This document shows positions 1 through 39,230 of a stretch of 39,230 nt of DNA, piece after piece (positions within the stretch are counted from its first letter, which is position 1; each line of letters begins with the position of its first letter). A program made the position numbers and the translations under genes. A model generated the notes under the pieces. It was given only the letters and a program-made list of their open reading frames with translations. It was not told where the DNA came from and did no database searches. This DNA comes from Desulfoluna sp. (GTDB lineage Bacteria > Desulfobacterota > Desulfobacteria > Desulfobacterales > Desulfolunaceae): positions 1 through 39,230 of the forward strand of contig NZ_JAQYWB010000054.1 of the NCBI RefSeq assembly GCF_030145185.1, read 5' to 3'.

Positions 1-142
1 GTATTCTGTCTGATTTTCTCACCCTTCGGGCGAGCCGGGTGCACTCATCTGCCGCGTTATCAGAGCTTTGAGGTAAACCACTACATCTTCAGCTCTGATG
101 CCTTGCATATGAGCGCACCCAACTCGTGAAATATCCGGGATA
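1..142 (-). mobile_element. Partial miniature inverted-repeat element M1 (right end)
   Basis: The segment is the reverse complement of most of the element at 3313-3722, minus its internal insertion. It ends in CTCGTGAAATATCCGGGA followed by TA (141-142), matching the terminal repeat of the other copies. An internal hairpin is formed by CAGAGCT (61-67) and AGCTCTG (91-97). The other end lies outside the window. It has no coding capacity; the TIR plus TA target identifies it as a non-autonomous, MITE-like element by inference. Confidence 0.6.
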
Positions 143-177
143 GCCAGTGGTTTTAAAAAGAATAAAGGAGGTCGCAG

Positions 178-621
178 GTGAATAATTTTAAGCCGATCCT
201 TGTTTTTTCCGGCGCACTGAATTTTCTTTTTGCAATTTTCCAGGTCGTTATAAGCTTTTCACCCTCACTGAGCCTGTACTTTGGCGCGCCAGAAGCCTTG
301 GTTGTAAATAGTTGTCTTCTTATTTTTGTAAGCTTTATCATCGCAGGGATTGTCGCGATATTTGGACTCTATGCCATCTCCGGGGCGGGCTATTTTCGTC
401 CCTTGCCGTGGCTGAAGCCGATGCTTGTGGTGATATGCTGCGTCTATCTCCTGCGTGGCTTGATGCTTATCCCGGAATGTCTGGTCGTGGCAGGCGTTAT
501 GCAGGCTTCCATACCCATTGCCCCACGTTTTGTCGTCTTTTCGGCCGGGTCTCTATTGTTTGGGCTGCTTTTTGTCATGGGGACCGTGGGCGGGTGGAAA
601 ACGTTTCCGAGTAGAGGATAG
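178..621 (+). CDS. Hypothetical four-helix integral membrane protein
   Basis: This is a 147-residue protein with a GTG start at 178, chosen because AAAGGAGGT lies at 164-172, an almost perfect ribosome binding site with 5-6 nt spacing. Four hydrophobic segments are visible, at about residues 7-28, 43-66, 79-97 and 117-139, with short loops and a basic C-terminus (KTFPSRG), so it should sit in the inner membrane. I see no catalytic motif and do not recognise the family; the size and topology resemble small DUF-type membrane proteins, which gives no function. It stands alone: miniature element M1 ends 35 bp upstream and repeats follow downstream, so it is probably monocistronic. Confidence 0.8.
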   Translation: MNNFKPILVFSGALNFLFAIFQVVISFSPSLSLYFGAPEALVVNSCLLIFVSFIIAGIVAIFGLYAISGAGYFRPLPWLKPMLVVICCVYLLRGLMLIPECLVVAGVMQASIPIAPRFVVFSAGSLLFGLLFVMGTVGGWKTFPSRG

Positions 622-872
622 AAATTTAATTTTATTCGGGGCGTTAAATTCGATGAATCGTTTTTAACCTGTTTTCCCACCCGTGGGTGAAAATGTGATG
701 TGGAATTCTCGTTATGAACCAGGGGAGCCAGAGGACAGGCGAAAAAATGTGATATTGAATCTCATCCCATGATGATTTCTTTTTTCGTCATTACTGCCCC
801 AAAAAAGTTTGATACCGACGGGTGGTTCGAGCTGGATGTTGGTGAATCATTGCACCTTGGCGGAAATTGGCC

Positions 873-1049
873 ACGAAAAAAGCCGCACAGGAGTGCGGCG
901 CTCCATCGGATATCTCGGATAGGGGCAGGTGATATGAGCCCGAATCGTCGGGCCTTGTCCCCTTTTTGATTCCGTCTTCTCTTGTGTTTTTCAGCGGCGC
1001 AGCCGCATCTGCGTGAATCTGTGCTCATCTGTGGCTGAATTTTTTTTTA
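873..1049 (+). repeat. Family B hairpin repeat, copy B1
   Basis: B1 holds the core AAAAAAGCCGCACAGGAGTGCGGC, whose arms GCCGCAC/GTGCGGC form a strong stem. It is followed by the shared tail ending in CATCTGCGTGAATCTGTG and TGGCTGAAT. Other copies are at 14402, 20526, 20991, 21671 and 24846. Read on the minus strand the stem is followed by a T run, so it could terminate minus-strand transcription. The rest of 622-872 shows no gene or motif that I can support, apart from a weak stem near 674-690. Confidence 0.75.
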
Positions 1050-1051
1050 AC

Positions 1052-1115
1052 AGTGATGGAGCGTAGCGACTCCTCGAACGAAGCACGAAGAACCAAGCAC
1101 CAAGAACCTTTTTTT
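1052..1115 (+). repeat. Family C repeat, copy C1
   Basis: The segment begins AGTGATGGAGCGTAGCGACT and continues with degenerate direct repeats of the type AAGCACGAAGAACC before a T run. It abuts the 3' end of the acyl-CoA synthetase gene. Near-identical copies are at 21941-22003 and 26660-26724; the last also abuts the 3' end of a minus-strand gene. Confidence 0.75.
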
Positions 1116-2819
1116 CTATCTGTCCCACCCCCCTGCAGCCCGCAGCTCTTCCACGATGTCCTCAGCCCGTGTCACAAGCTTCATGAGGTCCACCTTGTTG
1201 ACGTTGTTAACGGGGAATTGTTCGCCCACGGGCCAGAAGTGGATGTGTGAGGGCCGTTTGTAGGAGGCGATGTTTTTGCAGTAGTCGGCCAGCTCTTCTT
1301 CCGTGACGCCTCCCTCTTCATTGGGTTGAACAAAGGCAAAAACGCCGTCGGTGAAGAGGTCGTGGGGGGCGCCCACGACCTGGGCCTGGTTGACCTTCGG
1401 GTGTCTGGAGAGGAAGTCAGACACTTCATCGGGGAAGACAAGGTAGCCTTTGGGTTTGATCACGAATTTGCGGCGACCGGAGAAGACAATGGCGTCATAG
1501 CCGCCCTTGGGAGCGAGGGAGCCCATGTCGCCGGTGTAGAGGATGCCTTCGGTGGATCGGCAGGCGCGGGTGGCCTCCGGGTTGTTGACGTAGCCGAGAA
1601 AAACAATGCCGCCTTCGACGCAGATTTCGCCGACCTCTCCTTTGGTGAGCTCCTCGCCTGCGGTGCCGTCCTCGTTCATGGGGCTTCGGATCGTGACGGG
1701 GGCGAGGTCGGGGAAGAACTGGCCTACCTGACCGGCCATTTCGGAAACGGAGATCCCTTTGGGAGTGGCTGAGAAGAAGCCGCCGGACTCGGTCATGCCG
1801 TAGGCCGTGCCGAAGAGGGGGGACATCTCGGCGAGTTTTTCGAGGAAGGCCGTGTCCACGGAGCTGCCGCCGTAGAGGGTGAAGCGGAGGCTGCTTCGGT
1901 CGTATTCCTCGTAGTTGGGCAGAGCCCAGAGCATGCGAAAGTGGGTGGGGACACCGCCGATGAAGGTACACTGGTGGGCTCCCAGGGCTTCCATGGCCTT
2001 GTCCGGGGCGAAGATGCCCATGGAGGCCACGGCGCCTCCTGCATACCAGGCGGTCATGGGGCCCTGGGAGGTGCCGGCCACGTGGCTGGTGGGCATGATG
2101 TTCAAGAGGCGGAAGTTGGATCCGTAGACACTGGCTCCCCGTGAGGCCACCTCGTTGTTGATGAGGATGTTCTCATGGCAGAGAAGGGCGGGCTTGGGGT
2201 CTCCGGTGGTGCCGGTGGTGAAGATGATGAGGGCCGGATCACGTTGCGTGAGGCCGCCTTCCACGGCCTGCACCGCGGTGCGGAGGGTCGCGTCTTCTGA
2301 CAGCGCCTCAAGGGCCTTTTCACCGAAAACGTCTCCGAAATTTGTGGAGCTTTGCTCCATGTCGTCGGGCAGTCCAAAGGGCATCCACTGCACGATATGC
2401 TCAACCGACGGGCAGTCACGTTTTACCGCATCCACTACCCCTGAAAAATTTTTGATCATTGTGTTGCCCGGGCAGACAAAGGCCTTGGCCTCGATTTTTT
2501 GGATATCCCGAGTGACCTCGTGGGGCTGAAGGCGAATGTCGATGGGGGAGATGATGATGCCGGCTTTCAGGCATCCATAGACGAGAAGAAAAAACTCCGG
2601 CACCGCCAGAAACTGGGTGATGAGGATGTCGCCCCGTGTGAGCCCCATCTTCGTTAACGCCATGGCGTAGCGGTCGCTTGCCTCGTTAAACTCTCGATAG
2701 GAAAAACGCTGACCGGTCTCCACCGAAATAAGCGCGTCATTTTCAGGGGTCAATAACGCCCACTTCTGGACGTAGTCGGAGATGAGAGGCAACTGCCATG
2801 CCGTGTAATCTTTCACCAT
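1116..2819 (-). CDS. AMP-forming acyl-CoA synthetase / class I adenylate-forming enzyme
   Basis: A 567-residue ANL-superfamily enzyme that should activate a carboxylic acid as acyl-AMP and transfer it to CoA in the cytoplasm. The start at 2819 (MVKDYTAW) is preferred over an upstream in-frame ATG because AGGAGAG lies at 2825-2831. Visible core motifs are the phosphate loop FTTGTTGDPKPA (200-211, with Pro-Ala where family members often have Gly), YGMTES (340-345), YTGD (428-431), the hinge FSGRRKFVIKPKG (446-458), and a C-terminal NKVDL with Lys542 in the place of the catalytic A10 lysine. Length is normal for the family. Substrate cannot be read from sequence; a fatty or aromatic acid ligase is plausible. 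The gene is monocistronic as far as visible, with no partner dehydrogenase or thioesterase next to it. Confidence 0.9.
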   Translation of the reverse strand: MVKDYTAWQLPLISDYVQKWALLTPENDALISVETGQRFSYREFNEASDRYAMALTKMGLTRGDILITQFLAVPEFFLLVYGCLKAGIIISPIDIRLQPHEVTRDIQKIEAKAFVCPGNTMIKNFSGVVDAVKRDCPSVEHIVQWMPFGLPDDMEQSSTNFGDVFGEKALEALSEDATLRTAVQAVEGGLTQRDPALIIFTTGTTGDPKPALLCHENILINNEVASRGASVYGSNFRLLNIMPTSHVAGTSQGPMTAWYAGGAVASMGIFAPDKAMEALGAHQCTFIGGVPTHFRMLWALPNYEEYDRSSLRFTLYGGSSVDTAFLEKLAEMSPLFGTAYGMTESGGFFSATPKGISVSEMAGQVGQFFPDLAPVTIRSPMNEDGTAGEELTKGEVGEICVEGGIVFLGYVNNPEATRACRSTEGILYTGDMGSLAPKGGYDAIVFSGRRKFVIKPKGYLVFPDEVSDFLSRHPKVNQAQVVGAPHDLFTDGVFAFVQPNEEGGVTEEELADYCKNIASYKRPSHIHFWPVGEQFPVNNVNKVDLMKLVTRAEDIVEELRAAGGWDR

Positions 2820-3019
2820 TGTTTCTCTCCTTTGCCTTCGTTTGTATTCCAACCAACCCCCAAGGTCTTAAACCTCGGATAAGGCATGTGTAAAGGTTTT
2901 TGACACAAGGACAGGCAATGATCCGTGAGGGGTGACGAAGGACGTTCCCTGACGTGTGAACGGAAGGGAATAACAAGGGCGAGACGCCTGTCTCATGCGG
3001 CGTAAGGGATGATGAGTAA

Positions 3020-3146
3020 GGTTGCAGGGAAAAAATAAAAGAACAAAAAACAATGCCTCCGGCGGCAAGGTGGCGCCACCTTGAAAGCGGGTTTGCGAAT
3101 GCGCGCTGGGTGGCGTCACTTCGGGCTGAAATGCGTCCGCATTCGC
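3020..3146 (+). repeat. Family A two-stem repeat (copy A1) with N-type left end
   Basis: The segment starts GGTTGCAGGGAAAAAATAAA, like the left end of the 160-bp element at 3380, followed by TGCCTCCGGCGGC. Stem 1 is CAAGGTGGC/GCCACCTTG, followed by GAAAGC. Stem 2 is GCGAATGCG (3095-3103) pairing with CGCATTCGC (3138-3146). No matching right end is seen, so this copy may be truncated. The flanks 2820-3019 and 3147-3312 hold no recognisable gene. Confidence 0.65.
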
Positions 3147-3312
3147 GTGAAGTGTAAGGAACCGCAGAGTGCGTCGCACGTGCAGGCGTTATTGATGGTC
3201 AGAATTCAATTCAACCGTTGACTTTAACCGGAATAACTCGGTGGCGGGGTGGAGGGATGGGGTAGGGGGCGCTTGCGCACCGCTGAAGCGCCGCACCGAT
3301 CATCGAAGCCTA

Positions 3313-3722
3313 TCCCGGATATTTCACGAGTTGGGTGCGCTCATACGCAAGGCATCAGAGCTGAAGATGTAGTGGTTTAGGTTGCAGGAAAATAATAAAA
3401 GCACAAAAAGCAATGCCTCCGGCGGCAAGGTGAGCCACCTTGAAAGCAGTTTACCTCTGGGCTTTGCCCCTCGTTCCTCGGGTCAAATCCCAGAGGTATT
3501 CAGGGGAGCCACCTGTAGCATTATTTATTTCCACCAACCTTACCTCAAAGCTCTGATAACGCAGAAGATGGGTGCACTCGGCTCGCCCGAAGGGTGAAGA
3601 AAGCGAGTAGAAAAGGGTGAATTCCATTTTGCATTTTTGAAATGTCTATATACTTCTTAGTAACACTTCGCAATAACTCATCATTGCCTTGGCGTGGTTA
3701 TTTTCTCATGAAATATTCGGGT
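3313..3722 (+). mobile_element. Miniature inverted-repeat element M2 (TA-flanked), interrupted
   Basis: The left end TCCCGGATATTTCACGAG and right end CTCATGAAATATTCGGGT are imperfect inverted repeats, each flanked by TA (3311-3312 and 3723-3724). The interior matches M1 (1-142) in inverse orientation, and the right subterminal part matches M3 (5082-5161). No transposase is encoded, so it would depend on one in trans; TA duplication is typical of Tc1/mariner/IS630-type enzymes. The right end lies 1 bp from the stop codon of the 230-residue gene. The element carries the nested 160-bp insertion at 3380-3539. Confidence 0.7.
3380..3539 (+). mobile_element. 160-bp miniature element N nested inside M2
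   Basis: M1 reads GTGGTTTACCTCAAAG uninterrupted, whereas here the same sequence is split by 160 bp with TTA on both sides (3377-3379, 3540-3542). The ends GGTTGCAGGAAAATAATAAA and TTATTTATTTCCACCAACC are imperfect inverted repeats. Inside is a family A two-stem structure (copy A2): CAAGGTG/CACCTTG, then ACCTCTGGG (3453-3461) pairing with CCCAGAGGT (3489-3497). It has no ORF of its own. Confidence 0.75.
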
Positions 3723-3725
3723 TAG

Positions 3726-4418
3726 CTATTGGAGGGTAGAGAGGATGACATCAGGGGTATTATCATGTGTTCTGAATCCCATGGTCAGGTATTTTGTCGG
3801 GGGCAGGCGTTTATGAAAAATGACGATATCTTCTGTTAAGCGATGGAACTCTTTTTTGAAAATTCTGCCGTAGGCTGTGAACATGTCACCTTTGATGATT
3901 CGAATACGGTGTGTGTCTTCAAAGAGCATGCCTTTGGCATGGATCATCCATAAATCTCCAGTGGGTGTTGTCTCATCGATCATGGGGGGCGTCAGGGTGA
4001 ATGCCTTGTGGTGAAATTCTTCGGCAGAGGAGAAAGCAGAGAAAAAATCTTTCGATTTTTCTCGAGCGGACGTCGATCCGAGAAGGTTTTTTTCATCATG
4101 AAGGGTAATAAAAAGCAGTTCTTTTTTATCCGTTTTAGAATGATAGTATATCGTATTCTCGGATATCTTTTTGTCTGATTTTACGTAGTGTTTGGGTATA
4201 CATGCCGAAAGTCCGAAAAAATCAATCCGGTTTTCGGATTTTGTGGCCCGGGGTTTCGTTTGGACGGATACGATATCTGCTTCATAGAAATATTCCGGGT
4301 AGACCCATTGGAAGGGGGAAGATCGGTAATGCGAAAAATCAGAAAGAGAGTCATCCGTAGCCAATGAACATGTGACGAAAAAGGGGATCATTAATATTCC
4401 AAGTAAAAGCTTATGCAT
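3726..4418 (-). CDS. Hypothetical exported protein
   Basis: A 230-residue protein starting MHKLLLGILMIPFF at 4418; TGGAGA lies about 6 nt upstream. A longer in-frame reading from 4547 exists but would be encoded by a repeat and overlap the lipocalin gene, so it is rejected. The N-terminus is a signal peptide (hydrophobic residues 3-17, FFVTCSLA), either cleaved after LA or, less likely, a non-canonical lipobox at Cys17. The mature part is about 210 residues, basic and AT-rich, without a motif I recognise. The order lipocalin then this gene, same strand, 97 bp apart with a hairpin repeat between, would allow co-transcription only through that hairpin. Element M2 ends 1 bp past its stop codon. 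Confidence 0.75.
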   Translation of the reverse strand: MHKLLLGILMIPFFVTCSLATDDSLSDFSHYRSSPFQWVYPEYFYEADIVSVQTKPRATKSENRIDFFGLSACIPKHYVKSDKKISENTIYYHSKTDKKELLFITLHDEKNLLGSTSAREKSKDFFSAFSSAEEFHHKAFTLTPPMIDETTPTGDLWMIHAKGMLFEDTHRIRIIKGDMFTAYGRIFKKEFHRLTEDIVIFHKRLPPTKYLTMGFRTHDNTPDVILSTLQ

Positions 4419-4460
4419 CCTGTCTCCATTCGATGTGTATTGAAGAAGCGCCGCAAAAAA

Positions 4461-4525
4461 GGCCTCCGGCGGCAAGGTGGGCCACCTTGAAAGCAGGTTT
4501 TGCTTAGCCTTCGTGTCACGAAGGC
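4461..4525 (+). repeat. Family A two-stem repeat, copy A3
   Basis: GGCCTCCGGCGGC is followed by stem 1 CAAGGTG/CACCTTG, GAAAGC, then a perfect stem GCCTTCGTG/CACGAAGGC (4507-4525) with a one-base loop. The lipocalin stop codon (minus strand, 4516-4518) lies at the centre of this second stem. The minus-strand transcript therefore ends in two consecutive hairpins followed by a T run, a plausible terminator. Confidence 0.7.
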
Positions 4526-5043
4526 GGTAATTTTTCGTGATCGACAAATATCAATGTGTCTGTTTGAAAGCCCATCTTTTTTGCTTTTTCTATGAGCCGC
4601 TCTTTTAAGTCTGGGTGTATCTTTGGGCTTCTGGCCAGAAGCCATAAATAAGATGTGTCCGGGCCGCAAACGAGCGCATGCTGGTAATTTCCATGGTCGA
4701 GGTCAAAAACGATATAAGCGCCATAAAAGGGTCTGAAGAACGAAACTTTCAGGTACCCCTGATCCGAGTCGCCAACAAAATACGCCTTGCCTTCGGCCTC
4801 TTTCCAAGCGTTTTCTTCAGCCGAATACCCCCGATTTAATACTCTGATCCCCCCATCATCACGCATACTGTAATCAGCCGTAACTCGGGATAATCCCCGC
4901 TCAAATGAATGATCCAGTCTCGCAATTTCATACCATGTGCCCATATATTTTTCTGGCTTGAAATGATCAACGGGTTTTACATTTTCCGGCATTCCAACAC
5001 ACCCCGTCAGGAATAGAATGATGGCTATGGATAGTTTTTTCAT
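4516..5043 (-). CDS. blc: Bacterial lipocalin (Blc-type outer-membrane lipoprotein)
   Basis: A 175-residue lipocalin. The start at 5043 follows AAGGAGAAG. The signal peptide ends in the lipobox LTGC (Cys15), predicting a lipid-anchored, probably outer-membrane protein. The lipocalin signature GTWYEIARLDHSFERG is at 35-50, followed by VTADYS, and the Blc-typical SYLWLLARSP is at 131-140. Length matches bacterial Blc (about 170-180). Family members bind lysophospholipids or other small hydrophobic ligands. A truncated paralogue is at 7260-7712. An 80-bp element (5082-5161) sits between this gene and its likely promoter, 37 bp before the start codon, whereas the paralogue's leader lacks it. Confidence 0.93.
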   Translation of the reverse strand: MKKLSIAIILFLTGCVGMPENVKPVDHFKPEKYMGTWYEIARLDHSFERGLSRVTADYSMRDDGGIRVLNRGYSAEENAWKEAEGKAYFVGDSDQGYLKVSFFRPFYGAYIVFDLDHGNYQHALVCGPDTSYLWLLARSPKIHPDLKERLIEKAKKMGFQTDTLIFVDHEKLPPS

Positions 5044-5390
5044 CGTTTCTTCTCCTTAGTTACCGATCACAGCCGTGTCTAACCCGAATATTTCAGGAGT
5101 CGAGTGCCGTAATAAAAAGTTACTGCATTGGCATGATCGCTTTGTCATGAAATATTCGGGTTAAGGGGGGCCGACGTCTATCAAGCCGATTCGTTAAGAT
5201 TTCACAGGTTCCGATAAACAGTCCATTGGAGATGATTCTTGGGCTGGATTTTTAGAATGAATTTCAATTAAAAAGGTGGGATAGTTGTTTGGGGAAAGTG
5301 TCTCACAGGGTGGTGTGGGGGTCAAGTGGATTTCGCCCGTCACCTGTGCCTATAGGAGGGGTAGGGAAGGGTTGCGTATGTCCAATATCC
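4723..5390 (-). repeat. Direct duplication, copy 1 (lipocalin 5' part plus upstream DNA)
   Basis: This segment matches 7392-7965 in the same orientation: about 320 bp of lipocalin coding DNA plus about 230 bp of upstream DNA. Shared landmarks upstream are CGTCTATCAAGCCGATT, TTTTTAGAATGAATTTCAAT, GTGTCTCACAGGGTG and GGGAAGGGTTGCGTAT. Copy 1 additionally carries element M3. The stretch 5391-5530 beyond it has no gene. Confidence 0.8.
5082..5161 (+). mobile_element. 80-bp miniature inverted-repeat element M3
   Basis: It has perfect 14-bp terminal inverted repeats, ACCCGAATATTTCA (5082-5095) and TGAAATATTCGGGT (5148-5161), flanked by TA on both sides (5080-5081, 5162-5163). The duplicated lipocalin leader at 7741-7750 has a single TATA at this point and no element, giving a paralogous empty site. 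The right half resembles the right end of M2. It is too short to encode anything and would form a hairpin in the lipocalin leader RNA. Confidence 0.8.
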
Positions 5391-5532
5391 AAGCGATCCC
5401 TTTCGCTGTGTCGATTCGTCCTGGCTCCCCAGTATCCGGTACCTGACTAAGGCCGAAGAGAAACGCAAGCATATTGTGCCTTTAATAGGCTGGTAGCATA
5501 TGTCAAGTATGTAATATTTTAAGATATTATTA

Positions 5533-5559
5533 TTGACAAAAGGCGCTTTTCGATTTAAT
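5533..5559 (+). promoter_or_regulatory. Possible promoter for the MBL-fold gene
   Basis: TTGACA at 5533-5538 is a consensus -35. TTTAAT at 5554-5559 matches five of six -10 positions, but at a short 15-bp spacer. An AT-rich dyad, TAATATTTTAAGATATTA, lies just upstream (about 5511-5529) and might be an operator. The predicted leader is about 140 nt. Confidence 0.35.
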
Positions 5560-5708
5560 TTTAAAAGTCACCCTACAAACCGCACAAAAATCGGAATTCA
5601 ACTAAATTCGTGCCCAATCCAACCAGACTCTTCCCCGCACAAAGTGATATCTCGCTCATTGTATTCAACTGCAAGAAACTGCAGAGGTACTATAAAAGGA
5701 GGTAGCTT

Positions 5709-7109
5709 ATGCGAAAAAAAAATTCACAGAAAGATTCATCAAAAAGTTCAGGAAGGAACACAGGCATAACTCCCCCCTCGGAACGCAACGATCTGTTTGA
5801 CAGTCTGTCCGAATTTCCACTTGGAGAACCGTTGGACCCGAACGAGATGCGGATCACTTTTTTCGGCACATCATGCATCCCGCGGCTCTCACAGGAATGC
5901 AACAGCATCTTCGTAGAGGTGGGCAGCGGGGATCAATTCATCTTCGACTGTGGGTCCGGGGTGGTGGCCAAGTATACTGCCATGGGCATCCCCAAGAGCA
6001 AGATGAACAAGATATTTCTGACCCATCTGCACGGGGATCACATGAGCGATCTCAGCCATATCTACAGCTTCGGCCCTTCGGAAGACCGCAAGTTTCCCCT
6101 GTGCATCTGGGGGCCCGGCAATACGAACTGGACTTATACCGACCCCGATGGAAAAACGCGCGGTCCCTTTGAAGACGGGCTACGGGCCTTCTGTGAAAAA
6201 TTCCGGGAATTGATGCGCTGGCATACCGAATCCTTCAGCTTTGGACCGACGAGATACGCCGACCCCCAAAATGATCTCAGCCACAGCCAGAATCCCGATT
6301 GTTTCGAAGGATGTGACTCCTACCTCGTGGGAAACGAAACGGCGTACCCGGATGATCCGTATGATGCCTATGCCATCTATGCCTATGAATTAAACTATAA
6401 AAGCGAAGGCATCGCATACAAAAATTACTCTACAGGGGTGAGTATCTCGTATTTCCCCGTGATACACTGTCGAAGAGGGAGTATCGGCTACAAACTGAAT
6501 TGGAACGGAATGTCCCTGGTCTTCAGCGGCGACACGAAACCCAATTACACCATGCTCAAACGGGCAGAAGGCGCGGATATCCTGATCCATGAGATGGTCA
6601 TGCCCGCCGATGTCTGGACCACAAAAAACACCGAACTCCAGGATGGAGATGTTGGCTGGGATCAGTCTTTCGCGTACACCCAGGCCGTACAGAACAGTTC
6701 CCATACCCCGCAAGGTGCCCTCGGCTATATGCTGAGCCAGATATCCTCTCCCCCCCGCCTGACCATCGCCACCCATTTTCAGGCTGCCGACGACACCATG
6801 GCATCTGCCTTACAAAGTATTGAAAATAAATATAACATCACCGAAGAGAACAATTTCACCTTCGCCTCGGACCTGATGGTGTTCAATGTTTCCAAGACAA
6901 ACATTTTGCAACGCAAGGCCATCGTTTCCGCGTTTGCATTTAATCCGCCGCCCACAACTCTGGGAGTGCCGACAGCTGCCCCCATCTATTGGCGGTACGA
7001 CGATGACGGCAACGTGATCTATGATCCATATGCTCAGATAGACACTACGGACGAAATCCCACGCGTGAATGATGACGGATCGGAAAATTGGGACGAGACC
7101 GGCTACTGA
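5709..7109 (+). CDS. Metallo-beta-lactamase-fold hydrolase (RNase Z / GntH-like)
   Basis: A 466-residue cytoplasmic MBL-fold enzyme; the ATG at 5709 follows AAGGAGGT (5696-5703). The fold begins at MRITFFGTSCIPRLSQ (47-62). The metal site is complete: HLHGDH (106-111), His253 in VIHCRRGSIGYKL, Asp275 in FSGDT, and a C-terminal His356 in ATHFQ. SHTPQGALGY (331-340) resembles the substrate-side motif of RNase Z-type proteins. It is longer than tRNase Z or simple MBL hydrolases because of an insertion at about 125-245 and a 60-residue acidic/proline-rich tail. From memory the architecture resembles proteins annotated as GntH-type MBL hydrolases, whose substrates are mostly unknown. It has no signal peptide. 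It sits alone between two lipocalin copies, on the opposite strand to both. Confidence 0.88.
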   Translation: MRKKNSQKDSSKSSGRNTGITPPSERNDLFDSLSEFPLGEPLDPNEMRITFFGTSCIPRLSQECNSIFVEVGSGDQFIFDCGSGVVAKYTAMGIPKSKMNKIFLTHLHGDHMSDLSHIYSFGPSEDRKFPLCIWGPGNTNWTYTDPDGKTRGPFEDGLRAFCEKFRELMRWHTESFSFGPTRYADPQNDLSHSQNPDCFEGCDSYLVGNETAYPDDPYDAYAIYAYELNYKSEGIAYKNYSTGVSISYFPVIHCRRGSIGYKLNWNGMSLVFSGDTKPNYTMLKRAEGADILIHEMVMPADVWTTKNTELQDGDVGWDQSFAYTQAVQNSSHTPQGALGYMLSQISSPPRLTIATHFQAADDTMASALQSIENKYNITEENNFTFASDLMVFNVSKTNILQRKAIVSAFAFNPPPTTLGVPTAAPIYWRYDDDGNVIYDPYAQIDTTDEIPRVNDDGSENWDETGY

Positions 7110-7259
7110 TCTATCCGCACCAAGTCTTTAAATTTACGATGTAAGGGATAGGGAAGATTTCGGGAAATTCAAGAGCCCTTTTAAAACCACTGGACGTATG
7201 CCATTTAGTCTGAGGTACTTTGTTTTGATTCTCCCGATGAATTCGGGCAAAAAGCATGT

Positions 7260-7712
7260 TCAACAGCTGTTGCACGGGTAAAAAGGCAGGAGAACTGACA
7301 TCCCGGCCACCAATTTGTCACACAGCGCATAGGAAGAGTGGTCCTGTCGCCCAAAAGCGTATGTTGCCTGTCCCCTTAACCTAATAAAAGAATAAAAGGG
7401 GCCGAAGAACGAAACTTTCAGGTACCCCTGATCCGAGCCGCCAACAAAATAAGCCTTGCCTTCGGCCTCTTTCCATGCGTTTTCTTCATCCGAATACCCC
7501 CGATTCAGTACGCGAATCCCCCCATCATCGCGCAAACTGTAATCAGCCGTAACTCGGGATAATCCCCGCTCAAATGAATGATCCAGTCTCGCAATTTCAT
7601 ACCATGTGCCCATATATTTTTCTGGCTTGAAACGATCAACGGGTTTTACATTTTCCGGCATTCCAACACACCCCGTCAGGAATAGAATGAATGCTATGGA
7701 TAGCTTTTTCAT
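7260..7712 (-). pseudogene. Truncated second copy of the lipocalin gene
   Basis: The first 108 codons are almost identical to the lipocalin at 4516-5043 (same signal peptide, lipobox LTGC, GTWYEIARLDHSFERG). After FFGPFYS the frame runs into unrelated sequence and ends at 150 residues. It therefore lacks the last beta-strands, the conserved SYLWLLARSP segment and the C-terminal helix, and should not fold as a lipocalin. Its start codon and most of its leader are intact, so it may still be transcribed. It is best read as a partial duplication; selection for a shortened protein is unlikely but not excluded. The tail region contains a 21-mer found twice more in the window (7355-7375). Confidence 0.85.
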
Positions 7713-7965
7713 TGTTTCTCCTTATTTACCTCTCACAACAGCGTATAGGGGGGCCGGCGTCTATCAAGCCGATTATTTAAGATTTCACAGGTCCGATAAC
7801 CGTCCATTGGAGATGATGCTTAGATTAAATTTTTAGAATGAATTTCAATTAAATAAGGTGGGTTGGGTGTTGGCGTAAAGTGTCTCACAGGGTGATGCGT
7901 CGGTCAAGTGGATTTCGATAGTCACCTGCTGTCCTGAAAGGGTTCGGGAAGGGTTGCGTATTTCC
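7392..7965 (-). repeat. Direct duplication, copy 2
   Basis: This is the counterpart of 4723-5390. Together with that copy it brackets the MBL-fold gene in direct orientation, so homologous recombination between them could excise or amplify about 2.6 kb. Copy 2 keeps the M3 empty site at 7741-7750. Confidence 0.8.
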
Positions 7966-8033
7966 AGACGCGACCCCTTTTCCCGCTTCAATGGTATTTT
8001 GTCAGATGTGTAGGCGTGACCTCTTCTCAAAAC

Positions 8034-8100
8034 AAGGCTTGTTTGTCGAACTTTTCAAAAGTTTGGCCCCCGGCAGGGCCGCTGGAGGCTCTTTTTTAAA
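8034..8100 (+). repeat. Family E repeat, copy E1
   Basis: The segment has GCTTGTTTGTCGAACTTTTC, then AAAAGTTTGGCCCCCGGCAG. The arms AACTTTT/AAAAGTT form a stem. It lies just past the 3' end of the DUF4011 gene and could act in its termination. A second copy is at 24171-24220. Apart from the duplication tail, 7966-8033 shows nothing recognisable. Confidence 0.6.
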
Positions 8101-8111
8101 CAGTTGAAGAG

Positions 8112-11100
8112 TTATGAATTGTTTTCAGTGTTTACATTCAATGCGTTGCATAAGCGGTCTCGGGCCGTCTGGGTCAGTCGGGCAATGCCGAGGCTGCGCG
8201 CTATTTCGGTCGGATCGCCGTCCAGAGATAATAGCATGTCGATTGCGCAAATTTCGTCATCACAGATATATTCCACTTTTCTCATGTCAGCATTACGGTC
8301 CTTGTAGCGCGCAGGTGGGATGTTACCAAGCGTATCTTTGGGCCAGTAAAATGTGCCCACAGTATCGAGAGTCTTGTCTCGATGGCCTTGCGCTAACGTT
8401 GTCACAATGTCACGGATCTGGCGTCCTGCGCGTTTGAATCCGTGATGGTGGGTAATTCTTCGGACCAGCACATCTTCATGGATGGGGCCTTCCGTATCGA
8501 TGACATGCTCGACCATGTCCGACAGGCGGGGTGTGTACTCTAAAGAATAGAATGCATCCGGGTTTGACTGGTATCGATCCTCATTGAGGAGGGCTACAAC
8601 GTAGCTGTGATTATCATGGATCACTAAGTTTTTTGCACACTCTGATGGTTGGTGGGGTGGGATGTCATCCGTCGGAGTGTGTGGTATCGAGCGATGGGCG
8701 GCCATGGGGAACCTTGGCGACGTGACCGTCGGGTCGAATACGATCGGGTTGTCAGCGACGGCGTCCTGATCGGTACAAGCCGGCTCCGGGTAAGGCGGGG
8801 GATCGGCAACAATGGCTTCTGACGTCTGAGTCACTTCTTCTTGTTTCTGGCGGTCTGCCTCAAGGTGGCCCTGCAACGCGTTGTGAAGTGTTTCAATTGC
8901 CTTGGTTCGGTGGGTCCACCAATCGGTCGACCAGACTCGAAATAGCGTCCACCCCAATCCCTCAAGTACCGATTGGCGAATTTTATCTCGTTCCCGTGCA
9001 AAAGCGGAGCTGTGGTACATGGCCCCATCGCACTCGATCCCGGCGAGGTAGAGACCCGGCTTATCCGGGTGGGTGATCCCCAAGTCTATCCGGTAGGCGG
9101 ACACGCCAATCTGGGGGTGGACATCCCATCCCTTGTCCCGCAGCGCTCGTGCGACGGCTGATTCGAACGGGGACTCAAAATCTCCGATGGAGCCATAGGT
9201 CGCCGCTCCCAGGGCCGAAGGGCCGCGTTCAGCGTATTCCAGAAAATGTTTCAGGTCGGCGACCCCTCGAGCCTGGGTCCGGGATAGGTCAATTTTATCA
9301 GGGCTGAGGGTTGAGAACACAAGCATTTCTGAGCGAGACCGCGTCATGGCCACGTTCAGGCGCCGTTCGCCCCCTTCTCGGTTCAAGGGGCCGAAGTTCA
9401 TGGTGAGATGGCCACTCTGGTCCGGGCCGTAAGTGATGCTGAAGAGTATCACATCGCGCTCATCCCCTTGCACCGTCTCGAGGTTCTTCACAAAGACGGG
9501 TTCTATCGAACTTTCGGAGGAGAATGCCCATTCAATGCCGGGGTTCTTGGAACGGGCGTCGTCCAGAAGGTTTTCGATGAGGGACTGCTGTTCCGTGTTG
9601 AAGGTCACCACCCCCAGGGATTGTTTTCGAACCTCAGGGTCTGCGTGGGTAAGGCGGCGCAGGATTTCCGCCACAATTGCTTTTGCTTCGCCTTGATTGT
9701 GGCGCGCTTGACCGCGTGCATAGAACCCCTCGGGTCGTACCAATCGAACTCCGTGATCCGGGTGAACGGGTGCTGGAAATGTGATCAGTCCGTTATTGTA
9801 GTATCGACTGTTGGAGAACGCGATAAGGCTTTCTCGGCGGGATCGGTAATGCAGGTTGAGCGTTCGTTGTGGAATGCAGGCTCCCAACATTTCGTCCAGG
9901 ATACTCTCCAGATCTCCTTCTGCATTTACGTCACCGTCCGGATCGTCATCGGAACGAGCGAAGAAATTCGTTGGTGGCATCTGTTTCGGATCCCCTGCGA
10001 TGATGGCTTGACGCCCGCGCGCCAGGGCTCCGACTGCGTCCCAAACAGTGATCTGAGATGCCTCATCGAAGATAACCACATCGAACAGCGCCTGTTCAGC
10101 CGGGAGGTATTGGGCGACTGAAAGAGGGGACATCATAAGGCACGGCGCAAGCGTGGTGAGAACGTCCGGGATCTCTTTGATCAGCTGTCGAACCGGTTTG
10201 TGCCTGGTTTTTTTCTGAAGTTCGTGACGCAGAACACCCCAGGAAGATTTACGTTTTACATCTTCCGATCCCGGTAGGTTCCCTGCCAACTTGGCTCCGA
10301 TGTATGCTGCCGTGAGTGCCTGGAAGTTGCTGTCAATTAGACGGAAATTCTCGATGTCTGCCATGTGTTCGGGGGTCGAGAAGGTACGTAAGACGTCATC
10401 TTCGCCGATGACCATGCCCGACCACCACGCGCAATAAGCGGCTTCGAAGGTCTTTTTGATCTCTTCGGTGGGAACGAGCCCCTTTTCGATCGCCTTGATT
10501 AGGGGGCTGAGTCCCAGATCCATCGCCTCAGTGCGGCGGTGGCGCCATCCACACCAGTCATGCAGTTCTGCATGACGAGCAGCGATGCTGTCGGCCGTAT
10601 CCCGCATCGCGTCCAACGCCTTGCCTTTTTTTGCGAAGAGGTCGCGTATGGACTGACCGGCAATGGCCTCGAAGGCCTCGCAGGTTTCGTGAAGTGCCTG
10701 CTGTGCAGATAAAAAATCTTGCGCGGCCCTCCCCACTGCTGCCTCCGGTGCCAGCAGGTCGTTGCCGTCATTCATGAGGCTTCGGATTTTGCCTCTCACC
10801 TCCATCAGTGCCTGCGCGTTGTCGGCCAATTTGCCCACGGCAATGCGAGCCCTCCTCCCCAAGGTCTCCAAATCGAACGCCACATCCGGGCTTGTGGTGT
10901 GTCCCGTCCACTCCTTGAAGTGGGAAAGATGGGTGTCCAGGCGGTCGATGGCTTCGCCTTCTTCACGCAACCGTTTGAGTGTTGACGCATCAATAGCTGG
11001 ATCAGGTGTGCCTTGTGCGCCCGCCGTTTTCATCGCCTTGATCACGCGGCGGCGTGCGAAAAAGCTTTTGGGCCACCAAGCCTCCTGCGCTTCCCTCCAT

Positions 11101-14060
11101 CGCTGGGCGATCTCGTCACCGTCCAATGCGCGCCAGGCCATGGGATCGTATGCGCAACTAAGTCCGGCTTGTGCCTCCGCATAGCTTTTGAGTCGTTGCA
11201 CGGCTTCTTCAAGGGCCTCGATTTGATCGGACCCATCAGGCTCGAGGGCATACGACGTCTGTTTGCGAAAGGAGTCTATCAAGATGGTGGCAAGATCGGC
11301 CACGCCATCCAAACGCTCCATGGAGTGATCTGGAAGGATGATCCCCATGGCGCCTGTGAGCACCTCGCAGGCGCGATTCACTGACGATGCTGTTGCAGAC
11401 AGACGGCCCGCGCGTTCAACCACCTGCCCCTCCCATTGCGGCGACCAGTCACCCTTTGCCACCAGATGGAACGGGCTGTCGGCCACTTCACCCACGGCTG
11501 CGACTTGAATGCGCAATTTTTCGACGGCGTCATACATCGCTTCCAGTTGGGCTTCGTCGTGCTGGTCTGAGGATGGCCAGGAGAAGCTCACGTGAGTTGC
11601 CAGCGTTTCATCGCGTACCTTTATTCCGATGGCGTGATGGGCTGTCATGCCATTTTTGCGCGGAATATGAAGCCGCTCCACGACTCGATTGAGTTTGTCG
11701 CGTAAGACCTGTAAGCGCTCTGCTTCCTTTTGCCAAGGTTTGGCATCGGTTGTTTGCTGAAGTTCCCAGGCGTTACGCAATTGGGCAAGTACATCGGCTT
11801 TTCGGGCTTTGTTGGAGTGCAGTTCCATGCAGAATCGGCCAAGCCCGATTTGTTTCAGGCGTCGGGACACCACCTCCAACGCCGCCGTTTTTTCGGAGAC
11901 GAAAAGAACAGTTTTCCCTTTCCCCAGCATATGGGCAATCAGGTTGCTGATGGCCTGGCTCTTTCCTGTGCCCGGTGGACCAATGATGATAAAATCTTTA
12001 CCCCGGTCGGCAGTGGCAATGGCCGCCATTTGAGATGAATCTGCAGGAAGGGGCGCCAACAGATCGGAAGGTTTGTAGAGCTGATCCACCTGATTGCCGT
12101 CTACAAAGGCGATACCGCTGGGATACGGGTCGCGTGGCGTGTCGATGAGGTGTTTGACGATGGCATTTTTTCGCAGCACGTCGGTTCGATCGACCAGGTC
12201 CTTCCACATGAGGTATTTGGCGAAGGAGAAGTGTCCCAGCACCACCTCTTCGACCACTTCGAAACCTGGTGCCTCCTTGATGGCTTTCCGAACCGTATTC
12301 CAAATGCCGTTTACGTCAATGCCGCTGCGGTCTTCCGGTAGTGATCCGTCTAAGCTGCGGATATCAATTTGGAAATCTTTTCGTAGCATTTCCAGCAAGG
12401 TCGTGTTGAATCGAGGCTCATCGTCGTGGGAGAGTATTTTAATTCCGCTGCGAACGGATTTTCGCTCCAGGGTAACGGGCAATAAAATGAGCGGGGCGCG
12501 GAATTGGCGTTCGTCTTTCTCATTTCGTTTCCATAACAGGAATCCAAGCGCAAGGTAGAGCGTGTTTGATCCTCCTTCCTGAAGCGCCGTCAGCGTCTTT
12601 CTGTAAATGTCGACCGCACGGCGGGATAGCTCCTCCTCCGGTAAGTCGACCAGGACCTGTTTCTTCTCAAGGGCATCTCTGGCGTATTCTTCTGTGATCA
12701 CCTCACCCGTACGTTGCCGATGCAGTGTTTGATCCTGCCCCTGGGACGTTGGGCGCGGAATCGGTTGGATTGAAATGCGAGCGCTTTCGGCGAGTTTATC
12801 CTCCAGCAATCCCGGGTCTGGGCAAAGTATGCGCAGGCTCGTTTTCGTGGATTTGTGATTGAGCAGCGGGTTGCGGGCAGACAGATCCAGTAATTTTCGT
12901 TGCCAGCGTTCCAATCGGCCAGCGGGCGTTTCCGGCACCGATTCCTCTTCAACGCCATCATCAAAGTCAGGCAGGGCGGGGGCGTCTTCGAGGGCGAGTA
13001 CGACGCTTGCTGTGTCTGTGTCTTCGGTTGCTTTTGATGGTTCCTGAGATTTCAAACCAAGAGGTGCGATCCGGTGGGCACGGGCGCGCCGGATATCGAC
13101 AGCGGCATTGAAGGTGTTGTCGTTGTCCGAGATGATCGTTTCGGCCGCCGCTGCCACCGCTTTAGATAAGGGTGGCGCGGGGTGAGACGTTATATAGGTC
13201 GTCTCAATCAGAAGCAGTTCCTTGAGTTGGATGCGCTTTCTCAGGGTTTCAGCCTCATGGATGACAATGGTCGAAAGTTCTTCGGGCTGCAACCACACTC
13301 CGACCACCGCGTGTCCCTGAGGCAAAACGATAACGGGGTTGAGCCCTGCCTGTTCCAGAGCGGATGCAAACAGCATCGTTGAATCCAAACACGTGGCAAT
13401 CCGGTTCTCTAAAATGTGGATGGGTAAACGGATTTTTTGGCCGTCTTGCTCGAAACTGGCCGGTGGCAACGCGTAGGTAATGTTAAGGTTGGCTATGGCC
13501 GTGTAAATCGATGATGCGATTTCCCATACCCGCTGGCGGCTTCCCGCCTTGTATCCGTCGATACCGTCCGGCTTGCCCGCCTTTCGAAGAACCAGGCTGG
13601 CATCGCGGAGCACGCGATCCACCGCCGGATCGTTCGGCATGGAGAAAGAGGCGAGCAGCTCGGGCATGTACCCGGCCCCGCCCCATTCGTTGTATGCCAG
13701 AAGTTCCACCGGTTTGGTCTCTTCCGCTATGATCCGTCCGTCTTTTTCGACGGCAATGGTGACGGTGCCACGAACGGAATCGGCAAGGTTGAGGAGAAAG
13801 CCTCCATCGAGTTCAATATCCCGGTCCTTGATGGAAATCGTCCCTTCTGGCGCGATGAGATCAAGTCTCCAGGATTTGGGTTTCAGAAATGGTGGGTTTG
13901 ACGACAACGTGACAAGGAGGTTTTCCAATCGTGCTTCATGGGCCTTGTTCTCAATCCTCAGGTCGCGTAAAAAAGCGAAGGCGCTTTGATGGCAGGCAAA
14001 ATTTAATTTTGTCGCGATCTCGCTTTGTATGGCTGCGGACGAGGGACGTTCTGGTTCCAT
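8112..14060 (-). CDS. DUF4011 / SF1 helicase / Vsr-like nuclease / DUF3320 protein (putative phage defence)
   Basis: A 1982-residue protein with the start at 14060 (MEPERPSS) after CAGGAG; an upstream in-frame ATG lacks a ribosome site. Domains in order: an N-terminal region with a transglutaminase-like signature (CLDSTMLFASALEQAGLNPV, Cys224, then GHAVVGVW, His250); DUF4011 (about 380-440, ERWQRKLLDLSARNPLLNHK); an SF1 helicase with Walker A GPPGTGKS (694-701), Walker B VVIFDEAS (about 1330), GDPKQMPP, and the C-terminal motifs TVQGDERDVILFS and RRLNVAMTRS; a Vsr/MTES_1575-type nuclease (about 1625-1745; FESAVARAL, YRIDLGI, GIECDGAMYH, LFRVWSTDWW); and DUF3320 (about 1845-1890). The set matches the single-gene DUF4011-helicase-Vsr architecture reported as antiviral (I recall it as hhe). 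A coiled, acidic linker separates helicase parts. No methylase or other defence gene adjoins it. DNA unwinding plus cleavage is family inference; the target signal is unknown. Confidence 0.88.
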   Translation of the reverse strand: MEPERPSSAAIQSEIATKLNFACHQSAFAFLRDLRIENKAHEARLENLLVTLSSNPPFLKPKSWRLDLIAPEGTISIKDRDIELDGGFLLNLADSVRGTVTIAVEKDGRIIAEETKPVELLAYNEWGGAGYMPELLASFSMPNDPAVDRVLRDASLVLRKAGKPDGIDGYKAGSRQRVWEIASSIYTAIANLNITYALPPASFEQDGQKIRLPIHILENRIATCLDSTMLFASALEQAGLNPVIVLPQGHAVVGVWLQPEELSTIVIHEAETLRKRIQLKELLLIETTYITSHPAPPLSKAVAAAAETIISDNDNTFNAAVDIRRARAHRIAPLGLKSQEPSKATEDTDTASVVLALEDAPALPDFDDGVEEESVPETPAGRLERWQRKLLDLSARNPLLNHKSTKTSLRILCPDPGLLEDKLAESARISIQPIPRPTSQGQDQTLHRQRTGEVITEEYARDALEKKQVLVDLPEEELSRRAVDIYRKTLTALQEGGSNTLYLALGFLLWKRNEKDERQFRAPLILLPVTLERKSVRSGIKILSHDDEPRFNTTLLEMLRKDFQIDIRSLDGSLPEDRSGIDVNGIWNTVRKAIKEAPGFEVVEEVVLGHFSFAKYLMWKDLVDRTDVLRKNAIVKHLIDTPRDPYPSGIAFVDGNQVDQLYKPSDLLAPLPADSSQMAAIATADRGKDFIIIGPPGTGKSQAISNLIAHMLGKGKTVLFVSEKTAALEVVSRRLKQIGLGRFCMELHSNKARKADVLAQLRNAWELQQTTDAKPWQKEAERLQVLRDKLNRVVERLHIPRKNGMTAHHAIGIKVRDETLATHVSFSWPSSDQHDEAQLEAMYDAVEKLRIQVAAVGEVADSPFHLVAKGDWSPQWEGQVVERAGRLSATASSVNRACEVLTGAMGIILPDHSMERLDGVADLATILIDSFRKQTSYALEPDGSDQIEALEEAVQRLKSYAEAQAGLSCAYDPMAWRALDGDEIAQRWREAQEAWWPKSFFARRRVIKAMKTAGAQGTPDPAIDASTLKRLREEGEAIDRLDTHLSHFKEWTGHTTSPDVAFDLETLGRRARIAVGKLADNAQALMEVRGKIRSLMNDGNDLLAPEAAVGRAAQDFLSAQQALHETCEAFEAIAGQSIRDLFAKKGKALDAMRDTADSIAARHAELHDWCGWRHRRTEAMDLGLSPLIKAIEKGLVPTEEIKKTFEAAYCAWWSGMVIGEDDVLRTFSTPEHMADIENFRLIDSNFQALTAAYIGAKLAGNLPGSEDVKRKSSWGVLRHELQKKTRHKPVRQLIKEIPDVLTTLAPCLMMSPLSVAQYLPAEQALFDVVIFDEASQITVWDAVGALARGRQAIIAGDPKQMPPTNFFARSDDDPDGDVNAEGDLESILDEMLGACIPQRTLNLHYRSRRESLIAFSNSRYYNNGLITFPAPVHPDHGVRLVRPEGFYARGQARHNQGEAKAIVAEILRRLTHADPEVRKQSLGVVTFNTEQQSLIENLLDDARSKNPGIEWAFSSESSIEPVFVKNLETVQGDERDVILFSITYGPDQSGHLTMNFGPLNREGGERRLNVAMTRSRSEMLVFSTLSPDKIDLSRTQARGVADLKHFLEYAERGPSALGAATYGSIGDFESPFESAVARALRDKGWDVHPQIGVSAYRIDLGITHPDKPGLYLAGIECDGAMYHSSAFARERDKIRQSVLEGLGWTLFRVWSTDWWTHRTKAIETLHNALQGHLEADRQKQEEVTQTSEAIVADPPPYPEPACTDQDAVADNPIVFDPTVTSPRFPMAAHRSIPHTPTDDIPPHQPSECAKNLVIHDNHSYVVALLNEDRYQSNPDAFYSLEYTPRLSDMVEHVIDTEGPIHEDVLVRRITHHHGFKRAGRQIRDIVTTLAQGHRDKTLDTVGTFYWPKDTLGNIPPARYKDRNADMRKVEYICDDEICAIDMLLSLDGDPTEIARSLGIARLTQTARDRLCNALNVNTENNS

Positions 14061-14127
14061 GGGGTACTCCTGTCGGTTGGCTATTAAATGACAAAACACG
14101 ATTGTACAAATCTCTTGATAACCTTTG

Positions 14128-14156
14128 AGTATATGAAATTAAGCTGATGTTATCAA
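14128..14156 (-). promoter_or_regulatory. Sigma-70-type promoter of the DUF4011 gene
   Basis: On the minus strand, TTGATA (14156-14151) and TATACT (14133-14128) are separated by exactly 17 bp, each one mismatch from consensus. The predicted start is near 14121, giving a leader of about 60 nt to the ATG at 14060. An 8-bp inverted repeat, TTGATAAC (14115-14122) and GTTATCAA (14149-14156), covers the start region and the -35, suggesting an operator. Confidence 0.6.
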
Positions 14157-14309
14157 TGAAATTTCAATGTGTTGCTTGCTGGGGTGTATGGGGTTTTGTC
14201 AGCGGTGCTTTTTGAGAGGCACTCCTCTGGGGAGTGTGGCCTGGAAAAGGGCTGAACAGGAGTGCTGTGCGCTATAGAAACGTAAGCAGAATAAATTGAT
14301 CTAAAAATC

Positions 14310-14352
14310 TGTCTCCGGCGGCAAGGTGAGCTACCTTTAAAGCTGATTTTGC
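14310..14352 (+). repeat. Family A repeat, copy A4
   Basis: CTCCGGCGGC is followed by the stem AAGGTGAGCTACCTT and AAAGCTGATTTTGC. The second stem is not clear in this copy. Confidence 0.55.
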
Positions 14353-14401
14353 TTTTCTTTCGTGGCTTTGACTTCAAGGTATTTATTATAATATTGAGTA
14401 T

Positions 14402-14632
14402 GGGAAAAGGGGTCGCGTCTTGATACAGGACAAAACCTTCGGGTTACAACATGAACGCGAAAAAAGCCGCACAGGAGTGCGGCGCTCCACCGGCTATCTC
14501 GTTGCATCGGCAGGTGATAGGAACCTTTCTCATGGGCGTTCTTGCCCCATTTTTGATTCCGTTTTCCAATGCTTTTCAGCGGCGTAGCCGCATCTGCGTG
14601 AATCTGTGTTGATCTGTGGCTGAATTGTTTTT
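14402..14632 (+). repeat. Family B repeat, copy B2 (full length)
   Basis: It begins GGAAAAGGGGTCGCGTCTTG and includes GGGTTACAACATGAACGC, the GCCGCACAGGAGTGCGGC stem, a GGCAGGTGATAGGAACC segment, and the tail CATCTGCGTGAATCTGTG. The higBA relic starts about 50 bp downstream. Confidence 0.75.
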
Positions 14633-14684
14633 GAGGTTATTATTTTTTAGAAAATTCAATGATTAAAAATCAAAGGTGCTGAGC

Positions 14685-14897
14685 GGATTTCTTCGGCGCA
14701 TTTGTTTTGAGTGGCGGGAAACCGGCGTTCATCACGTCGAGGTTGTGGATGATCATTAAGGAGTTATCATGCGGGATTTTGCTCCCACTCACCCAGGAAA
14801 AATTTTTCTGGAAGAGCCTCAGGGTACCCCAAGGGGCAGGCAAACTGGGTCAGCAGAAGCGTATGCCACGCCTGCCCATTGTCCCCCCCCCCATTAA
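14685..14897 (+). pseudogene. Relic of a higBA-type toxin-antitoxin module
   Basis: Positions 14685-14759 read GFLRRICFEWRETGVHHVEV followed by VDDH and a stop, closely resembling the C-terminus of HigB-type toxins (RICFRW...DVEIVDYH). The upstream part of the toxin is missing. After AAGGAG, an ATG at 14769 opens MRDFAPTHPGKIFLEE, which resembles the N-terminus of HigA antitoxins (HPGEIL.EE), then degenerates and stops at 14897. Toxin-before-antitoxin order and the short gap are as in intact higBA. Both halves are broken, so no function is expected. Family assignment rests on these two short matches. Confidence 0.6.
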
Positions 14898-15161
14898 GTG
14901 TATCTTGCCTGGCCCCAAGTCTGTAATGAAGGGCTGAAAGTAAATAAAATTGCGATAGCCACAGAATGAAAAAGAGCATCTCACCCACCAGTCAACGACT
15001 GATGGTGGGGCCTTCATGTAAAAAGCAATTGGAAGCATGCTCCTATGTAATCCGTTACAGTACCCCTACTTTTCCTATAGAAGAAAGGATTGATGTGACC
15101 ATCGGTCACGAGCAATCCTTATGGTTTGGTTCTGTCATCTTTAAATTAAATTTCTCTATAA
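14898..15161. other. Non-coding stretch with one hairpin
   Basis: No ORF with a ribosome site is seen. An imperfect stem is formed by CCCACCAGTC and GACTGATGGTGGG (about 14984-15010). A sequence AAGTGTATCTTGCCTGGCCCC (14896-14916) is a variant of a 21-mer also found at 7355-7375 and 17691-17711. Confidence 0.4.
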
Positions 15162-15569
15162 CTATTTTCTTGCGCTTAACTCAATATTTCGCTGCATAGT
15201 TACATGTACATTGTCAGGTGTTAGGTTTTTACTTGAGCCTGTTGCAATATCGATAGGGATACCTAAGATAGCACCATATCCAAAGATAAAATTCCATGCC
15301 CACCAAGCAGACATTTCAGATTGTAATGTACCTGATGCACTTTCGTAACCTTCTTTTTCAAAAACCACAATATGACTTTTTTTTCGGGGTAATTCAACAA
15401 TTACTGGCGTAGTGTATGTCATACCGTTAACCGTTACGTTTGCTCCAATAGGTGATGATGAAATACCAATTTTTTCATTTGGCCCCTTAACAACAGTGGC
15501 ACACCCCCAGCTCATTAAAATAAATACACCAAATACAACGACTGTAAAAGTTCTAAATTTCTTTTTCAT
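15162..15569 (-). CDS. Small PEGA-like lipoprotein
   Basis: A 135-residue protein with a lipoprotein signal peptide (MKKKFRTFTVVVFGVFILMS, lipobox SWGC, Cys23), preceded by GAGGA about 9 nt before the ATG. Residues 34-77 (ISSSPIGANVTVNGMTYTTP, then VELPRKKSHIVVFEKEGYES) have the pattern of a PEGA-type surface domain: a short beta-fold with small loops, usually found in cell-envelope proteins. A tryptophan- and glycine-rich hydrophobic segment (about 86-108) may be a membrane-associated hairpin. It is predicted to be membrane-anchored; function is unknown. Its upstream region shares a promoter/dyad module with the lipoprotein gene at 17824-18870, implying common control. Confidence 0.8.
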   Translation of the reverse strand: MKKKFRTFTVVVFGVFILMSWGCATVVKGPNEKIGISSSPIGANVTVNGMTYTTPVIVELPRKKSHIVVFEKEGYESASGTLQSEMSAWWAWNFIFGYGAILGIPIDIATGSSKNLTPDNVHVTMQRNIELSARK

Positions 15570-15736
15570 AACAAGTAATCCTCAATTTCTGGCGAACAGT
15601 TAAAAGTTAATGTTAAAGTCGAACATTGATGAATAGCCAATACTTTTTATAAGTATTATCTAACTTACTTTTTCAACTTTTTCCTATTCAGATTAAGATG
15701 CCTTGTGGTAGGCATTGTAACATCTGAGTGAGAAAT

Positions 15737-15803
15737 ACTATAGACTCAGTAATGTGAGCATACCTATGAATATTTATAGGGGTAAGTATCCAAAAGGATA
15801 CTT
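15737..15803 (-). promoter_or_regulatory. Promoter with perfect dyad upstream of the PEGA-like lipoprotein gene
   Basis: AAGTATCC-AAAA-GGATACTT (15784-15803) is a perfect 8+8 bp dyad. On the minus strand a -10-like TATAGT lies at 15742-15737; the dyad centre is about 54 bp upstream of the -10 centre, a position suited to an activator. About 100 bp around it (15735-15840) is conserved at 18955-19065. The rest of 15570-15736 shows nothing further. Confidence 0.5.
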
Positions 15804-15840
15804 GTTGATTGTGGGATAATAAGACATGGGGCAAAGAGAT

Positions 15841-16096
15841 ATAGATGATACATTTTTCTGTATGTTAAGACCTTTACAGCATACGTCCTGGAAAACCGCT
15901 AAAATCCACAACCGATTTTTTTTCAGTCCCTTGAAGGGGGGACGTTCAACGCCGTGCGAGTGATGACATAATAAACAATTTACTGGCCTGTATCGGTCCT
16001 AACCATCCGACGAATCCGAGGCAGATTGTTCGGATCTTTGGTCTTTTACTTTCTAATATCTGATGTAGATGAATTGGTTTTATAGGAATTAATTGT
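15841..16096. other. Non-coding stretch before the insertion sequence
   Basis: No gene, repeat family or hairpin that I can support. The DNA is AT-rich near the IS insertion point. Confidence 0.4.
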
Positions 16097-16101
16097 TAAT
16101 A

Positions 16102-17637
16102 ACTCAAGTTTCGGACTTGATGTAATATTATGATTTCAGGAAGGATATTGCTGTTTTTTGATCTTTTAAAATTGAAACACCTCAGATGATTGTGTAAACA
16201 GTATGTGCTAACAAACTAAAACAACAATCAAAAGAGGCAACACGTGAATACCTTGATATCTTCTGAAGCGCAACCAAAATCTATTGATCTCCTGAACGAT
16301 CTTGATTTTGTGATGAAAAAGTCACGATTTCGAACATTACTCAATCGGTTCGGTTTCAAGAAAACAAGAGGAACTTCAGTGGTTGATATCCTCATGTCGT
16401 TGTTCTTACTTCTTTTCACCCGGCAAAGTCTTTCCGAAGGGATAACAGACAACGATAATGTAGGCTTCGGCAAAGATGCGTTGTACTCTCTTCTCAACAA
16501 CTCAAAATGCAACTGGCGAAGGCTTTTATTGGCGGTTGGGTATCAAGCATACAACGTTATTTCTAAATTGACCGATCGTGAGAAGGTTTTAATCATAGAC
16601 ACCACCGCCTATGGCCGTAATCGGTCTAAAAATGTTGAACTTCTCAGCCGTGTGAAAGATCACAGTGCAAAGAGATATGTTCGGGGCTTTCGTCTACAGG
16701 CAGCGGCAATTTCTGATGGACACAGCCTCATTCCTGTTGATTTTTCTCTACTTGCCAGTGCAGACCCAAAGAAACGTTTCTGCGAGATGCGTACCGATAT
16801 TGATAAACGGACAATAGGGTTTAGAAGAAGGCTCGAAGCTCTTAAAAAAGCACCGTTCCTTGCGGTTGAAATGGCTCATCGTATAAAAAATGAAGGGCTA
16901 CAATTCAATTATATCCTCGTAGATTCATGGTACAGCGATCCTAAAACAGTTCTGGAACTGCAAAAATCAGCACCGGTAATTTGTATGATGAAGAAGGGAC
17001 GTACCAAATATCAAGTTGGCGAAAAAAGCTGACGTTAAAACAGATTTATGCCTCTCTTTCGAAAAGACGTGGACGAGCAAGAATATTGGCGTCTCAAAAA
17101 ATTATGATAAACGAGATCGAGTCGGCAAAGATCGTGTTTGTTCGTCATAATTCAAAGAAAGATTGGCTTGCAATCATGTCAACAGATCCCCAGTTACCTG
17201 CCGAAGAGATTGTCAGGATATACGGTAAGCGTTGGGATATCGAAGTGTTCTTTAAAATGGCTAAGCAGCACCTGCGGCTTGAATCGGAGATACAAAGTCG
17301 CAATTTTGATGCGTTGATTGCCCAAATATCAGTAGTTTTCATTCGATATCAATTTATGGCTTGGCGGTTGAGGCAGCATGATGACCCCAGGACATTCGGT
17401 GAACTTTTCAGGTTCTGTTCACAAGTGATCAAAGATATTACTCTCATGGAGTCTGTCGAACGCATACTGACAATTGTGATGGAATATATTAGCCAAATCA
17501 AATCTGTAGACAATAGCTTAAGCAAGCAAATCAAAGAGACCTTTGAAGTCTGCATGAATCTTTTTTTTAGCTCTACTGACGTAAGCATTAGAACTACTTT
17601 GCAAAATTAGCTCAAACTGCAAGTCCGAAACTTGAGT
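16102..17637 (+). mobile_element. IS4-family insertion sequence, complete with TSD
   Basis: A 1536-bp element with perfect 18-bp terminal inverted repeats, ACTCAAGTTTCGGACTTG at 16102-16119 and its complement at 17620-17637. It is flanked by a 5-bp target duplication TAATA (16097-16101, 17638-17642). It contains one transposase gene in two frames. The perfect ends and duplication point to a recent insertion. It lies between the two co-regulated lipoprotein genes and disrupts no recognisable ORF. Confidence 0.92.
16244..17610 (+). pseudogene. IS4-family transposase, frameshifted
   Basis: A DDE transposase that would catalyse cut-and-paste transposition of the surrounding IS. It starts with GTG at 16244 after AGAGG. 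The first frame (to 17032, 262 residues) carries the first Asp (LIIDTTAYGRNRSK) and second Asp (ILVDSWYSDP). The second frame (readable from about 17000 to 17610) carries the catalytic Glu in YGKRWDIEVFFKMAK, matching the IS4 signature Y-x2-R-x3-E-x6-K. The frames meet at a run of six A (17022-17027); one extra A would restore VGEKKLTLKQIYA and a full protein of about 455 residues. A one-base deletion is the simplest reading. Slippage on the A run, or an assembly error, could restore activity. Confidence 0.88.
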
Positions 17638-17823
17638 TAATAAGTGAGCTTACTATCTTTGTGATTACGCCGCAAATTTTTTTTGAGCACAAGCGTATAT
17701 TGCCTGTCCCCAGATCTATTACAGGTCTACTTGTCTTTTACTGGTCTTCATGTCAAGACCTGACCGCTTCCTCCGACACACATGGAAAGCCGCCCTTGGG
17801 TGGGCAGCTTTCATTTTACCGAG

Positions 17824-18870
17824 CTAACGGATCGGAATATCGAAAGCTTGTGTTGAATCATATAATATTTCTGTACCGGTATTATCTTGTGTCAGTAACT
17901 CTAAAGTAATGACACCTCGAGTATTAGCAGTCTGTAAAGGCGATGTGCCATTAATTGCGAAAAATACATGCATGCCACCTTCTACATATTCACTATCTGT
18001 TCCGGCTCCTTCAGAGGAGCCAGTGGATACTTCTACCCAGGCGTCATGCCACACTGAAACACCGGATACTAAAGTGCTATAGTCGACATCAGATAGTCGA
18101 ATTTCTGCACCAATTCCATTTATGAACATTCCTGTCGACGAATCTCTATCCATGTCTATGTACAAAATTGCGGACGGAGAAATTATATCATCATGCATAC
18201 TCTCCATTAACTTGTAATCAAAATAATATCCAATATCGTTTGAAAACTCATTTCCACTAATCCGTGACATGATTACGCGGCCTATGTCAACAATCGCCCC
18301 CCCATTGCCGAATCCATCTTCATGCACGATTTGTATGTCGGTCTCTGTGTAACCATCAGATAACATCGCTGATTTAATTTCATCCACGGTGATATGTTTG
18401 AACGAGGAATCGTTATCACCGGTACCCGACCTTTTAAGAATCAGATAAGCACTATGCCCATCATAGGTACCTTGTACTTCGATTGTATTTGAGTCAGTAA
18501 AGATGACACCAGTACACTCAGTATGCTTACTAATAATATTTAAAAAGTTCATGAGATCTAATGGAACCACAGGCTTACCTCCTGATTCCACAACCCCCTC
18601 CCATTCATAGCCAGGGCTGTTGGTACAACTCGGCTCAACACCATTATACACCTCAAAGTCAGCACTGTATGATGAAGAAGCCGGATAGTATGTAAACTCG
18701 ATGCTACCTTTCTCGGTCAATGGGCAACCTTTATAACCGCCCACAGTAGACCAAGTCCCACTCAGGTCGCTGATAGTTCCAGTGGATGAATCACCTCCAC
18801 TACCTCCACCACAACCTACCAATACGGACACACAACAAAGTACGACCGCTATCAATAATCGCATTCTCAT
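17824..18870 (-). CDS. Hypothetical surface lipoprotein
   Basis: A 348-residue protein. The start at 18870 (MRMRLL) is favoured because AAAGGAGG lies a few bases upstream; two neighbouring ATGs (18873, 18864) are alternatives. The signal peptide ends in the lipobox LVGC (Cys20), followed by a Gly/Ser-rich tether (GGGSGGDSSTG). The first part (about 30-165) is Thr/Ser-rich beta-type sequence beginning LSGTWSTVGGYKGCPLTEKG, a pattern common in lipocalin/META-like beta-barrels of secreted proteins, with several cysteines. A second part (about 190-348) includes LYIDMDRDSSTGMFINGIGA, an acidic DxDxDxxTG stretch that could bind calcium. Family unknown. Base composition is lower in GC than the flanking genes. 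The upstream promoter module is shared with the gene at 15162. Confidence 0.78.
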   Translation of the reverse strand: MRMRLLIAVVLCCVSVLVGCGGGSGGDSSTGTISDLSGTWSTVGGYKGCPLTEKGSIEFTYYPASSSYSADFEVYNGVEPSCTNSPGYEWEGVVESGGKPVVPLDLMNFLNIISKHTECTGVIFTDSNTIEVQGTYDGHSAYLILKRSGTGDNDSSFKHITVDEIKSAMLSDGYTETDIQIVHEDGFGNGGAIVDIGRVIMSRISGNEFSNDIGYYFDYKLMESMHDDIISPSAILYIDMDRDSSTGMFINGIGAEIRLSDVDYSTLVSGVSVWHDAWVEVSTGSSEGAGTDSEYVEGGMHVFFAINGTSPLQTANTRGVITLELLTQDNTGTEILYDSTQAFDIPIR

Positions 18871-18960
18871 CATCCCCTCCTTTAGATTAGCCATCTTCAA
18901 TTTTCCCCCATCAAAATCAAACCGTATTAAGTAGTTACAAAATGTCCAAAATCGTGAATT

Positions 18961-19028
18961 ATTATGGACTCAGTAAAGAGAGCATAGCCATGATTGTTTA
19001 TGGGGGGTAAGTACCCAAAAGGATACTT
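18961..19028 (-). promoter_or_regulatory. Promoter with dyad upstream of the 348-residue lipoprotein gene
   Basis: AAGTACCC-AAAA-GGATACTT (19009-19028) is the counterpart of the dyad at 15784-15803 with one arm base changed. A -10-like CATAAT (minus strand, 18966-18961) lies about 55 bp from the dyad centre, the same distance as in the other copy. Flanking words such as GGACTCAGTAA and TTGTGGGATA are also conserved. Confidence 0.5.
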
Positions 19029-19087
19029 ATGACTTGTGGGATATATATGAGAGAAAAGATATAGACGACTTTTACTCAGAGTATCTT

Positions 19088-20185
19088 TTATGAAGATCGC
19101 GTCAATTTCATGGCAAGGTAGAGGGTTTCTGTCTTCGAGGCACCGCCTAATTTATCACCTGCGTTTCGAAGATGTTTTTTCACGCTCACTTCCTGGATGT
19201 CCATGGCCATGGCGATTTGTTTGTTGGTGTAGCCAAGGGGAAGGTATTCCAAAGCCTCAATCTCCCGTGGGGTGAGGCCAAAATGAGAAAGAGAAGAAAA
19301 CTCTTCACGGGCAGCGTGGCGGATCAATCGAATCAGAAGCAGGAGGTGCCCGGTATCGGATTTTATGGTGTGGGCTTTGCATTGCATCGAAAAGTTCCGG
19401 GTCTGGAATTCATGTTCCCACATGCCTGGGTATTGTGTGAGCTTTCCAGTCGGTGCAACGGTCTGTTCTATCCATTCCCAGAGTCGTTGGGGGAGGTGGC
19501 TTTTGGCATGAATAGGCGTGAGTTGATATAGAAGATCACTCGCTATAATAGAAATTTCTACGGTTTTAAGGCCAGAATTTAAGACAATGTAGGGCAAGCC
19601 ACATACCTTTACCAATCCATCGATAATGAGTGCTTTTTGGTGATGGGCTTGCTGAAGGACGGTGTACTTTGCGCCCATGGCAAGCATATCGGAAATCTTT
19701 CCGGTTAACTCTTTATCAAGATCTCCAAACGGCATCTTTTCATTAAATCGGTAAAGACCGATACAAGAGGCTCTATTGTCATCAATGCCACCGGATATCG
19801 TGAGGAGATGCCGTGTGTCATTCAGTTTCGCATTCAGTTCAAAATTTGCCCGGTCTTTCTCGTTGGTCATATCCAAAACTTCCCGGCCGATAACATAAGA
19901 ACCTGCTGGTTGCTCAATGGTTTTGATTAACAGTGGGTCTTTCGGAAACGCCTCTGCATGTAGTACATCCCAGTTCACATGACACGACGTGTTGGTGAGT
20001 ACCGATACATTTGACAGATCAGGAGTCGTGCTGAATAATGCCATCCAGTCAAATGGGAGGATAGGGTTTAAATCATTAAATATGAGATCTGGCAGGTCGT
20101 TAAAATTAGAGAGAGAGGTAATCGCTTGGGATAAATAACGAATTGATTTTTCAATTGAATTAGATGAATTTCGATGTTTCAGCAT
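19088..20185 (-). CDS. LuxR-family transcriptional regulator
   Basis: A 365-residue protein. The ATG at 20185 (MLKHRNSS) has a weak AGTAGGGC upstream; a TTG at 20203 in the same frame has no better site. The last 62 residues (304-365) are a LuxR-type helix-turn-helix: LTPREIEALEYLPLGYTNKQ, then IAMAMDIQEVSVKKHLRNAG, with the conserved Glu, Gly-x-Thr-N-K-Q-I-A and VKKHL. The N-terminal 300 residues look like a GAF/PAS-type ligand domain but have no receiver-domain aspartate pattern, so control by a small molecule is more likely than by phosphorylation. The nearest promoter with a palindromic operator-like dyad is that of the lipoprotein gene just downstream, an obvious candidate target. Confidence 0.88.
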   Translation of the reverse strand: MLKHRNSSNSIEKSIRYLSQAITSLSNFNDLPDLIFNDLNPILPFDWMALFSTTPDLSNVSVLTNTSCHVNWDVLHAEAFPKDPLLIKTIEQPAGSYVIGREVLDMTNEKDRANFELNAKLNDTRHLLTISGGIDDNRASCIGLYRFNEKMPFGDLDKELTGKISDMLAMGAKYTVLQQAHHQKALIIDGLVKVCGLPYIVLNSGLKTVEISIIASDLLYQLTPIHAKSHLPQRLWEWIEQTVAPTGKLTQYPGMWEHEFQTRNFSMQCKAHTIKSDTGHLLLLIRLIRHAAREEFSSLSHFGLTPREIEALEYLPLGYTNKQIAMAMDIQEVSVKKHLRNAGDKLGGASKTETLYLAMKLTRSS

Positions 20186-20209
20186 AAATACTGCCCTACT
20201 CAAACTGCA

Positions 20210-20525
20210 AGAATAAAAATGGTATCGAAGGCATACTCCACCTGAAGAGCCATCTTAGTATGGAGGGAACGGGGGGGGGATACACAGGTAATGAATGGGT
20301 GCCCAATACATGAAGCCAAACAGATAGAGTTATCACTTAATCGAGATAACAATCCCTTTCTTTCTGTGATTTAGAGCTTTACATACCTCGGTGTAGTGAG
20401 TTTTTCAAACTAGAAAAAGAGTGTTACTAATCCATCAACATAGAAAAAAGCCACACAACCAAAATACATTACAATTGATCTGCCTCTTCTTTTCATGAAC
20501 AACGTAGGTTCCCCGTTATCTTCCT
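20210..20525. other. Non-coding stretch upstream of the LuxR gene
   Basis: No ORF with a credible start, no repeat family member and no strong hairpin seen. It should include the LuxR gene promoter, which I cannot pinpoint. Confidence 0.4.
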
Positions 20526-20680
20526 GGGGAAAAGGGGTCGCGTCTTGACATAGGACAAAACTTCAGAGTTACAACATGAACGCAAAAAACGCCGCCCAGG
20601 AGTGCGGCACTTCACGGGCTATGTCGTTACATGGACGGGTGATTTTAGCCGAATCGGCGGCGGTTTTTACCCATTTTGAT
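20526..20680 (+). repeat. Family B repeat, copy B3
   Basis: It has GGGGTCGCGTCTTGACATAG, TTACAACATGAACGC, and a core stem variant GCCGCCCAGGAGTGCGGC, ending near CCCATTTTGAT. It lies about 115 bp upstream of a parE relic. Confidence 0.75.
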
Positions 20681-20796
20681 TGGTAGTGCCGGGGTCGGCC
20701 GACGTGAAGGTCTTTTCGGAAAGCCGGGTGTGCGAAGACGGGTCCGATTATAAACCATAAGTTTTTTTCTTCATTTACATCATGGCCGTATGATCA

Positions 20797-20890
20797 ATAC
20801 GCGGGACCGCCCTGTCCCCGGCCTTCTTTTTATCCTCCCTTACACAATCAAAAATTAAACGATCATTACCCTTCGTGTTGCATGAATAAT
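20797..20890 (+). pseudogene. Relic of a parE-like toxin gene
   Basis: The frame reads TRDRPVPGLLFILPYTIKN then a stop and TIITLRVA, matching TRELIVTGLPFILPYTIKD and TIIILRVM of the intact toxin at 21383-21691. Nucleotide identity is high over about 90 bp, but the 5' two thirds of the gene are absent and two in-frame stops are present. Confidence 0.7.
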
Positions 20891-20990
20891 GGAGAAGGAT
20901 TTTGGTTTTTCGGGTAAATGGTGCGCAAGCATACCATTATCCAATACCTCCGGTTCCCGAGCGTAGGGTGCGGCTCCCGCACCAACCAAA

Positions 20991-21090
20991 AGGAAAAGAG
21001 GTCGCGTCTTGACATAGGACAAAACCTCAGGGTTACAACATGAACGCAAAAAAAGCCGCACAGGAGTGCGGCGCTCCACGGGCTGTGTCG
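20991..21090 (+). repeat. Family B repeat, copy B4 (lacks tail)
   Basis: It has AGGAAAAGAGGTCGCGTCTT, CAGGGTTACAACATGAACGC and the GCCGCACAGGAGTGCGGC stem, but is joined directly to the leader of the parDE-like module instead of the usual tail. Confidence 0.75.
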
Positions 21091-21153
21091 AACCTGCGTT
21101 GTATTGATACGCATTCTCGTGTAATGATTGTAAATAAAACGAAGGATGAACCC

Positions 21154-21393
21154 ATGAAGACAACGACCCTGAACATAGAAGAGACAACTCTGGAGCGGGT
21201 TGATGGTCTGGCCAAACGCTTGAACCGTCCACGCTCCTGGGTGATCAACCAGGCCATTGATCGCTTTCTGGATTATGAAGAGTGGTTTGCAAAAGAGGTC
21301 CATGAAGGCCTGAATGAGGTCAAGAGGGACGATCTTGCCAGTAGGGATGAAGTGGCAGAGACGTTCAGAAAGTGGGGGATAGATGCTCCTTAA
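21154..21393 (+). CDS. ParD/CopG-type ribbon-helix-helix antitoxin
   Basis: A 79-residue protein; the ATG at 21154 follows GAAGGA with 6-7 nt spacing. Longer readings from 21040 run through the repeat and are rejected. The N-terminus MKTTTLNIEETTLERVDGLA with AKRLNRPRSWVINQAIDRFL is a classic ribbon-helix-helix: a beta-strand, then two helices with the RSxxxxxAI pattern. It should dimerise, bind its own promoter and neutralise the downstream toxin through its acidic C-terminal half (YEEWFAKEVHEGLNEVKRDD). It overlaps the toxin gene by 11 bp, as expected for a translationally coupled module. A degraded copy of its leader and first codons lies at 25050-25174. Confidence 0.9.
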   Translation: MKTTTLNIEETTLERVDGLAKRLNRPRSWVINQAIDRFLDYEEWFAKEVHEGLNEVKRDDLASRDEVAETFRKWGIDAP

Positions 21394-21691
21394 GTGGACG
21401 CATGCAGCCCTTAAAAATATCGATGATGCCGTGGAATATATTTCACAGGATCGACCTGACGCCGCAAAGAAGGTCGCTCGAAAAATATGGAGCGCGGCAA
21501 ATAGCCTGATCGATCATCCGGAGCTTGGTCGACCCGGCAGGGTTCTTGGTACGCGGGAATTAATTGTTACCGGTCTTCCTTTTATCCTACCTTACACCAT
21601 CAAAGATCAAACGATCATTATTCTTCGTGTCATGCATACATCCCGCAAATGGCTTAGCCCTGATATTTCAGGGAAGGGGGGCGCGTCTTGA
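21383..21691 (+). CDS. RelE/ParE-superfamily toxin
   Basis: A 102-residue toxin, start ATG 21383 inside the antitoxin 3' end. The N-terminal half (LKWTHAALKNIDDAVEYISQ, then DRPDAAKKVARKIWSAANSL) and IDHPELGRPGRV, LIVTGLPFILPYTIKDQTII and ILRVMHTSRKW form the typical ParE pattern. ParE homologues inhibit DNA gyrase, RelE homologues cut mRNA; sequence favours ParE. The last dozen residues (SPDISGKGGAS) and the stop codon come from the start of repeat copy B5, so the native C-terminus may have been replaced. Repeats surround the module on both sides. Confidence 0.9.
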   Translation: MLLKWTHAALKNIDDAVEYISQDRPDAAKKVARKIWSAANSLIDHPELGRPGRVLGTRELIVTGLPFILPYTIKDQTIIILRVMHTSRKWLSPDISGKGGAS

Positions 21692-21880
21692 CACAGGGCA
21701 AAACCTCAGAGGTGCAGCTATACCGCAAAAAAAGCCGCACAGGAGTGCGGCGCTCCACCGGCTATCTCGGATATGGGCAGGTGATATGAACCCGAATTGT
21801 TGGAGCCTTTGGCTTGTTTTTGATTTCGTCTGCCGATGGCCGCATCTGCGTGCATCTGTGTTCATCTGCGGCTGAATTGT
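21671..21880 (+). repeat. Family B repeat, copy B5 (full length)
   Basis: It begins GGGAAGGGGGGCGCGTCTTG, overlapping the toxin stop codon, and carries the GCCGCACAGGAGTGCGGC stem and the CATCTGCGTGCATCTGTG tail. It is followed by A5 and C2. Confidence 0.75.
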
Positions 21881-21887
21881 TTCCCCC

Positions 21888-22065
21888 CCGCTTTCGAGGT
21901 GGCCCATCTTGCCGCCGGAGGCAGTTTTGCTTTTTTTAAAAGTGATGGAGCGTAGCGACTCCTTGAACGAAGCACGAAGAACCAAGCCCGAAGAACAATT
22001 TTTCATAACCCGCTTTCGAGATGTTTTTAGCTACAGTGGCTTCGCCACCCTCGCCACCGGAGGCT
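21888..22065 (-). repeat. Composite of family A (minus, A5), family C (C2) and degenerate A6
   Basis: A5 is at 21888-21930 (CCCGCTTTCGAGGTGGCCCA through CTTGCCGCCGGAGGC), C2 at 21941-22003 (AGTGATGGAGCGTAGCGACT), and A6 at 22009-22065 (CCCGCTTTCGAGATG through TCGCCACCGGAGGC). The order B-A(minus)-C is repeated at 26491-26724. Confidence 0.65.
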
Positions 22066-22146
22066 TCTTTTTGTTTTCTCAGGCGTCCTGGTGTCGGAAC
22101 AGGCAATACATGATGAAACCTCTTCTCGAAACTCATAGCCATTAAT

Positions 22147-22420
22147 CGTCTCATGGGGTATAAAATGTAATGTCATTTAGCCTGGATATTTCGTCATAAA
22201 AAGATGTTTATCGCCTATATTAACGAGGCCAATCAGCTCTTTTTGGCATGGCTCGGCCCCCCCCCATGTGAACGTCAAATATGAACCTCTCTCCTGAGCG
22301 AATAGCCTCCGTCCCATCGACATTGTGACCCTGTCCCATCTTTAACAACGGCCCCTGACGATCACGCTCACCGGCTGCGCCTTCCACAGAAGCTACCCTT
22401 TCTTGCTACCCCCAACAGAA
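22147..22420. other. Non-coding stretch upstream of the SRPBCC-SDR gene
   Basis: No ORF, repeat family member or strong hairpin is seen. A C9 run is at about 22258-22266. It should contain the promoter of the following gene, which I cannot identify with confidence. Confidence 0.4.
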
Positions 22421-22434
22421 ACACCGAGGGAACC

Positions 22435-23910
22435 ATGATCGAGCTCAAGGAAACAATCTCTGTTCGCAGGCCCATTGACGATGTATTTCGCTATCTCAGC
22501 GACTTCACAAACATTGAGCAGTGGGACCCCGGTGTGGTGCGGTCGGTGATGGTATCGCAAGGCCCGGTGCAATTGGGGGCAGCCTTTGAACTGACGTTGA
22601 GGTACCTGTTCTTTCCGGTCCGAATGATCTACACCATCGCTGAATACGAGGCCCCTTACCGGGTGGTTCTCAAAGGGATGGGAGGCTCTTTTTCTGTGAC
22701 GGATACCATCGAACTGTCTGGGAATGGGCCTCAAACACAGGTGACCTATACGGCGGCCTTTGTTTTTTCCGCATTATCTCCCCGGTTGGTGAAGATGATG
22801 AAACCCGCGTTGACCCTCATTGGCAAAGCATCCATGGCGGGAATGAAAAAAGCACTCTCCCCCATTGCCCGTCCCCCTCAATCCGTGTCCCTCTTTTCGG
22901 CTCGTTCGCACCCCATGGATGTCGCTGCCGATCGGTTGATCCTGCCAGGGGCTCTGGGGTTCAGCACATGGGGCCACCGCTTAAGCAAATCCTTCTGGAG
23001 GGCCAATGCAGAGTCTCTCACCCGACAAACCGTTGTGTTAACCGGTGCCACATCGGGCCTCGGAAAAGCCGCGGCCCTGGGCCTTGCTCGGCGGGGGGCC
23101 AAGCTCACCTTTATCGCCCGGAACCGGGAAAAGGCCCTTGCCACCCAAAGGGAGCTCTCCCAAAAAACAGGCAACAACCACATCGACTTTTACATCGCCG
23201 ACCTGGGCCTCATGGCAGACATAAAAAAGGTGGCCGAAGCCATCCTCCACGACAAACCATCTCTGGATGTATTGATCAACAACGCCGGCGCGATGTTCGC
23301 CGAGCGTTCGGAAACCGTCGAAGGTCTTGAAAAAACTTTCGCCACCAACCTGTTGGGTCCCTTTTTTCTCACCCGACACCTCCTGGAGGGGCTCTCCAGA
23401 ACAAAGGCTCCTCGGATCATCAACGTCTCTTCCGGCGGGATGTACACCCAGAGAGTTCATGTGGCTGACCTGGAGATGAATCACCAAGCTTATGACGGGG
23501 CCACCGCCTATGCATGGGCCAAACGAAGCCTCGTCATCCTCACCGAACTCTGGGCAGAGCAGCTCAAGCAAAAAAATATGTCCGTGCATGCCATGCACCC
23601 CGGATGGGTGGACACCCCGGGCCTGTCCACATCCCTTCCCCGGTTTCATCAACAGATCCGCCCCTTGCTGCGAACACCGGAGCAGGGAGCCGACACCCTT
23701 GTCTGGCTGGCATCGGCCATGGAACCCGGCCAGTGCTCCGGCCTGTTCTGGCTCGACAGGCGGCCCCACATCACCCATGTCTTTGCTGGAACCCGCGAAA
23801 CCGATGACGAGCGAAGGCAGCTTTGGAAGGCCTTGGAAGCCTATGAAAAGAAAAGGCTTTCTATGGTTAAAGTGGGCAGGGAAAGCCTGCCTCCGGCGGC
23901 CAGGGGATGA
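22435..23910 (+). CDS. SRPBCC-domain / short-chain dehydrogenase fusion
   Basis: A 491-residue two-domain protein; ATG 22435 follows GAGGG. Residues 1-150 are an SRPBCC (START/polyketide cyclase-like) hydrophobic-ligand domain (MIELKETISVRRPIDDVFRY, then LSDFTNIEQWDPGVV). Residues 196-470 are a classical SDR: nucleotide loop TGATSGLG (203-210), NNAG (282-285), Ser332/333 and the catalytic pair Tyr359/Lys363 in YAWAKRS, then HPGWVDT. The SDR half resembles DHRS12-type proteins. The fusion suggests that the SRPBCC pocket presents a lipid-like substrate to the NAD(P)-dependent oxidoreductase (inference). No signal peptide. The C-terminal tail (VKVGRESLPPAARG) is encoded by a family A repeat, so the original end was probably a little shorter. 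Confidence 0.9.
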   Translation: MIELKETISVRRPIDDVFRYLSDFTNIEQWDPGVVRSVMVSQGPVQLGAAFELTLRYLFFPVRMIYTIAEYEAPYRVVLKGMGGSFSVTDTIELSGNGPQTQVTYTAAFVFSALSPRLVKMMKPALTLIGKASMAGMKKALSPIARPPQSVSLFSARSHPMDVAADRLILPGALGFSTWGHRLSKSFWRANAESLTRQTVVLTGATSGLGKAAALGLARRGAKLTFIARNREKALATQRELSQKTGNNHIDFYIADLGLMADIKKVAEAILHDKPSLDVLINNAGAMFAERSETVEGLEKTFATNLLGPFFLTRHLLEGLSRTKAPRIINVSSGGMYTQRVHVADLEMNHQAYDGATAYAWAKRSLVILTELWAEQLKQKNMSVHAMHPGWVDTPGLSTSLPRFHQQIRPLLRTPEQGADTLVWLASAMEPGQCSGLFWLDRRPHITHVFAGTRETDDERRQLWKALEAYEKKRLSMVKVGRESLPPAARG

Positions 23911-23971
23911 TCCCCTGGACCCCAGGTTGCAAATGCCCTCTCCCTTCGTTCCTCAGGGTGAAGACATTCGC
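23887..23971 (+). repeat. Family A two-stem repeat, copy A7 (re-armed stem)
   Basis: TGCCTCCGGCGGC is followed by CCAGGGGAT-G-ATCCCCTGG, a 9-bp stem replacing the usual CAAGGTG/CACCTTG. GCAAATG (23929-23935) and CATTCGC (23965-23971) then flank a loop containing CTTCGTTCCTCAGGGT. It overlaps the 3' end of the SRPBCC-SDR gene. Confidence 0.6.
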
Positions 23972-24052
23972 GAAGGTTTCTATGAAATCGAACAAGGCCT
24001 GTTTGTCAAACCTGTCTTTATAAAATCAGGCGTAACTATTCAGCTCCAAAAA

Positions 24053-24137
24053 AAGCCTCCGGCGGCAAGGTGTGCCACCTTGAAAGCTGCTTGCGGATGC
24101 GCTTTGCCCCTCGTTCCTCGGGTCAAATCACATCCGC
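24053..24137 (+). repeat. Family A two-stem repeat, copy A8
   Basis: GCCTCCGGCGGC is followed by CAAGGTG/CACCTTG, GAAAGC, then GCGGATG (24093-24099) pairing with CATCCGC (24131-24137). The loop CTTTGCCCCTCGTTCCTCGG is identical to that of the copy nested at 3380-3539. Confidence 0.7.
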
Positions 24138-24170
24138 CTTTAAACAAAATTCATTCAAAAAGAATTTTTT

Positions 24171-24220
24171 AAGACCTGTTTGTTAAACTTTTGAAAAGTT
24201 TAGCCCCCGGCAGGCCTCTT
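24171..24220 (+). repeat. Family E repeat, copy E2
   Basis: It has CTGTTTGTTAAACTTTTGAA then AAGTTTAGCCCCCGGCAGG, matching 8034-8100, with the stem AAACTTTTGAAAAGTTT. It lies immediately upstream of the chalcone-isomerase-like gene. Confidence 0.6.
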
Positions 24221-24245
24221 TAACCCCAAGGCTCAGATAAGGATC

Positions 24246-24827
24246 ATGATGTTGCCGATAAAGACTCTCATCCCAACCCTTCTGTTTTTTTTGAGCACGG
24301 TGCTTCCGAGCCATGCCCTGGACCCCGTCGTCACCATCGACGGGGTCCGTTTTGCCTTGATCTGCCAGGCAGACAAAGGGACTCTCAAACTTCGGGGTGT
24401 TGCCACATTGCGGTATCTGAAATTCATCAGGGCCTATGCCGGGGGCCTGTATATGCCTGAGAACGTTTTATCCAACGATGTGCTTTCGGATGTCCCCAAG
24501 CGTCTGGTTCTTGAATACTTCCAGTCCATCGAGGCCGAAGACTTCGCAGAGGCCACGCGCACCATGGTCGAAAAGAACACCGACACAGAAACACTGTCCC
24601 GCATTGCCCCCGCCCTGGACCGCCTCTGCCTGGCCTACCGGACGGTTGCCCCCAAAGACCGCTACGCACTGACCTACATTCCCGAAAAAGGCCTGGATCT
24701 GTCCCTCAACGACACCCTGCTGGGAACGTTTGAAGGGGCAGACTTCGCCCGGGCCATATTTTCCATCTGGATCGGGGAAAAACCCATCAATAAACACTTC
24801 AGAGACAGGTTGCTGGGGCCACGTTGA
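24246..24827 (+). CDS. Exported chalcone isomerase-like protein
   Basis: A 193-residue protein, start ATG 24246 (or 24249) after AAGGA. The signal peptide (hydrophobic residues 5-20, cleavage near LPSHA/LDP) sends it to the periplasm. The mature part has the chalcone isomerase-like pattern: VTIDGVRF, then LRGVATLRYLKFIRAYAGGL with YMPENVLSNDVLSDVPKRLV and LEYFQSIEAEDF, and the C-terminal block GKPINKHFRDRLLG-type (here EKPINKHFRDRLLGPR). Bacterial members of this group lack known chalcone isomerase activity and are thought to bind lipids or other small ligands; no substrate can be inferred. It stands alone, flanked by repeats E2 and B6. Confidence 0.82.
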   Translation: MMLPIKTLIPTLLFFLSTVLPSHALDPVVTIDGVRFALICQADKGTLKLRGVATLRYLKFIRAYAGGLYMPENVLSNDVLSDVPKRLVLEYFQSIEAEDFAEATRTMVEKNTDTETLSRIAPALDRLCLAYRTVAPKDRYALTYIPEKGLDLSLNDTLLGTFEGADFARAIFSIWIGEKPINKHFRDRLLGPR

Positions 24828-24845
24828 CGCCTCGGCGGAAAGGAC

Positions 24846-25002
24846 CGCAAAAAAAGCCGCACAGGAGTGCGGCGTTCCACGGGCTATGTCGTTGCATGGG
24901 GAGGTGATAGGAACCTTACCTGTTGGCGGCTTGGCCCATTTTTGAGTCCGCCTTCCCGGTGTTTTTCAGCGGCGCAGCCGCATCTGCGTGATTCTGTGTT
25001 TT
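24846..25002 (+). repeat. Family B repeat, copy B6
   Basis: It carries GCAAAAAAAGCCGCACAGGA and GTGCGGCG, then GGGCTATGTCGTTGCATGGG, GAGGTGATAGGAACC and the tail CAGCGGCGCAGCCGCATCTG. It lacks the left ~45 bp of the long copies. A parD relic follows within 50 bp. Confidence 0.75.
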
Positions 25003-25049
25003 TTGGTTATCCCGCCGTCACGATTCAGCACCACAAAAAGGCCTCCGGT

Positions 25050-25174
25050 GGGCTGCGTCGAGCTTGCGTTGTATTGATTTCCATTCTCGTGTAATGATTG
25101 TGCATCAAACGAAGACTGATCCCATGAAAATAAAGGCCCTGCAGACAGGAGAGACCCCCTGGTCTGTAGGATGA
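25050..25174 (+). pseudogene. Relic of a parD-like antitoxin gene with its leader
   Basis: GGGCTGCGTCGAGCTTGCGT, TTGTATTGAT and CATTCTCGTGTAATGATTGT match the leader of the intact antitoxin gene at 21085-21153. The ATG at 25124 opens MKIKALQTGETPW, which corresponds codon by codon to the intact MKTTTLNIEETTL, then stops at 25174. Nothing of the helix-turn region or toxin remains. Confidence 0.7.
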
Positions 25175-25300
25175 GAGGGGCCATCGGAGGCATTTTTGTC
25201 ATGGCATTCATGGCCGAAGAGAGTCGTCAGGGAGTCCGACGTCAAACTCAGAGCGGGCTGCAACGGCATATTCCGGACAATTCACCTGAAGATAGAAACG

Positions 25301-25528
25301 ATGACCATTGCAATCACGTTAATAGGGCTAATCATATTTGTTGTCGGCGGAATTCATCTTTTGATAGAAGCTTTCGGTCAAAGTATCTTTTGGGGATTGG
25401 GATGTTTTTTCATAAACCCTGTATGCATCGTTTTTATCCTGTGTTTTTGGGGTGTTGCTAAAAAACCGTTTTTTACTCAGTTGGTCGGATTTGTCTTGAT
25501 TCTTATAGGACTTAACCTGCATGGTTAG
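25301..25528 (+). CDS. Small hypothetical membrane protein
   Basis: A 75-residue protein starting MTIAITLIGLIIFVV at 25301; the upstream site (GAAG) is weak, and the reading frame stays open to 25196, so the start is uncertain. Three hydrophobic segments (about 3-22, 27-50, 57-72) with a short KKPFF loop predict an integral membrane protein. No family is recognised. It lies between a parD relic and the S1-domain gene on the same strand, 105 bp before it. Confidence 0.6.
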   Translation: MTIAITLIGLIIFVVGGIHLLIEAFGQSIFWGLGCFFINPVCIVFILCFWGVAKKPFFTQLVGFVLILIGLNLHG

Positions 25529-25633
25529 GAACGAACATTCATTAACGTAGCCACAATTGCCCGAGGCAACTTACACACACATTTTTTTAATTTGTTTATC
25601 CGTGCGATGACACCGAGACGGGCAGGAAGAAAT

Positions 25634-26431
25634 ATGAATACGAAAGATCCATGGGCAGTTATTGCCAATCGTTATCCTGAAGGTGCTCGTTTAGAAGGGC
25701 GCGTAACCGGGCTTGTTGAATACGGGTGTTCTGTTGAACTCGAAGAGGGTGTTGAGGGGTTTCTTCACGTCTGCGATATGCATTGGGGTACCCGTTCGAT
25801 TCACCCCTCTAAAATAGTAAACGTGGGTGACCTTATTGACGTGATGGTTCTTCGGCTCAGTGAAGAAGGTCGTCGTATCTTTCTTGGGCTTAAACAATGT
25901 CAGGACAACCCATGGAGAGCTATTGCCAGCCGTTATCCTGAAGGTTCCCGTGTCGAAGGGCGTGTAACCCGGATTGTTGACTACGGAGTTTTCGTTGAAG
26001 TCGAAGAGGGCTTTGACGGGCTTGTTCTCGTATCTGACTTGCATTGGACCGACAGGAACATGCACCCGTCTAAAATGGTGAACGTCGGTGACCTTGTTGA
26101 GGTGATGGTATTGGATATCTGCGTAGAACGCGGGCGTCTTTCGCTTGGCCTGAAACAGTGCAGAGACAACCCGTGGGAGTTATTTGCCCGTACTTACAAA
26201 CCAAAGGACAGGGTTTCAGGTAAGATTCAGTCCATCACACATATCGGTATCTTTATCGAACTTGAAGGCGGGGTTGTCGGCCTTGCTTTCCTTTCGGACA
26301 TCCCATGTGGTGATCAAGGAGAAGACGTGCTTCGAGACTTCAGGGAAGGCGAAGAAATCGATGCTGTCGTTCTGCATGTTGACGCAGAGCGTGAACGTGT
26401 CAACTTAGGTGTCTTTTGCCTGGCTCAATAA
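25634..26431 (+). CDS. Free-standing three-domain S1 RNA-binding protein (rpsA paralogue)
   Basis: A 265-residue protein; ATG 25634 (MNTKDPWAVI) follows GCAGGA. It consists almost only of three S1 (OB-fold) domains, at about 17-87, 104-174 and 191-260, each introduced by DPW/NPW and a YPEG or YKPK motif and closed by an LGLKQC-type strand (LGVFCL in the third). The spacing and linker words (IHPSKIVNVGD, MHPSKMVNVGD) are those of the central repeats of ribosomal protein S1, but the ribosome-docking N-terminal domains and the last domains are missing. It should bind single-stranded RNA; whether it acts on ribosomes, RNase E-like complexes or a specific RNA is unknown. Domains 1 and 2 are very similar, implying internal duplication. 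It is monocistronic by position. Confidence 0.88.
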   Translation: MNTKDPWAVIANRYPEGARLEGRVTGLVEYGCSVELEEGVEGFLHVCDMHWGTRSIHPSKIVNVGDLIDVMVLRLSEEGRRIFLGLKQCQDNPWRAIASRYPEGSRVEGRVTRIVDYGVFVEVEEGFDGLVLVSDLHWTDRNMHPSKMVNVGDLVEVMVLDICVERGRLSLGLKQCRDNPWELFARTYKPKDRVSGKIQSITHIGIFIELEGGVVGLAFLSDIPCGDQGEDVLRDFREGEEIDAVVLHVDAERERVNLGVFCLAQ

Positions 26432-26490
26432 TATTTGCCTGATTCAATAATCAGCATTTTGGGGTAGCTCTGGCTGGGGCAAGCCCCCGA

Positions 26491-26724
26491 CAAAAAAGCC
26501 GCGACGGAGCACGGCGCGCCCAGGAGGGGCCGTTGGAGCCTCCACTCCACCTTCAAACGTGTAACCCTGTTTTGACCCACCCCCGAAAAACGTTTTTTTC
26601 CACCCGCTTTCGAGGTCGCTCACCTCGCCGCCGGAGGCCGTTTTTGCTTTTTTAAAAAAATGATGAAGCGCAGCGACTCCTCGAACGAAGCACGAAGAAC
26701 CAGGCACGAAGAACGTTTTTTCAT
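26491..26724 (+). repeat. Composite repeat block (G-type hairpin, A9 minus, C3)
   Basis: 26491-26520 is AAAAAAGCCGCGACGGAGCA followed by CGGCGCGCC, also found at 38938-38966 and inverted at 39022-39045. 26603-26639 is a family A copy on the minus strand whose stem is CGAGGTGAGCGACCTCG, an A-to-G and matching T-to-C change in both arms. 26660-26724 is a family C copy. The block fills the gap between two convergent genes and may serve as a bidirectional terminator. Confidence 0.65.
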
Positions 26725-26738
26725 TTGTTCCTCTGTCC

Positions 26739-29700
26739 TTATCGTTTTTGAAACACCCCTTCACAAATCGGAATTTCCCAGGCCTCGCATTTTAGTTTCT
26801 GAGCAAACGAGGGGTCGATGACGTCTTCGCGTGTCCGGTGGATCAGGGCCACTACGGTGAGGGAGTGGATGGCGGGGATCAGGGGAATCCAGTGGGCGGC
26901 ACCTTCGGTTGAGAGGCGGGCCAGGATTTTTTCGCCTTGCCAGAGGCCGGTGACGTTTTTGCGGGTGGCAAGGGTCAGGGAATCTCCGACGGAGAGGGCG
27001 GCCAGGGTGTGATGGATGGGGGCCTGGGGGATCATCTGGCCGGCAAAATCGAGGAAGAGGTGGTCCATGCCGATGAGTCGGTAGCGGAAGTCGGGGAGAG
27101 GGGGAGCGATCGGGGCGGTGCAGGGTTTGTGGGGGGCTTTTTGGACGGGGGCGATGTGGGGGTTTTGCGCTCCTATAAGAGAGAAGAGGGTGAGGGTTTC
27201 CATGGCGCGGGTCATGGCGACGTAGTAGAGGCGTCGTTCCTCTTCGATGGTTTTCGGGTGGTTTGGCCAGCCGCCGTCCAGGACGAAGACGTGTTTGAAC
27301 TCCAGGCCCTTGGCCCCGTGGGCGGTGCTCAGGAAAATCCCTTTTCCGCTGCGTTTTTCGCGGCGTTCTTCCCGGGCGGCGGTGTGGAGGAAGTCGATGA
27401 GGTGACCGGCCTGTTGGCGGGAGTTCGCAGTCTGGGCTTCCCAGTCCCTTAAAGTTTCTATAAGAAACCTACCCCCGGGGCCTTCGGGGGTGAGGAGGCC
27501 CTGGGCGGCGAGTGGGTCGGAGAGGGCGGTGGCGGTGAAGCGTTCGGTTTTATGGCTTTTCAGCCAGGCGGAGGCGTTGAGGAACTCCCGGGTCCGGGTG
27601 ATGGAGAAGCCGGCGCCGCCGGAGAGGGAGAGCGAGACGGGGAGGTTTTCGGCACTCAGGGCGGTGCGGACCAGGGAGAGGGGGGCGTGGTCCATGCCGG
27701 TGCGGGAGAAGACGGCGATATCGGACGGGGTGGTGTCCGGGTCCAGGTCGAGGAGGCGCTTGATGTCTGCGGCGATGAACCGGGCCTGGTCCGAGAGGTT
27801 TTTGGCAGAAACAATGCGCACGTGGCCCTGGGTTTCGGGGTCGAGGGTTTCCCACCGGCCTCCTTTCGGGGCCTCCTGGCGGGCTTTGTTGACGGTGAGG
27901 GGGAGCTCGGCTTTCATGCGGGCGTGGTTTTCGGCGATGAGGGCGTTGGCGGCGGCGATGATGCGGGCGGTGGAGCGGTAGTTCTCCACCAGATGGCTGG
28001 TTTGGGCCTGGTAGTCGCTCTGGAACTCCTTGATGTAGGTGACGCTGGCGTCCCGGAATCCGTAGATGGCCTGGTCGTCATCGCCCACGGCAAAAAGGGA
28101 AAGCCTGCCGTCGCCGTCCATTTTGTTTTTTCCTGCAAGGGCTGCCACGAGTTTGTACTGCCTGCCATCGATGTCCTGGTACTCATCCACTAAAATGTGT
28201 TCGATGCCGCCTAAAAGGCGTTCCCTGCGTGTGTCGGCCTCCAGCCCTTCGGGGGCGTCTTCTCCGTTTAGCATGGCAACGGCCTCGTCGATGACCCCGT
28301 CCAGGCTCATGGTGAGGTTTTCTCCGCGTCCTTCGGGGGTTTTGCCGGTGATGGCCAGGGCCAGGGCGTGGTAGGTCATGACGGCGATGCCCCGGGCGTG
28401 GTTTGCCACAAGGTCCCGGAGGCGTTTTCTCAGCTCCACGGCGGTGGCGTGGTTGAAGCAGAGGACGAGGATGGATTGGGGCCGGACCCGCTGGACCTTT
28501 ACCAGATGGGCGCAGCGATGGACGATGGTGCGGGTTTTGCCGGAACCGGGGCCTGCCAGGACCAGGCGGCTCTCCTCGGCCGGGGCGGTGACGATGGCTT
28601 CCTGATCCGGGTTGTGAAGTTCTTCGACGATGCGTTTCCAGGAAGCTTCCCCGGTGGCCAGGGCGAGGAACTCCTCTTTGTCGGGGAAGTAGCGCTTGAT
28701 AAAGGCCCGTTTGCCCAGGGAGAAGTAGGCCATGACGAGGTTTAAGGCCCGGCTCATTTTCGTCAGGCCCTGGCGTGCGAACTCGTTCATCACATGGACC
28801 TGAAAGGTGCGCTGGCTGTAGTGGCTGATCAGGGGCTCGTAATCTTTTTTGGAGTATTTGCGTCCTTTGGCCGCCTCGGTGAGGCGCAGGGTCATGGCCT
28901 GCCGGAAGACGGTGAGCCCTTTTTGAAGGGTGATTACCTCCTGTTCGTGGAGAAAGAGAAGGCCCCGGTCCATGGCCGCCAGCATTTTTGTCTCATCCAC
29001 ATGAAGGTTCAGGTCCCTGCGGATGGCGTCCGCCAGATCGGTGCTGGTAAAGGAGGCGAGAAGGGCTCCCTGTTGGGCTTTGGCACCGCCCACGGCCTCG
29101 GTGATGGCCGCAAGGAGGGTGTAGGCGAGGTTGTGGCGGCGGCCCATGATGGTGGAGATCGTCTCCCACTCCCGGTTCAATTTGATGAGAAACCGGCTCT
29201 GGTGCTGGTGACGCATGTCGAGGCTCGTGCCTCCTTTTTCCCCTCGTCCATCCCGGCTGAGGCTTTTTAACAAAGATTGAATGACCGGAGTTTTGGCTTC
29301 CTCAAATCCGTCTGCCACCATTTTGCGGCAGAGATGGGTCATGGACAGCGGCAGCCATGCCTCGCCCTTGCCTTCGGGGTGCTCTTCCATGAGGGCTTTG
29401 AGCATGCCCTTTTCAAGGGCGCAGCGGGCATCCAGGAGTGTCTTGGACTTGTTGAGCCCCTTGGCCGTGACCCAGGCGGTCATGGTGGCGCCTTTGGTTA
29501 ACAGGCCGGCTTCGGCCATCTGGTGCACCAGCGAGAGGATTGCCCGGGAGTCTTCGAAGGCCCCTTTTTTCACCACCCCCATGGCCCCGAGTTGCTCGGC
29601 GATGCCGTCGGCGCTTAAACCTTCATCCGGGCTGGTGCCGTCGAAGATGCGGAGCACCGCCTCCCAGAGGCGCCGTGTGTTGGCCGGGAGGTTGAGCCGG

Positions 29701-31892
29701 TCCAGGTGGTGGGAGAGGTCCCCGTCGCTGGCATGGACCGGCTTGCCGTTGAAGACCGAGGTGCGGTTTTCATTTCTCTCCACGTAGCCCGCCCGCTCCA
29801 GCCAGGAGATGGCCGCCTTCACCAGGGTGTCGCCCCGGTCCCCGGCGTCGTCGGAGAACGAGAGCTCCACGTTGTGGCGGCGCAACAGCTCTCCTGCGGT
29901 CATCACGATCTCGCCGTTGGCGTCTTTATGAGCGTTGGCGACTTTGAGCTCCTTGAGGATTTTGGCGATATCCCCCTGGGTGAGTTCGGACATGGCGTTG
30001 AAGTCGAACTGGGTCTCGATGTCTTTGTCTGCGTAGAGAAGGACGCAGTGGGCCTCTTTCTGGTCCCGTCCGGCCCGGCCCGCCTCCTGGAGGTAGTTCT
30101 CTAAAGACCCCGGGATGTCCGCGTGGATGACGAGGCGGACATTGTCTTTGTCGATGCCCATGCCAAAGGCGTTGGTGGCGGCGATGACCGGGGTTTCCCC
30201 GCGGGTGAAGCGATCCTGCACCTCTTTTTTCACCGGGGCGGGCAGGGCGCCGTGGAAGGCCTCGGCCTTCCATCCGGCAGCGTCGAGGGCGTCGGCAAAG
30301 GTTTGGGTCCGTCGTCTTGTGGCGCAGTAGATAATGGCCGATCCGTTTGGGGGGGTGCCCAGGTGGGTTTCCAGAAGCCCCAGGATGGTCTCCTCTTTTT
30401 CCGCCTCCACCACCATCTGGATGTCAAAGCTGAGATTTTCCCGCTCCACGCCCCCTTCAAAAAGCGAAAGGTCCACCCCCAACTCCGTGTCGAAATGATC
30501 CACAAGCTCTTTCATTACCTCTTTCTTGGCCGTGGCCGTGTAGCAGGTGATCTGGGGCGGTTTTTCGCTTTGATGATTTTCCCGGATAAAGCGTGAAGCG
30601 TAGAGGTAATCGGGCCGGAAATCGTGACCCCACTTGGAGAGGCAGTGGGCTTCGTCAAAGATCCAGCAGTCGATCTCCCGGGTGGCCAGGATCTTGACCA
30701 CAGAAGGATTCCTCAGTTGCTCCGGGGAGAGGTAGAGCAGCCCGATCTCTCCCATGCGCACCGCTTCCAGGGCTTCTCCCCGCTCCTGGGGGGTGAGCAT
30801 TCCGTAAACCGCGCCCACCGCTTCGGTGCCCAAGCGCCCTTTCAGGTTGTCCACCTGGTCTTTCATGAGGGCCTGCAAGGGGGAGAGGATGACGGAGAGC
30901 ACGCCTCGCCGCTGATACCGCACCAGGGCGGGGAGCTGGTAACACAAAGATTTTCCGCCCCCTGTGGGCAGAATGCCGAGGAGCGAGTCGCCCTGCATGG
31001 CCGCCAGCACCAGGTCGTGCTGGAGGTGTCGCCCGTCGGGGAGGGGTCGGAAGTCGTGAAAACCGAAATATTTTTCAAGCTGGGTGCGGGGGTTGTGGAT
31101 GCCCTCGCAATAGGGGCACGCTGCCTTACCGCAGGGGGTTTCCCGCAGAACGGAGAGAATTGTTTTTACCAGGGGGAAGGTGTGGCGGACCCAAGGGGGG
31201 AGCACGGAGCTGCCGTCGGCCACGGTGAGCCATGCCAGGGCGTAGGAGGCAGAGAGCCAGAACTGGGGCTCTTGTGAGAGGTCGAATACCCCGGATAGTC
31301 CATGGGGGCAGACCTTCCCTTCGGCCACGGAGAAGAGAAGCTCCAGGGCCTGGGTGTCCGAGAGATCGGTTTCAACGGATTCGGTGCCGAAGAGGGGGGC
31401 CATGGCCCCACAGGGCGATCCGGCCCGGGCAAAGGCGTGGGCGTAAAAAGCCGGGAGCAGGATGTTTTGCGTCCCCAGGGTCTGAAAACTCTCCACCTCG
31501 TCTTTTAAAAGCTCCGCCGACAGCCGGGCATCAGCCACGGGATCGTTGCGGCTGGCTGAGACGAGTTTGTAATCTTTGACAAGCCGGTGGTAGGGGTTCT
31601 CCGGAAAGGCCAGAGGCGAGAGAATCAGGGTGTCGATGACCGGAAGGGAGAACAGAGCGAGGCCGGGTTGAATTTTTTGAAGCACCGGCAGGTCGTGGCG
31701 GCTGATGTTGTGCCCCACGATGGCGGATGCTCCCCGGCAGAAGTCGTCCAGCCTGGTGAGCACGGATGAAAGAGCGGCCCCATTTTGGGCGAACACGGTG
31801 TCTCCCCGAACCGCTCCCACAGCGAGAAGGGTCCCGTCCGGGAGGGTCTCAAGGTCAAGATACACGGCCTCTTTTAACAGGTGCTCAGTCAT
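26739..31892 (-). CDS. Exonuclease-RecQ-UvrD fusion helicase
   Basis: A 1717-residue protein starting MTEHLLKEAVYLDLE at 31892; there is no clear Shine-Dalgarno. Residues 1-170 are a DnaQ/RNase T-like 3'-5' exonuclease (YLDLETLPDG, GHNISRHD, DPVADARLSAELL). A Cys cluster (CGKAACPYCEGIH, about 252-264) follows. The RecQ-type helicase has Walker A LPTGGGKSLCYQLP (about 305), DEAH (about 413) and NAFGMGIDKDNV plus QEAGRAGRDQ in the C-terminal lobe. A winged-helix-like middle leads to a second, UvrD/Rep-type SF1 helicase: Walker A LAGPGSGKTRT (about 1116), VDEYQDID (about 1236), GDDDQAIYGFRD, STAHGAKGLEF (about 1527) and YYVAMTRA. It probably processes recombination or repair intermediates, unwinding with opposite polarities and trimming ends (inference). 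Similar RecQ-UvrD fusions are known in Desulfobacterota. It is monocistronic. Confidence 0.92.
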   Translation of the reverse strand: MTEHLLKEAVYLDLETLPDGTLLAVGAVRGDTVFAQNGAALSSVLTRLDDFCRGASAIVGHNISRHDLPVLQKIQPGLALFSLPVIDTLILSPLAFPENPYHRLVKDYKLVSASRNDPVADARLSAELLKDEVESFQTLGTQNILLPAFYAHAFARAGSPCGAMAPLFGTESVETDLSDTQALELLFSVAEGKVCPHGLSGVFDLSQEPQFWLSASYALAWLTVADGSSVLPPWVRHTFPLVKTILSVLRETPCGKAACPYCEGIHNPRTQLEKYFGFHDFRPLPDGRHLQHDLVLAAMQGDSLLGILPTGGGKSLCYQLPALVRYQRRGVLSVILSPLQALMKDQVDNLKGRLGTEAVGAVYGMLTPQERGEALEAVRMGEIGLLYLSPEQLRNPSVVKILATREIDCWIFDEAHCLSKWGHDFRPDYLYASRFIRENHQSEKPPQITCYTATAKKEVMKELVDHFDTELGVDLSLFEGGVERENLSFDIQMVVEAEKEETILGLLETHLGTPPNGSAIIYCATRRRTQTFADALDAAGWKAEAFHGALPAPVKKEVQDRFTRGETPVIAATNAFGMGIDKDNVRLVIHADIPGSLENYLQEAGRAGRDQKEAHCVLLYADKDIETQFDFNAMSELTQGDIAKILKELKVANAHKDANGEIVMTAGELLRRHNVELSFSDDAGDRGDTLVKAAISWLERAGYVERNENRTSVFNGKPVHASDGDLSHHLDRLNLPANTRRLWEAVLRIFDGTSPDEGLSADGIAEQLGAMGVVKKGAFEDSRAILSLVHQMAEAGLLTKGATMTAWVTAKGLNKSKTLLDARCALEKGMLKALMEEHPEGKGEAWLPLSMTHLCRKMVADGFEEAKTPVIQSLLKSLSRDGRGEKGGTSLDMRHQHQSRFLIKLNREWETISTIMGRRHNLAYTLLAAITEAVGGAKAQQGALLASFTSTDLADAIRRDLNLHVDETKMLAAMDRGLLFLHEQEVITLQKGLTVFRQAMTLRLTEAAKGRKYSKKDYEPLISHYSQRTFQVHVMNEFARQGLTKMSRALNLVMAYFSLGKRAFIKRYFPDKEEFLALATGEASWKRIVEELHNPDQEAIVTAPAEESRLVLAGPGSGKTRTIVHRCAHLVKVQRVRPQSILVLCFNHATAVELRKRLRDLVANHARGIAVMTYHALALAITGKTPEGRGENLTMSLDGVIDEAVAMLNGEDAPEGLEADTRRERLLGGIEHILVDEYQDIDGRQYKLVAALAGKNKMDGDGRLSLFAVGDDDQAIYGFRDASVTYIKEFQSDYQAQTSHLVENYRSTARIIAAANALIAENHARMKAELPLTVNKARQEAPKGGRWETLDPETQGHVRIVSAKNLSDQARFIAADIKRLLDLDPDTTPSDIAVFSRTGMDHAPLSLVRTALSAENLPVSLSLSGGAGFSITRTREFLNASAWLKSHKTERFTATALSDPLAAQGLLTPEGPGGRFLIETLRDWEAQTANSRQQAGHLIDFLHTAAREERREKRSGKGIFLSTAHGAKGLEFKHVFVLDGGWPNHPKTIEEERRLYYVAMTRAMETLTLFSLIGAQNPHIAPVQKAPHKPCTAPIAPPLPDFRYRLIGMDHLFLDFAGQMIPQAPIHHTLAALSVGDSLTLATRKNVTGLWQGEKILARLSTEGAAHWIPLIPAIHSLTVVALIHRTREDVIDPSFAQKLKCEAWEIPICEGVFQKR

Positions 31893-31946
31893 GCATAGGT
31901 CACTTTCGATGGTGTTGTCGGCAAAGTCCGGAACAGCATAAATCAG

Positions 31947-31980
31947 CCGGTGGCAGGGTGGAGCCTCCTTGAAAGCGGGT
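31947..31980 (+). repeat. Degenerate family A repeat (A10)
   Basis: GGTGGCAGGGTGGAGCCTCC then TTGAAAGCGGGTTGTGAATGC preserve the end of stem 1 and the GAAAGC box only. The remainder of 31893-32151 has no gene that I can support. Confidence 0.4.
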
Positions 31981-32151
31981 TGTGAATGCTCTACGGCTGT
32001 CGATTCCCCGGATCAAATGATAACTGTCTTTGATTTAATAGTCTTCGTTTGAAAGATCAAGGGGCTCGGATGCCACACCTCCTGACGGGTGCCGCGGGAC
32101 AGGCCACCCGGATATCGCCTTAGGGAGTGAACGTCTCAGGCGAGCCCGATT

Positions 32152-32646
32152 TTAAGCGTGATTCGGAGCCGGTGCCGCCTTGCCAGTCATGTGTTCCACA
32201 TCCACGGCGACCACCGTGGTCTTTTCCCAGGCGTTTTTGATGTAGGTCTCCCCGGCGGGAATATGGTCGGGGGAGAGCCGCTGTACGATGGCCCGCAGCC
32301 CCTCTTTTTTTTCATCGCCTTCAAGAATCCTGGCGTTGCCGAAGGCGATGACACTCTGAAACCGGGTGCTGAATTTTTCCGGAACAAGGTCTGCCTGCTT
32401 AACGACACAGAAGGAGACCTTTTTGTGGAAGGCGATATTCTCGAGTTTGTGGCCCTTTGTCGCGCAGTGAAAGATGATTTTACCGCCATGAAAAATGTAG
32501 TTGAGCGGTATACCATAAGGGTAGCCGTCTTCGCCTATGGTGGAGAGGACGCCGTGTTCTTCAGAGCTTAAAATGGCCAGGGTCTTCTCTTGGCTTAATT
32601 CTTTTTCGGCGCGTTTTACTTTTCTGAACACAGGGGCCTCCTTCAT
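32152..32646 (-). CDS. Pyridoxamine 5'-phosphate oxidase-like flavin-binding protein
   Basis: A 164-residue cytoplasmic protein with an FMN-binding split-barrel pattern of the PPOX/NimA-like group: LAILSSEEHGVLSTIGEDGY, then PYGIPLNYIFHGGKIIFHCA, KGHKLENIAFHKKVSFCVV, and SVIAFGNARILEG. The conserved first strand (HGVLST), proline-rich PYGIPLNY and KLENI boxes are all present. Members bind FMN or heme and reduce small substrates, including nitroimidazoles; many in anaerobes have no assigned role. The start at 32646 has only a weak upstream CGAAG. Length matches the family. It reads towards the RecQ-UvrD gene on the same strand, 259 bp apart, probably as a separate unit. Confidence 0.85.
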   Translation of the reverse strand: MKEAPVFRKVKRAEKELSQEKTLAILSSEEHGVLSTIGEDGYPYGIPLNYIFHGGKIIFHCATKGHKLENIAFHKKVSFCVVKQADLVPEKFSTRFQSVIAFGNARILEGDEKKEGLRAIVQRLSPDHIPAGETYIKNAWEKTTVVAVDVEHMTGKAAPAPNHA

Positions 32647-32659
32647 GATCTTCGGGGTT

Positions 32660-32970
32660 GTTGCCTGGAAGCGAATGAGAACGAGTCACAGCATACACAA
32701 ACCCTGCAGTCATCTAAAGGTTCGGGTTGAAAAAAATCCGGTACGTCTGTCAGCTTGCCACTGAGGGGAGGCGTTGAGGTTTTTCCAGGGTGGCGCTGCG
32801 GGGCCTTGGGCTTGAGGCGAAGAGTGCGGTGACGTAAAAATAATGCGCAATAAATTTAAGGCACCGCATCCAAAAGGTTGCGATTCGGGCTGGATTCTTT
32901 TGCTTTGAATCAGGTAAATTTTGGCGTTAAATAGCTAAAATTATGAAAAATAGAATTTTCGTAAAAATTT
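32660..32970. other. Intergenic region between divergent genes
   Basis: No gene or repeat seen. The last 60 bp before the sigma-54-type promoter are strongly AT-rich (AAAATTATGAAAAATAG and similar), as is common around bending sites upstream of such promoters; I see no exact IHF consensus. Confidence 0.4.
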
Positions 32971-32978
32971 TCCTTATG

Positions 32979-32995
32979 TTGGCACGAAGCTTGTA
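32979..32995 (+). promoter_or_regulatory. Sigma-54-type -24/-12 promoter
   Basis: TTGGCACG-AAGC-TTGTA matches the RpoN consensus TTGGCACG-N4-TTGCW except for T in place of C in the -12 element, with the required spacing. Transcription would start near 33006, giving a leader of about 87 nt to the TSUP gene. It predicts control by an enhancer-binding protein, none of which is encoded in the window. Confidence 0.65.
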
Positions 32996-33092
32996 ATGCC
33001 CTCTCTCCAAGAGAATAAATGATATTCATCAATTTAATTTGATGAAGCCGTATTGATTGATAAAGCGTTTGATTTTTTTGGAGGAGATTGTA

Positions 33093-34757
33093 ATGCGCAG
33101 CAAGGGACGAATGTTAAAAATGGCCGTGTTGACCGGTCTGATGTTTATGTGGTGTGCCGCCGCCTGGGCCGCACCGCAGGTAAGCCTTAAAACCCCCACC
33201 CCCAAGGCGGGGGAGACCTTGGAAATCACCGGGCAGATTGCCCCTGGTGAAGAGCTTTACCTTGTGGTGAGTTCGTCAAAATTGTTCAAGGCCTCGGACT
33301 CTTTGGGCTCTGAGGAAGCCACCAAACTGGGTAAAAAGTTTGGCGACACAGAAATTCCCCCTGTTTTCTATGCTCTTACCAGTAACCCTGCGGCTCTGGC
33401 CACCCCGAAAACGGTCTCCAAGGGCCAGTGGTTCGCCCCTTTCAGGTGGGATGTCGAAGTCAATAAGATCAACCCGTGGGAGTCCATCCCCGAGGAGGTG
33501 AAAAGCAAGCTGGGTTCCGTCTCCACCGCCGCTCAGTGGAAATTTCTCACCTTTACCCATGAGGACAAGTTCGGCATTAACACGATCTCAAAAGAGCGCC
33601 CCGTCGGTGGCGGGAACGCCCGTATGATCATGGGTGACGACCCTGCAAAGAGCTGGAACAAGGACGCGTCTGTCACCCTGGATAAGACCACGGGTCAGTT
33701 CACCGCCTCATTTAAGGTGAGCAAGATCATTGCTCCGGATACCATACTGGACGTTTTTGTAAACGGCGAAAAAGTCGGTGAAACCTCCATTCAGAAGCGC
33801 GGCTTCTACTTTCGCATCGGCGGCACCTACATGAACCCCCTGGTGGTTTTTCTGGGGGCCGTGTTGATCGGATGCATGTTTGTTATCGTGGGGGCCGCCG
33901 GTGGTCTCTTTACCGCTGCCTTTCAGATTACCCTTATCGGCACCCAGGGCATGGTGGGCGTCAACGCCGCCAACGCCGTGAAGCCCACCAACCTTTTTTT
34001 AAGCCTCTGCTCTCCCATCACCGGGGTCTACTCCTATTTTAAAGAGGGGCGCTTCGCCTGGCCAGTGGCCCTGTTCTTTGTTGCCGGTATTTTGCTGGGA
34101 GCCTTCTGGATCGGCCCCACCTATTCTGCCAAGTACCTTCCCATGAAAGCGTACAAGTTTTATCTCGGCTTTTTCTGCCTGCTTCTCTTTATCAAGCTCT
34201 GGTACGAATCCACCCAAAAGTCCATCAACAAAAACAAGGCTGTGAAGGCCATCGTTAAGAAGTTTGATGTGGAGATGGCCGCTGCCAAGAAAGAGGGCCG
34301 TGCGGCCAACATGGGTAAAGTGGTCCTGGAAAAAGGGTGGAACGCCACCAACATTCATTTCTCGTTCTGGGGAGAGGCCTTCCATGCCAACCCCATCGCC
34401 CTTTTCTTCGGTGGGATTGTTATCGGCTGTATCGCCTCTGCCTTTGGCGTGGGCGGCGGGTTTATGCTGGTGCCCTTTATGACCACCATCATGGGATATC
34501 CAATGTACCTGGCCGTGCCCATCTCCCTTTGCGGCACCTTTGGAACTTCCGTGGGCGGGATTTCGCGCTATATTCTCTCAGGCTACTCTCCCGATTGGAT
34601 CATGGCCGCCCTCATTGCTGTGGGATCCATCATTGGTGGAAAAATCGGGCCTAAAATTCAGAAGAAGCTCCCCGAAATTTTTCTGAAACGTGCCCTTGCA
34701 TTGATTCTCCTGATCGTGTTTCTTAAATACACCAACGCGATCCCTTTTCTCCGATAG
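33093..34757 (+). CDS. TauE/SafE (TSUP) family anion exporter with large periplasmic domain
   Basis: A 554-residue protein; ATG 33093 follows GGAGGAGA. The signal peptide (LKMAVLTGLMFMWCAAAWAA) is followed by a periplasmic beta-rich domain of about 220 residues (APQVSLKTPTPKAGETLEI onward). From about residue 249 there are two blocks of membrane helices of the TSUP type, the first with AAGGLFTAAFQITLIGTQG and the second with ASAFGVGGGFMLVPFMTTIM, the internally repeated family signature. A cytoplasmic charged loop (KAIVKKFDVEMAAAKKEGR) separates them. TSUP proteins export sulfite, sulfoacetate or other organosulfur anions; substrate is not readable. It is the first gene of a two-gene unit with the DUF169 gene, 110 bp apart, behind a sigma-54-type promoter. 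Confidence 0.88.
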   Translation: MRSKGRMLKMAVLTGLMFMWCAAAWAAPQVSLKTPTPKAGETLEITGQIAPGEELYLVVSSSKLFKASDSLGSEEATKLGKKFGDTEIPPVFYALTSNPAALATPKTVSKGQWFAPFRWDVEVNKINPWESIPEEVKSKLGSVSTAAQWKFLTFTHEDKFGINTISKERPVGGGNARMIMGDDPAKSWNKDASVTLDKTTGQFTASFKVSKIIAPDTILDVFVNGEKVGETSIQKRGFYFRIGGTYMNPLVVFLGAVLIGCMFVIVGAAGGLFTAAFQITLIGTQGMVGVNAANAVKPTNLFLSLCSPITGVYSYFKEGRFAWPVALFFVAGILLGAFWIGPTYSAKYLPMKAYKFYLGFFCLLLFIKLWYESTQKSINKNKAVKAIVKKFDVEMAAAKKEGRAANMGKVVLEKGWNATNIHFSFWGEAFHANPIALFFGGIVIGCIASAFGVGGGFMLVPFMTTIMGYPMYLAVPISLCGTFGTSVGGISRYILSGYSPDWIMAALIAVGSIIGGKIGPKIQKKLPEIFLKRALALILLIVFLKYTNAIPFLR

Positions 34758-34825
34758 GGCGAGAAAGATATGTGTTACGCCGTGGAGATATCGCTGACTG
34801 AACGTCGGCTGAACATAACGATTCC

Positions 34826-34846
34826 GGCCCCCTTCAAACGGGGGCC
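34826..34846 (+). promoter_or_regulatory. Intercistronic GC hairpin between TSUP and DUF169 genes
   Basis: GGCCCCC-TTCAAAC-GGGGGCC is a perfect 7-bp GC stem not followed by a T run. It ends 21 bp before the DUF169 start codon and its ribosome site. It could stabilise the upstream or downstream message or act as a weak attenuator. Confidence 0.5.
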
Positions 34847-34867
34847 GCACATCCCAGGAGGTTTATC

Positions 34868-35650
34868 ATGAACTATACCGAAGCACATAATTCCTTTATC
34901 TGGAACTTTCGCCTTGATTTCGACCCTGTCGGCATTCGCTATATCTTTGATGAAGAAGAGATCGCAACGCTTCCTGTCACCCACAGGTCCAAAGCAAAAA
35001 TTTCCTATTGTATGCATCTGGCAGCGGCCCGTTCTGCAAGGCACAGCCTCTTTATGGCCCCGGATCGTCTCCTCTGCAAAAATGCCCAGCCTGTCTTTGG
35101 CTTTCGAGAGCTTACCAGGGAGGTGGACGGCAAGAACCACGAAAAATACCTCCTTGATCCAGAACTCTCCTGGGACGCACCCCAACAGAAAGCAAGGCTT
35201 GAGGTGGGTGCCTGCAAGGGCATCTTCATGGCACCCCTGGACACCTTCGATGATGCAGGTATCGATCCCCATGTGGTCTTCATCATGGCGGTGCCCTTTC
35301 AGGCGTATCACATTATGAATGATTACATGGGTGCCACCGGGAAACCCAATTTGACCCTTTTTACTACCCCCAACTCGGCGGTTTGCTCAGGCAGCGTTTA
35401 CGCATACAACAACAACACCCTGAACATGACCACCATGTGCGCAGGGGCCAAGTCTTCCGGTAAGTCCGAAATGAACTACATGAATGTTTTCGTGCCCGGA
35501 ACTCAGATCCTCGATACCGCAGCTCAGCTCCAGAAGCGAATCGATGAGACCGGCGGTCCTTCTCTCCTTGGCAAGGGCGGTCAGCCCTGGCCCGGTCTGG
35601 ATGTCTGCTCCGGCTGCCCCATGGTGAGATTTGAGAAGGTTGAAAAGTAA
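34868..35650 (+). CDS. DUF169 family protein
   Basis: A 260-residue cytoplasmic protein; ATG 34868 follows AGGAGG. The sequence matches the DUF169 pattern: DFDPVGIRYIFDEEE near the N-terminus, SYCMHLAAARSARHSLFMAP, GACKGIFMAPLDTF, PNSAVCSGSVYAYNNN, TMCAGAKSSGKSEMNY, and a final VCSGCPMVRFEK. Several cysteines (in YCM, ACKG, VCSG, MCAG and CSGC) are conserved-looking and could bind metal or a cofactor. DUF169 genes are frequent in anaerobes and methanogens and have no established reaction. Coupling with a TSUP exporter under the same promoter suggests a shared role in handling a sulfur or organic anion (inference). A good terminator follows at 35675-35697. Confidence 0.88.
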   Translation: MNYTEAHNSFIWNFRLDFDPVGIRYIFDEEEIATLPVTHRSKAKISYCMHLAAARSARHSLFMAPDRLLCKNAQPVFGFRELTREVDGKNHEKYLLDPELSWDAPQQKARLEVGACKGIFMAPLDTFDDAGIDPHVVFIMAVPFQAYHIMNDYMGATGKPNLTLFTTPNSAVCSGSVYAYNNNTLNMTTMCAGAKSSGKSEMNYMNVFVPGTQILDTAAQLQKRIDETGGPSLLGKGGQPWPGLDVCSGCPMVRFEKVEK

Positions 35651-35674
35651 GTTTGCAAGGGGATTCTTTGGAGC

Positions 35675-35697
35675 GCCGCACTCCGGTGCGGCTTTTT
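35675..35697 (+). terminator. Intrinsic terminator of the TSUP-DUF169 unit
   Basis: GCCGCAC-TCCG-GTGCGGC is followed by TTTTT, 25 bp after the DUF169 stop. The same hairpin recurs at 35906-35928. Confidence 0.85.
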
Positions 35698-35698
35698 C

Positions 35699-35855
35699 CT
35701 CGCTCCCAGGCTCTGCCTGGGTGTGTGGAGAGCAAGGCTCCGCCTTGCCGGGTTGGGGTGTGGCAAAAGGTAACCCCATTTCATCGGTTTCGGTGAACTC
35801 GAACATGGAGGCAGATCCTCCGGTAGAGCGTTACCAGGCGGAGCCTGGGAACGAG
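35699..35855 (+). repeat. 157-bp repetitive element with CCAGGC...GCCTGG inverted ends
   Basis: CTCGCTCCCAGGCTCTGCCT at the left and CCAGGCGGAGCCTGGGAACG at the right are inverted copies of a ~22-bp palindrome-containing end. Internal words (AGCAAGGCTCCGCCTTGC) repeat the GGCTCCGCC motif. A related block is at 39118-39169. Such sequences are common REP-like elements. Confidence 0.65.
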
Positions 35856-35905
35856 CCCGATTGCATCGGGGGGGGACCGGGGATCGCAACGGTATTCGTT
35901 TGAAT

Positions 35906-35928
35906 GCCGCACTCCGGTGCGGCTTTTT
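35906..35928 (+). terminator. Second copy of the intrinsic terminator hairpin
   Basis: GCCGCAC-TCCG-GTGCGGC and TTTTT are identical to 35675-35697. It ends only 9 bp before the ATG at 35938, so it shields the next gene from read-through, and that gene needs a start of transcription overlapping the hairpin or read-through of it. Confidence 0.7.
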
Positions 35929-35937
35929 GAGGTTTTT

Positions 35938-36540
35938 ATGGATGCATTAAGTAATCTGTTGGATATGGGCGCGGAGTGGGTTTTTGGCGGGCTGGTGATC
36001 CCGCTGATGAAGTGCCTGGCCTCGTTGATCAGCCTGTGTTTTGTTCCTGTTTCCGGTCTGTCGCCAGCTTGGCAGATCTGTGTGGCGGCGCTTCTGGGCG
36101 CGCTGCTCTCCATGGCGTTGACCCGGATGCGGAAAGGGGGGGAGGCCACCGAGGCCGAGGGGCGGTTTAAAGAACGCCTGGCCGCCAAACGAAGCGCGTG
36201 CGAGATTGATGACAAGGCGGTGCGAAGTGCGGTATATAAGGGGCTGGATCAAGAAGCCGATGAGGCGTATGAGCACGTGATGCTGGATACGTTTTTTGAA
36301 ATGGGCGTCACCTATCTGTTTCCCATGTTTCTTTTCCTGCTTTGGATTGAATACCATGCCTTCTCTCCGGATCAACTGGAGTTGCTCACGGGCAGCCGGG
36401 GGCTGGTGCTGCCCGGGGGTCCGCAAACCATCGGGGCTGGGGCGTTGTATCTTTATCTTTATAATTTTACGTTGATCACGGCAGCATTGGGGCGATGGGG
36501 GATGAAGAAGGGGAAGAGGGCGATAGGCGATAGGCAATAG
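35938..36540 (+). CDS. Hypothetical membrane protein with cytoplasmic charged loop
   Basis: A 200-residue protein; ATG 35938 follows TGAGGT. Hydrophobic segments are at about 17-39, 45-64, 113-133 and 158-180; residues 66-108 form a charged, helical loop ([20 protein letters not shown]). The spacing of TM pair, charged coil and two TM recalls small Oxa1-superfamily or flotation-type proteins, but no motif settles it; I treat the function as unknown. The last residues (KRAIGDRQ) are encoded by the first units of the GGCRATA array, so the original stop has probably been lost to the array. The hairpin 9 bp upstream leaves its promoter unclear. Confidence 0.7.
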
Positions 36541-36679
36541 GCGATAGGCAATAGGCAATAGGCGATAGGCGATAGGCAATAGGCGATAGGCAATAGGCAA
36601 TAGGCGATAGGCGATAGGCAATAGGCAATAGGCCATGGGCGATAGGTCATAGGCGATAGGTCATAGGCGAGGGGCGAGG
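36519..36679 (+). repeat. GGCRATA heptamer tandem array
   Basis: Sixteen uninterrupted 7-bp units, GGCGATA or GGCAATA, run from 36519 to 36630. Seven degenerate units (GGCCATG, GGTCATA, GGCGAGG) continue to 36679. The G/A variants follow the order GGAGAA-GGAGAA-GGAA, a 42-bp higher-order period. Both strands remain open through it, which generates spurious long reading frames. A shorter relative is at 38879-38908. Confidence 0.92.
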
Positions 36680-36852
36680 AGTCGCTCGACCATCCATTAT
36701 AAAAAAGCCATGCGCCTGTGGCGACATCTTAAGCTTTCAGGGCTCCCATCCTCTTGATCGTTACAATAGCGGGTATATCCGGTCACGGTGGGAAAGAGTG
36801 GCGGTTTGCCGGAATTTAATTCATTCTCATCATTTCGGGCTTCCCGATGAAA

Positions 36853-36880
36853 GATGGGCACGCTTCGCGCTTTGCCCATC
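36853..36880 (+). repeat. REP-like hairpin
   Basis: GATGGGCA-CGCTTCGCGCTT-TGCCCATC followed by CTACG is a very widespread bacterial repetitive sequence type. The rest of 36680-36924 shows no gene; the promoter of the following unit should lie here. Confidence 0.65.
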
Positions 36881-36924
36881 CTACGGAGCCTTCGTGGTGC
36901 TGCCGGTGAAAGGACCTCTACAGC

Positions 36925-37389
36925 ATGATACGCATTGTCAGTCTTTTTGTTTTCTTTTTTTTCCTGGCGGCCTTACCGGCCCATGCCACCCAGGGCCATG
37001 GGGGGATTGAGGGCATCCTGGTTCACCAGGCGGCCCACCTTCTTTTTGCGCTGGCCATGGGGTTTCTGGCGTTTCGTATCAAGCGGGATGAATTGCGTGT
37101 TCAAAAGGGGTGGCGCAATGTTCAGTATGCGGCCTTTCTTTTTATCCTCTGGAATGTGGATGTGATTTTTGTGCATTTTGTGGATGAACAGGTGGCGCTT
37201 GTCACGGTTGAGCGCCTATCCACCGGCCAGCTTCATCTCATCTCATCGATTCCGGGGCTTGCCAGTGTTTATTATATCGCCAAGCTCGACCATCTTCTCT
37301 GTGTGCCTGCCATTGTCTTTCTCTGGGTGGGGCTTTGCCAGCTTGTGAACCAGACATTGGCGCGCAGGGATCAGGGGAGAGCGTCATGA
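36925..37389 (+). CDS. Small membrane protein, partner of the histidine kinase
   Basis: A 154-residue protein; ATG 36925 is preceded by AAAGGA. A signal-like N-terminus (MIRIVSLFVFFFFLAALPAHA) is followed by HGGIEGILVHQAAHLLFALA, a helix with three histidines that could hold metal or heme, then TM segments at about 65-82 (YAAFLFILWNVDVIFVHF) and 122-143. The loop LSTGQLHLISSIPG is likely extracytoplasmic. Family not recognised. The stop overlaps the kinase start by 4 bp (ATGA), so the two are translationally coupled, and this protein probably provides or modulates sensory input (inference). Confidence 0.8.
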   Translation: MIRIVSLFVFFFFLAALPAHATQGHGGIEGILVHQAAHLLFALAMGFLAFRIKRDELRVQKGWRNVQYAAFLFILWNVDVIFVHFVDEQVALVTVERLSTGQLHLISSIPGLASVYYIAKLDHLLCVPAIVFLWVGLCQLVNQTLARRDQGRAS

Positions 37390-38873
37390 TCGTCTCTTCT
37401 TTTCCCATCATCAGCGTGGATCTCGTCGGTTCTCTGCTGATGATTGTGTTTTCTCTTCTCTGCTTTGAGCGCATGGTGCGGCTCACCTCCCTGGACAAAG
37501 AGAACATCCTCTGGACCTATCTTCTTTTTGTCTGCGCAGCCCTCTCCATTTTTGCCGTCTCTCGATCCGCGGGTCATATCGTCAAGCAACTTCTTTTTTT
37601 GATTGAGGTCCCGGGGGTGTGGGAGCATATTCGTCCCTTCAGTGGCTCGGTGAATACCCTGACCTTTATCCTTGTGGCCTCGGTGACCGTTTTTTTCGAG
37701 CGGGTCTGGGTGATCAACCGCGCGATTCTAAAAGATCGCAGGGCCTTGAGACAGGCCCATGAAGAGCTCTCCTGGCTTAACCGTAACCTGGAGGCCCGGG
37801 TGGATGAGCGCACCCAAGCCCTGGCCGTGTCGGAGAAGAAGTATCGCAGGATGTTCGAACTCTCCGAGGACATGATCCTGGTGACTTCCGGTGAGGGGCA
37901 GATCCTGGCTCTGAACCCGGCCGGGGTGGCCCAGCTGGAAGACGGATCGCGACTGGGGCCAGGGGCCTCTTTGGGGGCGCTTTTTGTCCATGGAGACGCG
38001 TTTGACTCGATTTTGGAGACCCTCTCCCGGGAAGGCCGGATCAGAAACAGCGAGGTGACCTTAAGAGGGGTGGGGGGCCGTCCCTTTCGCGCGCTGGTGA
38101 GTGGCGTCACCCTCACGGACGTGGACAGTCGGGAAGGGACCCTTCTGTTTATGGTGCGGGACGTGGATGAGACCCTTACCCTGCGGGAAAAGATGGCCAC
38201 CACCGAAAAACTGGCGGCCGTGGGGGAGCTCTCTGCGGGCGTGGCCCATGAAGTGAACAACCCCCTGGGCATTATTCTCGGCTACACCCAGCTCCTCAAA
38301 CGAAGCGCCGAGGATGAGAGCACCCTCAAAGAAGATCTTACCGTCATTGAAAAACACGTCATCGGCTGCAAAAAGGTGGTGGAGTCCCTGCTGAACTTTG
38401 CCCGGAGCGGTCCCTCTGAAAAAAGTCCCTGCCATCTTCATCGGATCATCGAGGAGGTTCTTGCTTTTACCCGCCACCAGGCCGAAATGGATGGGATCCA
38501 GGTGGTCACTGAACTGGCCGATACCCTGCCGGAGATCTATGCCGACGCGGAAAAGATCAAGCAGGTGCTTATTAATCTCATCATCAACGCCGTTCACGCC
38601 ATCGATGGAAAAGGCGAGATCCACGTCACCACAGGCCTGGAGGAGCCAGGCACCGTGTTTATCACCGTGGCTGACACCGGCTCCGGCATGGACGCAGACA
38701 TCCGCTCCCGAGTCTTTGACCCCTTCTTCACCACCAAACCCACGGGCACCGGCACCGGCCTTGGCCTCTCCGTGAGCTACGGCATTATAAAAAACCATGG
38801 AGGCGAGATCGATGTCATCAGCACCCCCGGCAAGGGGACGGCGTTTACGATCCATTTGCCGACAGCAGGTTAA
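37386..38873 (+). CDS. Membrane-bound PAS sensor histidine kinase
   Basis: A 495-residue kinase starting at 37386, with GGGGAGA 4-5 nt upstream and a 4-bp overlap with the previous gene. The N-terminal membrane part has helices at about 10-28, 42-60 and 90-110. A coiled coil (115-150, [20 protein letters not shown]) leads to a PAS domain (about 152-262). The dimerisation domain carries the phosphoacceptor His288 in [16 protein letters not shown]. The ATPase domain has the N box ([14 protein letters not shown]), G1 DTGSGM (430-435), F box FDPFFTTK and G2 GTGTGLGL (453-460), all intact. It should autophosphorylate and pass phosphate to a response regulator; none is adjacent, so the cognate partner lies outside the window. 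Confidence 0.93.
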
Positions 38874-38878
38874 AAACA

Positions 38879-39169
38879 GGCAATGGGCAATGGGCGATAG
38901 GCAATAGGAAAAACCTGGCTCTGAGGCATGCCTCAGCAAAAAGAGCTGCGACGGAGCACGGTGCGTAGAGGCGGCTGTCACGACACCCGCATTGTTCGAG
39001 TTTTCGACGGTGTGGCCTTTCGGGCGCGCCGTGCTCCGCCGCGGCATTCATGCGACACCGATGGAGAGATGTGACTCGTATGCATAAGAGATCGGGCGCG
39101 TGACGATTTTTTTATTTCGTTCCCAGGCTCCGCCTGGTAATGCCTCCCCGGAGGCTCTGCCTCCATGCG
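38879..39169. repeat. Terminal repeat cluster
   Basis: In order: a short GGCRATA-like run (38879-38908); the perfect 16-bp palindrome CTGAGGCATGCCTCAG (38921-38936); inverted G-type hairpins GCGACGGAGCACGGTGCG (38947-38964) and GGCGCGCCGTGCTCCGCCGC (39023-39042), which could pair over about 60 bp; and a REP-like block TTCCCAGGCTCCGCCTGG with GGAGGCTCTGCCTCC (39118-39169). No gene is seen from 38874 to the window end. Confidence 0.6.
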
Positions 39170-39230
39170 TGAAGCCCAGCAACCGATGCGTTTCATCCCT
39201 TCGTTGCGGCTTTTCATAAAGCAAGTCGCC

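Follow-up and report, generated by a model that had tools for sequence, protein, structure and literature searches.

The window analyzed here is a stretch of 39,230 nucleotides that makes up the entire contig C127 in the draft assembly of a Desulfoluna sp. genome. Toward its left end, adjoining an AMP-ligase gene, lies a non-coding element of 408 bp (3314–3721) that encloses a second, smaller element. No listed open reading frame of 80 or more amino acids overlaps it, and an Rfam scan of positions 1–5400 at E values up to 1 returned two weak matches (best E 0.17), neither of them in 3311–3724. Elsewhere, the window holds two lipocalin genes (4516–5043 and 7260–7712, 95% identical over 300 bp of DNA) that flank a gene for a metallo-beta-lactamase-fold protein, an array of GGCGATA/GGCAATA heptamers (36491–36686), and a terminator-like AAAAAGCCGCACAGGAGTGCGGC-type palindrome that recurs at 871, 14455, 20580, 21050, 21723, 24845, and 35669. 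The features that bear on the small elements are as follows.

1–139, reverse strand: outer copy truncated at the contig start but with an uninterrupted insertion site; right end at 124, flank ATAG at 140–143 (inverted repeats of 70 nt at 99% and 63 nt at 90%)
3019–3160, forward strand: relative of the inner element with the same left end and stem 1 and another second stem (a matching right end was looked for and not found)
3310–3313, unstranded: left 4-bp flank of the outer element, CTAT, which differs from the right flank, TTAG
3314–3379, forward strand: outer element (MITE), first piece, element positions 1–66 (nhmmer profile match), with the left inverted end at 3314–3329
3377–3379, unstranded: left copy of the target duplication TTA, in the apical loop of the outer hairpin (from the profile overlap; the uninterrupted loop of other copies reads TTTACC)
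3380–3539, forward strand: inner element, 160 bp, with imperfect inverted ends, stem 1 at about 3415–3446 and stem 2 at about 3453–3497 (the 160-bp gap; the boundaries recur in other copies)
3540–3542, unstranded: right copy of the target duplication TTA
3540–3721, forward strand: outer element, second piece, element positions 64–245 (nhmmer profile match), with the right inverted end at 3706–3721
3722–3725, unstranded: right 4-bp flank of the outer element, TTAG
5083–5160, forward strand: 78-bp internally deleted outer element with flanks CTAA/TTAA

A profile built from 74 uninterrupted outer copies splits over this stretch in nhmmer, with model positions 1–66 falling at 3314–3379 and positions 64–245 at 3540–3721. 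Between the two pieces lie a gap of 160 bp (3380–3539) and an overlap of three model positions, TTA, a combination that indicates a clean insertion with a 3-bp duplication. Subtraction of 163 bp from the 408 bp leaves 245 bp, the modal length of the outer family. A first-pass annotation, made from the sequence alone, had described an element within an element, and the exact split of the profile with TTA at both junctions bears this out. Its further claim, that the inner element has imperfect inverted ends and a TTA duplication of its own, likewise stands, with the same boundaries recurring in seven other two-ended copies. The copy at the left window edge, which it had taken as the intact version (1–142), does present the uninterrupted site but is itself cut by the contig start, with about 139 of 245 bp remaining.

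The outer and inner families and their target sites

The outer element is non-coding, with 16-bp inverted ends CCCGGATATTTCAYGA and a length of 245 bp. Matches to these ends with at most one mismatch number 256 forward and 270 reverse in its own genome, against 0 and 1 for a control pattern. At two ends per copy this would correspond to about 260 copies, or about 1% of the genome; as four contigs (C127, C94, C147, and C150) end inside outer copies, the copy numbers in the assembly are probably low. Five congeners, G001 to G005, are placed in the same genus, making six genus genomes in all. The family is well represented in three of them, with forward and reverse matches of 48 and 62 in G001, 79 and 62 in G002, and 81 and 86 in G005, while G004 has 1 and 0 and G003 none on either strand; numbers elsewhere in the order are small, and some match is present in 29 of 58 genomes, its own included. 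A 47-base outer pattern recovered 27 stretches from a genome collection in which records of the own genome may be left out, all of them from Desulfoluna spongiiphila, D. butyratoxydans, and D. limicola. Its range reaches slightly beyond Desulfoluna, since a genome from another family of the order (G031) carries a complete 245-bp pair of ends with CTAA flanks (L077, 1501–1745) that is 72% identical to the outer element over the first 122 bp.

Complete copies, taken as pairs of ends with at most three mismatches in each, number 106 (63 from the own genome and 43 from congener loci), in a sample biased by its retrieval: 27 stretches were fetched by a match to part of the hairpin half and loci L001 to L030 by similarity to the window element. 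Their lengths cluster tightly, with 74 at 236–250 bp, 30 shorter, and 2 longer, and with 48 of the 106 at the modal 245 bp. The 4-bp flanks are identical in 69 of the 106 copies, as against 16.9 ± 3.4 when the right flanks are shuffled among copies (20,000 shuffles, maximum 34), and the excess is seen both in the own genome (40 of 63; shuffled mean, 10.6) and in the congeners (29 of 43; shuffled mean, 6.5). Other lengths of duplication are nearly absent from the 63 own copies, with 7 at 1 bp, 1 at 2 bp, and none at 3 bp or at 5–8 bp. When the 69 identical pairs are read on the strand of the locus, so that CTAA and TTAG represent one target, 49 are CTAA, TTAG, or TTAA, 10 are ATAG or CTAT (one base off YTAR), and 10 are others. 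The outer duplication is 4-bp NTAN, mostly YTAR, and the "TA" that the first-pass annotation had given as the flank is only its center. Shortness, lack of coding capacity, inverted ends, and a fixed 4-bp duplication are the marks of a MITE, and the outer family displays them all, the window copy's own flanks departing from the last.

A comparable family is the Chunjie MITE of Geobacter uraniireducens, whose published description gives an element of 235 bp with 37 further copies of 178–235 bp and 57 partial ones (PMC10969869). As described there, it resembles the outer family in being multi-copy and of similar size, with conserved inverted ends and direct repeats; in contrast, the outer family belongs to another organism, is more numerous, and hosts other elements, and the likeness is drawn from the published description. 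By its 4-bp YTAR-like duplication, and by that feature alone, the outer family fits IS5, for which a YTAR target duplication is reported (PMC10359306), or IS701, reported to duplicate exactly 4 bp (PMC2266710). By eye, CCCGGATATTTCAYGA is off the IS701 end consensus ---YACT-Y--YR, which is itself not representative of the whole IS701 family (PMC2266710). A further difference from both is that the DDE families searched (PF01609 for the IS5 type) yielded no transposase gene with outer ends. A literature search for MITEs or repeats in Desulfoluna turned up no paper on them, which is weak evidence.

The inner element is bounded by imperfect inverted ends of about 25 bp, GGTTGC.../...CAACC. The 160-bp query gave 595 first-look candidates in the own genome, 40 of which were scored, and there are at least eight two-ended copies of 158–160 bp in this genome, with identical 3-bp flanks in five of the eight (TTA four times and TAA once). 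The flanks differ in the copies at L012, L016, and L025, the last of which would match with its ends shifted by one base, and two congener copies (L087 and L088), inspected by eye, have unequal 3-bp flanks. With inverted ends and a target duplication, the inner element also answers to the description of a MITE, and an empty site is known for one copy. The two families thus differ in their target duplications, 4-bp NTAN in one and 3-bp TTA or TAA in the other, as the first-pass annotation had proposed.

The inner sequence (3379–3540) has a folding energy of −64.7 kcal/mol on the given strand and −67.9 kcal/mol on the other. Its core, stem 1 (CCTCCGGCGGCAAGGTG...CACCTTGAAAGC), often with stem 2, is far commoner than the 160-bp unit: a core profile finds 38 matches in 420 kb of the own genome not chosen for the core, and 64 (53 after deduplication, with 20 close to full length) in a set of 514 kb, some of whose loci were fetched for the core. 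All six genus genomes have core matches, G003 just four. The two-stem structure, whose constancy had been suggested as a check, is not constant, as a different second stem follows the same inner left end at window position 3019 and in L007, and the core abounds without the 160-bp ends. Because the core is commoner outside the 160-bp unit and the second stem can be replaced, the inner family carries a mosaic of palindromic modules that also occur alone.

Abundant palindromic repeats in mosaics, in genomes that also have Y1 genes (15 transposase matches in the own genome), recall the REP/BIME and RAYT systems as described in PMC3733652. The inner unit might, by this likeness, be a REP-like palindrome moved by tyrosine (Y1/RAYT-type) transposases instead of a DDE-type MITE, with TTA as a part of the recognized target, given the great abundance of the palindromic two-stem core and the presence of Y1 transposase genes. 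We consider this unlikely. In contrast to that system, inverted ends bound the 160-bp unit, and comparison with a known empty site shows its 3-bp duplication. Moreover, REP/RAYT repeats are recognized by flanking or clustering at RAYT genes, and the 30 of 67 Y1 loci covered show no enrichment of the inner core. In the own genome, the Y1 loci contain 1 core match in 17 kb, as compared with 38 in the 420 kb of background (0.6 versus 0.9 per 10 kb); in the congeners without G003, the counts are 5 in 67 kb of Y1 loci and 30 in 164 kb of G001 and G005 stretches (0.7 versus 1.8 per 10 kb). These are small numbers, and an alternative count, with 6 matches in 90 kb and 63 in 514 kb, has a background that includes loci fetched for the inner element.

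Filled and uninterrupted sites and nesting at other loci

The filled copy in the window probably has a history beyond the insertion. Its outer flanks, CTAT and TTAG, show no 4-bp duplication; its arms, compared by eye, belong to two subfamilies (TTGGGTGCGCTCAT on the left and ATGGGTGCACTCGG on the right); and its left piece, flank included, matches the window-edge copy at 99% identity over 70 nt. As its arms come from two subfamilies and its outer flanks are unequal, the copy has probably also been reshaped by recombination between outer copies. The same features, in a draft genome in which several contigs end in outer copies, might be taken to mean that the whole filled copy is a chimera of assembly or recombination rather than the product of a simple insertion into one outer copy. 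This seems to us very unlikely, since exact inner ends and an exact TTA duplication relative to the uninterrupted copies are not expected of a chimera; moreover, similar arm chimeras are seen in 2 of the 74 intact copies (L006 and L036:3324), and L036:3324 has identical flanks.

With identical sequences counted once, the insertion site is represented by 80 distinct contexts, 53 from the own genome and 27 from congeners. Of these, 78 are uninterrupted, one (L134) is diverged but uninterrupted, and one, the window copy, is filled (79, 1, and 1 of 81 with other trimming). A profile search that took in 514 kb from the own genome and 574 kb from congener loci, with copies counted once by sequence since some loci overlap, recovered 86 distinct outer copies unsplit and 2 split, the window copy and one in L124 of G005. 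The first-pass annotation had held that its reading would fail if the 160-bp segment were present in all outer copies of other genomes; it is missing from 79 of the 80 contexts. That the short outer form arose by deletion from an ancestral element of 408 bp that contained the segment is hardly credible, for although internal losses are common in the family (30 of the 106 complete copies fall below 236 bp), such an origin would need repeated removal of exactly one TTA plus 160 bp to account for these 79 contexts, and the segment is present by itself at other places, between its own ends and with identical 3-bp flanks in 4 of the 7 other two-ended copies.

An empty site orthologous to the window copy was sought in G005 and G002, in which the protein of the adjoining AMP-ligase gene is 81% identical; the stretch upstream of this gene has no outer element in either, and synteny is broken there, with no precise site readable. 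Similarly, an outer copy upstream of sucC has no blastn counterpart upstream of sucC in the five other genus genomes (stretches L196 to L200).

The first-pass annotation had also proposed a search for further filled and empty pairs. None of the 79 other contexts is filled at the same site, but nesting was encountered at L007, L124, and L032. At L007 (1504–1960, on contig C89), the order is reversed: the host is a relative of the inner element with a different second stem, and the insert is a 239-bp outer copy with flanks CTAT/CTAA. With the outer flanks joined, this locus aligns across the junction to uninterrupted relatives in L032 (173 bp, 82%) and at 3019–3159 of the window (141 bp, 81%). 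At L124 (5714–6140), in G005 (D. butyratoxydans), a 427-bp outer copy with flanks TTAA/TTAA carries a different palindromic insert in its other half; this insert terminates with a GTAACTGTTCAG-type motif, and the copy lacks about 18 outer positions. Finally, at L032 (about 8216–8333), a small element with ends AACCCGGC/GCCGGGTT interrupts the right end of the outer copy upstream of sucC, with AATATT on both sides (junctions by eye) and with stretches 95–96% identical on C149 and C29.

L037:12358–12720 was considered as a second clean case of outer within inner and rejected, as the right half of the inner element does not resume; L004:1641–1795, where an inner element is joined to a portion of an outer copy, would count at most as a truncated second case. 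Several loci (L031, L032, L042, L046, L049, and others) also contain elements of about 210–630 bp between inverted GTAACTATTCAGC ends (e.g., L031 3891–4503 and L032 2156–2467), with 32 end matches at up to one mismatch in 420 kb.

A clean nested insertion is an ordinary kind of event. For the archaeon Haloquadratum walsbyi, Table 5 of one study lists 192 insertions of mobile elements into mobile elements among MITEs, PATEs, and SMRs (PMC3119063), which resemble the present case in that small transposase-free elements sit inside other elements. Apart from the organism and the elements being different, that table has no entry for MITE in MITE, its MITEs being entered as 13 in PATE, 17 in IS605-type elements, and 1 in SMR-A (PMC3119063).

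Transposases and the proposed course of events

Three DDE families were searched for a gene that might mobilize these elements. PF01609 is found at 3 places in the own genome and at 25 across the six genus genomes, the own included. PF13546, searched in the own genome, has a single place, the broken transposase at about 16090–17640 of the window, which is frameshifted, reads PF13546 and then PF01609, and lies between inverted ACTCAAGTTTCGGACTTG-like ends (identified by eye). PF13701, also searched in the own genome, gave nothing above the cut-off, and its one sub-cut-off match, in L054, is accompanied by two unpaired outer right ends. No PF01609 or PF13546 place is flanked by outer ends. Near matches to the outer end (3–4 mismatches) at 7 of 22 congener PF01609 loci were rejected as ends, the sequence being conserved on both sides of them; at L173, the inverted repeats that bracket the PF01609 gene differ from the outer ends; and the inner left end has two weak matches only at the 22 loci (up to 6 mismatches; L185 and L188).

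We also considered intervals of 2.7–4 kb between outer ends as possible autonomous partners. In the five viewed in the sampled own genome, the frames, read by eye, were those of ordinary genes (sucC/sucD, a chemotaxis receptor, an autotransporter-like protein, sugar-metabolism enzymes, and others) with no transposase, and the candidates were dropped. Beyond the genus, six genomes (G006 of the same family; G019, G021, G027, G031, and G044 of the order) have 44 outer end matches; 30 were scanned for a second end, and 14 of these 30 also for frames. The scans showed ends without a partner, pairs that were short or degenerate, and genes of the host, with no transposase recognized. A plasmid search with 36 bases from the right end of the outer element returned five matches, all weak and partial (best E 4), and one with a whole outer copy returned none; a 20-base outer end pattern matched two viral contigs (L171 and L172).

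The first-pass annotation had called both families active or recently active. This is unproven, as the search of three DDE families gave no transposase gene with matching ends; the closest pair among the 74 aligned outer copies, a sample of the about 260, is 96.7% identical, and the best inner match over most of the unit reaches 92% identity, with shorter partial matches at up to 94% (among the 40 of 595 candidates scored).

The reading that we favor, at a probability of roughly 85%, is that two MITE families with different target rules occur here, one inserted in the other. Both would be non-autonomous, each presumably moved by a transposase of DDE chemistry supplied in trans. The outer 245-bp family would insert at 4-bp NTAN sites, mostly YTAR, and its inverted ends appear sufficient for mobility, because forms without the hairpin sit in 4-bp duplications of their own. 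The inner 160-bp family would insert at TTA/TAA and duplicate 3 bp. In the window, the inner element would have entered TTTA in the apical loop of an outer copy, duplicating TTA, and we infer that it arrived after the outer element. Counted against this reading are the unmatched outer flanks of the window copy, the unequal flanks in 3 of 8 inner copies and in the two congener copies, and the failure to find a transposase gene with these ends in the three DDE families searched.

The hairpin half of the outer element

In the filled copy, the inner insertion occupies the apical loop of the outer hairpin. For this structure, the alignment of 74 copies supports 31 base pairs in four helices, with 97.3% of cells paired and 10 pairs changed on both sides. 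Sliding the partners drops the pairing to 25–52%, and double-change cells number 59 against 23.6 ± 3.9 after shuffling (0 of 500 shuffles reach 59), in a comparison that ignores relatedness. Column pairs 21–103 and 28–96 contribute 25 double changes each, largely marking one subfamily, so that there are fewer events than cells. Helix 1, formed by the inverted ends, is 98.3% paired in the 74 copies, a figure favored by the choice of copies through their ends.

A simple MITE that decays after insertion is expected to change evenly along its length. The outer element does not. Among 30 full-length copies of the own genome, chosen by end matches and not by the hairpin, nearest neighbors differ at 135 of 2676 positions (5.0%) in the hairpin half, from which the ends were excluded, and at 402 of 2578 (15.6%) in the other half, which differs more in 23 of 25 pairs. 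All 74 copies give the same picture, with 5.0% in the hairpin half and 15.5% in the other over 60 pairs (alignment columns 18–125 versus 126–237). The loop columns, at about 0.94–0.95, are conserved at least as well as the outer stem columns, at 0.86–0.93.

A role of the hairpin half as a cis requirement for transposition was considered and rejected, as copies without it carry their own duplications. A form that lacks outer positions 14–111 is present in four copies from two species, three in the own genome and one in G005 (L035 827–973, L044 15428–15574, L031 19388–19541, and L122 3394–3540), each with identical 4-bp flanks, and similar losses with other breakpoints recur in the family.

The slow change of the hairpin half may reflect selection, gene conversion, or a bias arising from few source copies. 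It is possible, though on balance doubtful, that selection (or gene conversion) keeps this half as a structured unit that is more than mere transposon filler; what points this way is the roughly threefold slower change, a loop conserved at least like the stems, and the covariation of the stems, even though copies without the hairpin can transpose. Such a unit, dispersed by the MITE, might act as a regulatory RNA or as a hairpin bound by protein, and the inner insertion at 3380–3539 would then interrupt a conserved loop.

For Desulfoluna, these observations would put two events, one for each miniature family, in order, with 79 other contexts serving as an internal empty-site control. More generally, if the slow evolution of the hairpin half is due to selection, the outer family would represent a bacterial MITE that spreads a maintained structured unit.
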